This document shows, one piece after another, positions 1-64,000 of a DNA stretch of 64,000 nucleotides. The notes beneath the pieces were generated by a model. The model was given only the letters and a program-made list of their open reading frames with translations, was not told the DNA's origin and made no database searches. How positions within the stretch are numbered: the first letter of the stretch is position 1; every line of letters begins with the position of its first letter. The position numbers were made by a program, and so were the translations under genes. This DNA comes from Stenotrophomonas maltophilia (lineage in GTDB: Bacteria > Pseudomonadota > Gammaproteobacteria > Xanthomonadales > Xanthomonadaceae): positions 1,404,001 to 1,468,000 of the forward strand of contig NZ_CP015612.1 in the NCBI RefSeq assembly GCF_002138415.1, written 5' to 3'.

Positions 1-174
1 CAGCGCGATGCCCAGCAGGGCGACCACCACCATCACCACCACGCTGCGCGCGCTGGGCTTGAGGTACTTCGGCGCGACCGCCGGTTCAGCGGGCGTGGGT
101 GCAGGCGCCGCGTCGGTCGGTGGCGGTGGGGTCACGTTGTCGGTGTCGTCGGGTCGGGGCGGGACGGGGGGCAT
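1..174 (-). CDS. HlyD/EmrA-type membrane fusion protein (N-terminal part, runs off the window)
   Basis: This is the first 58 codons of a gene read leftwards out of the window. A proline/alanine-rich cytoplasmic head of about 40 residues precedes one hydrophobic segment (SVVVMVVVALLGIAL), the anchor layout of periplasmic adaptor proteins of drug pumps. It starts 10 bp after the stop of a DHA2-family transporter, so the two probably form one efflux unit together with the tetR gene upstream. The adaptor would link the inner membrane transporter to an outer membrane channel. The family call rests on context and on the single N-terminal membrane segment, because the lipoyl and beta-barrel domains lie outside the window. 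Confidence 0.7.
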   Translation of the reverse strand, partial: MPPVPPRPDDTDNVTPPPPTDAAPAPTPAEPAVAPKYLKPSARSVVVMVVVALLGIAL

Positions 175-184
175 GGTGGAGGAC

Positions 185-1858
185 TCAGCGGAGCGCGGCC
201 GGCGTGGCCGCAGCGGGGGAAGTGGGGTGGCGCTTGCGCCATTGCTTCAGCACGGCGGTGCGCAGCGACAGCAGCAGCAACCAGCACAGGAAGCCGATGG
301 CCAACCAACCGCTCAGGGTGAACACATCATTGAAGCCACGCACGTTGGCTTCGCGGCGCGCGGTCTGCGCCAGCTGCGCGCTGCCCTGCGCACTGCGCAG
401 CACCGGGTCGGTGATCTGTGCGCTGTACAGCTGCTGCTGGATACGCAGGCGTTGTGCCACCACCGGATCGGCCGGGTCGAGCTGGCTGGTCAATGCGCTG
501 GAGTACAGCTGCTCGCGATGCAGCTGGAAGGTGCCCAGCACCGCCGAGCCGGCCAGGCCGCCCAGCGTCTGCGTGATCGACAGCGTCACCAGGAAGGTGA
601 TCATGTGATCCACGCCCTGCTTCAGCGCGGCGGAAATGCCGAGCATGATCAGCGGGCCCATGAACATGCCGGCGCCGACAGACGCCAGGAACTGGCTGAC
701 GTAGAAGTCGTGCGGCCGGTCCATGCTGGTGCGGTGCTGGTCGAAGAAGGCGGCAGCGCCGAGCAGCAGGATTGCCATCAGCAGCTGCGCGATCAGCCGC
801 TTCGGGCCGAAGGTCAGCGAGGCACCGGCGATGCCGGTGACCACGCCGGCGAGGATCACCACGAACAGCGGGCGCATCTGGTCAGGCCCCATGCCCAGCG
901 TGCGCATCAGGTTGACCACGCCATAGGACTGCTCGGTGGTCAGGAAGCGGATCAGGAACGCGCCGACGATGAAGTGCAGCACCGGCAGCTTCGACAGCCA
1001 GCGGATCTGCAGCAGCGGATTGCGCCGGTAGTGCTCGATGATGAAGGCGGTGGTGGACAGCACGATCGAGGCGACCAGTGCCCAGCCCAGCCATGGCGTG
1101 TTGAGCCACCAGCGCGTATAGCCCTGTGCCAGCACGATCACCAGCAGCGCGACCGCCGGCGCAAGCAGGGCGAAGGTGAGGAAGTCCAATGGCTCGAAGG
1201 CCTTCACCTGGATGCCCGGCGGCAGCTTCAGCACCACCACCGCCGCGAACGCGCACAGGGCCAGGCCGGCTTCGAACGAGTACAGCAGGTGCCACTGGCC
1301 GGTATCGACCAGGCCCGGCGATACGATCCAGGCAATCGGCACCGCCAGCTGCGAAAGGCCGACACCGACCACCAGCAGGTTGCCGGTGAACCGCCGTGGC
1401 AGCGCCTGCAGCATGTACAGCGTGCCCAGCGTCGAACAGGCCGCGCCGGCGAAGCCGCTGGCAGCACGGGTCAGCATCGTGGTCTCGAAGCTGCCGACGA
1501 ACAGATGCAGCACCGCCAGCGCCGCGTACAGGCCCAGGCCGATCTCGGCGAACAGGCGGATGCCGTACTGCTGGCGGAACTTGAAGGCCAGCAGGTTGGC
1601 CGTGACGTTGACCATTGCATAAGCCGCCACCAGCCAGCTGCCCTGGGTCGGGGTCAGTGCCAGCTGGCCCTGCAGGAAGGGCAGGTTGGCGGTGACCAGC
1701 GCATTGCCGAGGCCACCGGTGATCGCCACCAGCAGCGACACCAGTGCATAGGCCACGCGTCGATAGGGGGGATGCCAGGGCATCGAAGCCGAACCGGGCA
1801 TGGTCGGCTTCTCGTGCTCCTCCCAATCCGGAACCGGCTTCAGATACGGCTGGACCAT
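185..1858 (-). CDS. DHA2-family (EmrB-like) MFS drug transporter
   Basis: This 557-residue inner membrane protein has about 14 hydrophobic segments, as expected for the 14-TMS drug:H+ antiporter family DHA2. Near the N-terminus it carries ITGGLGNALVTANLPFLQG, followed by loop features typical of EmrB. The in-frame ORF could extend upstream, but the start MVQPYLKPVPDW is preferred because its ATG overlaps the stop of the upstream tetR gene by 4 bp (ATGA), which suggests translational coupling. The HlyD-type gene follows after 10 bp. The likely role is proton-driven export of toxic hydrophobic compounds through a tripartite system; the substrate cannot be told from sequence. The order regulator-transporter-adaptor differs from the emrRAB order of Escherichia coli. 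Confidence 0.85.
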   Translation of the reverse strand: MVQPYLKPVPDWEEHEKPTMPGSASMPWHPPYRRVAYALVSLLVAITGGLGNALVTANLPFLQGQLALTPTQGSWLVAAYAMVNVTANLLAFKFRQQYGIRLFAEIGLGLYAALAVLHLFVGSFETTMLTRAASGFAGAACSTLGTLYMLQALPRRFTGNLLVVGVGLSQLAVPIAWIVSPGLVDTGQWHLLYSFEAGLALCAFAAVVVLKLPPGIQVKAFEPLDFLTFALLAPAVALLVIVLAQGYTRWWLNTPWLGWALVASIVLSTTAFIIEHYRRNPLLQIRWLSKLPVLHFIVGAFLIRFLTTEQSYGVVNLMRTLGMGPDQMRPLFVVILAGVVTGIAGASLTFGPKRLIAQLLMAILLLGAAAFFDQHRTSMDRPHDFYVSQFLASVGAGMFMGPLIMLGISAALKQGVDHMITFLVTLSITQTLGGLAGSAVLGTFQLHREQLYSSALTSQLDPADPVVAQRLRIQQQLYSAQITDPVLRSAQGSAQLAQTARREANVRGFNDVFTLSGWLAIGFLCWLLLLSLRTAVLKQWRKRHPTSPAAATPAALR

Positions 1859-2424
1859 CAGCGGGCCTCGCTGGTTGCTCCCTGGAGACCCCCGCGCAGC
1901 AGCTGCAGGGCACGCCCGGCCAGGTGGGCGCGCTCGTCGCGGGTCTTGCCGCGCAGGGCCGCGCCCAGCATGCCCGAGATCAGTGAAATATCCGTCTTCT
2001 CCAGGTCGGCCCGGCACAGGCCGGCGGCCTTGGCACGGGCGATCGGCGCTTCCAGCAGATCGCGTACGGTTTCGCGCGCGGTGCGCATGGCCGGCACGTC
2101 CGAATCGACTGCACGCCAGTAATCGGCCAGCGCCGGCGAATCGATGATGCGCTGGGCCATGCCCTCGAACACCTCGAACAGGGCGTCGTCGCGGTCGCCG
2201 AGCTGTTCGACCTGGCGCCGGATGCGGTCGACCGTACGCTGCAGCAGTGCCTGGATCAGCGCGGTGCGGTCGGGGAAGTTGCGGTACAGGGTCGCGCGGC
2301 CCACCTGGGCGCGTTCGACCACCAGGTCCAGCGGAGCGGTGACGCCATGTTGGCCGAACACATGATCGGCGGCGTCGAGGATAAGGGCGCGGCGGGCAGC
2401 AGCATCGGCACGTTGGGCTGTCAT
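1858..2424 (-). CDS. TetR-family repressor of the adjacent efflux operon
   Basis: The protein is 188 residues, normal for TetR regulators. An N-terminal helix-turn-helix spans roughly residues 8-52: RRALILDAADHVFGQHGV, then APLDLVVERAQVGRATLYRNF, with the typical tyrosine-arginine-asparagine-phenylalanine end of the recognition helix. The remainder is a divergent ligand-binding domain. The start at MTAQRADAAAR is chosen because translation from the upstream in-frame codon would run across the palindrome at 2435-2452. The gene is first in an apparent three-gene operon with the efflux pump, so it probably represses its own operon until an inducer binds. Confidence 0.88.
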   Translation of the reverse strand: MTAQRADAAARRALILDAADHVFGQHGVTAPLDLVVERAQVGRATLYRNFPDRTALIQALLQRTVDRIRRQVEQLGDRDDALFEVFEGMAQRIIDSPALADYWRAVDSDVPAMRTARETVRDLLEAPIARAKAAGLCRADLEKTDISLISGMLGAALRGKTRDERAHLAGRALQLLRGGLQGATSEAR

Positions 2425-2434
2425 GGGTTTATTT

Positions 2435-2452
2435 TCGGACAAAAGTGTCCGA
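2435..2452. promoter_or_regulatory. Putative TetR operator (TCGGACA-N4-TGTCCGA)
   Basis: This is a perfect palindrome with 7-bp arms and a 4-bp centre (AAAG). It lies 10 bp upstream of the tetR start codon, where it would cover the promoter or the first transcribed bases. Its position ahead of an autoregulated tetR-pump operon makes it the obvious repressor site. The operator role is inferred; the palindrome itself is visible. Confidence 0.7.
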
Positions 2453-2537
2453 TTGGCGAGACATTGAGTGACGGGATTGTCCGGTTGTTGTCGTACGCAC
2501 ATCTTTGTGACGGATGTGTGATGGCGTGGGGTGAAAT

Positions 2538-2593
2538 GAAAACGGGGTCCGAAGGTCCCGGGAGAGAACGAGATGGAACGTCGCCAGGAAATG
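2538..2593 (-). terminator. Terminator-like repeat, copy A (3' of the DUF4303 gene)
   Basis: Read on the minus strand this holds a short GC hairpin (GGG-A-CC, loop TTC, GG-A-CCC, one mismatch) followed by TTTTC. It shares two exact blocks with copy B at 3268-3326: CCCGGGAGAGAACG and GAACGTCGCCAGGAAATG. It would end transcription of the DUF4303 gene. Confidence 0.6.
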
Positions 2594-2607
2594 ACCGCCC
2601 GGGGTCA

Positions 2608-2631
2608 GTAGATCCACGCCATGCGTGGATG
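2608..2631. repeat. GTAG-type REP (SMAG-like)
   Basis: The element is GTAG followed by the perfect stem ATCCACGC-CAT-GCGTGGAT. Outer bases GGGTCA (2602-2607) and TGACCC (2634-2639) extend the pairing. The same element recurs at 22912, 30162 and, without GTAG, 31481. Confidence 0.8.
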
Positions 2632-2650
2632 AATGACCCTAGGGTCGCGC

Positions 2651-3217
2651 CTATTGCGTATCTATCGGATCGGCCACTTCCGACAGCCAGCGGGCCAGCG
2701 CCGCGCTTGGATTCAGACGACGCGCGCGGAGGATGTTGCTGTGGTCGGGTGGGATCACTTCGACATTGATCAACACCGTTTCGCGAGTGGAGCCGGTTCC
2801 AAAGAAGCCTTCAGTGTCCAGCGCATGCAGAGCCTCCTCCATCGCGCCAAGTCGGATTGCGTATTCCTCCATCCAATCTGCTTCCGGCATGAACGAGTTC
2901 ATGGCCGGACGAGCAGCAAATAGCGCATGCACCGGATCGAGGGCCTCCCTGCCGACATCGAAGTAGGGAGCGTCGATGCAGCTCCATTTCAAGTCGCTTG
3001 ATGCCTCAAGCGGATACGGAGCATCGGCAGTGCGTTGCAGTGCCTCTGACGACCAGGCGCAAAGCACTGGAGCCAATGCTTCGCCCGTGGTCATGAGTAC
3101 AACGTAGTAGAAGTGCTCATTCGTCTCCTTCAACTCGGCGACGGCGGTCCTGACCGCGGAGATCAGTGCATCGCGAAGCATGTCTTGGGTTGGGATGCGC
3201 GGAGGTGGAACCTGCAT
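2651..3217 (-). CDS. DUF4303 domain-containing protein
   Basis: This 188-residue soluble protein has no signal peptide or membrane segment. The region HFYYVVLMTTGEALAPVLCA followed by WSSEALQR is the signature I associate with DUF4303, a family without a known biochemical role that sometimes sits near immunity or toxin loci. The start MQVPPPRIPTQDML is preferred over an upstream methionine because only from there does the sequence look like the family. It stands alone between two copies of a terminator-like repeat (2538-2593 and 3268-3326), so the gene with one terminator copy looks like an inserted or duplicated unit. No partner toxin is visible nearby. Confidence 0.7.
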   Translation of the reverse strand: MQVPPPRIPTQDMLRDALISAVRTAVAELKETNEHFYYVVLMTTGEALAPVLCAWSSEALQRTADAPYPLEASSDLKWSCIDAPYFDVGREALDPVHALFAARPAMNSFMPEADWMEEYAIRLGAMEEALHALDTEGFFGTGSTRETVLINVEVIPPDHSNILRARRLNPSAALARWLSEVADPIDTQ

Positions 3218-3267
3218 GTGTGTGGTTCGCAGAGGAGCAACGTGGCTACGCACAGTCTGCACGACAT

Positions 3268-3326
3268 AAAAAACGGGGGCCATGAGGCCCCCGGGAGAGA
3301 ACGGCGATGAACGTCGCCAGGAAATG
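3268..3326 (-). terminator. Terminator-like repeat, copy B (3' of the TonB receptor gene)
   Basis: On the minus strand this gives a perfect stem GGGGGCC-TCAT-GGCCCCC (3275-3292) followed by GTTTTTTATG, a standard intrinsic terminator. It lies downstream of the receptor gene that ends at 3399. It matches copy A at 2538-2593 in two blocks of 14 and 18 bp. Confidence 0.75.
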
Positions 3327-3348
3327 TTTGATTGAGTCAGGGTTGCCT

Positions 3349-3387
3349 GGGGTCAGAGCCCTTTCCTTCGGAAAGGGATCCGACCCC
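3349..3387. repeat. 39-bp hairpin repeat, copy 1
   Basis: The arms are GGGGTCAGAGCCCTTTCC and GGAAAGGGATCCGACCCC around a TTC loop, paired apart from a few positions near the middle. The same 39-bp element occurs in reverse orientation at 30192-30230. It sits 12 bp past the TonB receptor stop and could also help termination. Confidence 0.7.
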
Positions 3388-3398
3388 GCCGTGCGCGA

Positions 3399-5603
3399 TC
3401 AGAAGAACGCGCGGATGCCGAATGCGACACCACGGCCCGGCAGCGGTGAGTAGTCGCGCAGCAGCGAGGTATGCGGGCGCACTTCGCGGTTGGTCAGGTT
3501 GCTGCCATCCAGGAACACTTCGTAGCTGTTGCTCGCGTTGCGGTCCCAGCGGTAGGCCAGGTGCGCGTCGACCAGGGTGTAGCCGTTGCTCGGCTCCTCG
3601 TTCTGGGCGACGTCCTTCTGGCGGCTGTAGCGCACTGCACCGACCGAGGCACGCCAGCCATCCTTCGACCAGCGCAGATCGGCGCCGACGCGGGCCGGGG
3701 CGATACGCGGCAGGTAGCCGGTGTTGGCCAGCTCCACGCTGTAGTTGTGGTTGTGGTCGCCATGCGGCACGGCGATGTCCAGGTTGCGGCTGCCGCTGCC
3801 ATCCAGCTTGGCCTTCACGTAGTCGCCGAACAGGCGCAGATCCCAGTCACCGGCACCGCCCTCGAACAAGTGCACCAGCGCTTCGGCTTCGGCACCGCGG
3901 AACACCGCATCCTGCTGCGTCCAGGCGCGGACCGGCAGACCCTCGGTAACGCCGGTGTCAGCCAGGTAGATGAAGTCCTTGAACTTGGTCTGGTAGACCG
4001 ACGCGGAGAAGTCCAGGCGTTCGCTGTGGGTGTGGATACCCAGTTCCACGCGCTGGCCGCGCTCGGTCTTCAGGTTGGCGTCGCCGATTTCCAGCGAGCG
4101 GGTGGCGATGTGCGCGCCGGCCGCATACAGCTCTTCGTTGGTCGGTGCACGCTCGGAGCTGTCCACGCCGATGCGCAGGTCAACGGCATCGTTGAGCTTC
4201 CAGATACCGGCGGCAGACAGGTTGGTGGCGCCGAAGGTGCGCCGGCGGTAGTCACCGGTCGGGTCCAGCTTGACCTGGTCGTGGCGGCCGCCCAGTTCCA
4301 GCTTGAACGGACCGAACTGCTTTTCCTGCAGCACGAACAGGCCGATGTTCTTCGTGCCGGTATCCGGAACGAACGCCTCTTCGCCCTTGGCACCGAAATC
4401 ACTGTTGCCGAACTGCAGGCCGAAGGCGCCGTCCCAGCCGCCGATCTGCTGCTGCACGGCTTCCAGGCGCGCCTCGATGCCGCGGTTGGTGAAGCGGGTG
4501 GACGGCGTGCCGGCCTCCAGCTCCACGTGCTCATAATCGGTGTAGGCCACGCGTGCATTGATGTTCTTCAGGAACGAGACCGGGTCATAGATGCCGGCCT
4601 TGGTCTCGAAGCGGTTCTGCACCATGTCGATGCGCACGTCATGCTCGTCGCCGCCTTCTTCTTCATCGCCATGGTCGTGACCGTGGTCATGGCCATGATC
4701 ATCACCATCGGCGTGCACGTGCGCGCCATTGGGAATGCCGTAGTTGGTGCGGTAGGTGCTGGCGGATACGCCGAAGTAGCCGCCGTCGCCCAGCCACGTT
4801 GCGCCGACACCGCCGGCGCGGGTGCGGATCGAGCTGTTGTCCAGGCGGCCGCGGCGCGGCTCTTCGCCTTCCTCGCCCGCGTGGTCATGGTCGTGATCGT
4901 GATGATCTTCAAGGCTGTCGATCACGGCATAGCCGGGAATGCGGTAGTCGTCGCCATTGCGCACCAGGCCGTCCACATGCAGCACGACATTGCCGCTGAC
5001 GCCATCGAGGCGGAACATGCCGCTGCGTTCGTTGTTCACCGAATTGCCGCGCAGCTCGGCGCGGCCGCTGAGCGGGCGCTCCGGCAGTTCGCGCGCGATG
5101 CGGCCATCGACCACATTGACCGCGCCACCGATGGCGCCACTGCCGAACAGCAGCGTGGCCGGACCCTTCAGCACTTCGATCTGGTCGGCCAGGAACGGCT
5201 CGATGCTGGTGGCATGGTCGGCACTGACGGTGGAGGCATCCATGTTGCCCATGCCATTGGACAGCACGGCCACGCGGGGGCCTTCCTGGCCGCGGATGAT
5301 CGGGCGGCCGACGCCAGGGCCGAAGAAGGTGCTCTGCACGCCGGGCAGCTTGGCCACTGTATCGCCGAGGGTGCCGGCCTTCTGCTCGTCCAGGCGCTCA
5401 CCGGCCAGCACGTCCACCGGGCGCGCCAGCGATTCGGCATCGCCCTGCAGCGGCGACGCGGTGACCTGCACCGACGACAGTTCAGTCAGGTGGCGGTCAC
5501 GATGGGAATCGTCTTCGCTGGCGGCGAAGGCAACGGTCGGAAGCAGGGCGGTCAGGGCCAGGGCGAGGGAATGCGGCTTCAACCGCGGGGTACGGGCGGG
5601 CAT
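3399..5603 (-). CDS. TonB-dependent outer membrane receptor, probable zinc (ZnuD-like) type
   Basis: The 734-residue precursor has a signal peptide (residues 1 to about 27, ending AFA-A). A plug domain follows, with a TonB-box-like LSSVQVTAS near residue 43 and RPIIRGQEGPRVAVLSNG at 100-117. The rest is a 22-strand-type barrel ending in phenylalanine. Two loops are rich in histidine and acidic residues (about 234-248 and 295-322), as in zinc receptors such as ZnuD, where such loops capture Zn2+. Other divalent metals remain possible. The gene is divergent from a MerC-like gene, and a Zur-like box lies 14 bp upstream of the start. It would import metal across the outer membrane using TonB-ExbBD energy under zinc limitation. 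Confidence 0.82.
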   Translation of the reverse strand: MPARTPRLKPHSLALALTALLPTVAFAASEDDSHRDRHLTELSSVQVTASPLQGDAESLARPVDVLAGERLDEQKAGTLGDTVAKLPGVQSTFFGPGVGRPIIRGQEGPRVAVLSNGMGNMDASTVSADHATSIEPFLADQIEVLKGPATLLFGSGAIGGAVNVVDGRIARELPERPLSGRAELRGNSVNNERSGMFRLDGVSGNVVLHVDGLVRNGDDYRIPGYAVIDSLEDHHDHDHDHAGEEGEEPRRGRLDNSSIRTRAGGVGATWLGDGGYFGVSASTYRTNYGIPNGAHVHADGDDHGHDHGHDHGDEEEGGDEHDVRIDMVQNRFETKAGIYDPVSFLKNINARVAYTDYEHVELEAGTPSTRFTNRGIEARLEAVQQQIGGWDGAFGLQFGNSDFGAKGEEAFVPDTGTKNIGLFVLQEKQFGPFKLELGGRHDQVKLDPTGDYRRRTFGATNLSAAGIWKLNDAVDLRIGVDSSERAPTNEELYAAGAHIATRSLEIGDANLKTERGQRVELGIHTHSERLDFSASVYQTKFKDFIYLADTGVTEGLPVRAWTQQDAVFRGAEAEALVHLFEGGAGDWDLRLFGDYVKAKLDGSGSRNLDIAVPHGDHNHNYSVELANTGYLPRIAPARVGADLRWSKDGWRASVGAVRYSRQKDVAQNEEPSNGYTLVDAHLAYRWDRNASNSYEVFLDGSNLTNREVRPHTSLLRDYSPLPGRGVAFGIRAFF

Positions 5604-5616
5604 CGGTGGGTCCTTT

Positions 5617-5629
5617 GTTACACTGTATC
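5617..5629. promoter_or_regulatory. Zur-like box upstream of the TonB receptor
   Basis: GTTACACTGTATC fits the gammaproteobacterial Zur core GTTATANTATAAC at 10 of 13 positions and is itself a near-perfect inverted repeat (GTTACA-C-TGTATC, one mismatch). It lies 14 bp upstream of the receptor start codon. The Zur assignment is inferred from the motif and the histidine-rich receptor. Confidence 0.55.
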
Positions 5630-5696
5630 AATCGCTGGGCGCACGAATCCCGTCAGCGGGACAGGGGGAGGGAAACCGTGCGGGTCGGGGAAGGAT

Positions 5697-5709
5697 GTTA
5701 TATTATTCC
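5697..5709. promoter_or_regulatory. Second Zur-like box, upstream of the MerC-like gene
   Basis: GTTATATTATTCC matches GTTATANTATAAC at 11 of 13 positions. It lies about 30 bp upstream of the MerC-like start, so each divergent gene has its own candidate site. The flanks also form GTTAT-N8-ATAAC (5697-5714), which is a different spacing. Confidence 0.5.
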
Positions 5710-5738
5710 ATAACGATTCGCCGACCCTGCTGGAAGTC

Positions 5739-6152
5739 ATGTCCCTGTCCTCACGCCTGCGCCACCTGCTCGACCGTTTCGGCGCCACTGGTTCGATGCT
5801 GTGCGCGGTGCACTGCGCGGTGATCCCCGTGCTGCTGGCCGCAGCGCCTTCGTTGGGCCTGTCGTTCTGGCTGAGCGACGGCGTTGAACAGGCGCTGGTG
5901 GTGTTCGTGACCCTGCTGGGGCTGTTCAGCCTGGTCTGGGGCTATCGCCGGCATGGCGCGCTGCGCGCACTGGGCTTCCTGATTCCCGGCCTGGTCGCGT
6001 TGTGGGCTGGCGTGCTGTACGACCCGTTGCACCACAATGCCGTGCCGCACGCGGTGGTGATGACCATCGGCGGCCTGCTGGTGGGTGTCGCCCACCTGGT
6101 CAACCTGCGCCTCAACCACGGTCACGTGCACGACGCCAGCTGCGCGCACTAG
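5739..6152 (+). CDS. MerC-domain inner membrane protein
   Basis: This 137-residue protein has four hydrophobic segments. A cysteine pair in the first (GSMLCAVHCAVIP, Cys22 and Cys26) is the metal-binding layout of MerC mercury transporters. The C-terminus NHGHVHDASCAH adds histidines and a cysteine. No merR, merT or merA is nearby, and the gene is divergent from a zinc-type receptor with Zur-like boxes between, so moving zinc or another soft metal is more likely than mercury resistance. The start MSLSSRLRHLLDRFG is preferred because the long in-frame extension upstream is the antisense of the receptor gene. The ribosome binding site is weak (GGAAG very close to ATG). Confidence 0.75.
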   Translation: MSLSSRLRHLLDRFGATGSMLCAVHCAVIPVLLAAAPSLGLSFWLSDGVEQALVVFVTLLGLFSLVWGYRRHGALRALGFLIPGLVALWAGVLYDPLHHNAVPHAVVMTIGGLLVGVAHLVNLRLNHGHVHDASCAH

Positions 6153-6262
6153 GCGCTCCGTGATAGGATTTTCGATCGTGCGCGGGGGCGCCCAGCAAGG
6201 CGGCCCCGCCGAACCCGTGTCAGTACGGGGTAACCAGATTTCACATTTGAGGAGTTGAAGAC

Positions 6263-6442
6263 ATGGGTAAGGGTGACCGCAAGACCGCCAAGGGCAAGCG
6301 CTACAACGCCAGCTACGGCAACGCCCGTTCGCACACCGCGAGCAAGGTCGCCGTAGGCGCCGCCGCTCCGGTTGCCAAGAAGACCGTGGCCAAGGCTCCG
6401 GCGAAGAAGGCTGTGGCGAAGAAGGCTGTCGCCAAGGCCTGA
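6263..6442 (+). CDS. 30S ribosomal protein bTHX with an alanine/lysine-rich tail
   Basis: This gene of 59 codons begins MGKGDRKTAKGKRYNASYGN, which matches the bTHX (Thx) family: a short basic peptide that fits a cavity at the top of the 30S head. A good Shine-Dalgarno sequence (GAGGAG, 6250-6255) precedes it. The family core is only about 25 residues; here the protein continues into a repetitive lysine/alanine/proline tail (residues 38-59, KKTVAKAPAKKAVAKKAVAKA) resembling histone H1-like tails. A strong intrinsic terminator follows 22 bp downstream, so the gene can be its own transcription unit. It was too short for routine ORF cut-offs. Confidence 0.85.
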   Translation: MGKGDRKTAKGKRYNASYGNARSHTASKVAVGAAAPVAKKTVAKAPAKKAVAKKAVAKA

Positions 6443-6464
6443 TCCGGCCCAGACCGGTTCAACG

Positions 6465-6495
6465 AAAAACGCGGCGCCTGGCGCCGCGTTTTTTT
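6465..6495 (+). terminator. Intrinsic terminator after bTHX
   Basis: The 9-bp arms CGCGGCGCC and GGCGCCGCG (6470-6488) meet with almost no loop. AAAAA precedes them and TTTTTTT follows, so it may work in both directions and also end the phosphodiesterase gene from the other side. Confidence 0.9.
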
Positions 6496-6520
6496 ATGCT
6501 CGTCGTTCCGCTTGCTGCGT

Positions 6521-6540
6521 GCGCCGGGCCATGCCCGGCG
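6521..6540. repeat. REP-type palindrome
   Basis: GCGCCGGGC-CAT-GCCCGGCG is the same core as the REP at 48841 but without GTAG. It lies between bTHX and the phosphodiesterase gene. Confidence 0.6.
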
Positions 6541-6552
6541 GATGACGTACGA

Positions 6553-7806
6553 TCAGCGCAGGGTTTTCTTCAGCGTTTCCGGATTGCCGTCGTTCGGCGC
6601 GGCCGGCACCTGCAGCAGGTGCGCCAGCAGCGGATAGACATCGACGTTGTCGAAGCCATCGATGACCAGGCCTTGGCGGAACGACGGACCGCTGGCCACA
6701 AACACCGCGCGCATGGAGGGCAGGGCATTGTCGTAGCCATGCGAGCCACGATCCTGATGGTCGCGCTTGGCGATCTTCTCCTGATGCAGGGCATCCCAGC
6801 CTTCATCCATCACGCAGACGATGGCGGGAACGCGTGGATGCGTGCCGTAGTGCAAGCGCGCCGGCAGGTTCTCCTTCTTCCAGCACTCGTAGTGCGCGTG
6901 GCGGCCGAGCAGGGCGCGTTCGGCGGCGGCTTCGTGACCGGCCAACGGCGCAAAACCCACCGACTGGCCCTGGCTGACATTGCGCGCGATGGCCGGGTCG
7001 GCCATCGATTCGGTGGAGATCACCTGGCCGACCGGGACGCTGGCCATGCCATGGTCAGAGACCACGATCACGTTGGTAGTCTCAGCCAAGCCGCGCTGCT
7101 GCAGGCCATCGAGCACCTGGCCGACGATCTGGTCGGCGCGCACGATGGCGTCGGCATACTGCTTCGATTCGGGGCCGTAATTGTGGCCAGCCTTGTCCAC
7201 GTGTTCCATGTACAGGGTGGTGAGGCGGGGTGCATCGGCGTCGGTCTGTGCAAGCCAATCGAGCACGATGCCGGCGCGCTGCTCCAGCGGTTCCTTGCCG
7301 TCGTAGACGCGCCACTGGCTGGGGCGTACGCCCCGGATTTCCGATTCGCTGCCCGGCCATGACGTGGTGGCCGAACGCACACCGGCGTTCTCGGCACCGA
7401 CCCAGATCGGTTCGCCGCCCCACCAGCCACTGGTGGTGACCGCCTCACGGTTGCTCAGCTCGAACCGGCCTAGGGCTTCATCGTCCATGCTGTTGTTGAC
7501 GATGCCGTGGTGGTCCGGGCGCAGGCCGGTGACGATGGTGTAGTGGTTGGGGAAGGTCAGCGACGGGTACGAAGGCGTCATCCAGCGCGCACGCACGCCG
7601 CCGTCAATCAGGCGCTGCAGGTTCGGGGTCAACCCGCGGTCCAGCGCGTCGGCGCGCAGGCCGTCGATGGAGATCAGCAGCAGCTTCGGCGGCGTGGCCG
7701 CAGCGACAGCGGTGGGAGCGGAGGCGGAAGGGGCGGGCGCGGTGGTGGTGCAGGCCGCCAATGGCAGCAGCAGCGCCAGCGCGCAGGTCAGGCGTACGGA
7801 AGTCAT
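6553..7806 (-). CDS. Nucleotide pyrophosphatase/phosphodiesterase (NPP family) lipoprotein
   Basis: The protein is 417 residues. The N-terminus MTSVRLTCALALLLPLAAC is a lipoprotein signal with a lipobox ending at Cys19. The alkaline-phosphatase-superfamily fold shows KLLLISIDGLRAD (first metal Asp48), SYPSLTFPNHYTIVTGL (nucleophile Thr84), MEHVDKAGHNYG and VVSDHGM, the set of zinc ligands expected for NPP enzymes such as the one characterised from Xanthomonas. It should split phosphodiester or pyrophosphate bonds of extracellular nucleotides at the cell envelope. The upstream in-frame methionine at 7920 is rejected because the lipoprotein signal begins at 7806. Confidence 0.88.
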   Translation of the reverse strand: MTSVRLTCALALLLPLAACTTTAPAPSASAPTAVAAATPPKLLLISIDGLRADALDRGLTPNLQRLIDGGVRARWMTPSYPSLTFPNHYTIVTGLRPDHHGIVNNSMDDEALGRFELSNREAVTTSGWWGGEPIWVGAENAGVRSATTSWPGSESEIRGVRPSQWRVYDGKEPLEQRAGIVLDWLAQTDADAPRLTTLYMEHVDKAGHNYGPESKQYADAIVRADQIVGQVLDGLQQRGLAETTNVIVVSDHGMASVPVGQVISTESMADPAIARNVSQGQSVGFAPLAGHEAAAERALLGRHAHYECWKKENLPARLHYGTHPRVPAIVCVMDEGWDALHQEKIAKRDHQDRGSHGYDNALPSMRAVFVASGPSFRQGLVIDGFDNVDVYPLLAHLLQVPAAPNDGNPETLKKTLR

Positions 7807-7979
7807 CCGCCCATGATAAGCCGGTGCAATGACCACCCCAAGACACGACGCGCTATCGCGCGCCGTGTCCGCGCATTTTTCCTTATCCCTGCGCCATCGG
7901 CGCGCGCCCTTGAACAACAAGGAGGCCCCTCACCAGACATACCCCGTCGATTTCATTCCATCCCTGACGCGGCCGGAGC

Positions 7980-8161
7980 GTGTCGACCAAGGTCGACACC
8001 TACCCACAGCCGCGCGTGCCAATAATCGCCGTTACCAGCAGCCTCGTGAACCTGTCGAAGGCGGGGCGGTGTCGGATTGCGGGGTGTCCGCGGCATGGAT
8101 GCCGCGGCCAAGCCTACAAGGACGTACTTGCGGCGTCCCCGCAATCCGACACCGCCCCGCC
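7980..8161 (+). repeat. Compound palindromic repeat, copy 1 (left of ogt/ada-alkA)
   Basis: The element starts with a small palindrome, GTGTCGACCAAGGTCGACAC (7980-7999) followed by CTACC. After about 60 bp comes a large hairpin: a 25-bp left arm at 8060-8084 pairs perfectly with 8137-8161 around a 52-base loop. The loop holds a second hairpin, CCGCGGCAT-GG-ATGCCGCGG (8088-8107), and the block AAGGACGTACTTG. Copy 2 lies in the opposite orientation at 10350-10524 with the same architecture and the same loop length. The gap from the phosphodiesterase start to ogt (7807-8244) holds nothing else gene-like. Confidence 0.85.
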
Positions 8162-8181
8162 AACCCACGGATAGCCCGCTT

Positions 8182-8205
8182 TTGACGTTGACGTTGACGT
8201 TGACG
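8182..8205. repeat. Four tandem copies of TTGACG
   Basis: Four exact hexamers lie between compound repeat copy 1 and the 3' end of ogt. This is a simple-sequence tract that could change in copy number by slippage; it lies downstream of ogt, outside any reading frame I accept. Confidence 0.85.
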
Positions 8206-8218
8206 GTGATTCGGCGGG

Positions 8219-8237
8219 TGCCGGGCGCAGCCCGGCA
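8219..8237. repeat. REP-type palindrome downstream of ogt
   Basis: TGCCGGGC-GCA-GCCCGGCA has 8-bp perfect arms and ends 7 bp from the ogt stop. It could act as a transcript end or mRNA-stabilising hairpin for the minus-strand repair operon. Confidence 0.6.
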
Positions 8238-8244
8238 AACCCTC

Positions 8245-8736
8245 TCAAGCGAACAGCGGGGCCTGGCGTTGTTCCAGTCGCAGCAGCGCGGCCTTGGTTT
8301 CCAGGCCACCGCCGAAGCCGGTCAGTGCCCCGTTGCTGCCGATCACGCGATGGCAGGGCAGGATGATCGGCAGCGGGTTGCGGCCGTTGGCAGCGCCGAC
8401 CGCGCGGGTCGCACTGGGGTGGCCCAGGTGCTGCGCCAGCTGCAGGTAGCTCCAGGTCTGGCCGAACGGAATCAACGCCAGCGCCTGCCACACACGCAGT
8501 TGGAACGGCGTGCCGCGTGGCGCCAGCTCCAGGTCGAAGCTGCTGCGTTCACCGTGCAGGAACTGCAACAGCTGCTCGCGTGCTTCCGGCAGCGCATCCG
8601 GCGTGTAGTGCCAGTCGTCGCGGCCGCGTGCCGGGTGGCGGTTCTCCGGGAACAGCACATGGGACAGGCCACGCTCGTCGCCGGCGATGGTCAACACGCC
8701 GATCGGGCTGTCGAAACGATCAAACAACAGGGTCAT
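8245..8736 (-). CDS. ogt: Methylated-DNA--protein-cysteine methyltransferase
   Basis: The protein is 163 residues. It removes O6-alkyl groups from guanine (and O4 from thymine) by transfer to its own cysteine. The active-site motif LPIILPCHRVIG contains Cys128. The DNA-binding part includes FQLRVWQALALIPFGQTWSY and RAVGAANGRNPLP, including the arginine finger and the asparagine hinge. The start MTLLFDRFDSPIG is chosen because its ATG overlaps the stop of the upstream ada-alkA gene by 4 bp, implying coupled translation. Together the two genes cover the three activities that E. coli splits between Ada and AlkA. Confidence 0.93.
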   Translation of the reverse strand: MTLLFDRFDSPIGVLTIAGDERGLSHVLFPENRHPARGRDDWHYTPDALPEAREQLLQFLHGERSSFDLELAPRGTPFQLRVWQALALIPFGQTWSYLQLAQHLGHPSATRAVGAANGRNPLPIILPCHRVIGSNGALTGFGGGLETKAALLRLEQRQAPLFA

Positions 8737-10211
8737 GTCGGTTCTCCAACGAAAGTGCCGGACAGGTGCCACAGATGCAGCACGGCATAGGCGCGCCACG
8801 GCCGCCAGGGTTGCGAGCGCGCTTCGGTCGCGCGTTCGCTCAGGCGCTGGCCCTGCGCTTGGCCGAGGACCTGCTGCAGCACCAGGTCGCCGGCGGGGAA
8901 GGCATCGGGCTGGCCGAGGCCACGCAAGGCGATGTACTGGGCGGTCCAGGGACCGATGCCGGGTAGTGCCACGCAGCGCGCAACGAATTCCTCCAATGCC
9001 TGACCGGGCCCGAAGTCGATCTGGCCGCTGGCGCAGGCAGCGGCCAGCGCACGCACGGTGGCGGCGCGGCTGCGCGGCAGGCCTATCGATTCCAGCGGCG
9101 CCTCAGCCAGCACCTCAGGCGCGGGGAACTGGCGATCGAATTCCGATGGCATGCCCGGCAGGTGCGCGCCATAGGCGTCGACCAGCCGCCGCGCAAAGGT
9201 GGTGGCTGCGGCAACAGTGACCTGCTGGCCGAGTACGGCGCGCACACCGACCTCGAAGCCGTCCCAGCCGCCGGGCACGCGCAGGCCGGGGCGCTCGGCG
9301 ATGCCACGCGCCAGCAGCGGTTCTTCGCCCAGCGCGGCATGCACCTGCTGCAGGTCGGCATCAAGGTCGAAGACACGGCGTACGCGGCGCACGATGTCGG
9401 GGATCAGGCGCGGATCGACCGCGCCCAGCTGCAGGCGCAGTTCCGGGCGCTTCGGGTCGGCAGTGACGCGCAGCAGGGTGGGGCGCTCCGGCGTGCCGAG
9501 CACGCGCTGGTAGCTGTCTTCGCCGATCAGTTCGATGCCGGGCAGGCTGCGCTTGCGCAGGAAGGCCAGCATGCGCGGGAAATCCAACGGTGGGCGGTAC
9601 ACCAGGCGCAGTACCAGGCAGCCGTCATCGGCGGCCAGCGGCTGGTGCTGGCGACGCAGCGCCGTCGGTGCCATGCCGCAACCTTGCAGGAAGGCCGTGT
9701 TGAAACGGCGCAGGCTGTTGTAGCCGGCAGCCAGTGCGACATCGGTCACCGGCAGCGTGGTTTCGGTCAGCAGCTGTTTGGCCAGCAGCAGGCGATGGGT
9801 GGCGTGGATCTGCCCCGGCGTCGCGCCCAGGTGTTCAACGAACAGGCGCTGCAGCTGGCGCGCGCTGAGGCCGATCTTCTCTGCGAGGTCGGCTACCGGC
9901 TGCTCCTGCAGGAAACCGCCATGGATCAGGGCCAGTGCGCGCTGCACGGTCTGCCCGGCCAATGCCTGCTGCGCCTGCGGGGCCAGCTCTGGGCGGCAGC
10001 GCAGGCACGGGCGATAACCGGCTGCCGCAGCAGCGGCCGCAGTCGGGTAGTAAGTGATGTTGCGCGGCTTCGGTGGCGGCGCCGGGCACACGGGGCGGCA
10101 GTAGATGCCGGTGCTGCGCACGGCGGTGAAGAACACGCCGTCGAAGCGGGCGTCGCGGGCCAGGCGGGCGCGGTCGCAGGCGGCGGTGTCGAGGGCGAGG
10201 GCGGTGTCCAT
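8733..10211 (-). CDS. Ada-type regulator fused to AlkA-type 3-methyladenine DNA glycosylase
   Basis: This 492-residue fusion has three parts. Residues 9-78 are the Ada zinc domain, with cysteines 38, 42, 68 and 71 in the E. coli Ada pattern (GIYCRPVCP and RPCLRCRPE); Cys38 is the acceptor that takes methyl groups from phosphotriesters and switches on DNA binding. Residues about 85-190 form an AraC-type helix-turn-helix domain. Residues about 200-490 are AlkA: the N-terminal domain, then helix-hairpin-helix with LPGIGPWTAQYIALRGLG, where the catalytic Asp is expected at FPAGDLVLQ. The protein would sense alkylation, activate its operon and excise 3-methyladenine. The Ada O6-methylguanine domain is missing and supplied by the overlapping ogt. 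Confidence 0.9.
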   Translation of the reverse strand: MDTALALDTAACDRARLARDARFDGVFFTAVRSTGIYCRPVCPAPPPKPRNITYYPTAAAAAAAGYRPCLRCRPELAPQAQQALAGQTVQRALALIHGGFLQEQPVADLAEKIGLSARQLQRLFVEHLGATPGQIHATHRLLLAKQLLTETTLPVTDVALAAGYNSLRRFNTAFLQGCGMAPTALRRQHQPLAADDGCLVLRLVYRPPLDFPRMLAFLRKRSLPGIELIGEDSYQRVLGTPERPTLLRVTADPKRPELRLQLGAVDPRLIPDIVRRVRRVFDLDADLQQVHAALGEEPLLARGIAERPGLRVPGGWDGFEVGVRAVLGQQVTVAAATTFARRLVDAYGAHLPGMPSEFDRQFPAPEVLAEAPLESIGLPRSRAATVRALAAACASGQIDFGPGQALEEFVARCVALPGIGPWTAQYIALRGLGQPDAFPAGDLVLQQVLGQAQGQRLSERATEARSQPWRPWRAYAVLHLWHLSGTFVGEPT

Positions 10212-10349
10212 GGCGCCAGTCTAGGCGTGTGCGGGCGGGGATACTCGCCGGATTCGGACATGGATGCTGGAGGGGGTTCTGGCAGGGCTTGCAGCCCTGC
10301 ACCCGCCGAGGCCAGAGCAACAGCAACAACGGGCTTCCTGCCGGGGGGG

Positions 10350-10524
10350 GGCGGGGTGGGTCCGGTTGCAGGGGGCGCTGCAAGTACGTCCCTGTAAGCT
10401 CGGTCGCGCCATCCATGGCGCTCACGCCCCTGCAACCGGACCCACCCCGCCTTCGACAGGTTCCTGCGACCTGTTGGGACGGCGTTCCGCAATGCTGTTG
10501 GTGGGTGTCGACCTTGGTCGACAC
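10350..10524 (-). repeat. Compound palindromic repeat, copy 2 (right of ogt/ada-alkA)
   Basis: This is the inverted counterpart of 7980-8161. The 25-bp arms at 10350-10374 and 10427-10451 pair perfectly around a 52-base loop. An inner stem GCGCCAT-CC-ATGGCGC and the block CAAGTACGTCC lie in the loop. AACCTGTCGAAGG abuts the arm on the minus strand, as in copy 1, and the small palindrome GTGTCGACCTTGGTCGACAC (10505-10524) ends the unit. The gap 10212-10622 contains this element and, just before it, a run of nine G (10343-10351); no gene is visible. Confidence 0.85.
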
Positions 10525-10622
10525 ACTTTCCCAAGGGTCAGAAGGGGTTCAGTGCCACGCGCTGAGTGCGCGGCCTGGACGGGTAGACTGTGGCTCTTGC
10601 TCCCATGAATCCCGGTTGCCCG

Positions 10623-11786
10623 ATGTCCGCCAAACTCCGCTGGTTGCCCTTGTTGTGCCTGGCCCTGGCGGGCTGCAGTCAGCTGGAGAATCCGGGCAAT
10701 GTGACTGCTGCCGACAAGGCGGCGCGGGCGCCGGCCAGCGATGGCGAGAACATGGTATCGATCAATGCGGCTGACGCACCGCCACCGCCGGCGCCGCCGC
10801 GCAGCCGGGCGGATCGGCCGTGGCCGCAGGCGCTGTTGGAGAATGGCCGCGCCTGGGTCAGCTGCAGCACAGAGTACGCCGGTGATGCGGGCGATGGCGT
10901 CGAGCTGGGGGGCCTGCAGCGTGAGCAGATTGCCCAGGCCCTGGCGCCGTGTGCCGAGCGTGGCCTGATGCGTGTGCGTTACGCCGGCAAGATCAATCCG
11001 GGCTTCGCCGAAATGATGTGGCGACTTGCCGTGGTCGCCGACGAACAGAAGATCCACAAGCGCATCCTCGATCTGGACTCCAGCGGTGGCCAGGTGGAAT
11101 CGGCGATCGTCGCCGGTGACAGCATCGGTGAATCGGGCTGGACCATCTGGGTGCGCGAAGGCTCGATCTGCCACAGCGCCTGCGTGTTCGTGCTGGCCGC
11201 CGGTGACAACCGGCTGCTGTCGGGCAAGGTCGGCATCCATCGCATGATGCGCATCAGTTCCAAGGCCACCTCGCGCGCTGAGCTCAACCGCGAGCTGCAC
11301 GAGGTCTACGACAACGTGAAGGATTACCTGCAGCGCAATGGCGTGGCGGTGGGTGTGGCCGACCTGATGATGACCGTGCCCAACCGCAGCCTGCGCTTGC
11401 TGACTCCGGACGAGTTGCGCCAGTACGGCCTGGATGGCACCAACGCGGTGCAGGACGATCTGGAGCGGATCAAGCAGATGCGGGCCTGCGGCGATGATTT
11501 CGTGCAGCGCAAGGACGCGTTCCTGATTGCCTTCGACCAGCAGTGCAAACGCGAAGGCGCCGACATGGAATCGATCAACAGCTGCGGCCAGGCGTTGAAG
11601 CAGCGCTTCGGCTTCCCCGATGCGGTGTGCCCGGAAGAAAGCCCGCTGTCGGAGATCGATGTGGCAACGCTGCCGCCTGCGCCTTCGGAGCCACCGCCGG
11701 TGGCCGAACAGGCGCCAGCAGACGCCGGCACGCCTGCCGCGCAGGCCGATGCCGCAGCGGTGGAAGGCAGCGCCCACGCGCGCTGA
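10623..11786 (+). CDS. ClpP-like serine-protease-fold lipoprotein
   Basis: The protein is 387 residues. MSAKLRWLPLLCLALAGC is a lipoprotein signal with lipid-attachment Cys18, which decides the start over two earlier methionines. The middle (about 115-260) resembles the ClpP/crotonase fold: KRILDLDSSGGQVESA matches the glycine-rich oxyanion strand of ClpP/SppA, CHSACVFVLAAG places Ser185 at the nucleophile position, and GKVGIHRMMR places His206 like the ClpP histidine. The last 60 residues are proline/alanine-rich and disordered. It probably works in the periplasm, anchored to a membrane. Whether it is an active peptidase is unknown. A DUF4019 gene follows 58 bp downstream. Confidence 0.65.
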   Translation: MSAKLRWLPLLCLALAGCSQLENPGNVTAADKAARAPASDGENMVSINAADAPPPPAPPRSRADRPWPQALLENGRAWVSCSTEYAGDAGDGVELGGLQREQIAQALAPCAERGLMRVRYAGKINPGFAEMMWRLAVVADEQKIHKRILDLDSSGGQVESAIVAGDSIGESGWTIWVREGSICHSACVFVLAAGDNRLLSGKVGIHRMMRISSKATSRAELNRELHEVYDNVKDYLQRNGVAVGVADLMMTVPNRSLRLLTPDELRQYGLDGTNAVQDDLERIKQMRACGDDFVQRKDAFLIAFDQQCKREGADMESINSCGQALKQRFGFPDAVCPEESPLSEIDVATLPPAPSEPPPVAEQAPADAGTPAAQADAAAVEGSAHAR

Positions 11787-11844
11787 CGAACAGCTCACTG
11801 CGCTGGCGTAGACTGCGGTTCTTTCCCGAGAACCGGCGGTGTCC

Positions 11845-12390
11845 ATGAAGCGCGTGCTCCTGCTGCTGTCCCTGCTGCCCCTGACCACATTTGCGCAGGC
11901 ACCCGCGCCGGCCACGCCTGCACCGGCACCCGCGCGCCCGGCACCGGCTTCGCCGGCGGCTGCAAAACCGGCCACGGCCGGCGCTCCGGCGTTGACCGCC
12001 GCGCAGCAGGCGCAGGTGCAGAAACAGGACGCGGAAATGGGCGCGGCCGCAGTGAAGGCGGCGCAGCTGGTCGATGCCAACCGCGCAGGCGAGTTGTGGG
12101 ATGGCGCTTCAGCCGTCGCGCGCCGCGCTGTACCGAAGGCCGCCTTCGTCAGTCAGTTGACCACCGAGCGCACGCGCCTGGGCGCGCTGGCTGGGCGGGG
12201 CCAGCCGACCATCACCCGGGTCAAGTACAGCGCCGGTGCTGCCGTGCCGGAAGGGCTGTACATCAATGTCAGCTTCCCGACCCGTTTCGCCAACAGCGCG
12301 CAGCCAGTGCGCGAGCTGGTCTCGTTCCGTTTCGACGAGGACCAGGTGTGGCGCCTGGCCGGTTACAGCCTGCGTGCGTCGGCACCCTGA
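11845..12390 (+). CDS. DUF4019-containing periplasmic protein
   Basis: The protein is 181 residues. A signal peptide (MKRVLLLLSLLPLTTFAQA) is followed by a low-complexity alanine/proline stretch (about 20-52) and a compact C-terminal domain. The domain shows AAQLVDANRAGELWDGAS, KAAFVSQLTTERTRLGAL and YINVSFPTRFANSAQPVREL, the pattern of DUF4019, a family of unknown function related to nuclear-transport-factor-2-like folds. The ATG start is preferred over the GTG two codons upstream. It lies between the ClpP-like lipoprotein and a MAPEG gene on the same strand and may be co-transcribed with them. Confidence 0.7.
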   Translation: MKRVLLLLSLLPLTTFAQAPAPATPAPAPARPAPASPAAAKPATAGAPALTAAQQAQVQKQDAEMGAAAVKAAQLVDANRAGELWDGASAVARRAVPKAAFVSQLTTERTRLGALAGRGQPTITRVKYSAGAAVPEGLYINVSFPTRFANSAQPVRELVSFRFDEDQVWRLAGYSLRASAP

Positions 12391-12398
12391 GGAGATGA

Positions 12399-12791
12399 AT
12401 GATGGCAACTGAACTGACGATGCTGGCCTGGTCGGTGCTGCTGGGCTTTGTCTACATCTTCGCTACCTCCACCGTGGTCACCCGCGAGCGCGGGATGAAG
12501 TGGAATGCCTCGGCGCGTGATGGCGAAGCCAGGCCACTCAGCCCGCTGGCCGGGCGCCTGCAGCGTGCGCAGGCCAACTTCCTGGAGACGTTCCCGTTCT
12601 TCGCTGCCGCCGCCATCGCAGTGGTCGTGGCCGGGCGCGGCAACGACACCACGGCGCTGGCGGCGCAGGCCTACTTCTGGGCGCGCGTGGTCTACCTGCC
12701 GCTGTATGCCGCGGGCGTGCCCTACGTGCGCAGCCTGGTCTGGGCAGTGTCGCTGCTGTCGATCCTGGCGCTGGTGTTCGCGTTGTTGTGA
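12399..12791 (+). CDS. MAPEG-family membrane protein
   Basis: This 130-residue protein has four hydrophobic segments and the MAPEG signature: RLQRAQANFLETFPFFAAAA contains the conserved arginine/asparagine/glutamate of glutathione-utilising membrane enzymes, and ARVVYLPLYAAGVPYVRSLV completes it. Bacterial MAPEG proteins are poorly characterised; glutathione transferase or peroxidase activity on lipophilic compounds is the family expectation. It starts 8 bp after the DUF4019 stop, with GGAG as ribosome binding site. Either of two adjacent ATG codons (12399 or 12402) could be used. Confidence 0.85.
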   Translation: MMATELTMLAWSVLLGFVYIFATSTVVTRERGMKWNASARDGEARPLSPLAGRLQRAQANFLETFPFFAAAAIAVVVAGRGNDTTALAAQAYFWARVVYLPLYAAGVPYVRSLVWAVSLLSILALVFALL

Positions 12792-12871
12792 TCCCGGCCT
12801 GATCCAGATCAAGGCCGGTCAGGTGCGCGGCGCTATGCTGGCGCGGACTGAATCAACGGCAGGAGGCGCGC

Positions 12872-14050
12872 ATGCGCAGGATGGACGTGGTGGTGGTCGG
12901 CGCCGGACCGGCGGGGCTGTGTTTCGCGCGTGCGCTGGCCGGTAGCGGCCTGCAGGTCGGGCTGGTCGAAGTTCAACCGCGCCAGGCCCTTGCCGAGGCC
13001 GCCTTCGATGGCCGTGAGATCGCGCTGACCCATGCCTCGCGGCAGAGCATGGAGCAGCTGGGGCTGTGGCAGCGCCTGCCGCAGGCCGAAGTCGCTGAAC
13101 TGCGCGATGCCAAGGTGATGAATGGCGGTTCGCCGTTCGCGCTGACCTTCGCCAGCAGCCAGGTGGACGGTCAGCCGCTGGGCTGGCTGGTGCCCAACCA
13201 TCTGATCCGTCGCGCCGCGTGGGATGCCGTGCAGGGGCAGGACGGCCTGGAACTGTTCGACGGGCGCAAGGTGCTGGGCGTGCAGGCCGATGCGCAGGGC
13301 CACGTGGTCAAACTCGATGACGGCAGCCAACTTCATGCGCGCCTGCTGGTCGCCGCTGACAGCCGCTTCTCCGCAACCCGCCGCATGCTCGGCATCGGCG
13401 CGCAGATGCGCGACTTCGGCAAGTCGATGCTGGTGTGCCGCATGCAGGTTGAGCGTGATCATCACCACACTGCCTGGGAATGGTTCGGCTACGGCCGCAC
13501 GATGGCGTTGCTGCCGCTCAACGAGGGTCAGGCATCGGCGGTGATCACGCTGCCGCCGCGGCAGATCGAGGAGCTGCTGGCGATGGATGAGGTGGCCTTC
13601 GGTGAGGCCGTCAGCGGTTGCTTTGAGCACCGCCTGGGCCGGATGCAGCCGGTCGCCACGCCGCAGGCGTATCCGCTGGTGGGTGTGTACGCGCACCGTT
13701 TCGTCGGCGAGCGTTCGACGCTGATCGGCGATGCCGCCGTTGGCATGCACCCGGTCACCGCGCATGGCTTCAACCTGGGACTGGCCAGCGCACAGCGGCT
13801 CGCACAGGGCATCGTCGCGCAGCAGCGACGTGGTGCCGACATTGCCGCGGCCGGCATGCTGGCCAGCTACCAGCGGGGTCACCGGCTGGCGTCGCGGCCG
13901 CTGTACGAGGCCACCAATGCAATCGCCAGCCTGTATACCGACGATCGCCGCCCGGCGCGGCTGCTGCGCGCGGCGGGCCTGCGTCTGGCACAAGGCGTGG
14001 CACCGTTCAGGCAGCTGATCGCCTCGCACCTGACCCAGCGCGTGGCCTGA
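12872..14050 (+). CDS. UbiH/UbiF/COQ6-family FAD-dependent hydroxylase
   Basis: This 392-residue flavoprotein has the FAD dinucleotide motif VVVGAGPAGLCFARAL at residues 6-21, a central NAD(P)H/FAD motif around LLVAADSRFSATRR, and the C-terminal FAD motif LIGDAAVGMHPVTAHGFNLG. Family members hydroxylate the ubiquinone ring. In the last motif the usual GQG before N is replaced by AHG, so the exact ring position is uncertain; a UbiM- or UbiF-like C5/C6 hydroxylase is a candidate. It is not in a ubi operon. AGGAGG lies 6-11 bases upstream of the ATG. The next gene is convergent. Confidence 0.8.
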   Translation: MRRMDVVVVGAGPAGLCFARALAGSGLQVGLVEVQPRQALAEAAFDGREIALTHASRQSMEQLGLWQRLPQAEVAELRDAKVMNGGSPFALTFASSQVDGQPLGWLVPNHLIRRAAWDAVQGQDGLELFDGRKVLGVQADAQGHVVKLDDGSQLHARLLVAADSRFSATRRMLGIGAQMRDFGKSMLVCRMQVERDHHHTAWEWFGYGRTMALLPLNEGQASAVITLPPRQIEELLAMDEVAFGEAVSGCFEHRLGRMQPVATPQAYPLVGVYAHRFVGERSTLIGDAAVGMHPVTAHGFNLGLASAQRLAQGIVAQQRRGADIAAAGMLASYQRGHRLASRPLYEATNAIASLYTDDRRPARLLRAAGLRLAQGVAPFRQLIASHLTQRVA

Positions 14051-14075
14051 ACCGGTTCAGATCAGCCCGTTCAGA

Positions 14076-14297
14076 TCAGACGGCGGCCAGCACCCGGATC
14101 TGGCTATCGGCGAATTCGACCACTTGGCCTGCGCGGATCTTGCAGGCCTTGCGCAGTTCGACTTCGCCGTCGACCCGTACCTGGCCTTCGCTGATGACCA
14201 TCTTGGCCTCGCCGCCACTGGTGACCAGGTCGGCCAGCTTGAGCAACTGCTTGAGTTCGACGTAGTCACCGTCGAGGTCGAATTCGAGAATCTGCAT
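14076..14297 (-). CDS. Small S4-domain RNA-binding protein (YbcJ-like)
   Basis: This 73-residue protein is almost entirely one S4 domain: EFDLDGDYVELKQLLKLADL, then SGGEAKMVISEGQVRVDGEV and RKACKIRAGQVVEF. The S4 fold binds structured RNA; YbcJ-type proteins are single-domain versions linked to ribosome or rRNA work, without a defined substrate. The start MQILEFDLDGDYVEL is chosen because the upstream in-frame extension is non-domain sequence in the intergenic region. It is convergent with the flavin hydroxylase and divergent from the DEAD-box helicase gene, another RNA-acting protein. Confidence 0.85.
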   Translation of the reverse strand: MQILEFDLDGDYVELKQLLKLADLVTSGGEAKMVISEGQVRVDGEVELRKACKIRAGQVVEFADSQIRVLAAV

Positions 14298-14409
14298 GGA
14301 GCGGGGTTCCTGGGGAAGGGCGCAGCCAGCGGCCGGGCCGGTGAAGAGGGCGCGTATTGTGCGCCAGCGCGGGGCATGACGGCACGCGCACGGAAAGCTG
14401 TACGCCTCG

Positions 14410-14563
14410 TTCAGGATCAATGCGGTATGATTCCGCTCTGAGCGAGTGAAATCTCCTCCAACCGAGCAGCGCCAGGGCACGCGATAAGAAGGGCGCCCAA
14501 AGCGCGGACCATCACCTTTTTTATCGCACTGCCAGGAAGACGGCAGTGCCTTCGGAGTTCCCC
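14410..14563 (+). promoter_or_regulatory. Long leader of the DEAD-box helicase gene with a hairpin before the start
   Basis: A TATGAT hexamer at 14426-14431 could be a -10 box, giving a leader of about 125 bases. Its last part holds a perfect 8-bp stem GCACTGCC (14526-14533) / GGCAGTGC (14542-14549) with an 8-base loop, ending 14 bases before the ATG at 14564; the GGAG ribosome binding site lies just outside it. A T-run (TTTTTT) precedes the stem. Cold-shock helicase mRNAs often have structured leaders; here regulation is only suggested. Confidence 0.4.
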
Positions 14564-16510
14564 ATGTCCCAAGATTCCCAAGCGCCGCTGCAGTTTGCGC
14601 AGCTCGGCCTGTCCGAGCCCGTGATGCAGGCGGTCACCGCCATCGGCTACGAAACCCCGTCGCCGATCCAGGCCGCCACCATCCCAGCGATGCTGGAAGG
14701 CCGCGACGTGCTGGGCCAGGCCCAGACCGGCACCGGCAAGACCGCAGCGTTCGCGCTGCCGGTACTGTCCAACATCGACCTGCAGCAGATCAAGCCGCAG
14801 GCCCTGATCCTGGCACCGACCCGCGAACTGGCCATCCAGGTTGCCGAGGCGTTCCAGTCCTATTCGTCGAAGATCCCGGGCTTCCGCGTGCTGCCGGTGT
14901 ACGGCGGCCAGCCGTATGGCCAGCAGCTGTCGGCGCTGCGTCGTGGTGTGCACATCGTGGTCGGTACCCCCGGCCGCGTGATCGACCACCTGGACCGCAG
15001 CACCCTGGACCTGTCCGAGCTGAAGACGCTGGTGCTGGACGAAGCCGATGAAATGCTGCGCATGGGCTTCATCGACGACGTCGAAGCCGTGCTGAAGAAG
15101 CTGCCGGAGCAGCGCCAGGTGGCCCTGTTCTCGGCCACCATGCCGCCGCAGATCCGCCGCATCGCACAGACCTACCTGCAGGACCCGGTGGAAGTGACCA
15201 TCGCGGCCAAGACCACCACCTCCGCCAACATCCGCCAGCGCTACTGGTGGGTGAGCGGCATGCACAAGCTGGACGCGCTGACCCGCATCCTGGAAGTCGA
15301 GCCGTTCGACGCGATGATCATCTTCGCGCGCACCAAGGCCGGCACCGAGGAACTGGCCAGCAAGCTGCAGGCCCGTGGCCTGGCCGCTGCCGCCATCAAC
15401 GGTGACATGCAGCAGGCCCAGCGTGAGCGCACCATCGCCATGCTGAAGGAAGGCAAGCTGGACATCCTGGTCGCCACCGACGTGGCTGCCCGCGGCCTGG
15501 ACGTGGAGCGCATCAGCCACGTGCTGAACTACGACATCCCGTACGACACCGAAAGCTACGTGCACCGCATCGGCCGTACCGGTCGTGCCGGCCGCAGCGG
15601 CGAGGCGATCCTGTTCGCCACCCCGCGCGAGAAGGGCATGCTGCGCCAGATCGAGCGCGCTACCCGCCAGCCTATCGAAGAGATGCAGCTGCCGAGCGTG
15701 GAAGCGGTCAACGACACCCGCATCAACAAGTTCACCTCGCGCATCAGCGAAACCCTCGGCGCCGGTGGCTTGGACTTCTACCGCCAGCTGCTGGAGCGCT
15801 TCGAGAGCGAGCAGAACGTGCCGGCCATCGAGATCGCCGCTGCGCTGGCCAGGATGCTGCAGGGTGACACCCCGTTCCTGCTGCAGCCGCCGGTGCGTGC
15901 CCCGCGTGAAGAGCGCGCGCCGCGCGAACGCTTCGACCGTGGTGACCGCCCGGAACGCGGTGATCGCTTCGACCGCAACGAGCGTGGTCCGCGCTTTGAG
16001 CGTGGCCCGCGTCGCGACGACGCCGAAGGTGGTTTCGAGCAGCGTCCGCGCCGTGAGGTTCCGCCGCGTGGTGCGCCGGAGCAGGGCATGGAGACCTACC
16101 GCATTTCGGTCGGCCACCAGCACGGCGTGAAGCCGGCCAACATCGTCGGCGCAATTGCCAACGAGGCCGGCCTGGAAAGCCGCTTCATCGGGCGCATCGA
16201 CATCCACGACGACTTCTCGCTGCTGGATCTGCCGGCGCAGATGCCGTCGGACGTGCTGTCGCACCTGCAGAAGGTCTGGGTGTCCGGCCAGCAGCTGCAG
16301 ATGCGTGCGCTGGCTCCGGGTGAAGACACCAACCCGGCCCCGCGTCCGTTCAAGCCGCGCTTCGACAAGCGTGGCCCGGGCGGCCCGGGTGGCCCGCGTC
16401 GTGGCGGCCCGGGTGGTCCGGGTGGCCATGGTGGCGACCGCGGCGGTGACCGCGACAGCCGCCCGCCGCGTCGTGACGGCTTCAAGCCGCGCGGCCCGCG
16501 CAGCTTCTAA
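14564..16510 (+). CDS. DEAD-box ATP-dependent RNA helicase (DeaD/CsdA-like)
   Basis: The protein is 648 residues. The RecA-like core (about 10-370) shows the Q motif (TAIGYETPSPIQ), AQTGTGKT, APTRELAIQ, TPGRVIDHL, DEAD, SATMP, ARGLDVERISHV and HRIGRTGRAG. A dimerisation-type linker and a DbpA-like RNA-binding domain (about 512-590, ETYRISVGHQHGVKPANIVG) follow. The rest is arginine/glycine-rich: a segment at about 445-510 with repeated DRGDRPERGDR-like units, and a terminal RGG-type tail (about 595-648). It unwinds RNA duplexes in ribosome assembly and mRNA decay, especially in the cold. The ATG at 14564 is chosen because it gives the standard N-terminus and has GGAG upstream. Confidence 0.93.
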   Translation: MSQDSQAPLQFAQLGLSEPVMQAVTAIGYETPSPIQAATIPAMLEGRDVLGQAQTGTGKTAAFALPVLSNIDLQQIKPQALILAPTRELAIQVAEAFQSYSSKIPGFRVLPVYGGQPYGQQLSALRRGVHIVVGTPGRVIDHLDRSTLDLSELKTLVLDEADEMLRMGFIDDVEAVLKKLPEQRQVALFSATMPPQIRRIAQTYLQDPVEVTIAAKTTTSANIRQRYWWVSGMHKLDALTRILEVEPFDAMIIFARTKAGTEELASKLQARGLAAAAINGDMQQAQRERTIAMLKEGKLDILVATDVAARGLDVERISHVLNYDIPYDTESYVHRIGRTGRAGRSGEAILFATPREKGMLRQIERATRQPIEEMQLPSVEAVNDTRINKFTSRISETLGAGGLDFYRQLLERFESEQNVPAIEIAAALARMLQGDTPFLLQPPVRAPREERAPRERFDRGDRPERGDRFDRNERGPRFERGPRRDDAEGGFEQRPRREVPPRGAPEQGMETYRISVGHQHGVKPANIVGAIANEAGLESRFIGRIDIHDDFSLLDLPAQMPSDVLSHLQKVWVSGQQLQMRALAPGEDTNPAPRPFKPRFDKRGPGGPGGPRRGGPGGPGGHGGDRGGDRDSRPPRRDGFKPRGPRSF

Positions 16511-16561
16511 GCCGCGCCCGCAGCCGTCCTGATCAACGCCAGCCTCCGGGCTGGCGTACAG

Positions 16562-16646
16562 AAAAAGGGGACGGAGGGGATTAAGTCGTATACGGCAGGC
16601 CATGCGCTTATGCCAAAAACGACTTAATCCCCTCCGTCCCCTTTTT
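16562..16646. terminator. 28-bp perfect inverted repeat, probable bidirectional terminator or palindromic element
   Basis: The arm at 16562-16589 (AAAAAGGGGACGGAGGGGAT and 8 more bases) pairs perfectly with 16619-16646 around a 29-base loop that contains a smaller GGCA/TGCC pairing. The left arm begins with A5 and the right arm ends with T5, so it would stop transcription on either strand. A weaker stem, GCCAGCC-TCCG-GGCTGGC, sits just before it at 16538-16555. Together they fill most of the 218-bp gap after the helicase gene. Confidence 0.8.
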
Positions 16647-16728
16647 CGCATGGTCAACACATTGCCGGTCCTAGGCTGAGCCGGCTCCAAAGGAGGTTGT
16701 CACCGCATCACATTCGGGGGGATCCGGG

Positions 16729-19152
16729 ATGGGTAGGAGTGGCACGGACCAGCAGAGCCGGCGGGTACCGATGACCCGTGGCCTGGGACTGCGATTTGCG
16801 TTGTTGACGGGCATGGCGATTGGACTGGTCGCACTGTCCGCCTTGATCCAGGAACTGCAGGCGGCCTCCACCGCCTGGATTGCCGGCCAGGGCTACTGGT
16901 CACGTGGTCAGCAGGATGCGACCGCAGCACTCAGCCGCTATCTGGCGCGCGGTGATGCCCAGGACCTGGACGACGCACGCCAGGCCCTGCAGGTGCCATT
17001 GGGCGATCTGCAGGCGCGGTTGGCGCTGGAACAGGCCGAGCCGGATGAAGCCAAAGCCAGGCAGGGTTTCCTGCAGGGCGGTAACGCGCGCGCCGACATT
17101 CCACGGCTGGTGTTCTCCTTCCGCCATGCACGTGACATCGGTGCGTTCCGCGAGGCGACTGCGTTGTGGCGGCAGACCGATGGTGACCTGATGGCGGTGC
17201 AGCGCCTGGTCGATGAGCTGCAGCTGCGGCATGGCGAAGGCGCCTTGCCTGCGCCTGTCCGTGATCGCTACCTGCAGCAGCTGCGTGATCTCGATCGTCG
17301 GCTGCAGGTACTGGCGCAGGCGTTCTCGCAGGCGCTGCTGCGCATGGCCACGATGGTACGGATCGCGACGCTGGTGGTCGGTGGCCTGTCGGTGCTGGCG
17401 ATCAGCCTGATGGCTGTCGCGTTGGCGCGCCGCGTCGGCAAGGACCTGACCGAGCATGAAAGCCGCTTCCGTGCGGCCTTCTACCAGGCCAATGTCGGCA
17501 TGCTCAAGCTCGACACCGAAGGCAAGGTGATCGAAGCCAACCAGGCGATGGCCGATATCCTCGACTACCGACGCGACGTGCTGCTGCAGATGTCGCTCGG
17601 CGATCTGTTGATGGAAGGCGAACTGGTCATCGATGGCGTCGGCCGCATCGACTGGGACCGGCAGCTGCGGCCGAGTGAACTGCGCTTCTGCCGCCGCGAT
17701 GGCAGCCTGGTGTGGGGGCGCTGGAGCGGCACCGGTGTGCGCAGCGCGGGAGGCGGCCTGTCGGTGTTTGCGATCATCGAGGATGTCAGCCAGAACCATG
17801 CACTGGCGCGTGAGATCGAGCATCACGCCAGTCACGATCCGCTGACCGGCCTGATCAACCGTCGCGAGATCGAGCGGCTGCTGGAGCGTGCGCTGCTGCA
17901 GGTGCGCAGCGACGGCGGCACGCATGCGCTGTGCTACATCAACCTGGACCACTTCAAGCTGGTCAACGACAGTTTCGGCCATGCTGCCGGTGATCAGATG
18001 CTGCGCAGTTTCGCCGACTATCTGGTGGCGGCGGTGCGTGATGGTGATTGGGTCGGCCGGCTGGGCGCCGACGAGTTCGCCGTGTTCCTCGCCCATGCCG
18101 GGCAGGACGAGGCCAAGCGGGTGCTGCAGCGGGTGATCCGCAACCTGGGGCAGGCGACCTTCCCGATCAGCGAGGGCAGTCCGCAGCTGAGCTGCAGCAT
18201 CGGCGTGGTCGAAGTCAGTGCCGATGCGCCGGACGTGAACTGGTTGATGAGTGCCGCCGACAGCGCCTGCTATGCGGCCAAGCAGGCCGGGCGCAACCGC
18301 GTGCACTGCTTCAACGAGAACCGCATGGCACTGGAGGAACGGCGGCAGGAGGCCGAGCGCCTGCAGGGCGTCAGCCTGGCGATGGCCGAGAATCGCATGC
18401 TGCTGTATGCACAGCGCATCGCCCGCGTGGGTGATCCGTCCTACCTGCATTACGAGGTGCTGGTGCGCATGCGCGGTACCGATGGCAGCCTGCATATGCC
18501 CGGCCAGTTCATGCCGGCGGTGGAGCGCTATGGCATGGCGGTGGCGCTGGACCGGCACGTGCTCGGGCTGCTGTTCCGCCACCTGCAGGTGTGCCCGGCA
18601 CACGTGCGCCAGCTGGGCCTGTGCAACGTCAACGTGTCCGCGCAGTCGATCGCAGAGCCCGGGTTCCTTGCCTTCGTCTGTGACCTGCTCGAGCGCAACC
18701 GCGCACTGGCCTCCAAGCTGTGCTTCGAAATCACCGAGACCGCAGCGATCAGCAACCTCAGCCAGGCCCGCGCGTTCATCGACGCAGTGAAGGCACGCGG
18801 TTGCCGGATGGCACTGGATGACTTCGGCTCTGGCCTGTCTTCGTTCGGCTATCTGCGCCAGTTGCCGGCCGACATCCTGAAGATCGACGGTGCCTTCGTG
18901 CGTGACATGGATATCGACCCGGTCAGCCACGCCACCGTGCGCGCGATCAGCGAGCTCGGGCGCGAGCTGCAGATGGACGTGGTGGCCGAATGGGTGGAAA
19001 CCGCCGAAGTGGCGGGTGCGCTGACCCGGCTCGGTGTGCAGGGCCTGCAGGGCTACGCGATCGAGCGGCCGCAGCCGCTGGAACGGATGACCCTGGCCGA
19101 TCTGCGCCCGGTGCGGCTGGTCGCGGTGAAGGGGCCGCCGGGGGCTGGCTGA
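16729..19152 (+). CDS. Membrane GGDEF-EAL protein with a PAS domain
   Basis: The protein is 807 residues. Two membrane segments (about 19-40 and 205-230) enclose a periplasmic helical sensor. A PAS domain follows (about 243-350, EGKVIEANQAMADILDYRRD), then GGDEF (about 365-525), then EAL (about 545-790). The GGDEF signature reads RLGADEF, often still accepted but not the consensus. The EAL signature reads YEVLVRM instead of EALLR, and the later catalytic motif reads VVAEWVET instead of EGVET, although DDFGSGLSSFGYL is intact. It could be a degenerate phosphodiesterase, a c-di-GMP sensor or a bifunctional enzyme. The ribosome binding site of the ATG is weak; an AGGAGG lies further up at 16691-16696. 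Confidence 0.85.
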   Translation: MGRSGTDQQSRRVPMTRGLGLRFALLTGMAIGLVALSALIQELQAASTAWIAGQGYWSRGQQDATAALSRYLARGDAQDLDDARQALQVPLGDLQARLALEQAEPDEAKARQGFLQGGNARADIPRLVFSFRHARDIGAFREATALWRQTDGDLMAVQRLVDELQLRHGEGALPAPVRDRYLQQLRDLDRRLQVLAQAFSQALLRMATMVRIATLVVGGLSVLAISLMAVALARRVGKDLTEHESRFRAAFYQANVGMLKLDTEGKVIEANQAMADILDYRRDVLLQMSLGDLLMEGELVIDGVGRIDWDRQLRPSELRFCRRDGSLVWGRWSGTGVRSAGGGLSVFAIIEDVSQNHALAREIEHHASHDPLTGLINRREIERLLERALLQVRSDGGTHALCYINLDHFKLVNDSFGHAAGDQMLRSFADYLVAAVRDGDWVGRLGADEFAVFLAHAGQDEAKRVLQRVIRNLGQATFPISEGSPQLSCSIGVVEVSADAPDVNWLMSAADSACYAAKQAGRNRVHCFNENRMALEERRQEAERLQGVSLAMAENRMLLYAQRIARVGDPSYLHYEVLVRMRGTDGSLHMPGQFMPAVERYGMAVALDRHVLGLLFRHLQVCPAHVRQLGLCNVNVSAQSIAEPGFLAFVCDLLERNRALASKLCFEITETAAISNLSQARAFIDAVKARGCRMALDDFGSGLSSFGYLRQLPADILKIDGAFVRDMDIDPVSHATVRAISELGRELQMDVVAEWVETAEVAGALTRLGVQGLQGYAIERPQPLERMTLADLRPVRLVAVKGPPGAG

Positions 19153-19262
19153 ACGGCGTGGCGGCGACTTTGGTCTACACATGTGCGGCGCGCCCGGCTG
19201 CGATAATGCGCGCCAGGGGCGACGCGCAGTGGGCGCGGACGTAAGCAGGAACAGGATGTGGC

Positions 19263-20927
19263 GTGGGCGTCAGGCAGTGGCAGTACGGAACAGGAGCGGT
19301 GCTGGTCGTACTGCTGGCGTGGTTGGCGATGCCGTGGCCGCTCCAGGCCGACGTGGCCGTGTCGGGCCGCGATTATCTGCTGGTGGGAGGCGCCACCGAC
19401 GAACCGACCCCACATCGCGCATGCACGCCGCAGATGCTGTCCGGCTCCCGCCAGCAGGTGCTGGTAGCGGCTCCGCAGGAGGGCTGGTCGGGCCAGCCAC
19501 AGGCGCTGGACGTGTTCAATGTCTTTGCCGGCGAAGTGCGGGTCCAGCACGGTGACCGCGAAATCTGCGGCAACATGCACGACGCCCGCACCCGCGACTC
19601 GCGCTTCCGCGCAGGCATCGGCCTGGTTGCGGTGCCGCCGGCGGGCAGCCACGCGCCGTTCCTGGTGTCCTGGCAGACGCCGCTGAAGGCGCGCTGGGTA
19701 CCGACCCTGCGGCTGGGCGCGCCCAGCCCGGTGCAGCAGAACGACACCGCCCGCCTGCTGATGCGTGCCGCCTGCATCGCCGTGGCGATCGCATTGGCGC
19801 TGTCGGCGTTGATGGCCTTCCTGACCACCCGGGACCGCAGTTTCCTGGTCTACATCGCCGGCACCACCGTGATGGTGCTGTGGCAGGCCATCCTCGGCGG
19901 GCTGAGCGGTTATCCGGAACCCTGGCTGCCGGTGGGCGAGCACGGCGCCTGGTGGCTGCTGGCGCTGACCGCTGCGACCCAGGCACTGGTGCTGCCGGCG
20001 CTGTGGCGGCTGAACGGAGGCGACCGCGTGCTGCCTCGATCGCGCCCGGCCCAACTGGCGGTGTTGTGGACCCTGATGGCGCTGGCCGTGCTGGTGCCGT
20101 GGCTGCGCTGGGAGCATCTGGCCTGGGTCGCGAAGGGCTTGCAGGTGTCCTATCTGTCCGGATGTGGCCTGGCACTGATGGTCGGCGTCTGGGCACGCTG
20201 GCGCGGCGACCGTTGGGCGCAGGCGGGTCTGGCCGCGCTGGCACCGATGCTGGTACTGATCATCGCCGATGCCTGTGGTGCGGCGTGGCTGCTGGAATAC
20301 CGGGTGGAGGCGCTGCAGCTGGCGGTGACCTGGCTGTTGATGATGGCCGCGTATGCGTTGAACCAGCGGCTGGGCCGGCTGCGCCAGCAGCGTGATGAAC
20401 TTCGCCAGCTGGCCGAGACCGATGGCCTGACCGGGCTTCCCAACCGTCGCGCCGGACTGCAGCAGCTGGCCCGCCATCTGGAACGGGTGGACCGTGAGCG
20501 CGGCCCGTTGGTGATCGGCTTCCTCGACATCGACCTGTTCAAGGACATCAACGACCGCCACGGCCACGCAGTGGGCGACCAGGTGCTGGTGGCGGTGGCG
20601 CGTGCCCTGCGCGCGGCGGTGCGCAGCCAGGACGAAGTGGTGCGGATGGGCGGCGAAGAGTTCCTGCTGCTGATGCCCGGCATGCCGCGCGAGGCGGCGT
20701 CGGCGCGGCTGGACCGCCTGCGCCAGCGCATCACCGAGGCTGGCCAGGCCCTGCAGGTGCCGGGGCTGGAGGTGACTGCCAGCATCGGCCTGGCGCAGTG
20801 GCGACCGGGCGAGGACGATCTGGCCGGGCTGCTGCGGCGCGCCGACCATGCGATGTACGTGGCAAAGCGGGCGGGCCGCAACCGGGTCTTCGACGGCGAG
20901 GAGCTCGATCCGCCCGCACTGGCATGA
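19263..20927 (+). CDS. Membrane diguanylate cyclase with periplasmic and multi-span sensor region
   Basis: The protein is 554 residues. A signal-like N-terminal helix (about 11-30) precedes a periplasmic domain of about 140 residues, then about seven membrane helices (about 165-370), a short coiled linker and a C-terminal GGDEF domain (about 385-545). The sensor half is arranged like 7TM-DISM receptors. The active site MGGEEF (about 463-467) is intact, and GFLDIDLFKDINDRHGHAVG is conserved, so c-di-GMP synthesis is expected. The start is GTG at 19263; the nearby ATG at 19256 is in another frame. It follows the GGDEF-EAL gene on the same strand at 110 bp. Confidence 0.85.
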   Translation: MGVRQWQYGTGAVLVVLLAWLAMPWPLQADVAVSGRDYLLVGGATDEPTPHRACTPQMLSGSRQQVLVAAPQEGWSGQPQALDVFNVFAGEVRVQHGDREICGNMHDARTRDSRFRAGIGLVAVPPAGSHAPFLVSWQTPLKARWVPTLRLGAPSPVQQNDTARLLMRAACIAVAIALALSALMAFLTTRDRSFLVYIAGTTVMVLWQAILGGLSGYPEPWLPVGEHGAWWLLALTAATQALVLPALWRLNGGDRVLPRSRPAQLAVLWTLMALAVLVPWLRWEHLAWVAKGLQVSYLSGCGLALMVGVWARWRGDRWAQAGLAALAPMLVLIIADACGAAWLLEYRVEALQLAVTWLLMMAAYALNQRLGRLRQQRDELRQLAETDGLTGLPNRRAGLQQLARHLERVDRERGPLVIGFLDIDLFKDINDRHGHAVGDQVLVAVARALRAAVRSQDEVVRMGGEEFLLLMPGMPREAASARLDRLRQRITEAGQALQVPGLEVTASIGLAQWRPGEDDLAGLLRRADHAMYVAKRAGRNRVFDGEELDPPALA

Positions 20928-20961
20928 AGCGCAGCGGGCGGCGATGCCGGATAATGGGCCG

Positions 20962-21684
20962 ATGACCACCCGACTCAACAAACATATCGCCGACACCGGC
21001 TTCTGCTCCCGCCGCGAGGCCGATCGCCTGATCGCCGCGCGCCGCGTTACCGTCAACGGCCATCCGGCCGGTACCGGGGCGGTGGTGGGCGAGGAAGACC
21101 AGGTGCTGGTCGACGGCCAGCCGCTGCGCGCCCGCGTGGCACGCAAGCCCGGCGCCCGCCGCCACGTCTACATCGCACTGAACAAGCCGGTAGGCGTCAC
21201 CTGCACGACCGAAACTTCGGTCAAGGGCAACATCGTCGACTTCGTCGGCCACGAACAGCGCATCTTCCCGATCGGCCGCCTGGACAAGGAATCCGAGGGG
21301 TTGATCCTGATGACCAGCAACGGCGACATCGTCAATCAGATCCTGCGCGCCGAAAATGGCCACCAGAAGGAATACCTGGTGGCGGTGAACAAGCCGGTCA
21401 CCGATGAGTTCCTGCGCGGCATGGCGCGCGGCGTGCGCATCCACGACCAGATGACGCTGCCGTGCAAGACCTCGCGCATCGCCAAGTTCGGCTTCCGTAT
21501 CACCCTGCAGCAGGGCCTGAACCGGCAGATCCGCCTGATGGCCGCCGAATTCGGCTATCGCGTGACCCAGCTGCGCCGCGTGCGCATCGACAACATCAAG
21601 ATCGGCGCGCTGAAGCCGGGCCAGTGGCGCAACCTGACCGAGCAGGAACTGCAGGGCCTGCTGCCGAAGCAGCTGGACTGGTAA
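20962..21684 (+). CDS. rluF: 23S rRNA pseudouridine synthase RluF
   Basis: The protein is 240 residues. An N-terminal S4 domain (LNKHIADTGFCSRREADRLI) is followed by the RsuA/RluB/E/F catalytic domain with the motif GRLDKESEGLILMTSNGD, whose Asp is the nucleophile. The stretch EYLVAVNKPVTDEFLRGM, then GLNRQIRLMAAEFGY, matches RluF, which modifies U2604 of 23S rRNA and U35 of tRNA-Tyr in E. coli, better than RluB or RluE. The start MTTRLNKHIADTG is used because upstream in-frame sequence belongs to the end of the cyclase gene. It is embedded among three cyclic-di-GMP genes, with no obvious functional link. Confidence 0.9.
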   Translation: MTTRLNKHIADTGFCSRREADRLIAARRVTVNGHPAGTGAVVGEEDQVLVDGQPLRARVARKPGARRHVYIALNKPVGVTCTTETSVKGNIVDFVGHEQRIFPIGRLDKESEGLILMTSNGDIVNQILRAENGHQKEYLVAVNKPVTDEFLRGMARGVRIHDQMTLPCKTSRIAKFGFRITLQQGLNRQIRLMAAEFGYRVTQLRRVRIDNIKIGALKPGQWRNLTEQELQGLLPKQLDW

Positions 21685-21690
21685 CGCGCG

Positions 21691-21759
21691 GTAGTGCCGG
21701 CCGCTGGCCGGCTGCACCAGGCATCGAATGCGCGCGGGATGCCGGCCAGCGGCCGGCAC
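21691..21759. repeat. Paired GTAG REP (SMAG dimer)
   Basis: GTAGTGCCGGCCGCTGGCCG (21691 on) is followed by its inverted partner GCCGGCCAGCGGCCGGCAC (21741-21759), about 28 bp apart. The unit lies between rluF and the GAF-GGDEF gene and could end rluF transcription. Confidence 0.85.
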
Positions 21760-21828
21760 TCCCCGTTGTGCGGATTACGCACCGGCATCGGCTAGACTCC
21801 GCAGTGACCTGCCGGAATGTGACGCTGC

Positions 21829-22899
21829 ATGATCAAGCCCGACAAGCCTGCCAATGAAGCCCTTCGGCTCGAGGCGCTGTACCGCTACCGGATCCTTGAT
21901 TCGCAACGCGAAAAGTCATTCGACGACCTGGTGGCGATCGCCAAGGCGGTCTGCGGTACCTCGATGGCGGCGGTGACCCTCATCGACGTCGAACGGCAGT
22001 GGTTCAAGTCGATCCAGGGCATCGACGCGGCGGAGAACCTGCGCAGCGAATCGATGTGCGGCCATGCCATCCTGCAGCCGCAGGAAATCATGGTGGTCGA
22101 GGACGCGTTGCAGGACATCCGCTTCCACGACAACCCGGTGGTGACCGGCGACCCGCACATCCGCTTCTACGCCGGTGCGCCACTGATCAGTTCCGATGGC
22201 CTGCCTCTGGGCACGTTGTGCGTGTTCGATGCACATCCGCAGCACCTGCCCAGCGACAAGGCCGAGGCACTGGCCGCACTTTCACGGCAGGTGATGCTGG
22301 TGATGGAGCTGCGCCGTTTCGCGCTCGACATCCAGAAGCACATGCTGGAACGCGATGACTACGAGCGCCTGCTGTCGGAGTACCAGGACGTGCTGCTGGC
22401 GCAGAATGCCGACCTGGCCGAGCAGAGCCGCACCGATGCGTTGACCGGCCTGCCCAACCGCCGCGCGATGGCGGCGGCACTGGAAGAGGCGGTGGTGGAG
22501 ATCGATGGGCAACCGGGCGTGGCCTGCGTGGCCCTGCTGGACATCGACCACTTCAAGCACATCAACGATTTCCAGGGCCACGCCACCGGCGACCGGGTGC
22601 TGGCCGAGCTGGGCGTACTGCTGCGCTCGCATTTCGCTGGCCGTGGCATGGCGGCGCGCTATGGCGGCGAAGAGTTCGTGGCGGTAATGCCGGGCACCGA
22701 CCTGCACACGGCCGAACTGCAATGCGAGTTCCTGCGCCTGGCCGTGGCTGATCTGCCCTTGGGTTTCCCGGTCACGATCAGTATTGGTGTGGCCCAGTAC
22801 CAGGCAGGTGAAAGCGTGGATGACATGCTGGCGCGCGCCGACAAGGCGCTGTACCGCGCCAAGGGCAATGGCCGCAACCGGGTGGAACGGGCGGGCTGA
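21829..22899 (+). CDS. Cytoplasmic GAF-GGDEF diguanylate cyclase
   Basis: The protein is 356 residues with no membrane segment. An N-terminal GAF domain (about 25-165, including SESMCGHAILQP and IRFYAGAPLISSDGLPLGTL) is the type often seen with GGDEF in proteobacteria. A coiled linker (about 165-200) leads to a complete GGDEF domain with TDALTGLPNRRAM, ALLDIDHFKHINDFQGHATG and YGGEEF at about 278-283. It should make c-di-GMP in response to a small ligand or redox signal bound by GAF. The start MIKPDKPANEALRLEAL is supported by its fit to the family. Confidence 0.9.
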   Translation: MIKPDKPANEALRLEALYRYRILDSQREKSFDDLVAIAKAVCGTSMAAVTLIDVERQWFKSIQGIDAAENLRSESMCGHAILQPQEIMVVEDALQDIRFHDNPVVTGDPHIRFYAGAPLISSDGLPLGTLCVFDAHPQHLPSDKAEALAALSRQVMLVMELRRFALDIQKHMLERDDYERLLSEYQDVLLAQNADLAEQSRTDALTGLPNRRAMAAALEEAVVEIDGQPGVACVALLDIDHFKHINDFQGHATGDRVLAELGVLLRSHFAGRGMAARYGGEEFVAVMPGTDLHTAELQCEFLRLAVADLPLGFPVTISIGVAQYQAGESVDDMLARADKALYRAKGNGRNRVERAG

Positions 22900-22911
22900 G
22901 CCCTGCATGCA

Positions 22912-22935
22912 GTAGATCCACGCCATGCGTGGATG
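22912..22935. repeat. GTAG-type REP (SMAG-like)
   Basis: GTAG is followed by the stem ATCCACGC-CAT-GCGTGGAT and then TTTT at 22937-22940. It sits 13 bp after the GAF-GGDEF stop and may work as its terminator. Confidence 0.8.
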
Positions 22936-23019
22936 CTTTTGCAGATGGGGTAACGCCGTGTCGCGGCCTGTGCGATTGCGCCCGGCGAATATGCCGTTCC
23001 TGTTCCCGCGGACACAACC

Positions 23020-24180
23020 ATGCTGCAGACCCTGGCCATCGCCCACTATCGCTCGCTGCACGGGCTGGTACTGCCGCTGCAGCCGTTGAATGTAGTGACC
23101 GGTGACAACGGCAGTGGCAAGTCCAGTCTGTACCGCGCGCTACGCCTGCTGGCGGAGACCGCACAGGGCGGCGTCGCGGCGGTGCTGGCCCGCGAAGGGG
23201 GGCTCGGTTCGGCGCTGTGGGCTGGCCCCGAATCCATCGATCGCCGGGTTGCGGCCGGTCAGATCCCGCTGCAGGGCGGGCCCCGACAGGCGTCGGTGGG
23301 GTTGAAGCTGGGCTTCACCACCGACGAATTCGGCTATGCCATCGACCTGGGCTACCCGCCACCCAGCCGTTCGGCGTTTGCGCTGGATCCGCAGATCAAG
23401 GCCGAGGCGATCTGGGCCGGGCCGTTCCTGCGCAGCGCCAACCTGCTGGTCGATCGACGTGGGGCAATGGTGCGGCAACGCCATGCGCGCGGCTGGGATC
23501 TGGTCGATGACCGGTTGTCGCTGTTCGACAGTCTGTTCACCCAGGTTGGCGATCCGCAGCGCATGCCGGAAGCCATCGCCCTGCGCGAGTACATCCGTCG
23601 CTGGCGCTTCTACGACCATTTCCGCAGCGACGCCGATGCCCCGGCGCGACAACCGGCGATGGCCACGCGCACGCCGGTGCTGCATCACGACGGCCGGGAT
23701 CTGGCGGCGGCCTGGGTGACCATTCTCGAGATCGGAGATCCGGTCGCGTTGGCACGCAGCGTTGATGATGCGTTCCCCGGCGCCACGGTGGGTTTCGAGG
23801 ACCTGGACGGTCGACTGGCCCTGCGCTTCCACCAGCCGGGCCTGCTGCGACCATTATCGATGGCCGAACTGTCCGACGGCACACTGCGCTTCCTGCTGCT
23901 GGCCGCGGCACTGCATACGCCGCGCCCGCCGCCGCTGCTGGTGCTCAACGAACCGGAAACCAGCCTGCATCCTGACCTGCTGCCGGCGCTGGCGCGGCTG
24001 ATCATCGCGGCCAGTGCGCGCAGCCAGGTGTGGGTGGTTTCACATGCCAGCCGCCTGATCGCGGCACTGGAACAGGCACCGGGTTGCCACTCGCTGCACC
24101 TGCACAAGGAACAGGGCCGCACGCTGTTGAGTGGGCAGGGCCTGCTGGATGCCCCAGCATGGCACTGGCCGCAGCGTTGA
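23020..24180 (+). CDS. AAA_21-type ATPase (RecF/SMC-like, orphan)
   Basis: This 386-residue soluble protein has a Walker A motif GDNGSGKSSLYRAL (about 28-41) in an N-terminal strand pair typical of the ABC-ATPase/SMC head class (IAHYRSLHGLVLPLQPLNVV). The signature-like segment LSDGTLRFLLLAAAL and the Walker B LLVLNEPETSLHPDLLPAL follow near 287-330, then a switch histidine in VVSHASRL. No TOPRIM nuclease domain follows, unlike OLD proteins, and no partner gene adjoins. Such predicted ATPases are common in proteobacteria; functions range from DNA repair to phage defence. It is read toward a convergent DMT transporter gene 30 bp away. Confidence 0.7.
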   Translation: MLQTLAIAHYRSLHGLVLPLQPLNVVTGDNGSGKSSLYRALRLLAETAQGGVAAVLAREGGLGSALWAGPESIDRRVAAGQIPLQGGPRQASVGLKLGFTTDEFGYAIDLGYPPPSRSAFALDPQIKAEAIWAGPFLRSANLLVDRRGAMVRQRHARGWDLVDDRLSLFDSLFTQVGDPQRMPEAIALREYIRRWRFYDHFRSDADAPARQPAMATRTPVLHHDGRDLAAAWVTILEIGDPVALARSVDDAFPGATVGFEDLDGRLALRFHQPGLLRPLSMAELSDGTLRFLLLAAALHTPRPPPLLVLNEPETSLHPDLLPALARLIIAASARSQVWVVSHASRLIAALEQAPGCHSLHLHKEQGRTLLSGQGLLDAPAWHWPQR

Positions 24181-24188
24181 TACGGCCA

Positions 24189-24206
24189 TCCACGCCCGGC
24201 GTGGAC
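24189..24206. terminator. REP-like hairpin between convergent genes
   Basis: TCCACGCC-CG-GGCGTGGA is perfect with a 2-base loop. It occupies the 30-bp gap between the convergent ATPase and DMT transporter genes, and resembles the ATCCACGC REP core without GTAG. Confidence 0.55.
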
Positions 24207-24210
24207 GCGC

Positions 24211-25158
24211 TCAATCGGCGATGTTGCGCGCCTCGGCCGTGCCGAGAATTTCCGGATGCTGCACCGGCTTGCGGCGGTTCAACAACGGATGCAGGAACAC
24301 CGCGCCGACGATGATCGCCACGCCCAGGTAGAACCACGGGGTGACTTCGTGCTGTTCGCGCAGCAGCACCACCGCCAGCACCACCGCATAGACCGGCTCC
24401 AGGTTGGTCACCAGCTGCACCGTATAGGCGCTCAGGTGGCGCAGTGCGACCAGCGCCAGCGCGAACGGCAGCAGCGTGCAGAACCCGGCCAGCACCAGCA
24501 GCAGGATGCCGTCGTGCAGGTCCGGGACCACCCACAGCGGGCTGGCCAGGGCAGGCAGCAGGTACGGCATCAGCGGTGCCAGCAGGGTCAGGGTGAGGGT
24601 GCCCGCACCCAGCTCCAGCGCGGTGACCGTGAGCGGGTCGGCGTGGCTGACCATGCGCTTGTTGAGCGAGCCGAACACCGCCACCAGCAGCGCCGATATC
24701 GCACCGATCAGCACGCCCAGGCGCATGCCATCGGGTACGCCACCGACCACCAGTGCCACGCCCGGCAGCACCGCCAGGCCGAATGCCAGTTCACGCAGCT
24801 GGAACGGTCGCTTGGCCACCCAGGGTTCGATGATCGAGGTGAACACCGGGGCCAGCGCAATGCACGTGGCGGCCACCGAGGCGTTGGCCAGCTTCACCGC
24901 GCCGTAGAAGGTCAGCCAGTGCAGGGCGACCAGCGCGCCGATGCCGGCGTAGCCTGCCACCAGCCGCAAGGGCAGCGTGCGCAATCCGCGCCAGACCCGC
25001 GGCAGCAGCGCCAACATTGCCGTCACCAGCAGCATGCGCCACCACACCAGCGGCAGCGCCGGCAGGGTGATCAACTTGCCGAGGATGGCGGTGACGCCCC
25101 ACAGCAGGACACAGAAGTGGATCTGCCACAGCGCTTTGCGGGTGTCGGGTGTGCTCAT
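24211..25158 (-). CDS. EamA-type DMT transporter
   Basis: This 315-residue membrane protein has about ten hydrophobic helices in two EamA repeats; typical landmarks are LWGVTAILGKLITLPALPLV in the first and LEPVYAVVLAVVLLREQHEV near the end of the second. The drug/metabolite transporter superfamily exports amino acids, nucleobases or similar small molecules; the substrate cannot be assigned. The start MSTPDTRKALWQIHF is preferred over a methionine 21 codons upstream because the first helix follows it directly. The next upstream gene on the same strand (DUF72) ends 34 bp away. Confidence 0.85.
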   Translation of the reverse strand: MSTPDTRKALWQIHFCVLLWGVTAILGKLITLPALPLVWWRMLLVTAMLALLPRVWRGLRTLPLRLVAGYAGIGALVALHWLTFYGAVKLANASVAATCIALAPVFTSIIEPWVAKRPFQLRELAFGLAVLPGVALVVGGVPDGMRLGVLIGAISALLVAVFGSLNKRMVSHADPLTVTALELGAGTLTLTLLAPLMPYLLPALASPLWVVPDLHDGILLLVLAGFCTLLPFALALVALRHLSAYTVQLVTNLEPVYAVVLAVVLLREQHEVTPWFYLGVAIIVGAVFLHPLLNRRKPVQHPEILGTAEARNIAD

Positions 25159-25192
25159 CCGCCTATTGTGAGGCAAGGCGATGACCGCAGCG

Positions 25193-26023
25193 CTATCCGC
25201 GTGAGGAATTGCTGGCCCCATCTACCCGCCGCTGCAGGGCCATCGCCGCCGCCGGGTTGCGTGCCTTGCCCGCACCAATGCACAGCAGGTAGACCTCGCG
25301 CGGCTCTGACGGTGCCGGCGCGGCCAGGCAGGGCAGGTCGTCCACCGGTTCGCCGCGTGACCAGTGGAGCGCGCGTTCGGCCCAGCGCTGCTGCACGGGT
25401 GCCGGCAGACCCTCGTTCAAGCGGGCCTGGCTGCGCTTGATCCTGGCGTAGACGAAGCCGGCACTGACATCGCCGTGTAGTGGCGCCTCGTCGCTGTCCT
25501 CGATCACCAGCGCCACGCCGTGGCGGCGCGCGGCGTCGACCAGTGCCGGGCCATGTGCCTCGGCGTTGCGGACCTCCAGCGCATGCTGCAGCGTCACCCC
25601 CTCCAGTTGCTTCGGCAGCTGCGCCATCAGGGCACCCAATGCATCGGCATCGGCCGGATGGCGCGGATCGAATTGCCACAGCAACGGGCCAAGCCGGTCA
25701 CCGAGCGCGAGTGCTGCCTGCAGGAAGGGCGCGGCCGCTTCCACCGTGCTGGACAGGTCGCGCCGCTGCACCAGATAGCGTGGTGCCTTCATCGAAAACC
25801 GGAACCCTTCCGGCGTCTGCGCGGCCCACTGCGCACACTGCGCCGCGGTGGGCGTGCGGTAGAAAGTGCCGTTGATTTCGATGCAGCGCAGGGCGCGGCT
25901 GGCATGGGTCAGTTCCTCGCGCTGCGGTAGGCCTGGCGGATAGAACATGCCGCCACGCCATTCGGGGAACACCCAGCCACCGATGCCACAGCGGATCTCC
26001 GCCTGTCGGGCGGTCGCGGTCAC
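25193..26023 (-). CDS. DUF72 (YecE-like) family protein
   Basis: The protein is 276 residues. It has the DUF72 hallmarks: RCGIGGWVFPEWRGGMFYP near the N-terminus, IEINGTFYRTP, GFRFSMKAPRYL and WQFDPR, in a TIM-barrel-like fold. The biochemical role of the family is unknown; relations to metal-dependent sugar isomerase folds have been noted. The start is taken as GTG at 26023 (VTATARQAEI): it overlaps the stop of the VOC gene as GTGA, implying coupled translation, whereas the longer frame would run well into that gene. Confidence 0.85.
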   Translation of the reverse strand: MTATARQAEIRCGIGGWVFPEWRGGMFYPPGLPQREELTHASRALRCIEINGTFYRTPTAAQCAQWAAQTPEGFRFSMKAPRYLVQRRDLSSTVEAAAPFLQAALALGDRLGPLLWQFDPRHPADADALGALMAQLPKQLEGVTLQHALEVRNAEAHGPALVDAARRHGVALVIEDSDEAPLHGDVSAGFVYARIKRSQARLNEGLPAPVQQRWAERALHWSRGEPVDDLPCLAAPAPSEPREVYLLCIGAGKARNPAAAMALQRRVDGASNSSRG

Positions 26024-26463
26024 TGATCGTGGTCCGCGCGCCACGGGTCGTAGCTGCCGAACCACCACAGGTAGCCTTCCGGGTCGGCGCAGGCGTAGCC
26101 ACGGCCGCCGTAGTCCTGGTCGGCGATGTCGATGACGATGCGCGCGCCGGCGGCCTTGGCCCGGGCATAGTGCGCATCGGCATCGGTGACGATCACGCAG
26201 GCGCTCTGGGTCTGGCGTCCGCCGACCTCGTCAGGCATCGCCGCGTGCTCGCTCCACGCGCTCTGGTTGCTGGCCGAGCCGAGCATGATCATGCCGCTGC
26301 CGAAGGTCAGCTGCGCATGGAATTCCGTATCGCCATCGGCGTACACGGCCTTGGCATGGAAGCCGAAGGCGCGCTGCAGCCAGTCGATGGCGGCCTGCGC
26401 GTCGCGGTAGCGCAGGCACGGAATGATGGTGGAGCCGCTGCTGGGTTGGCCGTTCTCGCCCAT
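26020..26463 (-). CDS. VOC (glyoxalase/PhnB-like) family protein
   Basis: This 147-residue protein has the paired beta-alpha-beta-beta-beta modules of the vicinal oxygen chelate superfamily: PCLRYRDAQAAIDWLQRAFG, then FGSGMIMLGSASNQ and GYACADPEGYLWWFGSYDPW. The C-terminal pattern (DPEGYLWWFG) is typical of PhnB-like members annotated as glyoxalase or bleomycin-resistance relatives. Enzyme activity is not predictable. It is first in a small minus-strand unit with DUF72 and possibly the DMT gene, and divergent from the serine hydrolase gene. Confidence 0.85.
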   Translation of the reverse strand: MGENGQPSSGSTIIPCLRYRDAQAAIDWLQRAFGFHAKAVYADGDTEFHAQLTFGSGMIMLGSASNQSAWSEHAAMPDEVGGRQTQSACVIVTDADAHYARAKAAGARIVIDIADQDYGGRGYACADPEGYLWWFGSYDPWRADHDQ

Positions 26464-26573
26464 GACACCCCTCCTATGGCACAGGGCAGGGTGCGCTGCA
26501 GACCGTTACCATCCCGCGAAACCCCGGTGACGGCCTGCACATGGCCGCCACCCCTGTTCGGAGATCGTGCTGA

Positions 26574-28133
26574 ATGAAACCCTGGATTGGAGGAGCCGTG
26601 CTGCTGGCGTGCACGACCATGGCGAGCGCTGCCACCCCCGCGCAGCTGCAGGACCTGGATGCGACCGTCGAGCGCGTGCGCGCGCAGTTCGACGTGCCCG
26701 GCATTGCCGTGGCGGTGGTCAAGGATGGCGAGGTGGTGCTGGAGCGCGGCTGGGGCGTGCGCGAGCAGGGCAAGCCGGAGCCGGTGCAGGCCGATACGCT
26801 GTTCGCCATCGCTTCCAACACCAAGGCGTTCACCGCCACCTCGCTGAACCTGCTGGCCGAGGACGGCAAGCTGAAGATGGACGACAAGGTGATCGACCAC
26901 CTGCCGTCGTTCCGCATGTCCGACCCGTTCGTGACCGGGCAGATGACGATCCGCGACCTGCTGTCGCATCGCAGTGGCCTGAGCCTGGGCGCCGGTGACC
27001 TGCTGTTCTGGCCAACCACCTCCTACAGCAATGCTGAAGTAGTGGAGCGGCTGGGCAAGGTGCCGCTGAAGGGCGGTTTCCGCGAGAGCTACGCCTACGA
27101 CAACATCCTGTACGCGGTCGCCCAGCAGGTGATCGAGCATGTCTCCGGCATGAGCTACCAGCAGTTCCTGCAGACCCGCATCTTCGACAAGGTGGGCATG
27201 ACCGGCACGCGCTACAACGCCGATCACCTGAAGCCGGGCGACAAGGCTGCGGTCGGCCACGCCAAGTACGATTTCAAGGACCTGCGCACCGTTGCACCGC
27301 TGACCTGGTCGAACAATGCCGGTGCCGGTGGCATCTATTCCAGTGCGCACGACATGGCGCGCTGGATGCAGGTGCAGCTGGCTGCGGGCAAGCTGGCCGA
27401 TGGCACCGTGCTGTTCACCGACAAGAGCCAGCAGCAGATGTGGCGGATGATCACGCCGCAGTCGATCCCGGCGCCGAGCGTGCCGGAGCTGGCACCGGCG
27501 CGGGCCAACTTTGCCGGCTACGGCGAAGGCTGGAGCCTGAGCGACTACCGTGGCCAGAAGCTGGTCTGGCACACCGGTGGCTGGCCGGGCATGGTTTCGC
27601 GGCTGACCCTGGTGCCGGGCGAGAAGCTGGGCGTGGTGGTACTGACCAACCAGGAAGTGGGCGCGGCGTTCAATGCGATCACCCTGAGCGTGCTTGATGC
27701 TTACCTGGGCGGTGAGAAGCACGACTGGGTGGACGCCTATGCCAAGGCCGTGGCCAAGGGCCAGGACAAGGCCGACGAGGCCTGGGCCAAGCACCAGGGC
27801 GCGCGCGACAAGAGCAGCAAGCTGTCACTGGCACTGGCCGGCTACACCGGCACCTTCCGTGACCGCTGGTATGGCGACATGCAGATCAGTGCCGAGGGCA
27901 AGGGCCTTCGCCTGCGTTTCATGAAAACCGCACAGCTGAGCGGACGCCTGGAGCACTGGCAGCACGACACCTTCATCGTGCGCTGGGACGACCGTTCGCT
28001 CAACGCCGACGCGTTCGTGAACTTCAGCCTGGACCCGGACGGAAAGGTACGCGAGGTGCGCATGCAGTCGATCTCCGACCTGACCGATTTCAGCTTCGAT
28101 TTCCAGGACCTGCTGTTCGCCCCGGTGAAATGA
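26574..28133 (+). CDS. Secreted serine hydrolase, class C beta-lactamase/PBP-like
   Basis: The protein is 519 residues with a signal peptide (about 1-20, ending SAA). The beta-lactamase-like domain (about 22-370) has the three motifs: SNTK for the catalytic Ser-Lys pair (near residue 82), YDN near residue 175 as the Tyr-x-Asn element, and HTGGWPG as the third motif. A C-terminal domain (about 410-519, DUF3471-like) follows, often seen with esterase or D-aminopeptidase type members. This layout argues for an esterase/peptidase rather than a drug-inactivating AmpC. The start is well placed ahead of the signal peptide, though its ribosome binding site is weak. Confidence 0.85.
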   Translation: MKPWIGGAVLLACTTMASAATPAQLQDLDATVERVRAQFDVPGIAVAVVKDGEVVLERGWGVREQGKPEPVQADTLFAIASNTKAFTATSLNLLAEDGKLKMDDKVIDHLPSFRMSDPFVTGQMTIRDLLSHRSGLSLGAGDLLFWPTTSYSNAEVVERLGKVPLKGGFRESYAYDNILYAVAQQVIEHVSGMSYQQFLQTRIFDKVGMTGTRYNADHLKPGDKAAVGHAKYDFKDLRTVAPLTWSNNAGAGGIYSSAHDMARWMQVQLAAGKLADGTVLFTDKSQQQMWRMITPQSIPAPSVPELAPARANFAGYGEGWSLSDYRGQKLVWHTGGWPGMVSRLTLVPGEKLGVVVLTNQEVGAAFNAITLSVLDAYLGGEKHDWVDAYAKAVAKGQDKADEAWAKHQGARDKSSKLSLALAGYTGTFRDRWYGDMQISAEGKGLRLRFMKTAQLSGRLEHWQHDTFIVRWDDRSLNADAFVNFSLDPDGKVREVRMQSISDLTDFSFDFQDLLFAPVK

Positions 28134-28177
28134 CGCCGCGGGGCGTGGCCCGGCGCTGACGTTTGACGAATCCGATG

Positions 28178-28255
28178 GGTAGTGCCGGCCGCTGGCCGGC
28201 AACCTCATGATCCCCGGATGCGTCGCAAGGTTGCCGGCCAGCGGCCGGCACTACC
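28178..28255. repeat. Paired GTAG REP with perfect 28-bp inverted arms
   Basis: The arm at 28178-28205 (GGTAGTGCCGGCCGCTGGCC and 8 more bases) is the exact reverse complement of 28228-28255. Each arm is also internally palindromic (GCCGGCCGCTGGCCGGC), so the DNA or RNA can fold either as two small hairpins or as one long one. It lies between the serine hydrolase and ABC transporter genes. Confidence 0.9.
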
Positions 28256-28332
28256 GGAGCGGTGGCGATCATCGGCTGGCGTACACATCCGGCGTGGGAT
28301 ACTTCGCCGCTTGCAAGAGGCGAGGGAGTGCA

Positions 28333-30165
28333 ATGTTCCGTTGGTTTGAATCCCTGATTCCGGTGTTCCCGCCCGTGGACGGGCGCATGCCGCCGCGCAA
28401 GGTACTGCCGTTCTACCTGCACTACCTGCGCCCAGTGTGGCCGGTGCTGCTGGCGACTCTGATCGCCGGCCTGCTGCTGGCGCTGGTGGAAGTGGCGATG
28501 TTCGATTACCTGGGCCGCATCGTCGACATGGTCGCCGAGCAGCCGGGGGCCGATTTCTTCAAGCGCCATGCCAATGAACTGGGCTGGATGCTGTTCATCA
28601 CGGTCATCGCGCGGCCGATCCTGGTCGGCCTGCACAACCTGCTGGTCAACCAGGCCATCGTGCCCGGCCTGAGCAACCGCTCGCGCTGGCTGATGCACAA
28701 CTACGTGGTGCGGCAGAGCCTGAGCTTCTTCCAGAACGACTTCGCCGGCAGCGTCGCCAACCGGGTGATGCAGACCGGTACCTCGCTGCGCGAGTCGGCG
28801 GTGCAGATGGTCGACTCGCTCTGGTACATCGTGGTCTACACCGGCACCGCGCTGTACCTGTTCGCGCAGGCCGACTGGCGGCTGATGGTGCCGCTGATCC
28901 TGTGGCTGCTGGCCTATGCGGTGATCATGGTCTACTTCGTGCCGCGCGCGAAGGAACGGGCCTGGATTGCGTCCGAAGCGCGTTCCAAGGCGATGGGCCG
29001 CATCGTAGATGGCTACACCAACATTCCCACGTTGAAGCTGTTCGCCCATGGCGGCCGCGAGCAGGCCTACGTCGCCGAGTCGATCCAGGAACTGGCGGTC
29101 AAGCACCGCGCGCAGACCCGGGTGACCACCGGCATGGACCTGACCATCGCCATCGTCAACGGTTTCCTGATTGCCGGTACCTGTGGGCTGGCGCTGTGGC
29201 TATGGAATGGCGGCCATATCACCGTTGGCGCGATCACGCTGGCGACCGGCCTGGTGATCCGCATCCACAACATGTCCGGCTGGATCATGTGGACCATCAA
29301 CGGCATCTTCGAGGACATCGGCACGGTGCAGGATGGCATCACCACCATCGCCCAGCCGCTGACGGTGCAGGACCGCGAGGATGCGGTGCCGTTGCGGGTG
29401 ACCCGTGGCGGCGTGCACTTCCAGGACATCCATTTCCACTACGGCAAGAAGGGCGGCGTGATCGCAGGCCTGGACCTGGTGGTGAAGCCGGGCGAGAAGA
29501 TCGGCCTGGTCGGTCCCTCGGGTGCCGGCAAGTCGACCCTGGTCAATGTGCTGCTGCGCCTGTACGACCTGGAGAGCGGCCGCATCCTGATCGACGACCA
29601 GGACATTGCCTACGTTACCCAGGAAAGCCTGCGCCAGCAGATCGGCGTGGTCACCCAGGACACCTCGCTGCTGCATCGCTCGATCCGCGACAACCTGTTG
29701 TACGGCCGTCCCGACGCGACCGATGAGCAGCTGCGCGCAGCCGTAGCCAAGGCACGTGCCGAGGCCTTCATTGATACGCTGGTGGACGGGCAGGGGCGTC
29801 GTGGCTACGACGCACATGTCGGCGAGCGTGGCGTGAAGCTGTCCGGTGGCCAGCGCCAGCGCATCGCCATTGCCCGCGTGCTGCTGAAGGACGCACCGAT
29901 CCTGGTGCTGGACGAAGCGACTTCGGCGCTGGACTCGGAAGTGGAAGCGGCGATCCAGGACAGCCTCGACCAGCTGATGGGCGGCAAGACGGTGATCGCG
30001 ATCGCACACCGGTTGTCGACCATCGCGCGCATGGACCGGTTGGTGGTGATGGACCAGGGCCGCATCGTCGAGACCGGCACCCATGCCGAATTGATTGCGG
30101 CCGGTGGCCTGTACGCGCGGTTGTGGGCGCGGCAGACTGGTGGCTTCGTGGCTGCAGACCAGTAG
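28333..30165 (+). CDS. ABC exporter, fused permease and ATPase (MsbA-like)
   Basis: The protein is 610 residues. A six-helix exporter domain (about 20-335) is followed by the nucleotide-binding domain with Walker A GPSGAGKST (about 397-405), Q-loop VTQDTSLLHRSIRDNLLYG, signature LSGGQRQRIAIARVLL, Walker B ILVLDEATSALD and the switch histidine in IAIAHRLST. It acts as a homodimer or with an unseen partner to export lipids, peptides or drugs. The ATG at 28333 is chosen because the frame upstream is REP sequence. The stop codon TAG is part of the GTAG of the REP at 30162. Confidence 0.9.
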   Translation: MFRWFESLIPVFPPVDGRMPPRKVLPFYLHYLRPVWPVLLATLIAGLLLALVEVAMFDYLGRIVDMVAEQPGADFFKRHANELGWMLFITVIARPILVGLHNLLVNQAIVPGLSNRSRWLMHNYVVRQSLSFFQNDFAGSVANRVMQTGTSLRESAVQMVDSLWYIVVYTGTALYLFAQADWRLMVPLILWLLAYAVIMVYFVPRAKERAWIASEARSKAMGRIVDGYTNIPTLKLFAHGGREQAYVAESIQELAVKHRAQTRVTTGMDLTIAIVNGFLIAGTCGLALWLWNGGHITVGAITLATGLVIRIHNMSGWIMWTINGIFEDIGTVQDGITTIAQPLTVQDREDAVPLRVTRGGVHFQDIHFHYGKKGGVIAGLDLVVKPGEKIGLVGPSGAGKSTLVNVLLRLYDLESGRILIDDQDIAYVTQESLRQQIGVVTQDTSLLHRSIRDNLLYGRPDATDEQLRAAVAKARAEAFIDTLVDGQGRRGYDAHVGERGVKLSGGQRQRIAIARVLLKDAPILVLDEATSALDSEVEAAIQDSLDQLMGGKTVIAIAHRLSTIARMDRLVVMDQGRIVETGTHAELIAAGGLYARLWARQTGGFVAADQ

Positions 30166-30185
30166 ATCCACGCCATGCGTGGATG
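30162..30185. repeat. GTAG-type REP providing the stop codon of the ABC exporter
   Basis: GTAG and ATCCACGC-CAT-GCGTGGAT follow directly; the TAG of GTAG (30163-30165) is the stop codon of the preceding gene. The sequence matches the REPs at 2608 and 22912. Confidence 0.85.
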
Positions 30186-30191
30186 TCCCTT

Positions 30192-30230
30192 GGGGTCGGA
30201 TTCCTTTCCGCAGGAAAGGGCTCTGACCCC
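30192..30230. repeat. 39-bp hairpin repeat, copy 2
   Basis: GGGGTCGGATTCCTTTCC, GCA loop, GGAAAGGGCTCTGACCCC. This is the inverted counterpart of 3349-3387. It lies 21 bp upstream of the agp start and could affect its leader or end the ABC exporter transcript. Confidence 0.7.
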
Positions 30231-30251
30231 AGTGTGTTTCCGGAGACCCGC

Positions 30252-31475
30252 ATGATCCACCCGCTATGCCCCTTGCTGCTCGCGCTTGCCCTGGTCAGTT
30301 CAGCCGCGGCAGCCGCGCCAGCCCCCGTGCACGGCGACACGCTCGAGCAGGTCGTCCTGCTCAGCCGCCACAACCTGCGCGCGCCGGTGGTGGCCTCGGG
30401 CGCGCTGGCCAATGCCACTCCGGAGCGCTGGCCAGGCTGGGACGTAGGCGCAGGCGAGCTGACCACCAAGGGCGGCGTGCTGGAGGTCTACATGGGCCGC
30501 TACATGGGCCAGTGGCTGCGTCAGGCACAGCTGTTGCCGGCCTCGGGTTGCCCGCAGCCGGCTGACTTCCACGCCCATGCCAACAGCCTGCAGCGTACCC
30601 AGGCCACCGCGCAGTTCTTCGTTGCCGGTGCGTTCCCGGGCTGCCACGTGACGGTGGAACAGCGCATGCCGCTGGGCACGATGGATCCGTTGTTCGATCC
30701 GGTGATCCACCGCGACCATGCGGCATTCCGAAAGCGCGCGCTGTCGATGATGCAGCAGGCGCTGTCCGCATCCGATCTGGCACCGGCACTGTCCGTGGTG
30801 GAGGGGATCACCCTCTACCCGCAGTCGGCGGCCTGTACGGGCCGCAGCAACTGCCATCTGGCGCTGGCCGATACCACCTTCAGTGCGGAACCGGGCAAGG
30901 AGCCTCGTGCGTCCGGATCACTGGCCCTGGCCAGCGGGCTGGTCGATGCCCTGTTGATGGAGCACTACCAGGGCAGTGGCATCCCCCGCGAAGGCTGGGG
31001 CCGGTTGACCACCGAGGCGCAATGGCACGCGCTGGCGCAGATCCGCAACCGCTACCAGGACATCCTGTTCGGAACGCCCGAGGTGGCGCGGGATGTGGCC
31101 GCGCCGCTGCTGGCAAGAGTGAATGTGCTGTTCGAGGACCCGGCATCGCCGAAGGTGAGCCTGCTGGTCGGTCACGATTCCAATATCGGTTCGGTGCTGG
31201 CGGCGTTGGGAATCACGGACTACACGTTGCCAGGCCAGTACGAGAAGACGCCGATCGGCGGCCTGCTGCAGTTCGAGCGCTGGCGTGATCGTGGGGCTGG
31301 TGAAGTGCGTTATCGGTTGGTGTATGTCTATCCCACGCGCGAGCAGCTGCGTGGTGCGATCCCCTTGACCGACGCGCAGCCGCCGGGGCGGGTGGAGCTG
31401 GTGCTGCCGGGCTGTGGGCCGTCGGGTTGCAGTGAAGTGCAGTTCGAGCGCCTGCTTCATCGCGCGCTGAATTGA
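30252..31475 (+). CDS. agp: Periplasmic glucose-1-phosphatase (histidine acid phosphatase)
   Basis: The protein is 407 residues with a signal peptide (about 1-21). The histidine acid phosphatase motif RHNLRAP carries the phosphoryl-accepting histidine, and LVGHDSNIGSVLAAL carries the proton donor region. Long stretches follow the E. coli Agp pattern (WDVGAGELTTKGGVLEVYMG, ANSLQRTQATAQFF, LGTMDPLFDPVI), so glucose-1-phosphatase is favoured over phytase, though both activities occur in the group. It would release glucose and phosphate in the periplasm. The start MIHPLCPLLLALALV is fixed by the signal peptide. Confidence 0.9.
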   Translation: MIHPLCPLLLALALVSSAAAAAPAPVHGDTLEQVVLLSRHNLRAPVVASGALANATPERWPGWDVGAGELTTKGGVLEVYMGRYMGQWLRQAQLLPASGCPQPADFHAHANSLQRTQATAQFFVAGAFPGCHVTVEQRMPLGTMDPLFDPVIHRDHAAFRKRALSMMQQALSASDLAPALSVVEGITLYPQSAACTGRSNCHLALADTTFSAEPGKEPRASGSLALASGLVDALLMEHYQGSGIPREGWGRLTTEAQWHALAQIRNRYQDILFGTPEVARDVAAPLLARVNVLFEDPASPKVSLLVGHDSNIGSVLAALGITDYTLPGQYEKTPIGGLLQFERWRDRGAGEVRYRLVYVYPTREQLRGAIPLTDAQPPGRVELVLPGCGPSGCSEVQFERLLHRALN

Positions 31476-31480
31476 ATGCC

Positions 31481-31500
31481 ATCCACGCCATGCGTGGATG
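31481..31500. repeat. REP core without GTAG, after agp
   Basis: ATCCACGC-CAT-GCGTGGAT-G, followed by a partial echo (GGTCCATCCC). It is 5 bp past the agp stop. Confidence 0.7.
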
Positions 31501-31525
31501 GGTCCATCCCGGGGCACCGAACAGA

Positions 31526-31555
31526 AAACGGCCCGGGTTTCCCCGGGCCGTTCCG
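31526..31555. terminator. Intrinsic terminator between agp and the DUF885 gene
   Basis: CGGCCCGGG-TTTC-CCCGGGCCG is perfect over 9 bp, with AAAA on one side and TTCCGTTT on the other. It serves both convergent genes. Confidence 0.85.
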
Positions 31556-31577
31556 TTTCCAACTCACACCGGCGCGA

Positions 31578-33386
31578 TCACTCGATCGGCTGGTCCAGCA
31601 TCAGCTGGCGTGCGAAACGCACCGGCGGCGCGCCGTAGGACAGCATCTGGTCGTGGTAGGCCTTGAGGTTGAACTTGTCGCCCAGCTTGTCCTGCATCGC
31701 CTTGCGGGTGTCGAAGTGTTCCTGCGCACCGACGAAGTAGGTCGGCAGCTGTGCCGAGGTCAGCTGCGCGCGCACCCACTTGCCCGAGGCTTCGCTTTCC
31801 TGCTGGAACGCGTCGTGGGTCATCAGGTGCATCGCCTTCTCGCGATCCCAGTTGTCCACGTGCACGCCCTGGTCGAGGATCGCGTTGGAGATCGTGCGCA
31901 GGTAGAACTTCAGCTGCACCAGGTGGAACAGCGGGTCATTGTTGAGGTAACCCTGCTCCTGCATCATGCGCTCGGTGTAGACCGCCCAGCCTTCGGCGAA
32001 CAGGCCCGAACGCAGCACCGCACGCAGGGTCGACGGGAACTTGGCCGAGTGCCAGCCTTCCAGGTAGTGGCCCGGGGTGCCTTCGTGGATGCTCAGCAGG
32101 TGGATCATGCGCGAGTTGTACTCACGCAGGAACGAGTCGACCTGCTTGTCGTTCCAGTCGTCCGGAATCGGCGACACGGCGTAGAAGGTCTTCAGGTTCT
32201 TGTCCAGCGGGCCCGGCGAATCGCAGTAGGCCACGGCCACGCCACGCTGGAATTCCGGCATCAGGATGATGTCCACCGGCGCGTCGGGCAGGGTCATCAG
32301 ATCGTGCTCGCGCACGAACGCGGTGGACTGCTCCAGCGCGGCCTTGGCGTCGTCGACCACCTTGTCGCGTGCCGGCTTGTCGGCGTAGGCCAGTTCCAGT
32401 GCCGCCTCGATCGCCTTCTGCTGCTGCTCGTCGGTCGGCTGCGCCGGCATTTCCGGCGCACCGGGCTTGTCCTTCAGCACGGTCTGCGCGATGCCGTACA
32501 TGTCTTCGCGCACGCGCTTGAGTTCGGCGCGTGCACGCTCACCGATCTCCTGGCGCGACAGCGAGGAGCTCAGCGCGAACTTCAGCTTCTGGTCGTACTT
32601 TTCCGCACCGATGCGGAAGTCGCCCTTGGCATTCGGCACCAGGGTCTTGTCCAGCCAGGTCTGCTGCTCGTCCACGGCCTTCTTCAGGCCCTCGATGGCC
32701 GCCTGCAGGCGCTGCTGGTCGGCCTGTGGCAGTTCACCGATGTGCGGGGTGATGAAGGTATCGACGATGCTGAGGATGCCCTTGTTCTGCTTGGCCACCG
32801 TCTCGGCATGGATCTTCGGCACGCGGGCCGGGTCCAGGTTCTCGCGGGCCTGAGCGAAGATCGCCGGCAGCTTTTCCATGCGTGCGGTGGCCGACTTCAG
32901 GCGCTCCGGTAGCGGCGCGAACTCGCGCGCCATCAGGCCGTAGATCGCGCTGCCAGCGATGCCGTTGTACAGCTGCGGGTCCCACTTGCCGGACTGCAGC
33001 ACTTCGGCGTTCCAGATTTCCGACTGCAGCTGGTTGCGCAGGATCGCCGCGTCCACCTGGTTCTCGCGGCCCAGCTTGGCCACCTCGATCTTGTCCAGCT
33101 CGCCCAGCAATGCCTTGTAGGCGGCCACGGTCTTCTGCTGGCCGGCGGCGCTCAGGTCGTCCAGCTCGCTGTCGTAGCGGTGGTCACCGATCTGGGTGGC
33201 GCTGACCGGCGAAAGCTGCATCCAGGTGTCCAGCGCGCGCTTGGACAGGTCGGCGAAGGCGGCATCGACCGCCGCGTCACCGGCCTGCTGGCTGGCGGCC
33301 GGGGTGGAACCGTTGGTCGGGGCGTCGGCCGGCTGGCAACCGGCCAGGGCGGCGACCAGGGCGAGGGCAAGGAGATGCGGGCGCAT
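31578..33386 (-). CDS. DUF885 family lipoprotein, probable metallopeptidase
   Basis: The protein is 602 residues. The signal MRPHLLALALVAALAGC ends in a lipobox, so it is probably anchored in the envelope. The DUF885 domain fills the rest, with the characteristic IHEGTPGHYLEGWHSAKF; the HEGxxGH pattern with later glutamates is the presumed zinc site of this M3/M32-like group. Substrates are likely peptides, but activity is inferred from the family only. It is convergent with agp and divergent from the GFA gene. Lysine/glutamine-rich helices elsewhere agree with an all-alpha peptidase. Confidence 0.8.
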   Translation of the reverse strand: MRPHLLALALVAALAGCQPADAPTNGSTPAASQQAGDAAVDAAFADLSKRALDTWMQLSPVSATQIGDHRYDSELDDLSAAGQQKTVAAYKALLGELDKIEVAKLGRENQVDAAILRNQLQSEIWNAEVLQSGKWDPQLYNGIAGSAIYGLMAREFAPLPERLKSATARMEKLPAIFAQARENLDPARVPKIHAETVAKQNKGILSIVDTFITPHIGELPQADQQRLQAAIEGLKKAVDEQQTWLDKTLVPNAKGDFRIGAEKYDQKLKFALSSSLSRQEIGERARAELKRVREDMYGIAQTVLKDKPGAPEMPAQPTDEQQQKAIEAALELAYADKPARDKVVDDAKAALEQSTAFVREHDLMTLPDAPVDIILMPEFQRGVAVAYCDSPGPLDKNLKTFYAVSPIPDDWNDKQVDSFLREYNSRMIHLLSIHEGTPGHYLEGWHSAKFPSTLRAVLRSGLFAEGWAVYTERMMQEQGYLNNDPLFHLVQLKFYLRTISNAILDQGVHVDNWDREKAMHLMTHDAFQQESEASGKWVRAQLTSAQLPTYFVGAQEHFDTRKAMQDKLGDKFNLKAYHDQMLSYGAPPVRFARQLMLDQPIE

Positions 33387-33498
33387 CGGCGTTCCTGTAC
33401 AGGGTCAAACCCCGAGCATAGGCCCCCGGGGCTGCTTTGTCCCCGTGCCATAGGATTACCATGGGCGCAGACAGGGACTCTCCAGCGGAGCGCAGGAC

Positions 33499-33855
33499 AT
33501 GGAATACCAGGGAAGCTGCCATTGCGGCAGGATCGCATTCACCGTACAGGCCGAGACGCCGATCAGCGATGTCATCGACTGCAACTGCTCGATGTGCCGC
33601 CGCCGCGGCAGCCTGCTGTGGTTCGCCCCGCGCGAGGCGTTCCAGCTGACCACCGATCCGGCGGAGGTGGCCACCTATCATTTCAACAAGGCGCATATCG
33701 ATCATCACCACTGCCGCGAGTGTGGCGTCGCGCCCTACAGTGAAGCGGTGGACCCGCGCACCGGCACGCCGATGGTGGCGGTGAACGTGCGCTGCATACC
33801 GCAGGTGGATCTGGCCACATTGGCCGTCATGTCCTACGACGGAGCGGCACTGTGA
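33499..33855 (+). CDS. GFA family zinc-binding protein
   Basis: This 118-residue protein shows the cysteine pattern of glutathione-dependent formaldehyde-activating (Gfa/CENP-V) proteins: GSCHCGRIAF (Cys7, Cys9), DCNCSMCRRRG and HCRECGVAPYS. These bind two zinc ions. True formaldehyde activation is doubtful for most members, so only the family is named. The stop overlaps the GTG start of the DUF4349 gene by 4 bp (GTGA), so the two are co-translated. Confidence 0.87.
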   Translation: MEYQGSCHCGRIAFTVQAETPISDVIDCNCSMCRRRGSLLWFAPREAFQLTTDPAEVATYHFNKAHIDHHHCRECGVAPYSEAVDPRTGTPMVAVNVRCIPQVDLATLAVMSYDGAAL

Positions 33856-34667
33856 GGCCGCTGCACGCGTGGACGCGTGTAGTGGCAATGCCGGTGCTGC
33901 TGGTTGCATTGGCAGCCTGTGCCAAACACGGCGATGCGGCGGCCGATGCAGGCGCCACTGCCGCCGAAGCAGCCGTTGCTTCACCGGAAGGCGCATTCCT
34001 CGCCTACGAACACGATGTGCAGGTGCAGCTGGAAGCGGCGCAGATCGCACCGCGCATCCAGCAGGTGGCGCAGGCCTGCCAGAGCGCGAAGTTCGGTGAC
34101 TGCGCGGTGCTGCAGGTCGATCAGCGCAGTGGCGAGCAGCCCAGCGGCGAGGTCAAGGTACGCATCGCGCCGAAGGGCGCCGAGCCGTTGATCGCGATGG
34201 CCGGTGAAGGTGGCAAACTGCAGTCGCGCAACACGCGTGCCGAGGACCTTGCGCAGGCCGTGGCCGACACCGCGCTGACCAAGGCGCGGCTGGAGAAGGA
34301 ACACGCGCGGCTGTTGTCCTACCAGGACCGCAAGGACCTGAAGATCGAAGACCTGATGGCGATCACCACGCGGCTGTCGGAGATCGAAGCGGGCGTCGAG
34401 CAGGCCAACAAGGATGCCGCGCAGCAGCGCCGTCGCATCGATACCCAGCTGGTGACGATCCACTTCGACACCACCTCGGGCCAGCGCAGTCGCAGCGAGA
34501 TCGGTGAGGCGCTGAGCGAATCGGGCAGCATCCTCAGCACCAGTATTGCGTTCCTGATCCGCGCCGCGGCCGCGCTGCTGCCGGTGGCGGTGCTCGCCCT
34601 GATCGTGGCCTGGGGTGTGCGGGCGTGGTGGCGTCGCCGCCGCCGCACGCTGCCGCCCAGCCTCTGA
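33852..34667 (+). CDS. DUF4349 membrane-anchored lipoprotein
   Basis: The protein is 271 residues from a GTG start that overlaps the GFA stop. The N-terminal signal ends VALAACAKHG, so lipidation is likely. DUF4349 covers about 50-250: an extracytoplasmic domain with a long coiled coil (about 135-200, ARLEKEHARLLSYQDRKDLK, then MAITTRLSEIEAGVEQANKD), then VTIHFDTTSG, and a C-terminal membrane helix (about 230-258) with a basic tail. Family members resemble anti-sigma or periplasmic adaptor proteins but have no proven role. Two attachments (lipid and helix) would make it a bitopic envelope protein. Confidence 0.8.
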   Translation: MRPLHAWTRVVAMPVLLVALAACAKHGDAAADAGATAAEAAVASPEGAFLAYEHDVQVQLEAAQIAPRIQQVAQACQSAKFGDCAVLQVDQRSGEQPSGEVKVRIAPKGAEPLIAMAGEGGKLQSRNTRAEDLAQAVADTALTKARLEKEHARLLSYQDRKDLKIEDLMAITTRLSEIEAGVEQANKDAAQQRRRIDTQLVTIHFDTTSGQRSRSEIGEALSESGSILSTSIAFLIRAAAALLPVAVLALIVAWGVRAWWRRRRRTLPPSL

Positions 34668-34676
34668 GGTGAAGGT

Positions 34677-34701
34677 TGATGCCGGCAACCCGCCGGCATC
34701 A
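34677..34701. terminator. Hairpin between convergent genes, overlapping a stop codon
   Basis: TGATGCCGGC-AACCC-GCCGGCATCA is perfect over 10 bp. It lies 9 bp after the DUF4349 stop, and its last three bases are the stop of the minus-strand 97-residue gene. There is no T-run, so it may act mainly by slowing polymerase or stabilising mRNA. Confidence 0.5.
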
Positions 34702-34992
34702 GCCCTCGTCGGTCTCGTACTCGACGAACACGTCCAGCTCCAGTGCCAGTTCCTGCACGGCATCGCGCACCTTCTGCGCGGTGCTTTCATTGCCGACTTC
34801 CACTTCCAGCTCGTGGATGCCCGGGCCGATGTCATCGGACAGCCCGGCCGAACTGGAATCGTCGTCGTCCATGTGCGGCATCAGGTCGTCGGTTTCCTCG
34901 ACATGTTCGATGCCGTCCAGGCCGAGCAGCAGGTCGCTGATGGCACGGGCGTCGTCTTCAGTTCCGGTGATGCGCAGTCGCAGCATGGCCAT
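34699..34992 (-). CDS. Small acidic protein, unrecognised
   Basis: This 97-residue protein is very acidic (a run MDDDDSSS in the middle) with no signal peptide. A beta-alpha-beta start (MLRLRITGTEDDARAISDLL, then GLDGIEHVEETDD) and the closing HELEVEVGNESTAQKVRDAV suggest a ferredoxin-like or ACT-like fold with an acidic insertion. I do not recognise the family. A start at the third codon (MLRLRITG) is equally possible. It lies between the DUF4349 and LysR genes, same strand as lysR and 68 bp downstream of it, so co-transcription is possible. Confidence 0.65.
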   Translation of the reverse strand: MAMLRLRITGTEDDARAISDLLLGLDGIEHVEETDDLMPHMDDDDSSSAGLSDDIGPGIHELEVEVGNESTAQKVRDAVQELALELDVFVEYETDEG

Positions 34993-35060
34993 GGCGTCGA
35001 TACGGTGTGGGGTTGCCTGCAGCCTAGCCAGCGTGAAGCAAAGAACGGGTGAGGGCGCAG

Positions 35061-36005
35061 TCAGGCGCGTGTGGCCGGGCGCCCGAGCAGGCCTTCCGGC
35101 AATGCCGGAATCGGCGTGCGTTCGTCCTGCGCCTGTTCCAGCAACCAGTCGATGAACAGGCGCGCGGCGTGGCTCGGCGGTTGCCCTTCGGCGTGCACCA
35201 CGTGATACGCATAGCGCGCTTTCAGTGCCGGGCCGGGCAGGCGTACCACTTCGTAGCGCTGCAGGTAGGGCTGCGCGATGTGGGTACGTGCCAGCACCGC
35301 GCCCATGCCGTACACCGCGGCACGCATCGCATCGGTACTGTCGGCGAAGGTATGCATCGGCGGCAGTGGCGAGGGTGGGCGCACGCCGGCATGGCGGAAC
35401 CAGTCACGCCAGCCCTGCGGCGACAGATCGGTCAGCAGCGGCAGGTCGGCGATGCGCGCCGGATCGACCAGCGTTTCAACCCCGGCCAGCGCCGGCGAGG
35501 CCACCGGGAACAGGTAGTCATCCATCAGGTGCTGTGCACGCAGGCCCGGCCACTGGCCCAGGCCATAGCGGATGCCGACTTCCGGGCCGTTGTCGTCGTA
35601 GCGATCCAGCCCGCTGCCCGTGTGCAGTTCGATGCGGATGTGCGGATGGGCCTGGGTGAAGCGTGGCAGCCGTGGCAGCAGCCAGCAGTAGGACAGCGAG
35701 CGCAGCGTGGTGATCCGCAGCGGCACGCTGTCGGCATCCGGCTGCAGGTGATGGGCGACGGCCGCGACATCGGAGAAGGCGGCGCTGGCGGCGTCGGCCA
35801 GCTGCCGGCCCTCGGCAGTCAGGCGCACGCCGCGGGCGTGGCGCAGGAACAGCCGGGTTTCCAGCACCTCCTCCAGCCGGCGCACATGGTGGCTGACCGC
35901 GCTGGCGGTCAGGTGCAGCTCCTGGGCGGCCTGGGCGAAGTTCTGGTGGCGCGCGGCGACCGCGAACACGGCCAGTGCGGGGAGCAGGGAAGGGCGTAGC
36001 TGCAT
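35061..36005 (-). CDS. LysR-family regulator (GcvA-like)
   Basis: The protein is 314 residues. The N-terminal winged helix-turn-helix (about 5-62) reads LPALAVFAVAARHQNFAQAA, then LHLTASAVSHHVRRLEEVLE, which matches the GcvA/AmpR subgroup. The C-terminal effector domain (about 90-300) has LRITTLRSLSYCWLLPRLPR and TDLSPQGWRDWF. It is divergent from an EamA transporter gene; such pairs are usually regulator and target. MQLRPSLLPALAVF is preferred over a methionine four codons upstream as it fits the family length. Confidence 0.88.
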   Translation of the reverse strand: MQLRPSLLPALAVFAVAARHQNFAQAAQELHLTASAVSHHVRRLEEVLETRLFLRHARGVRLTAEGRQLADAASAAFSDVAAVAHHLQPDADSVPLRITTLRSLSYCWLLPRLPRFTQAHPHIRIELHTGSGLDRYDDNGPEVGIRYGLGQWPGLRAQHLMDDYLFPVASPALAGVETLVDPARIADLPLLTDLSPQGWRDWFRHAGVRPPSPLPPMHTFADSTDAMRAAVYGMGAVLARTHIAQPYLQRYEVVRLPGPALKARYAYHVVHAEGQPPSHAARLFIDWLLEQAQDERTPIPALPEGLLGRPATRA

Positions 36006-36014
36006 GTCGAGCCT

Positions 36015-36027
36015 CAAACCATATTTG
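36015..36027. promoter_or_regulatory. Candidate LysR site in the lysR-DMT divergent gap
   Basis: CAAACCATATTTG has 4-bp arms around CCATA. It is the only AT-rich symmetric stretch in the 115-bp divergent region. It is close to the lysR start codon, as expected for autoregulation. The evidence is weak. Confidence 0.3.
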
Positions 36028-36120
36028 TGGCTGGCAGCGATACTACGCGCTTGTGCGGCGGGCGTCTGCGCTCGATCCTATCGGCCTTGGCGAGGAACAG
36101 ACGATGGACGGAGGCAGGGC

Positions 36121-36993
36121 ATGAATGCGGTCCCACAGGCGGCCGAGCGCGACTGGCGCACGCCGCTGGAATTGACCCTGCTGGGCGCCATCTGGGGCTG
36201 CTCGTTCCTGTTCATGCGGGTGGCGGTGCCGTCGTTCGGCCCGTTTGCCCTGGTCGAGGTACGGCTGGTGCTGGGCGCGCTGGTGCTGCTGCCGTTCCTG
36301 TGGCGCGCCCGCGCACAGTTCCCGCTGCGGCGCTGGCTGTGGCTGGCACCGATCGGCCTGATCAATTCCGCGTTGCCGTTCGTGCTGTTCGCCTATGCGG
36401 CGGAGCGGGCTCCTGCGGCCATCGGCGCGATCTGCAATGCGATGACCGTGCTGTTCGCTGCACTGATCGCGTTCCTGTTCTTCGGCGAGAAGATCGGCAT
36501 GCGCCGTGCTGGCGCACTGCTGGTCGGATTTGCCGGCGTGGTGGTGCTGGCCACGGCCAAGGTGTCCGGGCTGAGCATCGGCACCGCGGTGCTGGCGGGT
36601 GCAGCGGCCTCGCTGCTGTACGGCCTGGGCGTGAACCTGGTGAAGCGGCATATGACCGGCCTGCCGTCGGCGGCGGCGGCGGCAGCCACGCTGTCGTGCG
36701 CCTCGCTGTGGATGCTGCCGATGGCGGTGACGCACTGGCCGCAGGCGTCGATTCCGCTCAAAGCGTGGGGCGCGGCGATCGCGCTGGGCGTGGCCTGCAC
36801 CGGCCTGGCGTTCCTGATGTTCTATCGCCTGATCGGCCGCATCGGACCGTCGCGTGCATCGACCGTGACCTACCTGATTCCGTTGTTTGGTGCGGCCTTC
36901 GCGTGGTTGTTCCTGGGTGAGCCGGTGACGCTGCAGATGCTGATTGCGGGTGCGTTGATTCTGGGTAGCGTGGCGGTGAGTCAGAAGGGCTGA
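36121..36993 (+). CDS. EamA-type DMT transporter, divergent from lysR
   Basis: The protein is 290 residues with ten hydrophobic helices in two EamA repeats; LLGAIWGCSFLFMRVAVPSF begins the first, and FGAAFAWLFLGEPVTLQMLI ends the second. It probably exports small metabolites. The ATG at 36121 is the only one that leaves a short hydrophilic head before the first helix; the ORF upstream is open but has no helix. It shares a promoter region with a GcvA-like LysR regulator, its likely controller. Confidence 0.87.
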   Translation: MNAVPQAAERDWRTPLELTLLGAIWGCSFLFMRVAVPSFGPFALVEVRLVLGALVLLPFLWRARAQFPLRRWLWLAPIGLINSALPFVLFAYAAERAPAAIGAICNAMTVLFAALIAFLFFGEKIGMRRAGALLVGFAGVVVLATAKVSGLSIGTAVLAGAAASLLYGLGVNLVKRHMTGLPSAAAAAATLSCASLWMLPMAVTHWPQASIPLKAWGAAIALGVACTGLAFLMFYRLIGRIGPSRASTVTYLIPLFGAAFAWLFLGEPVTLQMLIAGALILGSVAVSQKG

Positions 36994-37009
36994 GCGCGCC
37001 GACGCACTG

Positions 37010-37032
37010 GTAGTGCCGGGCGCTGCCCGGCA
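37010..37032. repeat. GTAG-type REP (SMAG-like)
   Basis: GTAGTGCCGGGC-GCT-GCCCGGCA. It lies just upstream of the structured repeat copy at 37059. Confidence 0.8.
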
Positions 37033-37058
37033 GCTCTTTTCCACGCCTGCGGAGAGGT

Positions 37059-37250
37059 GTCACTTTCTTTGCGCGTGCAAAGAAAGTAACCAAAGAAACA
37101 CGCCGCCAGGCCGCGAGCCGGTGCTGCGCACCGGTGCCCTGCGCTCCTCGGCCCGTCGAGGGACGGCGCGGGAACTCGCTGCGCTCAGACACCCGCGCCT
37201 CTTCGCCCTCGCCAGACCTGCGGTGCTCGGCTCGCTCAAGGCGGACCCAA
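37059..37250 (+). repeat. Structured repeat of about 190 bp, copy 1
   Basis: It begins with the hairpin ACTTTCTTTGC-GCGT-GCAAAGAAAGT (37062-37087) and AACCAAAGAAA. Next comes CCGGTG-CT-GCGCACCGG. A two-part stem follows: outer CGAGGG/CCCTCG and inner GGCGCGGG (37165-37172) / CCCGCGCC (37192-37199), closing a loop AACTCGCTGCGCTCAGA plus two bases. GCTCGGCTCGCTCAAGGCGG then ACCC closes the unit. Copies 2 and 3 are at 37330-37520 (inverted) and 42709-42895. Short frames here are not convincing genes. Confidence 0.85.
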
Positions 37251-37329
37251 CGTCCAAAGCCGTCGCATCATTCGCCGCGCAGGGTCCGGCGCTGTCGTTG
37301 CCCGCGCTCGCGGCTGTGGCCTTTGATCT

Positions 37330-37520
37330 GGGTCCGCCTTGAGCGAGCCGAGCATCGCAGGGGAATCAGGGGCGAAGAGGTGCCGATGTCTGAGCGCAGC
37401 GAGTTCGGCACCGTCCCCTGATTCACCGAGAAGCGCAGGGTACCGGTGCGCAGCACCGGCTCGCGACCGGCGGAACGTTTCTTTTGGTTACTTTTCTTTG
37501 CGTACAAAGAAAAGTAACGC
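37330..37520 (-). repeat. Structured repeat of about 190 bp, copy 2 (inverted)
   Basis: Read on the minus strand it has the hairpin GTTACTTTTCTTTG-TACG-CAAAGAAAAGTAAC (14 bp perfect, 37487-37518). It then has the CCGGTGC/GCACCGG stem, outer stem GAATCAGGGG/CCCCTGATTC, and inner stem GGTGCCG/CGGCACC around the same conserved loop. It is tail-to-tail with copy 1, 79 bp apart. The 573-bp gap 36994-37566 consists of one REP and these two copies. Confidence 0.85.
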
Positions 37521-37566
37521 CCATGAACGGTGAAGCACCTTCAGCACGCGTAACGTGCGGAAACCA

Positions 37567-38469
37567 TCACCGCACCGGCACCGGAATATTGCAGAGATCG
37601 ATATGCCCCGCCGGGCGCTTGTAGAAATCATCCACGCGATTGCGACGCGCCTCCACCGTATCGGCGAAGGTCTTCGAGTCGGTACGCAGTACCTGGATCG
37701 GAGTGCGCTCGGCCACCGGCACATCGCTGGCGCGGCGGATCGACACGATCGGCGTGCGCAGCTTCGGGTCGGTGTAGAAGCCCATCGGCGCCGGGCCGCG
37801 CGGGGTTGCACTGAGCAGTTCCATGCCCTTCAACACGCGACCGACCAGGGTGATGTTGCGGTCCAGCTGGCGCGGCGACTGACCGGTCACCACGTACAGT
37901 TCGGCGCCGATGCTGCTGTCTTCCTCGTTGCTGCGGCCGGCGCCGAGCATGCCGTAGCAGTGCGCCAGCCAAGCCTTGCCGGCCTGCGGGTCCTGGCCGA
38001 CCGGGAAGCCGTCGACGAATCCGGTCTGCGCGGCCCAGCTATCGCGATCCGGCAGCACGCTCACCTTCAGTCCGGTGCTGGCGCGTTCGAATTCGGCCGG
38101 CAGCTTGCGTTCGGCGCTACCGAACGGCTTGGCCTTGGCGGCGTCATCGGCGTCGGCATCGCCGAACTGCACCACGAAGTTGTCCTGCGAGCGGTAGATG
38201 CTGGTGCCGTCCCAGAAGTGCTCGTGGGCGAAGGTCTGGATGTTGGCGACATGGCGCGGAGCGAACTGCGGTGCCAACTCGATGATCACCCGTCCGGCCG
38301 GCAGGTCCATGTACAGCAGGTTGGCCGGGTCCGGGGTGCGCCAGTCGCTGGCCGCTGACGCATCGAGGATCTGCTGCGGGCTGCGGTAGGGCGTGGCGGC
38401 ACTGGCCAGGGCGGGCAGCAGGCAGGCGAGGGCGAGGGCGGTCAGGGCAAGGCGACGAAGGTGCGGCAT
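37567..38469 (-). CDS. Periplasmic cyclophilin-type peptidyl-prolyl isomerase
   Basis: The protein is 300 residues with a signal peptide (about 1-24, ending ASA). The cyclophilin domain starts with [20 protein letters not shown] and contains [33 protein letters not shown] and [20 protein letters not shown], matching the family core of catalytic and binding residues. An insertion of about 60 residues between QFGD and the second half makes it longer than the usual secreted PpiA. It catalyses proline isomerisation during envelope protein folding. Confidence 0.88.
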
Positions 38470-38569
38470 GGGAACCCCGGAACATGAACGAGGCTTCGAT
38501 TCTGCGCGAGCGGTCCGGCCACGCCAACCGGCACGATGACTAACGACACATTCGCTATACCGAACTTCG

Positions 38570-38594
38570 CACTACTGTGGACTTCAACGTAGTG
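38570..38594. promoter_or_regulatory. Inverted repeat before padR (CACTAC-N13-GTAGTG)
   Basis: Perfect 6-bp arms with a 13-base spacer end 11 bp before the padR start codon. PadR repressors often bind such symmetric sites over their own promoter; binding here is inferred. The right arm also resembles the GTAG of REPs, which is an alternative. Confidence 0.4.
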
Positions 38595-38605
38595 GAGGGC
38601 CGGTC

Positions 38606-38971
38606 ATGTCCGAGGACGATGTCCAGCTGAAGAAGTTCCAGAAGGAGCTCAGCGCCGGAACCGTGTCGCTGGCCCTGTTGGCGGTGCTGGCCCGGGCCGG
38701 CGAGCCGCTGTACGGCTACCTGATCGCCAAGGAGCTGGAGCGGGTGGGCGAGGGCGTGCTGAGCGGCAAGCAGAGCGCGCTGTACCCGGTACTGCGCAAC
38801 CTGGAGGGCGCCGGCCTGCTGGAAAGCCATGTGGAGCCGTCCAGCAGCGGGCCGCCGCGGCGCTATTACCGCATCAATGAACGTGGCCGTGACGCGCTGG
38901 CGCAGTGGCGCCAGGCCTGGCAGGCCACCCGCGATTCCGTCGATTCCGTGTTGGAGGGGGTACCGCAATGA
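38606..38971 (+). CDS. PadR-family transcriptional regulator
   Basis: This 121-residue protein is one winged helix domain with the PadR pattern: KELSAGTVSLALLAVLARAG, then EPLYGYLIAKELERVGEGVL, SALYPVLRNLEGAGLLESHV and RRYYRINERGRDAL, followed by a short C-terminal dimer helix. GTGGAGGGCC provides the ribosome binding site. The stop overlaps the ATG of the HAAS gene by 4 bp, forming the common PadR plus DUF1700/HAAS pair in which the regulator controls a membrane partner. Confidence 0.92.
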   Translation: MSEDDVQLKKFQKELSAGTVSLALLAVLARAGEPLYGYLIAKELERVGEGVLSGKQSALYPVLRNLEGAGLLESHVEPSSSGPPRRYYRINERGRDALAQWRQAWQATRDSVDSVLEGVPQ

Positions 38972-39957
38972 ACGACCCGAGCCTGGCAGGCCGAGCTCTG
39001 CCGACCACCATTCCGCAGTACCTGGCGCAGCTGCGCGCGGCGCTGGAAGGCGCCGACCCGGCGATGGTGCAGGACGCGTTGTACGACGCCGAGGAGTACC
39101 TGCGTTCGGAGTTGGCCGCGCAGCCCGGCCGCAGCGAGGCCGAGGTGATCGCCGACGTCGCCGGCAGCTATGGCGCGCCGGACGAAGTGGCCGAGATCTA
39201 CCGCGAGACCGAAGTGACGGTGAACCGCGCGCTGCGTACGCCGCGCGCGGATACCGCGCCGGTGCTGCGTGCTGCGGCGGAAGCCAGTGGCGTCGAGCCG
39301 GCCGCACCGCCGCCGGTGCCGGTGCAGCGCTCGCTGCTGACGCGCTTCTTCGGTGTGGTGACCGATCCACATACCTACGGCGCGCTGTTCTACATGCTGC
39401 TGTCGCTGGCCACCGGCATCTTCTTCTTCACCTGGGTGGTGACTGGCCTGTCGCTGTCGCTGGGCCTGCTGATCCTGATCATCGGCATCCCGCTGACCGT
39501 GCTGTTCTTCGGTTCGGTGCGCGGGCTGGCGCTGCTGGAAGGGCGCCTGGTGGAAGCGCTGCTGGGCGAGCGCATGCCACGTCGTCCGCGTTACACCGAC
39601 CGCAGCCGCACCTGGCTGCAGCGCATCGGCGACATGTTCACCGATGGCCGCACCTGGCTGACGCTGCTGTACTTCGTGCTGATGCTGCCGCTGGGCGTGA
39701 TCTACTTCACCATCGCGGTGACGCTGCTGTCGCTGTCGCTGAGCCTGATCTGGGCGCCGGTCGCGGCGATCTTCAGCGGCGACATTCCGGGCGTCTACGT
39801 CGACGGCGTGAACGTGCTGCCGATGGCGGCCTCGCCGCTGGTGGCGATCGTGGTTGCCGCCGTGGGCGCGCTGCTGCTGCTGCTGACGATGCACCTGGCA
39901 CGCGGCATCGGCAAACTGCACGGGCTGATCGCCAAGAACCTGCTGGTGCGGCTGTAA
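38968..39957 (+). CDS. HAAS/DUF1700-type membrane protein, partner of PadR
   Basis: The protein is 329 residues. An N-terminal helical HAAS domain (about 12-85, IPQYLAQLRAALEGADPAMV, then DVAGSYGAPDEVAEIYRETE) precedes a proline-rich linker and about four to six hydrophobic helices in two repeats (140-200 and 230-320); FYMLLSLATGIFFFTWVVTG and YFVLMLPLGVIYFTIAVTLL are parallel halves. Such proteins are called sensor-domain or permease-like. The overlap with padR (ATGA) and the shared promoter argue for joint function, perhaps in envelope stress. Confidence 0.8.
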   Translation: MNDPSLAGRALPTTIPQYLAQLRAALEGADPAMVQDALYDAEEYLRSELAAQPGRSEAEVIADVAGSYGAPDEVAEIYRETEVTVNRALRTPRADTAPVLRAAAEASGVEPAAPPPVPVQRSLLTRFFGVVTDPHTYGALFYMLLSLATGIFFFTWVVTGLSLSLGLLILIIGIPLTVLFFGSVRGLALLEGRLVEALLGERMPRRPRYTDRSRTWLQRIGDMFTDGRTWLTLLYFVLMLPLGVIYFTIAVTLLSLSLSLIWAPVAAIFSGDIPGVYVDGVNVLPMAASPLVAIVVAAVGALLLLLTMHLARGIGKLHGLIAKNLLVRL

Positions 39958-39975
39958 GCGGGAATCCACGCTTCG

Positions 39976-40079
39976 GTAGGTGCCAACCTTGGTTGGCACA
40001 ATCCATCAGGTACCGGGATTCATGGTAGAGCGCCAACCAAGGTTGGCATCTACCAGGGCGTACCGACCAAGGTCGGTAC
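39976..40079. repeat. Cluster of three REP-like palindromes
   Basis: The three units are GTAGGTGCCAACCTTGGTTG (39976-39999 in full), the inverted GCCAACCAAGGTTGGC flanked by GGTAGA/TCTACC (40024-40054), and GTACCGACCAAGGTCGGTAC (40060-40079). They fill the gap between the convergent HAAS and PHA depolymerase genes. Confidence 0.8.
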
Positions 40080-40093
40080 CCACCAGGGCCGAG

Positions 40094-41401
40094 TTACCCC
40101 GCCTTGCGGCGCAACGGGGTGACGTTGCTCTTCTTCTTCGTGACCTTCGCCGCCGGCGCTTCGGCATGCGCGGCGAAGAAGTCGCGCACCTTCGGGTACA
40201 CCACTTCGCGCCAGCGACGGCCGCTGAAGATGCCGTAGTGGCCGGCACCTTCGACGATGAAATGCTCGCGTCGGTCAGCGTCGATGCCGGTGCACAGCGC
40301 CTGCGCGGCTTCGGTCTGGCCGAGGCCGGCGATGTCGTCCAGCTCGCCTTCGATGCTCAGCAGGGCGGTATCGCGGATCGCCGACGGATCGACCTTCTCG
40401 CCGTTGACCACCCACTCGCCACGCGGCAGCAGGAAGTCCTGGAACACCACGCGGATGGTATCGAGGTAGTACTTGGCCGGCATGTCCAGCACCGCGTTGT
40501 ACTCGTCGTAGAAACGACGGTGCGCGTCGGCGTCTTCCAGGTCGCCCTTGACCAGGTCGGTGTAGAAATCCCAGTGCGAGCTGAAGTGGCGGCTCGGGTT
40601 CATCGACAGGAAGCCGGCATGCTGCAGGAAGCCCGGGTACACGCGGCGGCCGGCGCCGGGATAGCTGGCCGGCACGGTGTGGATGACGTTGTTCTCGAAC
40701 CACGACAGCGGGTTCTGCGTGGCCAGGTTGTTCACTGCGGTCGGGCTGCAGCGTGCATCGATCGGGCCACCCATCATCACCAGCGTACGCGGCGTCGGTT
40801 CGCCACGGCTGGCCATCAGCGAAACCGCAGCCAGCACCGGAACGGTCGGCTGGCACACGCTCACCACGTGCAGGCGCTCCACGCCGAGGTGGCGGATGAA
40901 TTCCTGGATATAGGCGATGTAGTCGTCCAGGCCGAACTCGCCTTCGCTGGACGGCACCATGCGCGCGTCCACCCAGTCAGTCACGTACACGCGGTGGTCG
41001 CGCAGCAGCGTGCGCACGGTATCGCGCAGCAGCGTGGCGTGGTGGCCCGACAGCGGCGCCACCACCAGCACGAACGGCTGGTTGAGCATGGTGTGCAGCT
41101 GGTCGGCTTCATTGCTGTGGCGCTTGAAGCGCAGCAGCTTGCAGAACGGCTTGCTCACTTCCTCGTGCACGACGATCGGCACGCGCTCGCCATCGACGTC
41201 GATTTCGTTGATGCCCCACTCGGGCTTCTCGTAATCCTTGCCGATGCGGTGGAAGAGTTCATTGACCGCCGCCAGGCGATCAGCGCCGGGCATCTGCGAC
41301 CACCAGTGGCCCTGGTTGGCGAAGAATCTGGCGTTGGCCTGGGCCTGGTGCACCCAGGGGGCGAGCAGGTTGCGGGTCAGTTCGTGCAGTTGATAGAGCA
41401 T
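40094..41401 (-). CDS. phaZ: Intracellular polyhydroxyalkanoate depolymerase
   Basis: The protein is 435 residues, soluble, with no signal peptide. It has the PHB_depo_C-type arrangement: MLYQLHELTRNLLAPW at the start, PFVLVVAPLSGHHATLLRDT in the middle and VVSVCQPTVPVLAAVSLMAS, in which Cys replaces the lipase-box serine as in intracellular PHB depolymerases. EGELDDIAGLGQTEAAQALC and VEGAGHYGIFSGRRW supply the Asp and His. The C-terminus is lysine-rich (KVTKKKSNVTPLRRKAG). It would mobilise carbon stores. No PHA synthase gene is in the window, so another polyester or thioester substrate cannot be excluded. Confidence 0.88.
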   Translation of the reverse strand: MLYQLHELTRNLLAPWVHQAQANARFFANQGHWWSQMPGADRLAAVNELFHRIGKDYEKPEWGINEIDVDGERVPIVVHEEVSKPFCKLLRFKRHSNEADQLHTMLNQPFVLVVAPLSGHHATLLRDTVRTLLRDHRVYVTDWVDARMVPSSEGEFGLDDYIAYIQEFIRHLGVERLHVVSVCQPTVPVLAAVSLMASRGEPTPRTLVMMGGPIDARCSPTAVNNLATQNPLSWFENNVIHTVPASYPGAGRRVYPGFLQHAGFLSMNPSRHFSSHWDFYTDLVKGDLEDADAHRRFYDEYNAVLDMPAKYYLDTIRVVFQDFLLPRGEWVVNGEKVDPSAIRDTALLSIEGELDDIAGLGQTEAAQALCTGIDADRREHFIVEGAGHYGIFSGRRWREVVYPKVRDFFAAHAEAPAAKVTKKKSNVTPLRRKAG

Positions 41402-41494
41402 GACGACCGAATATGTATGGTCATATGTTGCCGCGCAGCATATCCCATCCGGGTGTCCCGCAGGTTAAGTCGGCTGAAAATAATGAATCCGGAT

Positions 41495-42085
41495 TCACAT
41501 CCGTTCCAGCGCGGCCGCATCGCCTGCCAGGGCGGGGCCGAGCCAGCAATGCGACCCTACCGGCTGCAGGCCGTGCCGGGCCAGCGTCCGCCGGTACCAG
41601 CGCGCCGGGCGGGCCTGGAAGCCGTCGTGGTCGCCCTCGAACGCATCCTCGGCGGCGAAGGTCTCCAGGAAGGCCACGCCGCCGGTCAGCTCGGCCACGC
41701 CGGCCAGTCCTGCACGCAGCTCGCGGTCGGGCACGTAGTGCATCACGTCCGAGCAGATCAGCAGGTCGACCGGGGCACAGGGCCGCAGCCAGGCGAAATC
41801 GCCGAAGCGGGCCATGTGCAGGTTGCGGGTCCTGCCGTAGCGGCGCACAGCGTACTCGCTGCTGTCGAAGCCGAGGTATTCGACCTTCGGACGCAGCTTC
41901 AGCAGGGGCGCACGCCAGGCGCCTTCACCGCAGCCGATGTCCAGCACACTGCGGATCGGCCGCTCCAGGTAGTACTCGGCACTGGCCACGGCCAACGCGA
42001 CCTTTCGCGCCAGGCGGGCGCTGCCGCCGATGTCGGCACGGCGGTACCAGCGTTGGAAATAGGCGGCGTCGTAGGTCTTGTCCAT
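41495..42085 (-). CDS. SAM-dependent methyltransferase (class I)
   Basis: The protein is 196 residues. The SAM-binding motif reads SVLDIGCGEGAWRAPLL (motif I), followed by VEYLGFDSSEYAVRR and APVDLLICSDVMHYVPDREL. The size and C-terminal part resemble small NodS/TPMT-like methyltransferases; the substrate is unknown. The start MDKTYDAAYFQRWYRR is preferred, since the in-frame upstream extension is the antisense of hemJ. Its stop codon lies in a perfect 14-bp palindrome TGAATCC-GGATTCA (41484-41497). It is divergent from the HemJ-like gene. Confidence 0.82.
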   Translation of the reverse strand: MDKTYDAAYFQRWYRRADIGGSARLARKVALAVASAEYYLERPIRSVLDIGCGEGAWRAPLLKLRPKVEYLGFDSSEYAVRRYGRTRNLHMARFGDFAWLRPCAPVDLLICSDVMHYVPDRELRAGLAGVAELTGGVAFLETFAAEDAFEGDHDGFQARPARWYRRTLARHGLQPVGSHCWLGPALAGDAAALERM

Positions 42086-42232
42086 GGGGCGGTCGCAGTG
42101 GTGAAAACGGCGCTTATCGTACGGCGTTGCGGCGTGCCATGCGTCGATGTGTCGCGGCACTGGCGCGTGGGGTGGCCCGGCCACGGCATGCGAGAATGGC
42201 CGCCAACCTACGCCAGCCGCCGGAGCGAGCGC

Positions 42233-42688
42233 ATGCAGAGCTACTACTGGGTCAAGACCTTCCACATCGTGTTCGTGGTGGCGTGGATGGCCACGGTGTT
42301 CTACCTGCCGCGCATTCTGGTCAACCTGGCCGAGACCGCAGGCCAGCCGGCGGTGACCGAGCGCCTGCAGCTGATGGGCCTGCGCCTGTACCGCTTCGGC
42401 CACTCGATGTTCGGCCTGGCGTTCCTGCTGGGTCTGGTGCTGTGGCTGGGCTACAAGGTCATTCCGGATTTCCCGACGATGGTTGCCTCGGGCGGTGCCG
42501 GTTGGCTGCACGCCAAGCTGGGCCTGGTCGTGGTGCTGCTGGCGTATTTCATCTGGATCGGGCGGCTGCTGAAGGGCGTGGCCAAGGGCAGGGCGCTGCC
42601 GTCGTCGCGCGCGCTGCGCTGGATCAACGAGATCCCGTTGCTGGCCTTCATTCCGATCGTGTGGCTGGTGTTGGCCAAGCCGTTCTGA
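42233..42688 (+). CDS. hemJ: HemJ-like (CopD family) protoporphyrinogen oxidase
   Basis: This 151-residue membrane protein has four hydrophobic helices. The N-terminal YYWVKTFHIVFVVAWMATVF, then YLPRILVNLAE, is the hallmark of HemJ (TIGR00701): the histidine of the KxxH motif binds heme, and the lysine near the centre (LHAKLGLVVVLLAYF) is the second key residue. It oxidises protoporphyrinogen IX to protoporphyrin IX in heme synthesis, replacing HemG/HemY. No other heme genes adjoin. Its length agrees with the family. A structured repeat copy begins 20 bp after its stop. Confidence 0.82.
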   Translation: MQSYYWVKTFHIVFVVAWMATVFYLPRILVNLAETAGQPAVTERLQLMGLRLYRFGHSMFGLAFLLGLVLWLGYKVIPDFPTMVASGGAGWLHAKLGLVVVLLAYFIWIGRLLKGVAKGRALPSSRALRWINEIPLLAFIPIVWLVLAKPF

Positions 42689-42708
42689 GATCCCGCGCGC
42701 TCGAACAT

Positions 42709-42895
42709 GTCACTTTCTTGCTCGTGCAAGAAAGTAACCAAAGAACACGCCGCCGAACGCGAGCCGGTGCTGCGCACCGGTTCCCTGCGCTTCTCGGTGA
42801 ATCAGGGGACGGCGCCGAACTCGCTGCGCTCAGACACCGGCGCCTCTTCGCCCCTGATTCCCCTGCGATGCTCGGCTCACTCATGGCGGACCCGA
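42709..42895 (+). repeat. Structured repeat of about 190 bp, copy 3
   Basis: The hairpin is ACTTTCTTGC-TCGT-GCAAGAAAGT (42712-42735); then AACCAAAGAA, CGAGCCGGTGCTGCGCACCGG, outer stem GAATCAGGGG/CCCCTGATTC and inner stem GGCGCCG/CGGCGCC around AACTCGCTGCGCTCAGA plus three bases. It is closer to copy 2 than to copy 1. It takes up most of the gap 42689-43013 between hemJ and accA. Confidence 0.85.
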
Positions 42896-42920
42896 ACGTC
42901 AACGGCCGCAGCTGCACCCA

Positions 42921-42943
42921 GTAGATTCATGCCATGCGTAGAT
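42921..42943. repeat. Degenerate GTAG-type REP
   Basis: GTAG then ATTCATGC-CAT-GCGTAGAT; compared with the copy at 2608 the stem has changed bases that no longer all pair, so this looks like a decaying copy. Confidence 0.6.
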
Positions 42944-42961
42944 GCTGTGCGAGGTGCAGAC

Positions 42962-42994
42962 AAAAAAAGCCGGGCATCTGCCCGGCTCTTTTTT
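42962..42994. terminator. Intrinsic terminator downstream of accA
   Basis: AGCCGGGCA-TC-TGCCCGGCT is perfect over 9 bp, with A7 on the left and TTTTTT on the right. On the minus strand it ends the long housekeeping cluster just past accA; on the plus strand it would stop read-through from hemJ. Confidence 0.9.
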
Positions 42995-43013
42995 GTCCGA
43001 CGTCAGGTAGCGC

Positions 43014-43973
43014 TCAGGCCGCTTCGTACGTGCCGTAGCTGCGCAGACGGGTGTAACGCTGCTCCAGCAGCTGCTCGGTGGACAGCTTTTCCAGCGCGTC
43101 CAGTTCGTTCAGCAGCACGGCCTTCAGGCGCTTGGCCATCTGCGTCGGGTTGCGGTGGGCGCCACCGGTCGGCTCGCGCACGACCTTGTCGACCAGGCCC
43201 AGGCTCTTCAGGCGCGGTGCGGTCAGGCCCAGCTGCTCGGCGGCATCCTTGGCCTTGCCGGCATCCTTCCACAGGATCGAGGCGCAGCCTTCCGGGGTGA
43301 TGGTCGAGTACACCGAGTACTCCAGCATCACGGTGCGGTCGCCCACGCCCAGCGCCAGCGCGCCGCCGGAGCCGCCTTCACCGATCACGGTGCAGATGAT
43401 CGGCACCTTCAGTTCGGCCATCTCGATCAGGTTGCGCGCGATCGCTTCGGACTGGCCGCGCGATTCGGCGTCGATGCCCGGCCAGGCGCCGGCGGTGTCG
43501 ATCAGGGTCAGCACCGGCAGGCCGAAGCGCTCGGCCATCTTCATCAGGCGCAGTGCCTTGCGGTAGCCCTCCGGCTTGGGCATGCCGAAGTTGCGCTTGA
43601 TCTTTTCCTTGGTGTCGCGGCCCTTCTGGTGGCCGATCACCATCACCGAACGGCCGTTGATGCGGGCCAGGCCACCCATGATCGCCTTGTCGTCGGCGAA
43701 GGCACGGTCGCCGGCCAGCTCCTGGAACTCATCGAACATGACGCGGAGGTAGTCCGCGGTGTACGGGCGCGACGGATGACGGGCCAGCTGCAGCACCTGC
43801 CACGAGGTCAGGTTGCGGAAAATCTGCGCGGTGCGCATGCGCAGCTTGTCCTGCAGCGCGTGCACTTCCGCCTCGACATTGACCGCCGGCCCGGCACTGG
43901 CGTTGCGCAGTTCCTGGATCTTGGCTTCCAGGTCGGCGATGGGTTGCTCGAAGTCGAGGTAGTTCGGATTCAT
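43014..43973 (-). CDS. accA: Acetyl-CoA carboxylase carboxyltransferase subunit alpha
   Basis: The protein is 319 residues, standard for AccA. The start [19 protein letters not shown] is the family N-terminus. [57 protein letters not shown] and [18 protein letters not shown] are the expected active-site segments of the crotonase fold; two glycine-rich loops shape the oxyanion holes. With AccD it transfers the carboxyl group from biotin to acetyl-CoA, giving malonyl-CoA for fatty acid synthesis. It is the last gene before the terminator at 42962 and follows an unrecognised lipoprotein gene by 113 bp. Confidence 0.96.
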
Positions 43974-44086
43974 CGGAAGCCGTCGTGTAAAGAAGAGGGG
44001 AATTCTAGCCGAATGCGTGCAAACCACCCGTACGCCTTCGTCTGGAAGGCGACGGTAGCGCAGCCGGGCAGGGCGCGCCAGTCAGC

Positions 44087-44956
44087 TCAGGGCACCACCA
44101 GGGCGCTGCGGCCCATCAGCTGGCTGCGCTGGGAAACGAAGTCGTTGTAGGCCTCGTTGGCCTCCCGGCCCAGCCCGCTGCCCAGGGTGGCGGTGGCCGA
44201 GGTGAAGGCCATCTGCGCGGCGAAGTCCTGCTTGCGCAGGGCCTTCTGTTCATCGGCGGTGGTGGCCTTCAGCCAGCGCGCATAGACGTCACGCAGCGGC
44301 GCGGCATGCGCCTCGAAGGCCGGTACCAGCGCCGGCAGGCTGGCCGGGGCCGGTTCCAGGCTGAACACCGGGGCCACGTAGCCGGCCGGTTGCTCGCGCT
44401 TGAACGCGCCGGGCTCGCCCATGCCTTCTTCCACGTAGGCAATGAAATCCGGCGCGGTGAACACCTTGGCCACGATCTGGCCGCCGCTGGCATCGACATG
44501 GGCGACCACCTTTTCCTTCGGGAACGGTTCGCGTACGCCGTAGGTCCAGGTCTTGTCGATGAACAGTGCGTGGCTCTTCTCGAACGGGCCTTCGAAGTCG
44601 ACGCCACCCAGCTCGATGCCGGCCTTGCCGGTGCCGAAGTTCTTCAGCTTGCTCTCGTCGGTGACATAGACCTCGCGGGCGATCACGTACTCGCTCAGGG
44701 TTGGGTTGATCAGTCCACCACGGCCGTCGACGTAGACGATGAAGCGCACATCGCCGAGCTTGTCGGTGTGCAGGCGGTGCTCGCCCACGGCCAGCGAGAT
44801 CGGGCGCGAGCCCTGTGCGGCCACCGGCAGGTCCTTGCCATCGATGCTCAGCGCCAGCGGTGTGTCGGTCGGGTTGTCGATCTGGAACTCGATCTTCGAC
44901 GGGGAGCAGGCGGCCAGGGCCAGCGCGGCAGCGAACGGGAACAGCAGGGTTTTCAT
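44087..44956 (-). CDS. Envelope lipoprotein of unknown function between dnaE and accA
   Basis: The protein is 289 residues. The signal MKTLLFPFAAALALAAC ends in a lipobox, placing it in the envelope. A beta-rich front (IEFQIDNPTDTPLALSIDGK, then HRLHTDKLGDVRFIVYVDGR) is followed by a mostly helical C-terminal half (about 190-285, alanine/glutamate-rich). I recognise no family. The sequence calls its first domain Ig-like at most. The ATG at 44956 is preferred over an earlier one because the lipoprotein signal starts there. It splits the dnaE-accA pair that adjoins in many Gram-negatives, so it is an addition to the operon. Confidence 0.7.
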   Translation of the reverse strand: MKTLLFPFAAALALAACSPSKIEFQIDNPTDTPLALSIDGKDLPVAAQGSRPISLAVGEHRLHTDKLGDVRFIVYVDGRGGLINPTLSEYVIAREVYVTDESKLKNFGTGKAGIELGGVDFEGPFEKSHALFIDKTWTYGVREPFPKEKVVAHVDASGGQIVAKVFTAPDFIAYVEEGMGEPGAFKREQPAGYVAPVFSLEPAPASLPALVPAFEAHAAPLRDVYARWLKATTADEQKALRKQDFAAQMAFTSATATLGSGLGREANEAYNDFVSQRSQLMGRSALVVP

Positions 44957-45020
44957 CGGCAATCGTCCTTGATACATGGAACGGGAAAGCAGGGGTTTGA
45001 GCAAAACCAGGGAGCCAGCC

Positions 45021-48000
45021 TCAGCTGGCCCATGGCGGGCTGTAGCGCACCTTCAGCGTGCGCACGGCCGGGTCGGCGCGCAGCGCCTCCATCAGCTTGG
45101 AATCGATGCGCACCGCGCTCTGCCCGGAAACATCGAGCATGCCGGCGACGCCGCCCTGCGGCCCCTTCAGCAGCAGGTCCAGGCGCAGCGGCGTGCGGCC
45201 GGGGCGATGGCGGTCGAGCAGGGCGTCGATGCGCTCCCAGACCGGGCGCTGCTGGCGCAGGTCCAGGCGCAGCGAGAGCCGGGTGGCGTAGTTGGCGCAG
45301 ACTTCGTCGAAGTCCCAGCACTGGCGGATGCGCAGCGCGAAGCCGCCGTTGAATTCGTCCTCGCGCAGGCCACCCTTGACCACCAGGATGCGGTCCTTGG
45401 TCATCAGGTGGCCGAACTCGGCCATCGCGTCGGAGAACGCGCTGCACTCGACGCGGCCACGGCCGTCCTCGAGCTGGATGAAGATCTGGCTCTCACCCTT
45501 GCGGCGCACGCCGACCACCTGGCCGGCCAGCACGGTCTGCACTTCCGGGCGCCAGCGCTTTTCGCCGCCGCCACCGCCACCGCTGTTGGCGCTCCAGATC
45601 TTCTCCACCGAGCCCAGGTCGTTGCCGACCAGGTCGCGCACGTCGTCGCGCCAGGGATCGAACGGGTGGCCACTGAGGTAGAAGCCCAGCGTGTCGCGCT
45701 CGCCGTTCAGGCGCTGCAGCAACGGCCATTCCTCGGCTTCGGGCAGGTCCAGCTGGATCGTGGTCGCGCTCGGGTCAGGGCCACCGAACAGCGAGTTCTG
45801 GCCCGACGCACGTTCGCGCGCCATCTGGTCGGTGGCCTTGATCACTTCCGGCAGCTGCAGCATCAGCGAGGCACGGTTGCGGCCGAGCTCGTCCAGCGCA
45901 CCACAGTTGATCATCGCTTCCAGCGTGCGCCGGTTGAGTTTGGCCGAGCCGACGCGGGTGCAGAAGTCGAGCAGGTCCTTGAACGGGCCGCCCTTCAGCC
46001 GCTCCTCGACCACCGCCTCGCAGGCACCCTGGCCGACGCCCTTGATCGCACCGAGGCCGTACTGGATGGTGTCCGGCGTCACCGCTTCGAACATGAAGGC
46101 GGAGTGGTTCACCTTCGGCGGCAGCACGGTCAGGCCAAGGTTGCGCACCTCATCCAGGAAGCCGACCACCTTCTCGGTGTTGTCCAGGTCCGACGACAGC
46201 GTGGCGGCCATGAACTCGGCCGGGTAATGACGCTTGAGCCAGGCGGTCTGGTAACTGACCAGCGCGTAGGCGGCGGCGTGCGACTTGTTGAAGCCGTAGC
46301 CGGCGAACTTCTCCATCAGGTCGAAGATCGCGTCGGCCTTGGCCTCGTCCACGCCGTCCTTGGCCGCGCCTTCGCGGAAGATCTCGCGGTGCTTGGCCAT
46401 TTCGGCCGGCACCTTCTTGCCCATCGCGCGGCGCAGCAGGTCGGCGCCGCCCAGCGAGTAGCCGCCGACGATCTGCGCCATCTGCATCACCTGCTCCTGG
46501 TACACCATGATGCCGTAGGTGTCCTTCAGGATGGCTTCGGTGCGCGGATCGGGATAGATGATTTCTTCCTGGCCGTGCTTACGCGCGTTGAACGAAGGAA
46601 TCAGGTCCATCGGGCCGGGGCGGTACAGCGACACCAGTGCGATCAGGTCTTCGAACCGGTCGGGGCGCGCATCCTTCAGCAGGCGGCGCATGCCCGAGGA
46701 TTCGAACTGGAACACCGCGCCGGTATTGCCGTTGGCGAAGATGTCCTTGTAGGTGGGCGTGTCGTCCAGCGGAATCGCGGCGATGTCCACCGGCGGGATG
46801 CCGGCGCGTTCATGGCGCTTGTTGATCGCCTTCACCGCCCAGTCGATGATGGTCAGCGTGCGCAGGCCGAGGAAGTCGAACTTCACCAGGCCGACTTCTT
46901 CCACGTCGTTCTTGTCGAACTGGGTGACCGGGTTCTTGCCGAGGCCGTTCTCGTCGTGTTCGGCATACAGCGGGCAGAACTCGCTCAGCGGCTCGGGCCC
47001 GATCACCACGCCACCAGCGTGCTTGCCGGCGTTGCGGGTCAGGTCTTCCAGCTGCAGCGCCAGGTCGATCAGGTCGCGGACATCGTCCTCGGTCTCGTAG
47101 CGCTGGATCAGTTCGGCCGAGGCCATTTCCGAGCTCGGGCCTTCCTTGCCCTTGCCCAGCGCATCCTTCAGGTGGATGCCGAGGATGTTCGGGATCAGCT
47201 TGGAAACGCCGTCGACCAGACCGTACGGGAAGCCCAGCACGCGGCCGGAGTCGCGCACCACCGCCTTGGCGGCCATGGTGCCGTAGGTGATGATCTGGCT
47301 GACGCGCTCGCGCCCGTACTTGCGCGCGACGTAGTCGATCACCTCGTCGCGGCGGTCCATGCAGAAGTCGATGTCGAAGTCGGGCATCGACACGCGTTCC
47401 GGGTTCAGGAAGCGCTCGAACAGCAGGTTGTACGGCAGCGGGTCCAGGTCGGTGATCTTCAGCGCCCACGCCACCAGCGAACCGGCACCCGAACCACGGC
47501 CGGGACCGATCGGGATGCCCTGGTTCTTGCCCCACTGGATGAAGTCGGCAACGATCAGGAAGTAGCCGGGGAAGCCCATCTTGATGATGGTGTTGAGCTC
47601 GAACTCCAGGCGTTCGAAGTACTCTTCGCGGGTCTTGCCCGGCGCCAGCGGATTCTTCTCCAGGCGTTCTTCCAGGCCATCGCGCGACATCTTCTGGATC
47701 CAGGTGTCCAGGGTCTCGTCGTCCGGCACCGGGTAGTTGGGCAGGAAGTAGGTGCCCAGCCGCATCTCGATGTTGCAGCGCTCGGCCAGCGCCAGCGTGT
47801 TGTCGATCGCATCGGGGATGTCGGCGAACAGCGCGCACATCTCCTCGGCCGACTTCAGGTACTGCTGGTCGCTGTACTCGCGCGGGCGCTTGGGGTCGTC
47901 CAGTACGCGGCCGGTGGAAATGCACACGCGCGCTTCGTGCGCGCTGAAATCGGTGGGTGCCAGGAAGCGCACATCATTGCTGGCCACCACCGGCAGGCCA

Positions 48001-48611
48001 CGCTGGCCGGCGGCCATCAGCGCGAACTGGTTGAAGGTTTCCTCGCCCTCGCGGCCGGTGCGGGTCAGCTCCAGGTGCAGGCCATCGCCGAACACGCGCT
48101 GCCAGTCGGCCAGCTGCTGCTCGGCCAGTTCATGCTTGCCGTCCAGCGCCAGGCGCCCGGCCAGGCTCTGCCGGCCGGCCAATGCGAACAGGTTGGCGTT
48201 GCCGGCCTTCAGCCAGTCCGGGTGCACGGCCACGCCGCCCTCGGGGCGATGGCCTTCCATCCAGGCGCGGGTCAGCAGCCGCGACAGGCTCAGGTAGCCT
48301 TCGCGATCGCGGCACAGCAGGGTCATCCGCCACGGGTCCTGGCCCTCTTCGGCGATCAGCACGTCGGCGCCGGCGATCGGCTTGATGCCCACGCCTTCGG
48401 CGGCCTTGTAGAACTTGACCAGGGCGAACAGGTTGTTGAGGTCGGTCACCGCCAGCGCGGGCAGGCCGAGCTCGACCGAGCGCGACAGCAGGTTGGCCTG
48501 CTTGGCCTTCTTCGGGTCCGCCTGGTCCGGTTTGGCCGGCACACGGATGGTCGAGTCCGCCAGCGAGAACTCGGTGTGGACGTGGAGATGTACGAAGCGG
48601 GAGTTGGACAT
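45021..48611 (-). CDS. dnaE: DNA polymerase III subunit alpha
   Basis: The protein is 1196 residues, the usual DnaE1 length. The N-terminal PHP domain begins FVHLHVHTEFSLADSTIRVP. The polymerase core has MPDFDIDFCMDRRDEVIDYV carrying two catalytic aspartates and the third aspartate further on. Tandem helix-hairpin-helix and OB-fold domains follow in the last 400 residues (IFIQLEDGRGRVECSAFSDA). It is the replicative polymerase that works with epsilon, theta and the beta clamp. The start MSNSRFVHLHVHTEF is clear; the ORF extends upstream, but only into a REP-containing gap. A gap of 260 bp separates it from rnhB. Confidence 0.97.
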   Translation of the reverse strand: MSNSRFVHLHVHTEFSLADSTIRVPAKPDQADPKKAKQANLLSRSVELGLPALAVTDLNNLFALVKFYKAAEGVGIKPIAGADVLIAEEGQDPWRMTLLCRDREGYLSLSRLLTRAWMEGHRPEGGVAVHPDWLKAGNANLFALAGRQSLAGRLALDGKHELAEQQLADWQRVFGDGLHLELTRTGREGEETFNQFALMAAGQRGLPVVASNDVRFLAPTDFSAHEARVCISTGRVLDDPKRPREYSDQQYLKSAEEMCALFADIPDAIDNTLALAERCNIEMRLGTYFLPNYPVPDDETLDTWIQKMSRDGLEERLEKNPLAPGKTREEYFERLEFELNTIIKMGFPGYFLIVADFIQWGKNQGIPIGPGRGSGAGSLVAWALKITDLDPLPYNLLFERFLNPERVSMPDFDIDFCMDRRDEVIDYVARKYGRERVSQIITYGTMAAKAVVRDSGRVLGFPYGLVDGVSKLIPNILGIHLKDALGKGKEGPSSEMASAELIQRYETEDDVRDLIDLALQLEDLTRNAGKHAGGVVIGPEPLSEFCPLYAEHDENGLGKNPVTQFDKNDVEEVGLVKFDFLGLRTLTIIDWAVKAINKRHERAGIPPVDIAAIPLDDTPTYKDIFANGNTGAVFQFESSGMRRLLKDARPDRFEDLIALVSLYRPGPMDLIPSFNARKHGQEEIIYPDPRTEAILKDTYGIMVYQEQVMQMAQIVGGYSLGGADLLRRAMGKKVPAEMAKHREIFREGAAKDGVDEAKADAIFDLMEKFAGYGFNKSHAAAYALVSYQTAWLKRHYPAEFMAATLSSDLDNTEKVVGFLDEVRNLGLTVLPPKVNHSAFMFEAVTPDTIQYGLGAIKGVGQGACEAVVEERLKGGPFKDLLDFCTRVGSAKLNRRTLEAMINCGALDELGRNRASLMLQLPEVIKATDQMARERASGQNSLFGGPDPSATTIQLDLPEAEEWPLLQRLNGERDTLGFYLSGHPFDPWRDDVRDLVGNDLGSVEKIWSANSGGGGGGEKRWRPEVQTVLAGQVVGVRRKGESQIFIQLEDGRGRVECSAFSDAMAEFGHLMTKDRILVVKGGLREDEFNGGFALRIRQCWDFDEVCANYATRLSLRLDLRQQRPVWERIDALLDRHRPGRTPLRLDLLLKGPQGGVAGMLDVSGQSAVRIDSKLMEALRADPAVRTLKVRYSPPWAS

Positions 48612-48752
48612 GCCGGACCAGGTTGGAGCGCGCGGGCCCCGGGTGCTGACGGAAGATCGTCGCCGGGGTCGGGATGCGCTGGAGTGCCCGGTCAGGGTAG
48701 CGAGGGCAGGGGGAAGCGACAAGGACTTGACGGTACGGCGATTGCGCGCATG

Positions 48753-48864
48753 CCGCTGGGCATGGCCCGGCGCTACCGGATGCGTTCATATTGCCGTGTA
48801 CGCGGACTTCCCGGTCGCCGGGTGAGTCCACGTTGCCGTGGTAGCGCCGGGCCATGCCCGGCGG
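48753..48864. repeat. Inverted pair of GTAG REPs between rnhB and dnaE
   Basis: The unit at 48841-48864 begins GTAGCGCCGGGCCATGCCCG; the reverse-oriented unit 48753-48777 ends GGCATGGCCCGGCGCTACC with one changed base (CTGGGC). They are 63 bp apart and lie inside an apparent operon, in the 260-bp gap upstream of dnaE. Confidence 0.8.
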
Positions 48865-48871
48865 CCATTGT

Positions 48872-49543
48872 TCAGGCAATCGCGATGTCGGCCGCGACGG
48901 CCTGCGGCACTTCCAGGCACTCGCGCACCGGAGCGAAGCTGCGCCGGTGCTCCACGCACGGCCCGTGCTCGCGCAGGGCGGCCAGGTGGGCGGGGGTTCC
49001 ATAGCCCTTGTGCTGCTCGAAGCCGTACTGCGGGTGGCGGGTATGCACGTCCTGCATGTAACGGTCGCGCGAGACCTTGGCCAGGATCGAGGCGGCCATG
49101 ATCGCGCGGTCGATGCCATCGCCGCCGACCAGCGCCTGCGCCGGCAGCACCAGGCCCTTGGGCACCACGTTGCCATCGATGCGGGCGAAGCCGGCCACGT
49201 GGGCGACCGCTGCAACGACGTCACGCATGCCCTGCAGGGTGGCCTGGTAGATGTTCAGGCGGTCGATGGTGTCCACGTCCACCAGCACCACGTGCCAAGC
49301 CAGGGCGCGTTCGATGATGCGGTCATGCAGCTGCTCGCGGCGGGCCGCGGGGAGCTGCTTGGAGTCGTCCAGACCGTTGATGCGCGGCCGGGAGGGATCG
49401 AACACCACCGCGGCCACCGCCACCGGCCCGGCCAGCGGACCACGGCCGGCTTCGTCGACGCCGGCGACCAGGCGCTCCGGCTCGACCACTGACGCGCCGT
49501 CGAACAGGGCCAGGCTGGCCGCTGCGGCGTGGCGGCGGCTCAT
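48872..49543 (-). CDS. rnhB: Ribonuclease HII
   Basis: The protein is 223 residues. The catalytic motif [20 protein letters not shown] starts near residue 26 and carries the Asp-Glu pair. [40 protein letters not shown] and [20 protein letters not shown] complete the RNase HII pattern. It cuts RNA in RNA-DNA hybrids, including single ribonucleotides embedded in DNA. The start overlaps the lpxB stop by 4 bp. The segment before the motif is about 15 residues longer than in E. coli RnhB; a later start (residue 26 on) would lose the first strand and is not favoured. Confidence 0.95.
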
Positions 49544-50799
49544 GCCTGGGCCTGGTTGCGCATCAGCAGCTCGCCGACGGCGTCGGCGGCGCGGGCCGAG
49601 GCGTTGCGACGCAGGCGCTCATGCAGGCGCGCGTAGGTATCCTGCAGGTCGGTCACCCGTTGCGGGTGGTCGAACCACTGCTGGATGGCGGCGGCCAGCC
49701 TGTCCGGCGTGCAGTCGTGCTGCATCAGCTCCGGCGCCAGGTCCTGGCCGGCCAGGATGTTGGGCAGGGCGAAGCGGTCGACCTTGATCAGGCCCAGCGC
49801 CTTGACCAGGCGGTAGGTCAGCTCGTTGACGCGGTACCCGACCACCATCGGCCGCTTGACCAGCATCGCCTCCAGCGTCGCGGTGCCGGAGGCCAGCACC
49901 ACTACGTCGGCGGCGATCATCGCGTTGCGTGCCTCGCCGTCCAGCACGTGCGAGTACGCAACCGGCAGTGCCGAGCGTGACAGCTGCTCTTCGATCAGGC
50001 GCTTGCAGGCGGGATTGGCGGCCGGCACCACTACGTGCAGGCCCGGGATGCGTTCGGAGACCTGCCAGGCAGCCTCGAAGAACGGTTCACCGAGGCGCGA
50101 GATTTCGCCCAGGCGGCTGCCCGGCAACACCGCCAGCACCTTGGCCGAGGTCGGAAGGCCGAGCGCGGCGCGGGCTTCCTCTCGGTTGCCCTGCAGCGGA
50201 ATGTCATCGGCCATCGGGTGGCCGACGAAACGCGCATCGATGCCATGCTTGGCATAGATCGGCGGCTCCATCGGGAACAGGCACAGCACCAGGTCGGCGC
50301 TGCTGCCGATCTTCTCGGCGCGCTTCTCGCGCCAGGCCCAGACCGAGGGGCTGACGTAATGCACGGTGCGCACGCCGCGCTGCTTCAGCCAGCGCTCGAT
50401 GCCCAGGTTGAAGTCGGGCGCGTCGATGCCGATGAACACGTCCGGTTGCCATTCCAGCGCACGCTGGCGGAACGCCGAGCGCAGCTTGAGCAGGCGCGGC
50501 AGGTGGCGCAGCACTTCGGTCAGGCCCATCACCGCCAGCTCGCTGGCATCGTGCCAGGTCTGGCAGCCGGCGCTGCGCATGGCATCGCCACCGATGCCGG
50601 CGAACTCGGCATTCGGGAAGCGCGCCTTCAGTTCGCGTACCAGGCCCGCACCCAGCAGATCACCGGAAGCCTCACCGGCCACCAGGGCGATCCGCAACGG
50701 GCGCTCGCTGAGCACCCGCTGCGCGGGGACGCTGCCGGCCATCGAGGCCAGCGGAATCACGGCGGCGCCGGCCGGCGCCTGGCCGGTCGTGCTGCTCAT
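49540..50799 (-). CDS. lpxB: Lipid-A-disaccharide synthase
   Basis: The protein is 419 residues. After about 30 extra residues it enters the glycosyltransferase family 19 pattern: [60 protein letters not shown], and [16 protein letters not shown]. LpxB joins UDP-diacylglucosamine and lipid X into the tetraacyl disaccharide of lipid A on the inner membrane. A shorter start near [13 protein letters not shown] is possible. It overlaps rnhB downstream and lpxA upstream by 4 bp each, so the three are tightly coupled. Confidence 0.95.
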
Positions 50800-51587
50800 C
50801 GCAGCAAGGGCCTCTCGGCGTGCTCGATGAAGTCCAGCATGGCCTTCACGTCATCGCTGTCACGCGCCTGTTCGGTCAGCTGCACCTTGGCCTCGGCCAG
50901 CGGCAGGCCCGCCACGTACAACGTGCGGTAGGCACGCTTGATGGCGGAAATGCGCTCGGCGTCGAAGCCGCGGCGCTTCAGGCCTTCGCTGTTGATACCG
51001 CGCGGGCGTCCCAGCGAATCGGTGCCGACCATGGTGAACGGCGGAACATCACCGTTGGTCAGCGCACCCATGCCGAGGAAGGCGTGGGCACCGATGCGGC
51101 AGAACTGGTGGGCACCGGCGAAGCCGCTGATGATCACGTAGTCGCCTACGGTCACGTGGCCTGCCAGGGTGGTGTTGTTGGAGAACACACAGAAGTTGCC
51201 GACATGGCAGTCGTGCGCCACGTGCGTGTAGGCCAGCATCCAGTTGTCGTTGCCGATCGTGGTGATGCCGCCGCCGCCGCCGGTGCCACGGTTCAGGGTG
51301 ACGAACTCGCGGAACACGTTGCGGTCGCCGATCACCAGCTCGGTGCGCTCACCGGCGAACTTCTTGTCCTGCGGCTCGCCACCGATCGCGGCATGGCCGA
51401 CGAAGCGGTTGTCGCGGCCGATCCTGGTCGGGCCATGGATGCTGCAATGGGGGCCGACCACCGTGCCGGCACCGATTTCCACATCGGCCCCGATCAGGGT
51501 GAAGGCGCCCACCTGCACGTCATCGGCCAGGCGCGCGGCCGGATCGATGACGGCGGTCGGGTGGATCCGCGGTGCGTTGTCAGTCAT
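50796..51587 (-). CDS. lpxA: UDP-N-acetylglucosamine acyltransferase
   Basis: The protein is 263 residues, a left-handed beta helix made of hexapeptide repeats, e.g. [20 protein letters not shown] and [20 protein letters not shown]. The stretch [20 protein letters not shown], then [19 protein letters not shown], carries the catalytic histidine (His-Val-Ala-His). The C-terminal helical part reads [20 protein letters not shown]. It starts lipid A synthesis by acylating UDP-GlcNAc. The start [13 protein letters not shown] is the family N-terminus; fabZ ends 16 bp upstream. Confidence 0.96.
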
Positions 51588-51603
51588 TCCTGCCTCCAGT
51601 GGA

Positions 51604-52062
51604 TCAGCCCTTGGCGCCGGCGCACATGACTTCGGCCGAGGCAACGACTTCACCGTTGACCTTGGCTTCGCCGTAGTACCAGCCCATGTTGCGGATCAGA
51701 CGCTTCATCTGCACATCCAGCATCAGCACGTCGCCGGGGACGACCTGCTTGTTGAAGCGGGCGTTTTCCACCTTGACCATGTAGAACAGCTTGGACTGCG
51801 CATCGCGGCCGAGCGTGAGCTGGGTCATCACGCCACCGGCCTGGGCCAGCGCTTCGATGATCAGCACGCCGGGCATGATCGGGCGGCCCGGGAAGTGGCC
51901 CTGGAAGAACGGCTCGTTGATGCTGACGTTCTTCTGCGCCAGGATGCGCTTGGCCTCGATGTCGAGTTCAAGCACCCGGTCCACCAGCAGGAACGGGTAA
52001 CGGTGCGGGAGCAGTTCCTGGATCTCGCAGACGTCGATAGGAAGCTGCAGCGTGTCGTTCAT
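51604..52062 (-). CDS. fabZ: 3-hydroxyacyl-ACP dehydratase FabZ
   Basis: The protein is 152 residues. The hot-dog motif [18 protein letters not shown] and the active-site helix [20 protein letters not shown], then LAQAGG, hold the catalytic histidine and glutamate. It dehydrates 3-hydroxyacyl-ACP during fatty acid elongation; this competes with LpxA for the same hydroxyacyl-ACP, which explains the conserved linkage of the two genes. The start [11 protein letters not shown] is chosen because its ATG overlaps the lpxD stop by 4 bp. Confidence 0.96.
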
Positions 52063-53081
52063 TCTTTCTCCTTGCCAGCGGCCAGGACGCGGCGAGCCAA
52101 TGCGTCCAGCTGCTTGAAGCGCGCGGCGTTCTTGCGCCACGTGCGGTTGTCGGTCAACGGGGTGCCGGACGAGTACTCGCCCGGCTCATGGATGGAATTG
52201 CGGACCACCGACTTGCCGGTGATCACGACCTTGTCGCAGATCTCGAGGTGGCCGACCACGCCGACGTGGCCGCCGAGCAGGCAGTAGCGGCCGATCCTGG
52301 CGCTGCCGGCGATGCCGGTGCAGCCGGCGATGGCCGAGTGCGCGCCGATCTGCACGTTGTGCGCGATCTGCACCAGGTTGTCCAGGCGCACGTCCTCGTC
52401 CAGCACGGTGTCTTCCAGCGCACCGCGGTCAACGCAGGTATTGGCGCCGATCTCGCAGTCATCGCCGATGCGCACGCCGCCCAACTGCGGCACCTTGATC
52501 CACTTGCCGGCGTCCATCGCCAGGCCGAAGCCATCGGCGCCGAGCACGGCACCGGGGTGCACGCGGACGCGCTTGCCGAGCTTGACCCGGGTAACCAGGG
52601 TGACCCGGGCGATCAGTTCGCAGCCATTGTCCAGGCTGCAGTCTTCGCCGATCACGCTGCCGGTGCCGATGATGCAGTTCTCGCCGACCACGCTGCGCGC
52701 GCCGATCGAGACGAACGGGCCGATATGGGCGCTGGCCGCGACCTGGGCGCTGGGATCGATGACGGCGCTGGGATGGATGCCCGGCGGCCGCGTCGGCGCG
52801 ATGTCGAACAGCGCGGCGATCTTGGCGAAGGTGGTGTAGGGGTCCTTGGCGACGAGCGCGGCGCCGGGGGCGGCCTCGGCGTCGTCGGCACGCAGGACCA
52901 CCAGCGAGGCCTGGCTGTCGGCCAGCTGGGCGCGGTAGCGCGGGTTGGCGAGGAAGGTCAGCTGGCCAGGACCGGCATGGGCGAGGGTGGCCACGCCATG
53001 GATGGCGGTGGCGGGGTCGCCATGGACCTGCAGGCCGAACTGCTCGGCGAGTTGCTGGGCGGTGTAGGTAGGAGTATTCAC
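52059..53081 (-). CDS. lpxD: UDP-3-O-acylglucosamine N-acyltransferase
   Basis: The protein is 340 residues. The N-terminal uridine-binding domain (about 1-100, PTYTAQQLAEQFGLQVHGDP) is followed by left-handed beta-helix hexapeptides (about 105-290; VNCIIGTGSV-like units such as GENCIIGTGSVIGEDCSLDN) and a C-terminal helical end. VDRGALEDTVLDEDVRLDNL, then VQIAHNVQIG, carries the catalytic histidine. It adds the second acyl chain in lipid A synthesis. In many Gram-negatives skp lies between bamA and lpxD; here a 517-bp non-coding gap full of hairpins is found instead. Confidence 0.95.
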   Translation of the reverse strand: MNTPTYTAQQLAEQFGLQVHGDPATAIHGVATLAHAGPGQLTFLANPRYRAQLADSQASLVVLRADDAEAAPGAALVAKDPYTTFAKIAALFDIAPTRPPGIHPSAVIDPSAQVAASAHIGPFVSIGARSVVGENCIIGTGSVIGEDCSLDNGCELIARVTLVTRVKLGKRVRVHPGAVLGADGFGLAMDAGKWIKVPQLGGVRIGDDCEIGANTCVDRGALEDTVLDEDVRLDNLVQIAHNVQIGAHSAIAGCTGIAGSARIGRYCLLGGHVGVVGHLEICDKVVITGKSVVRNSIHEPGEYSSGTPLTDNRTWRKNAARFKQLDALARRVLAAGKEKE

Positions 53082-53208
53082 GGCGGGAGTTTAACGTGTG
53101 ACGCCATTGCGGTCATGCGGGGGCGAAGGCTTGGCGCCTGCCTGATACGGGCGGGAGGCGGCGGGTGGCCCTGGCCAGGACACGCAAAAGCCCCTCCATG
53201 GTGCTCGA

Positions 53209-53307
53209 TGGCGCCTTGCTCGTGTGCGCTGTCCTGCGCACACGGCAAGACCGGGGTTGGGCGTCCTGCCCAACCCGCCCGAGGCATGCCTCGGGCCCAT
53301 GGCGCCA
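53209..53307. other. Cloverleaf-like fold of three hairpins closed by a stem
   Basis: The closing stem TGGCGCC (53209-53215) / GGCGCCA (53301-53307) encloses three perfect hairpins: GTGTGCGC-TGTCCT-GCGCACAC (53222-53243, with outer TTGC/GCAA), GGGTTGGGC-GTCCT-GCCCAACCC (53254-53276) and the 20-bp palindrome GCCCGAGGCA-TGCCTCGGGC (53277-53296). The first two share the loop GTCCT. It does not meet tRNA rules (loop sizes, no T-psi-C). It could be a structured RNA or a cluster of REP-like palindromes; the function is unknown. Confidence 0.6.
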
Positions 53308-53382
53308 ACGGTCCTGGTCAGCCCCCTGCGCCATCACCAGATGATTTCACGCGAGCGCGGGAAGTAACGGCGGCGGCGAGCA

Positions 53383-53414
53383 AGTAAAACGAAAACGCCG
53401 GGCAATGCCCGGCG
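53383..53414 (-). terminator. Intrinsic terminator between bamA and lpxD
   Basis: CGCCGGGCA-T-TGCCCGGCG followed on the minus strand by TTTTCGTTTTAC. It should partly end transcription from bamA, so lpxD may need its own promoter in the next 300 bp. Confidence 0.7.
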
Positions 53415-53437
53415 CTTCGCACCCCGTCTGGTGGAGA

Positions 53438-53605
53438 GCCCCCCTTTGTTAAGGGGGGCGCGCCGCTGGGAATCGCAGGAGCGATTCCCAACGTTGCCAT
53501 GCAACGGCCCGAAGGGCGCATGCCATGGATGGCATGCGTAACGGCGCGGGGGATAGGAGGGATGCGCGTGCAGTTCTGATGAACCGCAGGGCGGTTCGTC
53601 AGAAC
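53438..53605. repeat. Array of back-to-back perfect hairpins after bamA
   Basis: In order the stems are: GCCCCCCTT/AAGGGGGGC (53438-53459), TGGGAATCGC/GCGATTCCCA (53467-53490), CGTTGC/GCAACG (53492-53506), GCCC/GGGC (53507-53517), CGCATGCCAT/ATGGCATGCG (53517-53538) and GTTCTGATGAACCGC/GCGGTTCGTCAGAAC (53573-53605, one G-T). The last overlaps the bamA stop codon at 53599-53601. Confidence 0.75.
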
Positions 53606-55962
53606 TGCCCACCGAACGTGAATTGCAGGCGCTCGACCTTGTCGCCGTCTTCCTTCTTCAGCGGGAAGGCGTAGCTGATCGAGATCGGGCCGACCGGGGC
53701 GCGCCACAGCAGGGCCACACCGGTCGACACGCGCAGTTCGTTGGCCTTGAAGTTGTCCACGCCGGTATAGACGTTGCCGAAGTCGACGAAGGCCGACACG
53801 CGCGCTGACGGGCTGTCGAACAGGCGCGGGAAGTAGGCTTCGACCGAACCGACGGTCTTCAGCGAACCACCCAGCGGCTGGCCTTCCGGGTAGCCACGGG
53901 TCGCTTCACGCGGGCCGAGGGTGTTGTCTTCGAAACCGCGCACCGAGTTGGTGCCGCCGGCATAGAAGTTCTCGTAGAACGGCAGTCCCGTGGCGGTGAC
54001 CGAGCGCAGCTCGCCCTTCTCGTCCGGCACCATCGCGGTCTTGTCGTTGCCATAGCTGTCGCCGTAGCCGATCTCGGCGCGGGTGTTGATGACCAGCGAC
54101 GGCATGATCGGCCAGTACTTGCTGATCTGGTAGTTCAGCTTGTAGTACTCGATGGTCGAGCCCGGCAGCGTCGTTTCCAGGCCAACGCGCTGGTAGGTGC
54201 CGCGGGTCGGCATGAAGTAGTCGTTGCGCGAGTCGCGTGCCCAGCCCAGCTCCGTGCGCCACGCGTGGAAGGTCTTGCTGCCCAGCACGTTGATGTAGTC
54301 GATGATCGACTGCGGGGTGGAGCCCGGATAGGTGGTGATCTGGTTGCTGTCGATGCCGAACATCAGCGAGACGGTATCGGTCTCGGTGATCGGCACGCCG
54401 AACACCACCTGCGCCGAGCCATTGGTGCTGTTGTACTGCGCGGTGTTGAAGTCGGAGTAGTCCAGTTCGCGCCAGGACAGGTTGTAGCCCAGCGACACGC
54501 CGTCATCGGTGAAGTACGGGTTGGTGTAGCTGAAGCCATAGCGCTGCAGGTAGCTGCTGCGCGAGGCTTCGACCGACACGCGGTTGCCGCCGCCGAGGAA
54601 GTTGTTCTGCGACAGCTGCACCGACGTGGTCATGCCGTAGGACTGCGAATAGCCCAGGCCGAACACGAAGCTGCCGGAGGTGGTTTCCTTGACGTTGTAG
54701 ACGACGTCGACCTGGTCGTTGCTGCCGCTGACGGCCGGAGTCTCGACGTCAACGGACTCGAAGTAGCCCAGGCGCTGCAGGCGGATCTTGGAACGGTCGA
54801 TCGCGGCCTGCGAGTACCAGCTGTTCTCGAACTGGCGCATTTCGCGACGCATCACTTCGTCGGACGTACGCGTGTTGCCGCGGAACAGGATGCGACGCAC
54901 CGACACGCGCGGACCGGGAACGACCTGCATGTTGATTGCCACGGTCTGGTCGGGGCGGTTGGTGGTCGGGATCGGGTTCACCTTGGCGAACGCGTAGCCG
55001 ATGTTGGACAGCGAGTTGGTGATGGTGTCCGAGCTGAATTCCAGCAGCGCACGCGAGAACGTGTCGCCCGGCTTCTGGATCACCATGCGCTCGACGTCCT
55101 CCTGCGGGAGGATGGTGTCGCCGCTGACCTTGATCTCGGAGATCTTGTACTGCGCACCCTCGGTCACGCCGGCGGTGAGGAACATGTCGCGCTTGTCGGG
55201 GCTGATCGAGACCTGGGTGGAATCGATGCTGAAGTCGACATAGCCGCGGTCCAGGTACCAGGAGTTGAGCTTTTCCAGGTCGCCGGACAGCTTTTCCTTG
55301 GAGTACTGGTCATCACGGCGGTACCACGATGCCCAGTTGTGCTCCTTGGACTCCCAGGTCTCCAGGATGTCCTTGCTCTCGAACTTCTCGGTGCCGACCA
55401 GGTTGACGTGGCGGATCTTGGCCGCCTTGCCTTCCTTGATCGCGATCGCGATGTCCACGCGGTTGCGGTCCAGCGGGCTCACGGTCGGGGTGATCTCGAC
55501 GGTGTACTTGCCGCGGTCGTTGTACTGGCGGCGAAGCTCCTGGGTCACGCGGTCCAGGCTCAGGCGGTCGAAGGTGCCGCCTTCGGTCAGGCCGATGTCG
55601 GACAGGCCCTTGAGCAGCTGCTCGGACTTGATGTCCTTGTTGCCGGTGACGGTCAGCTTGTTGATCGCCGGGCGTTCCTTGACGGTCACCACCAGGATGC
55701 TGCCCTGGCGGTCCAGCTGCACGTCTTCGAAGAAGCCGGTCTTGTACAGGGCGCGGATGGTCTCGCCGACCTTGTTGTCGGTGATGGTCTCGCCACGTTC
55801 CACCGGCAGGTAGGTGAACACCGTGCCCGAGCTGATGCGCTGCAGGCCATCGACGCGGATGTCGCTGACAGTGAAGGGCTCGGCTGCCTGGGCCAGGGCG
55901 GGAGCGCCGGTGACGGCGGCGAGGGCGAGGGCCAGCAGGCGGCGATTGGGGAGTCGCGTCAT
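53599..55962 (-). CDS. bamA: Outer membrane assembly factor BamA
   Basis: The protein is 787 residues. A signal peptide (1 to about 27, MTRLPNRRLLALALAAVTGA then PALAQA) is followed by five POTRA domains (about 28-430, e.g. FTVSDIRVDGLQRISSGTVF and RRILFRGNTRTSDEVMRREM) and a 16-strand barrel ending in FGGQF, the expected terminal phenylalanine signal. VRGFEDNTLGPRE holds the conserved VRGF/Y motif of barrel loop 6. BamA inserts and folds beta-barrel proteins with the lipoproteins BamB-E. The ATG at 55962 is chosen for its signal peptide. rseP lies 74 bp upstream. Confidence 0.96.
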   Translation of the reverse strand: MTRLPNRRLLALALAAVTGAPALAQAAEPFTVSDIRVDGLQRISSGTVFTYLPVERGETITDNKVGETIRALYKTGFFEDVQLDRQGSILVVTVKERPAINKLTVTGNKDIKSEQLLKGLSDIGLTEGGTFDRLSLDRVTQELRRQYNDRGKYTVEITPTVSPLDRNRVDIAIAIKEGKAAKIRHVNLVGTEKFESKDILETWESKEHNWASWYRRDDQYSKEKLSGDLEKLNSWYLDRGYVDFSIDSTQVSISPDKRDMFLTAGVTEGAQYKISEIKVSGDTILPQEDVERMVIQKPGDTFSRALLEFSSDTITNSLSNIGYAFAKVNPIPTTNRPDQTVAINMQVVPGPRVSVRRILFRGNTRTSDEVMRREMRQFENSWYSQAAIDRSKIRLQRLGYFESVDVETPAVSGSNDQVDVVYNVKETTSGSFVFGLGYSQSYGMTTSVQLSQNNFLGGGNRVSVEASRSSYLQRYGFSYTNPYFTDDGVSLGYNLSWRELDYSDFNTAQYNSTNGSAQVVFGVPITETDTVSLMFGIDSNQITTYPGSTPQSIIDYINVLGSKTFHAWRTELGWARDSRNDYFMPTRGTYQRVGLETTLPGSTIEYYKLNYQISKYWPIMPSLVINTRAEIGYGDSYGNDKTAMVPDEKGELRSVTATGLPFYENFYAGGTNSVRGFEDNTLGPREATRGYPEGQPLGGSLKTVGSVEAYFPRLFDSPSARVSAFVDFGNVYTGVDNFKANELRVSTGVALLWRAPVGPISISYAFPLKKEDGDKVERLQFTFGGQF

Positions 55963-56036
55963 GTCACGTCCGGTAGGAAGGTCGATTTCATTGGTGCGGG
56001 ATGCCGACGCTGTAGACGGCAACAACGTGGAAAAGT

Positions 56037-57395
56037 TCATCGCGGGACCAGGCCGAGGATGTCGTTGTAGAACGCCAACCCCATCAGCCCGGCCAGCAAC
56101 GCCAGGCCGATGTATTGGCCGGCGGCGATGGCACGCTCGCTCAGCGGGCTGCCCTTGACCAACTCGATAAGGTAATACAGCAGGTGGCCGCCGTCCAAGA
56201 TCGGGATCGGCAACAGGTTGATGATGCACAGGCTGAGTGACAGCAGGGCAAGGAACTGCAGGAACCAGTCGAGGCCGCGCTTGGCCGAAACATTGGCCAC
56301 GCGGGCGATGGTGACCGGCCCGGAAACGTTCTGCAGCGAGGCCTTGCCGGTGACGATGCGGCCCATCATGCCCAGCGAATCGGCGGCCAGGCGGCCGGTT
56401 TCGCGCACGGCCACGGTCACCGCGTCCAGCGGCCCGTAGCGCAGCAGGGTGTCGTAGGCGGGGCTGTAGCTGGTGGGGAATCCGACGCCGATCTGCCAGA
56501 CCGGGTTGCCCTTGCCATCCTTGCCCTGACGGGGGGTGACTTCCAGAGCCAGGCGCTCACCGCCGCGCAGGACCTCGATCATGCCCGAGCCACCGGCGCG
56601 GCCGAGGGCCTGGATCTCGCCGATCACCTGGTCGACGCTGTCGATGCGCTGGCCGTCGATGGCCACGATCAGATCGCCCGGCTGAAGCTGCCCGGCCACC
56701 ACCGAATCGGTGGTCAGCGAGTCGACCAGCGCCGGCTGCAGCCACGACTGCCAGTACAGGCCAGCCAGGATCGGTACGCGCCGTTCATCGAAACCGGCCG
56801 GCAGCTGCGACAGCGGCAGGGTGCGCACCCGCACCTGGTCGGCGCGGTCGAGCACTTCCAGCTTCACATCGCGGCGGTCCATCGCGGCGGCGGTCAGCGC
56901 CATGCTGGCTTCACCGAGGGTGGCCACCGGGCGCTCATCCACGCGCAGCACGCGGTCGCCACTGGCCAGGCCGGCGCTGGCGGCAATGCCATCGGCACGG
57001 CCGATGGTCGGCGAATAGTCCTGCTTGCCGATCACGAACATCGCCCACAGCAGCAGGATGCACAGCAGCAGATTGGCGATCGGTCCGGCAGCGACGATGG
57101 CGATACGCTGCCAGACGGTCTTGTGGTTGAAGGCCTGGCCGCGCTCGTGCGGATGGACTTCAACCTCGCGCTCGTCGAGGAATTTGACGTAGCCACCCAG
57201 CGGGATGGCGGCGATCGCGAAGTCGGTGCCGTGCCGGTCCCGGCGCGACCACAGTGGGCGGCCGAAGCCGACCGAGAAGCGCAGGATCTTGACCCCGCAC
57301 AGGCGCCCGACCCAGTAGTGCCCGAATTCGTGGAACGTGACCAGCAGCCCGAGGCTGACAATCATCCACCAGACCGATCCGATGAAGTCAGTCAT
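56037..57395 (-). CDS. rseP: Site-2 protease RseP
   Basis: The protein is 452 residues. The first membrane helix holds the zinc motif HEFGH (residues 22-26), and the third zinc ligand motif NLLPIPILDGGHLLYYLIEL is near residue 395. Two PDZ domains lie between (about 110-320; e.g. RVLRVDERPVATLGEASMAL and VVAGQLQPGDLIVAIDGQRI), each repeat in the periplasm. RseP cuts the anti-sigma factor RseA within the inner membrane, releasing sigma E during envelope stress. It is placed just before bamA, whose level responds to sigma E in other species. dxr lies 55 bp upstream. Confidence 0.96.
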   Translation of the reverse strand: MTDFIGSVWWMIVSLGLLVTFHEFGHYWVGRLCGVKILRFSVGFGRPLWSRRDRHGTDFAIAAIPLGGYVKFLDEREVEVHPHERGQAFNHKTVWQRIAIVAAGPIANLLLCILLLWAMFVIGKQDYSPTIGRADGIAASAGLASGDRVLRVDERPVATLGEASMALTAAAMDRRDVKLEVLDRADQVRVRTLPLSQLPAGFDERRVPILAGLYWQSWLQPALVDSLTTDSVVAGQLQPGDLIVAIDGQRIDSVDQVIGEIQALGRAGGSGMIEVLRGGERLALEVTPRQGKDGKGNPVWQIGVGFPTSYSPAYDTLLRYGPLDAVTVAVRETGRLAADSLGMMGRIVTGKASLQNVSGPVTIARVANVSAKRGLDWFLQFLALLSLSLCIINLLPIPILDGGHLLYYLIELVKGSPLSERAIAAGQYIGLALLAGLMGLAFYNDILGLVPR

Positions 57396-57450
57396 GCAGG
57401 CTCACAGTGGCGGGCAGGGGCGGCGTCGTCATGCTGGGCGAGGCGGTCGT

Positions 57451-58641
57451 TCAGGCGGCGTCGATGGCGTTCAGGGTCAGCTGGCGTGCCCGCTGGTCGG
57501 CGGACAACAGGACCTCCAGTGTATCGGCTGCTTGCGTCGGCAGTGTTGAAAGAGCGTTAGCAACCAGCTCCGGGATCGTCAGGAAACCGATCCGGCCCTG
57601 AAGAAACGCTGAAACGGCCTCTTCATTGGCAGCGTTCAGCACCGCCGGGGCGGTACCGCCGGCCTGCATGGCCTGCCAGGCCAGCGCCAGGCAGGGGAAG
57701 GCGTCGGTGTCAGGCGCCTCGAAATCCAGCCGGCCCTGGGCCAGCAGATCCAGCCCGGCCACGCCCGATTCGATGCGCTGCGGCCAACCGAGGCCGACCG
57801 CAAGGGTGGTGCGCATGTCCGGCAGGCCCATCTGCGCCAGGGTCGAACCGTCCACGAACTCGACCAGCGAATGCACCAGACTCTGCGGGTGCACCAGCAC
57901 CTCGATGCGCTCGCCGGGGATGCCGAACAGGTGGTGGGCCTCGATCACTTCCAGGCCCTTGTTCATCAACGTCGCCGAATCGACCGAGATCTTCGGGCCC
58001 ATCGACCACTTCGGGTGGGCCACGGCCTGCGCCGGGGTGACCTGGGCCAGCTCGGCCCGGCTGCGGCCACGGAACGGGCCGCCGGAGGCGGTCAGCAGGA
58101 TCCGGCGCACACCAGCGCCGTCAATGCTGGCGTCGCGTGAGCGCAGGCACTGGAAGATCGCGCTGTGTTCGCTGTCGATCGGAATGATCTCAGCGCCAGC
58201 GTGCTGGGCAGTGCGGGTCAGCAGCTCACCGGCCAGCACCAGCGATTCCTTGTTGGCCAGCAGGATGCGCTTGCCGGCGGCAGCGGCAGCCAAGGTTGAA
58301 GACAGCCCGGCGGCGCCGACGATGGCGGCAACCACGGTGTCACAGGCATCGCTGGAGGCCAGCTGGTCCAGCGCGGCATGGCCGGCATGGGCCTCGGTGG
58401 CCAGGCCGGCATCGCGCAGGCCGTCACGCAGTTCACCGAACAGCGATTCGTCGGCGATCACCGCGTGCGCCGGCTTGTGCTGGCGGCACAACGCGAGCAG
58501 CGCCTGCACCTGGCGGCCGGCGGCGAGCACCGTGGCCTGGTAGCGCTGCGGGTGGCGGGCGATCACATCCAGCGTGGAGGCACCGATCGAGCCGGTGGCG
58601 CCGAATACGGCGACCCGGCGCAGGTCTGCGACAGCATTCAT
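57451..58641 (-). CDS. dxr: 1-deoxy-D-xylulose 5-phosphate reductoisomerase
   Basis: The protein is 396 residues. The NADPH motif [20 protein letters not shown] is at residues 9-28. [20 protein letters not shown] and [12 protein letters not shown] carry the metal and substrate ligands, and [20 protein letters not shown], then [20 protein letters not shown], match the flexible loop and the catalytic domain. Dxr makes methylerythritol phosphate in the MEP isoprenoid route, supplying precursors for undecaprenyl phosphate (uppS two genes upstream) and ubiquinone. It starts 2 bp after cdsA stops. Confidence 0.97.
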
Positions 58642-58643
58642 GG

Positions 58644-59480
58644 TCAGAACCCGAAGATTTCCTTGCCGAGTGCGAACACCGGCACTGCCGCCAGAACGCC
58701 GTCGACACGGTCGAGTACGCCACCATGGCCCGGAATCAGGTGGCCCGAGTCCTTGGCGCCCGCGTGGCGCTTGATCAGGCTTTCGAAAAGATCACCCAGC
58801 ACCGAGGCGAACACGGCCATCACCGAGGTGATCAGCAGGCCCGGCAGGTGTGCGGTATCGATGCCGGCCAGCCAGCCCAGGCCGACGGCCACGGCGACAC
58901 CGGCCAGCAGGCCGCCGAACAGGCCTTCCCAGGTCTTGTTGGGGCTGATGCGCGGGGCCAGCTTGTGCTTGCCGAAGTGACGGCCGGCGAAATAGGCGCC
59001 CGAATCGGCCGCCCAGACCAGTGCCAGCGCCGCCAGCAGCCACAGGTGGCCCTGCGTGCCCGGCGGATCGCCGCCAGCATGGATCAGCACCAGCGCGGCC
59101 CAGGCCGGAACGATGGCAAGGGTGCCGGCCAGCATCTTCACGATGCGCGAGGGGGCCGACGGTTGCGCGCCGAAATTGAAGAAGCGAAGCCAGACCAGCG
59201 CCGCCAACCACCAGGCAACACCGGCCAATGTGGTGATCTGGAACAGCACCAGCGTGCTGCCATCGGCCCACACCAGCAGCACCATCAGCAGCAGGTTCAG
59301 TACCAGCAGCACGGTGCGCGCCAGCGTGTCTTCGATGCCGGCCAGCTTCAGCCACTCCCACAGGCCGATCAGCAGCACGGCGGCGGCGGCGGCGGCCAGC
59401 CATTGCGTCGGCAGCAGCAGGATCGCGGCAATGGCGACCGGCGCCATGATCAGCGCGGCGAGGACTCGGGTCTTGGTCAT
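58644..59480 (-). CDS. cdsA: Phosphatidate cytidylyltransferase
   Basis: This 278-residue membrane protein has about eight helices. The C-terminal signature [20 protein letters not shown], then [20 protein letters not shown] and [15 protein letters not shown], is the CDP-alcohol forming motif with its metal-binding aspartates. It makes CDP-diacylglycerol, the branch point of phospholipid synthesis. The start [12 protein letters not shown] overlaps the uppS stop by 4 bp. Confidence 0.96.
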
Positions 59481-60244
59481 GGGCTGGAGGTCTCGGTGGC
59501 CAGTGCGGCGATCTGGGCGCTGGTCAGACCGAAACGACGTTCGCGGCCGCCATAGGCGTCCAGCGCCTGCTGCAGCAGCGCGGCATCGAAGTCCGGCCAC
59601 AGGGCCTCGGTGAACCACAGCTCGGTGTACGCCAGCTGCCACAGCAGGAAGTTGCTGATGCGGGTATCGCCACCGGTGCGGATGAACAGGTCCGGTGGCG
59701 GCAGGTCAGCCAGGGCAACCTGGCGGCCCAGCAGCGATTCGTCGATCTGTTCGGGCAGCAGGCGGCCGGCGGCGACTTCCGCTGCCAGCGCGCGCGCGGC
59801 ACGGGCGATGTCCTGGCGGCCACCGTAGCTGGCGGCGATCGACAGGGTCAGGGTGGTGTTGTCTGCGGTGCGCTGCTCTGCCAGCTGCATGCGGCTGACC
59901 AGCCCGGCACCGAAGCGTTCGCGCTCGCCGATGAAGCGCACGCGCACGCCACGCCGATGCAGCTCGTCCACTTCGCGGTCGAGCGCGCCGAGGAACAGCT
60001 TCATCAACGCATCGACTTCTTCCTGCGGCCGGCCCCAGTTCTCGCTTGAGAACGCGAACAGGGTCAGCGCCGGAATGCCCAGCTCAAGGCAGCGCTCGAT
60101 GGTGCGGTTGACCGCACGCGCGCCGGCCCGGTGGCCGATCACGCGCGGACGACGGCGCTGCTGTGCCCAGCGGCCATTGCCATCCATGATGATGGCAATG
60201 TGGCGGGGCAGGGCGGCCGGCAACGGAGGCGGGACTGAAGGCAT
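59477..60244 (-). CDS. uppS: Undecaprenyl diphosphate synthase (cis-prenyltransferase)
   Basis: The protein is 255 residues. The conserved block HIAIIMDGNGRWAQQRRRPR contains the catalytic Asp21 and phosphate-binding loop. LTLFAFSSENWGRPQEEVDA and PDLFIRTGGDTRISNFLLWQ, then LAYTELWF, complete the family signature. It elongates farnesyl diphosphate to the C55 carrier lipid precursor for peptidoglycan and O-antigen. It ends 4 bp inside cdsA and starts 5 bp after frr. Confidence 0.97.
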   Translation of the reverse strand: MPSVPPPLPAALPRHIAIIMDGNGRWAQQRRRPRVIGHRAGARAVNRTIERCLELGIPALTLFAFSSENWGRPQEEVDALMKLFLGALDREVDELHRRGVRVRFIGERERFGAGLVSRMQLAEQRTADNTTLTLSIAASYGGRQDIARAARALAAEVAAGRLLPEQIDESLLGRQVALADLPPPDLFIRTGGDTRISNFLLWQLAYTELWFTEALWPDFDAALLQQALDAYGGRERRFGLTSAQIAALATETSSP

Positions 60245-60249
60245 CGACT

Positions 60250-60804
60250 TCAGACCGACAGCAGTTCTTTTTCCTTGTCGGCAACGACCTTGTCGACGTC
60301 CTTGATGTTGGTGTCGGTCAACTTCTGGATGTCGTCCTCACCGCGCTTCTTCTCGTCTTCGCTGATCGCCTTGTCCTTGACCAGCTTGGCGATTTCCTTG
60401 TTCGCGTCCTGACGGATGTTGCGGATCGCGATCTTGGCGCCTTCGCCTTCCTTCTGCACCTGCTTGGCCAGCTCCTTGCGGCGCTCTTCGGTCGGCGGCG
60501 GCATGTTGATGCGGATCGCGGTGCCCAGCGTGTTCGGGGTGAACTCGGCGTTGTAGAGCCCCTTTTCGATCTCCTTGATCATGCTCTTGTCGAACGGCGT
60601 GACCAGCAGCGAGTGGGCGTCGGCGTTGGAGATCGATGCGACCTGGTTCAGCGGGGTGCTGGCGTTGCCATAGGCGCTGACCGTGACGCGGTCCAGCAGG
60701 GCCGGGGTGGCGCGGCCGGTGCGGATCGAGGTGAGGGTGTGCTTCAGAGCGTCGATGCTCTTGGCCATGCGCGTCTGCGCGTTGTTCTTGATGTCGTTGA
60801 GCAT
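60250..60804 (-). CDS. frr: Ribosome recycling factor
   Basis: The protein is 184 residues, exactly the usual size. The three-helix bundle starts MLNDIKNNAQTRMAKSIDAL and HTLTSIRTGRATPALLDRVT; domain II includes SISNADAHSLLVTPFDKSMI, and the C-terminal helix reads KDKAISEDEKKRGEDDIQKL. With EF-G it splits ribosomes after termination. It follows pyrH by 96 bp, which include the stem CCGGGCC-TGAAT-CGGCCCGG at 60861-60880. Confidence 0.97.
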   Translation of the reverse strand: MLNDIKNNAQTRMAKSIDALKHTLTSIRTGRATPALLDRVTVSAYGNASTPLNQVASISNADAHSLLVTPFDKSMIKEIEKGLYNAEFTPNTLGTAIRINMPPPTEERRKELAKQVQKEGEGAKIAIRNIRQDANKEIAKLVKDKAISEDEKKRGEDDIQKLTDTNIKDVDKVVADKEKELLSV

Positions 60805-60900
60805 CGCCCGGTCCTGGGTGTAACTGGAATCGGGCGATTATAGGCGAATACGGGACGCTGCCGGGCCTGAATCGGCCCGGAGCTCGCCTGGCACTCAGGC

Positions 60901-61629
60901 TCAGGCCGGGTCGCGGCCCTGGACCAGGGTGCCGATGTTCTCGCCGCTGAGGATCTTCAGCAGCTCACCCGGCTGGCCCATGTCGAACACGCGCATCGGC
61001 AGGTCGCTGTCGCGGGCCAGTGCGAAGGCGGCGGTATCCATCACTTCCAGGCCACGGCGGATCACTTCGTCGTAGCTCAGGCTGTCGAAGCGGACCGCGT
61101 CGCTGTGCTTGTTCGGGTCCTTGTCGTACACGCCGTCAACCTTGGTCGCCTTCAGCAGAAGGTCGGCGCCGATCTCGATCGCGCGCAGGGCAGCACCGGA
61201 GTCGGTGGTGAAGAACGGGCTGCCGACGCCGGCGGCGAAGATCACCAGACGGCCCTTTTCCAGGTGGCGGATGGCGCGGCGGCGGATGTAGTCCTCGCAC
61301 ACGTCGTTGATCTTGATCGCGCTCATCACGCGGGCCTTGGCGCCCAGCTTTTCCAGGGCGTCCTGCATGGCCAGGGCGTTGATGACCGTGGCCAGCATGC
61401 CCATCTGGTCGCCGGTGACCCGGTCCATGCCGCCAGCGGCCAGGCCGGCGCCGCGGAAGATGTTGCCGCCGCCGATCACCAGCGCCACTTCGGCACCGGC
61501 CTGCTGGGCTTCGATGACCTCACGGGCCAGGCGGTTGATGATCTTCGGGTCGATGCCGTAGTCCTCATCTCCCATCAGCGCCTCCCCGGACAGTTTCAGA
61601 AGGATGCGGCGATAGGCGAGCTTGGACAT
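60901..61629 (-). CDS. pyrH: UMP kinase
   Basis: The protein is 242 residues of the amino acid kinase fold. [20 protein letters not shown] binds phosphate; [20 protein letters not shown] and [20 protein letters not shown], then [20 protein letters not shown], are the family motifs. It forms UDP from UMP as a hexamer. In the usual order it follows tsf directly; here an HDOD-GGDEF gene lies between, 121 bp upstream. Confidence 0.97.
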
Positions 61630-61750
61630 AGGGACCTCGGGTGCGTGGAAATCGCGGGCGATTCTACGCGCATGCGGCGTCGGGCCAAAGTGTTTTGTGC
61701 ACTGCGGCGCAAAATCCTGGCGTTCGCCCCGGTCATGCGGGGCTTCCGGT

Positions 61751-63283
61751 TCAGCCCAGCTCGGCGCTGGCGGTGGCCGAAAGCTCGTCGTGGCCCAGGG
61801 CGCCGGGGGAGCGGGCGATCACCCGGTTGCGGCCCAGGTTCTTCGAGCGGTACAGCACATCGTCGGCGGCACGCAGCAGGTCCTGTACGTCGGCAAAGCG
61901 TTCGTAGCCGCCCTGGGTGGCCACGCCGGCGGAGAAGGTGACGAACAGCGGCCCGCCCTCCAGCTCGGCCATCGGCGTGGCGACGATGTTGGCCAACACC
62001 CGGCGGATTACGTCCAGCGCCACCGATTCACTGGTGTTGGGCAGCAGCGCGACGAACTCCTCGCCGCCGAAGCGGGCCACGGTGTCGCTGTTGCGCAACT
62101 GGCCCTGCAGCTTGCCGGCAAAGGCGCGCAGCACTTCGTCGCCGGTCAGGTGGCCGTGGGCATCGTTGATCTTCTTGAAGTCGTCCAGGTCGATGAAGGC
62201 CACCGACAGCGGCCAGCCCTGGCGCCCGGCGCGCAGGAATTCCTGCTCCAGCACCGCCTCCAGCTGGCGGCGGTTGAGTACGCCGGTCAGGGCGTCGCGG
62301 TGGGCCTGGTCGGCCAGGCGCTTGGCCCGCGCCTCGAATTCGTCGGCGCGGCGGCGCGCCTGGTCGGCATCCTGCAGCTCGCGCAGGTTGCGCAGGGTGG
62401 CCAGTTCCTGCGCGTGGTCGATCAGTTCGCGAACCCGCAATGGCGAGTTCAGGCCGGCCTCGAACAGGCTGGCGATGTCCGGCAGGGCCTCGCTGATGCG
62501 GGTCAGCACCTGGTCGAATCGGGCGCTGTCGAGTTCCAGCCGGTCATGCACCTGGTGCAGGGCGCGTTCGCGGGCGGCATCGGCGTCGTCGTCCAGCCAG
62601 ATGTCGGCGACCGCGCCGGACAGCTGCACGCAGGCCTGGAACGGCGACTCGGCAGCGTCCTCGTCCTCGCTGTGGCTGATGCTTTCCACCAGGTAGCGCG
62701 GCAGGCCCCACTGCTCGGCCACCCAGGCGCCGACGTCGGCATGGCTGCAGCCCAGTTCCTCGCGCTCGCGCGCGACCAGATCCGTGTTGTCACGGGCTTC
62801 GCGCAGCAGCGGCAGGTAGCGCTCCGACTCGGCCTGGGCCAGGCACAGCACGCCCAGGTCCTGCAGCAGCCCGGCCAGCATCAGTTCCTCCAGCCGGCGC
62901 AGGCCGCGGGCCTGGCCCAGCTGGCTGGCGGCCAGGGCGCTGAGGATGCTGCGTTTCCACGCGCGCTGGCGCAGGTCGTGGTCGGCACCGCCGGTCAGTC
63001 CCTGGGTGACGGTGAAGCCGAGGGCAAGGCTGATCGTGGCATTCAGGCCCAGCATGGTCAGCGCCTGGCCGAGGTTCTCGATGCGGCGACGGCTGGCGTA
63101 CAGCGGCGAATTGGCGATGCGCAGCATGCGAGCGCTCAACGCCATGTCGATGGCGATGATGTCTGCGGCGGTGGCGATATCCGCTTCCGGGTCCTGGGCC
63201 AGTTCGATGATGCGCAGGGCAATACCGGGCGGCGAGGGCAGGTTGCGGCAGAGCGCCAGGGCGGCTGTCAGCTCGGGAGGCAT
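61751..63283 (-). CDS. HDOD-GGDEF diguanylate cyclase
   Basis: The protein is 510 residues, soluble. The N-terminal HDOD domain (about 5-205) shows [40 protein letters not shown] and [20 protein letters not shown]; it has HD-like helices without a complete HD phosphohydrolase pair. A helical linker (about 205-335, including a coiled coil [20 protein letters not shown]) leads to an intact GGDEF domain ([20 protein letters not shown] and [12 protein letters not shown] near 405). It should make c-di-GMP. It sits between tsf and pyrH and is bounded upstream by the tsf terminator, so it is probably expressed separately from tsf. Confidence 0.9.
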
Positions 63284-63479
63284 GTCGGGTCGTTCAATTC
63301 CATTGGGACAAGAATACCTAGGAATGCATCACAGTCCGCGATTTTCGTTCCTGCTATGTGACTGCGGATTCCCTGCGCCGAGTATCGGCTTGATTCGCGC
63401 GCAACGCAAAGGTGCCGGTGCGCGCACCGACGGTGCGCACCCGCCGGTCGGGCATGGGTTCATCCCTTGGACCATGCAT

Positions 63480-63508
63480 AAAAAAAGAGCCGCGGTTTCC
63501 CGCGGCTC
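63480..63508 (-). terminator. Intrinsic terminator after tsf
   Basis: On the minus strand GAGCCGCGG-GAAA-CCGCGGCTC (63487-63508) is followed by TTTTTTTATG. It lies 32 bp past the tsf stop and separates tsf from the HDOD-GGDEF and pyrH genes. Between it and the start of the HDOD gene (63284-63479) I see no gene; GTGCGCGCACC-type pairs occur at 63418-63440. Confidence 0.9.
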
Positions 63509-63540
63509 CTTCTGGTCGCTTCACAGCCGGAAGGCTGGAA

Positions 63541-64000
63541 TCAGACCTGCATCGCCTTGGCAACTTCAGCGGCGTAGTCTTCCACCACCTTCTCGATGCC
63601 TTCGCCGACGATCAGCAGCTTGAAGCCCGCCACGTCGGCGCCAGCGGCCTTGACCACCTGCTCGACGGTGGTGTCGCCCAGCACGTAGGTCTGGCCGTAC
63701 AGGGTCACGTCGCTGACGATCTTGTTGATCTTGCCGCTGATGATCTTTTCCAGGATCTCGGCCGGCTTGGCCTTGTCCTTTTCGGACATCTTGGCCAGCT
63801 CGATTTCCTTTTCCTTTTCGACGAAGTCGGCCGGAACGTCCGCAGCCTTGTTGTGCGGCGGCTTCAGGGCAGCCACGTGCATGGCCAGGCCACGGGCCAG
63901 CTCGACGTCGCCGCCGATCAGATCGACCAGCACGCCGACCTTGCCGTTGGTGTGGACGTACGCACCGACGTTGCCGGTGGTGTCGACCTTGACCATGCGA
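63541..64000 (-). CDS. tsf: Elongation factor Ts (C-terminal part, gene continues beyond the window)
   Basis: About 153 codons of the C-terminal half are visible. [20 protein letters not shown], then GVLVDLIGG and [13 protein letters not shown], belong to the EF-Ts core dimer region. [20 protein letters not shown], then [14 protein letters not shown], matches the coiled-coil and C-terminal module. EF-Ts exchanges GDP for GTP on EF-Tu. The methionine at the visible start is internal: the protein is usually about 290 residues, so the true start lies past 64000. The gene has its own terminator at 63480. Confidence 0.95.

Follow-up and report, generated by a model that had tools for sequence, protein, structure and literature searches.

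A widespread family of covarying folded repeats, often arranged as two unlike inverted ends, seen from three copies in Stenotrophomonas maltophilia

Three copies of a structured repeat of roughly 190 bp lie in a 64,000-nucleotide stretch of Stenotrophomonas maltophilia DNA (the window), and we wondered what a repeat of this kind is: a functional RNA, a passive spacer or a part of a mobile element. An earlier note, made from the sequence alone, had described them; we find that they are ordinary members of a wide family found in many proteobacteria.

Three copies of a folded unit

The copies (37058-37250, +; 37330-37520, -; 42708-42895, +) share 82-92% pairwise blastn identity, and their recurrence is not due to chance, with 14 matches in this genome at E-values from 9.9e-98 to 5.0e-16. 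The sequence and minimum-energy folds of each copy hold a CCGGTGC/GCACCGG hairpin and an inner stem that, as the note had claimed, changes its bases while still pairing: GGCGCGGG/CCCGCGCC in copy 1, GGTGCCG/CGGCACC in copy 2 and GGCGCCG/CGGCGCC in copy 3. The 17-nt loop AACTCGCTGCGCTCAGA is indeed identical in all three. The 5' hairpin, H1, does vary (11, 14 and 10 bp in copies 1, 2 and 3), but the perfection ascribed to it holds in copies 1 and 3 only inside those 11 and 10 bp, immediately beyond which lies a C.A mismatch. Overlooked were a mismatch-bearing helix, P3, in which CCCTGCGCTNCTCGG pairs with CCTGCGRTGCTCGG, a closing helix, P1, the tail, and the arrangement of copies 1 and 2 as a single convergent composite of unlike halves, B and A, with 79 nt between them; copy 3 is an A half on its own, adjoining a REP-like hairpin.

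The composite lies between an EamA transporter frame (36004..36993, +; start uncertain, 1.6e-40 for 36124-36990) and, convergent with it, a downstream gene for a cyclophilin-type prolyl isomerase (37567..38469, -; 4.9e-21). It is adjoined at 37009..37034 (+) by a REP-like palindrome of the GTAG type, which is described in PMC3733652. Immediately 5' of unit 1, a short stretch resembling a palindrome (37040..37057, +), recognised from the sequence and from other copies, occupies the position of the H0 hairpin of many other copies and is weak here. Unit 1, the type B half (37058..37250, +), comprises H1 (37058-37091), P1 (5' arms 37101-37107 and 37112-37119; 3' arm 37229-37244), the P2 hairpin (37118-37134), P3 (5' strand 37137-37151; 3' strand 37217-37230), P4 (37152-37162 with about 37206-37215) and P5 (37164-37172 with 37192-37199; loop 37173-37191). 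The 79-nt middle (37251..37329) is free of a REP in this strain and holds a GTAG-REP-like hairpin in several relatives. Facing unit 1 across it, unit 2, the type A half (37330..37520, -), has H1 at 37487-37519, the P1 5' arm at 37458-37473, P2 at 37443-37459, P3 at 37426-37440 with 37348-37361, P4 at 37415-37424 with 37363-37372, and P5 at 37406-37412 with 37379-37385 (loop 37387-37405).

Unit 3, the single type A half (42708..42895, +), starts 19 nt past the stop codon of a plus-strand gene that lacks a Pfam match, and is built from H1 (42708-42739), P1 (5' 42748-42765, 3' 42874-42889), P2 (42764-42780), P3 (42783-42797 with 42862-42875), P4 (42799-42808 with 42851-42860) and P5 (5' arm 42811-42817; loop 42818-42836). 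Its tail and GTAG-REP-like hairpin (42921-42943) fill 42896..42943 (+); a two-way intrinsic-terminator-like hairpin, read from the sequence (42962..42994), then separates the unit from accA (43014..43973, -; 2.6e-147), which converges on the gene preceding unit 3.

A covarying fold across a class

Of 41 Stenotrophomonas genomes, 27 have units, bearing out the guess that xanthomonads carry many copies; units were also found in 32 of 184 genomes of a class-wide sample, and in Burkholderiales, Nitrosomonadales and others; in a phylum-wide sample, under strict filters, they were found in 7 of 249 genomes, every one of the same class. The earlier reading was right about a selected fold with many xanthomonad copies, and fell short in that most units belong to a composite with two ends, of which each forms one half, and in that the host range is wider. 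Plasmid matches came from six records, five of which match the H1 region only, and include one Variovorax replicon that matches 37% of the query with 71% identity; viral contigs gave no match to an exact pattern.

The same fold of 37 pairs is kept across the class: among 118 copies from many genera, 93.0% of 4084 cells are paired and 33 of the 37 pairs show two-sided change. As controls we used 500 shuffles and slid registers in place of R-scape. The covariation score was 0.581 against 0.132 for shuffled and at most 0.077 for slid alignments, and 0.329 against 0.119 shuffled for 33 Stenotrophomonas copies only. In both sets, none of the 500 shuffles and no slid register equalled the real alignment in this score, in paired cells or in doubly changed cells; the count of pairs with two-sided change was reached by 3 of 500 shuffles in the 33-copy set, and the number of pair types was not above controls (reached by 360 of 500 shuffles in the 33-copy and 53 of 500 in the 118-copy set). 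Compensatory change beyond such controls marks a folded structural element, RNA or single-stranded DNA; the proposal that a conserved loop with covarying stems reflects selection on a folded single strand came through the test that the note itself had named, a search for covariation among many copies. A protein-coding fragment is disfavoured because P2 and P4 differ in length among copies. In nine near-identical pairs, the variable P2 loop had changed at 5 of 27 sites, against 50 of 2133 sites elsewhere, a difference owed mostly to one locus.

The note knew of no named family, and for Rfam this is correct: none of the 4227 families of Rfam 15 matched anywhere in the window by covariance model, and at E-values up to 1 the region 37000-37560 returned three hits well short of the curated thresholds, two microRNAs and a trypanosomatid snoRNA. 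The literature searched held no recognisable description of the element, though subscription journals, figures and supplements may hold one. With no Rfam entry for so widespread and strongly covarying a family, genomes probably carry its units unannotated or as spurious small ORFs. The units also form a large natural data set on how dispersed DNA keeps a fold.

Unlike ends, inverted pairs and their sites

Neighbouring units are inverted in 46 of 46 cases among 109 loci (37 convergent, 9 divergent); direct neighbours were met at three places outside those loci, namely L142 1278-1435(-)/1801-1954(-), G148 1613925(-)/1614380(-) and G389 170541(-)/170638(-). The two ends are distinguished by P4. 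Of the 21 distinct Stenotrophomonas pairs, which are not independent since many are orthologous, 20 join an A to a B end and one is B/B. The A/B rule extends to one distant genome, G136, in which one A-B composite has dispersed to 13 sites, with the same unlike halves throughout and flanks that differ past a common end sequence. Read by eye, these 13 composites have soft edges and no consistent target-site duplication. Pairing is not obligatory, as 9 of 10 regions read in genome G102 (16 matches, with P1 lengthened and H1 absent) hold a single unit. Within pairs, P5 arms resemble each other (0.76 versus 0.45, n = 26, the parser having skipped 5 of 31 pairs), which lineage may explain since the shuffle control crossed genera; the same comparison gave no likeness for P4 and P2.

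Among strains, individual sites are found with the element, without it and with it in opposite orientations. Of 30 loci fetched for the copy 1/2 site, 26 were parseable: 11 carry the intact composite (B on the left in 5, A on the left in 6), 3 carry part of it and 12 lack it; some absences are deletions, locus L092 retaining an end. At the copy 3 site, 28 of 30 loci were parsed: 3 match the arrangement here, 5 have the unit reversed and 20 lack it.

We favour, at a probability of roughly 0.48, a dispersed, non-autonomous, two-ended element resembling REPINs and MITEs, whose folded ends serve a putative enzyme. Each end is a unit of about 200-280 nt that folds as a single strand into P1 (P2)(P3-P4-P5), the mismatches of P3 and the apical loop being conserved. 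The unlike ends A and B usually face each other, separated by a short middle, by a REP or by one to a few genes. A putative trans-acting enzyme would recognise both folded ends, as RAYTs are thought to do for REPINs, and move or copy the element; copies may survive behind genes because this is the least harmful place. It is unlikely, on our estimate, that the units represent a new class of mobile nucleic acid, class-wide, with homologous but distinct folded ends able to frame accessory genes and mobilised by proteins of a family so far unconnected with them.

Gene context bears on whether the units are instead passive hairpin-rich spacers, kept as terminators, mRNA stabilisers or topological sites, with old copies spread by conversion. 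A tail-tail preference, which also accords with our preferred reading, fits such spacers (70 single units, both neighbours called by a crude script in 45, of which 22 are tail-tail and 4 head-head), as do the palindromes in the middles of unit pairs. Units also turn up between matching gene pairs across several genera, unlike random insertion, a point against the two-ended element; the copies at these sites, though, are not mutual nearest relatives, as expected from conversion. A spacer, however, has no need of conserved loops, of mismatches in P3 or of two dissimilar halves, A and B, and the 13 G136 composites with their differing flanks require spread; we consider it improbable. The 25 largest recurrent neighbour groups contained no mobile gene or transposase and read as ordinary operon genes (liv ABC and RND, for example), and a linked partner gene among them was rejected on that ground. 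No autonomous copy was found, which weighs against the two-ended element, as do the soft edges, the absence of a clear target-site duplication and of a mobile gene among those neighbour groups, the direct neighbours and the single units of G102.

RNA or DNA strand, candidate enzymes and cargo

We next considered whether the unit is a functional RNA, either an intercistronic or 3'-UTR element or a multicopy small RNA, whose spread is secondary. Covariation, conserved loops and mismatches are typical of RNA families, units stand close behind stop codons, and a plus-strand U.G pair in P3 is kept in 115 of 117 copies. Outside P3, plus-strand G.U exceeds A.C in alignments A4 (152 versus 66 cells) and A3 (24 versus 18), but A.C exceeds G.U in the MAFFT alignment A2, which is not model-fitted (22 versus 9), and, within A4, in the variable portion of P4 (33 versus 9, counted from the table). 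For 10 of the 11 G102 units, the upstream gene is read in the sense of the unit's plus strand, although 6 of the 10 are tail-tail and carry little information, which leaves 4 versus 1 in tandem, one of each from one pair; single copies beside tandem genes are unbiased overall (12 versus 7, p = 0.36), and both informative tandem units of G000, the genome of the window, have the opposite orientation. Inverted pairing is also odd for an RNA, and no Rfam family matched; we regard a functional RNA as unlikely.

The complement strand as DNA is mildly favoured by predicted folds. Under DNA parameters the complement is the stabler strand in 56 of 58 representatives, against 211 of 290 shuffled. Predicted complement folds of 82 representatives contain triloops, 52 of them GNA and 23 of other types, and 2 GNRA tetraloops, counts that are not independent in that the apical GNA triloops belong to one conserved motif; the GNA triloops suggest single-stranded DNA, though like the DNA energies they are no more than a lead. 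Strand choice from RNA energy (complement stabler in 53 of 58 representatives) was dropped, dinucleotide shuffles giving nearly the same, 489 of 580; with the apical loop replaced the complement is stabler in 38 of 49.

Several known systems resemble the two-ended element that we favour. MITEs and mobile insertion cassettes have inverted ends, no transposase and, in some cases, cargo genes; for the units, no parent IS was found among the largest recurrent neighbour groups and no clear target duplication seen, and their ends are large, structured and covarying across a class. Integron attC sites share folded single strands, single-gene cargo and conserved mismatches, whereas the units mostly form inverted pairs rather than direct arrays. 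The Pseudomonas fluorescens repeat families R200, R26 and R178 (intergenic, 101-352 bp), with a tail-tail bias reported for several families, resemble the units as described in PMC2718517, and any link is a guess.

REPINs and BIMEs, with their RAYT (a Y1 HUH enzyme), are likewise non-autonomous, palindromic, paired in inversion, placed behind genes and present in many copies. A REP/TIR-type repeat mobilised by a RAYT or TIRYT Y1 transposase, a TIRtron product in the terms of PMC3733652, would share the two-ended inverted layout, and REPs, with GTAG seen in those adjoining units, adjoin or sit inside many composites; TIR families are reported in S. maltophilia in that paper, which describes dimers and self-complementarity in the same species group. 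By that description, TIR repeats flank Y1 transposase genes, unlike the units: when R1 was run over 36 of the 90 Y1 loci, 33 had no unit, 3 had a unit on one side (one of them a 144-aa, IS200-like frame) and none was flanked on both sides. Y1_Tnp was present in 25 of 32 unit-bearing and 102 of 152 other genomes (p = 0.29, no association); seven unit-bearing genomes, G102 with its 16 matches among them, lack it, and the four Y1 genes of G000 carry other repeats of 25-52 bp without a match to the unit. Further unlike REPINs, the unit exceeds the 20-40 bp of a REP several-fold, has an internal branched fold and pairs two unlike ends. Inverted paired palindromes are shared with REPIN/RAYT systems, and a RAYT partner is not supported across genomes. 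A few Y1 genes do lie close by: 4 of the 90 in the 25 unit-bearing genomes (G169 C8, G176 C317, G093 C5 and C11) are no more than 0.6 kb from a listed unit, which by a rough estimate exceeds even placement. These four raise the probability of mobilisation by a RAYT slightly, leaving it improbable, and slightly lower our preferred reading to the value given above.

If the two-end reading is true, many bacteria of soil and clinic would possess an enzyme handling folded ends, which may contribute to the shuffling of accessory genes, such as those for HEPN proteins. Some wide convergent pairs enclose HEPN_AbiU2 (2e-25); the cargo of others is unassigned genes or a protein resembling DUF2971 (21.8 bits, just under the cut-off of 22), and a defence library searched with seven cargo proteins gave a single match at E = 0.065. 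Two wider convergent intervals, L298 and L299 (3.8 and 5.9 kb), contain several frames, one of which, in L299, reads as an IS110-like transposase.

A covarying fold

The three copies described in the earlier note lie at 37059-37250 (+), 37330-37520 (-) and 42709-42895 (+); sequence and pairwise comparison confirmed their 5' hairpin, CCGGTGC/GCACCGG hairpin and two-part stem-loop, and the 17-nt loop is the same in all three. The 4.67-Mb genome as a whole (G000) gave 14 blastn matches. ORFs of 109-197 aa overlap the units (window 37013-37342 (+), 36758-37192 (-) and 42707-43300 (+)); these are probably spurious, and may be annotated as hypothetical proteins.

Helices P1 to P5 were backed by two alignments: A2, comprising 33 copies from Stenotrophomonas (29 taken from a set of 34 representatives at 93% identity, after dropping the five whose 5' hairpin H1 has an insert or is damaged, and four divergent ones placed manually), and A4, comprising 118 copies from 80 loci retrieved by model R1. 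Pairing held in 93.0% of 4084 cells of A4, with two-sided changes at 33 of 37 pairs and a covariation score of 0.581 against 0.132 shuffled and at most 0.077 slid; A4 was fitted to the model and so favours the fold, whereas A2, which was not, scored 0.329 against 0.119 shuffled. The pair-type count did not exceed shuffles in either alignment. P3 pairs two similar strands, both highly conserved, and contains three one-by-one mismatches. The apical motif AACTC..TCARACA shows strong conservation on both sides of its centre, which is either GCTNCGC or a longer hairpin.

At L075, L085, L004, L029, L031 and L042, up to ~75 nt of GC-rich, structured sequence lies within H1 or replaces part of it. The P2 loop differed in all five orthologous copies (L045, L048, L049, L052, L057) while its stem was constant, and its sites appear hypervariable in near-identical pairs. 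Xanthomonad units (L158, L166, L169, L195, L204, L224, L233) terminate in microsatellite tails whose hexamer-like repeat varies in sequence, for example (CAACGG)n, (AGCCAA)n or (GCCGAA)n; these tails are reminiscent of those of eukaryotic retroelements.

Two unlike units, the proposed ends of an element

The units behave like ends of a dispersed composite element. Across 109 loci, 46 pairs of neighbours less than 2.5 kb apart comprised 37 convergent, nine divergent (all from xanthomonad loci) and no direct pairs; three direct neighbours were found outside this count (L142, G148, G389). P4 distinguishes paired Stenotrophomonas units as type A (GAATCAGG) or type B (CCGTCGAG), and 20 of 21 distinct pairs, many of them orthologous, were A/B, the other being B/B; by eye, P4 lists from Polaromonas, Variovorax and Luteimonas show an A/B-like tendency too. 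Genome G136 carries 13 composites at 13 sites, alignable across both halves, both of which the automatic parser detected in eight.

At the copy 1/2 site, the 26 loci parsed of 30 fetched held an intact composite in 11 (five B-left and six A-left relative to the flanking genes), a partial one in three (L080, L090, L092) and none in 12. The copy 3 site (28 of 30 loci parsed) had the unit as here in three, a reversed unit plus a REP, a short palindromic repeat, in five and no unit in 20, several of which have a REP.

Composite middles range from 34 nt, model end to model end, up to palindromes, REPs and genes. Wide convergent pairs enclose an HEPN_AbiU2 gene (L206), a frame for a DUF2971-like protein just under the cut-off (L199) and frames for family-less proteins (L138, L139, L140, L143, L190); all five wide pairs among the 109 loci are convergent. 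Two still wider intervals, L298 and L299, each hold several frames, L299 also including what we read as IS110-like, IS5-like and Y1 frames. Some wide pairs may be merely unrelated neighbours.

Strand, molecule and distribution

Under RNA energies, preference for the complement strand was no greater than in shuffles; under DNA parameters, the complement was preferred somewhat more than in shuffles. Complement-strand triloops are mostly GNA, and d(GCGNAGC) hairpins are known for their stability; on the + strand, U.G is retained in P3. Outside P3, G.U against A.C stood at 152 to 66 in A4, 24 to 18 in a further alignment, A3, and 9 to 22 in A2, and because these ratios disagree the test points both ways.

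A simple ORF caller found both neighbours for 45 of 70 single units: 22 tail-tail, 12 and 7 tandem, and 4 head-head. This context resembles that of REPs and does not discriminate RNA from DNA.

Matches occurred in 27 of 41 genomes of the genus sample (G000 counted) and in none of the other 14. R1 matched 32 of 184 genomes (30 of 164 genera) in the class sample and seven of 249 in the phylum sample, all seven within the class, both counts being lower bounds because few candidates were scored per genome. An exact-pattern scan returned at least 120 stretches, giving at least 80 loci, in Stenotrophomonas, Xanthomonas, Luteimonas, Lysobacter, Pseudoxanthomonas, Wenzhouxiangella, Variovorax, Polaromonas, Rhodoferax, Acidovorax, Xenophilus, Silvimonas, Methylophaga, Nitrosomonadales and one deltaproteobacterial MAG, among others.

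Candidate partner enzyme and recurrent sites

The largest recurrent neighbour-gene groups included no mobile gene. Y1_Tnp, the transposase domain of RAYT/TIRYT genes, was present in 25 of 32 unit-bearing genomes against 102 of 152 others; four of the 90 Y1 genes in those 25 genomes (L370, L371, L373 and contig 317 of G176) were no more than 0.6 kb from a listed unit, and those of the four that were scanned had it on one side only. Across all 36 scanned Y1 loci, a unit stood at one side in three and at both sides in none. A Y1 enzyme therefore cannot serve all unit-bearing genomes; it may be the partner in some. The four Y1_Tnp genes of G000 (L104-L107) are flanked by their own 25-52 bp inverted repeats, and may be the RAYT/TIRYT genes already described in S. 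maltophilia.

The composite's layout is close to that of REPINs, which are REP pairs, but it differs in size and fold and has no general Y1 link; we file the element with structured non-autonomous repeats, outside every named family. In several genera, the same RND-efflux-like or liv-transporter-like genes have a unit alongside or between them (L162, L171, L202, L218 and L165, L168, L176, L187, L210, L230, L234); the units at these sites are not mutual closest relatives.
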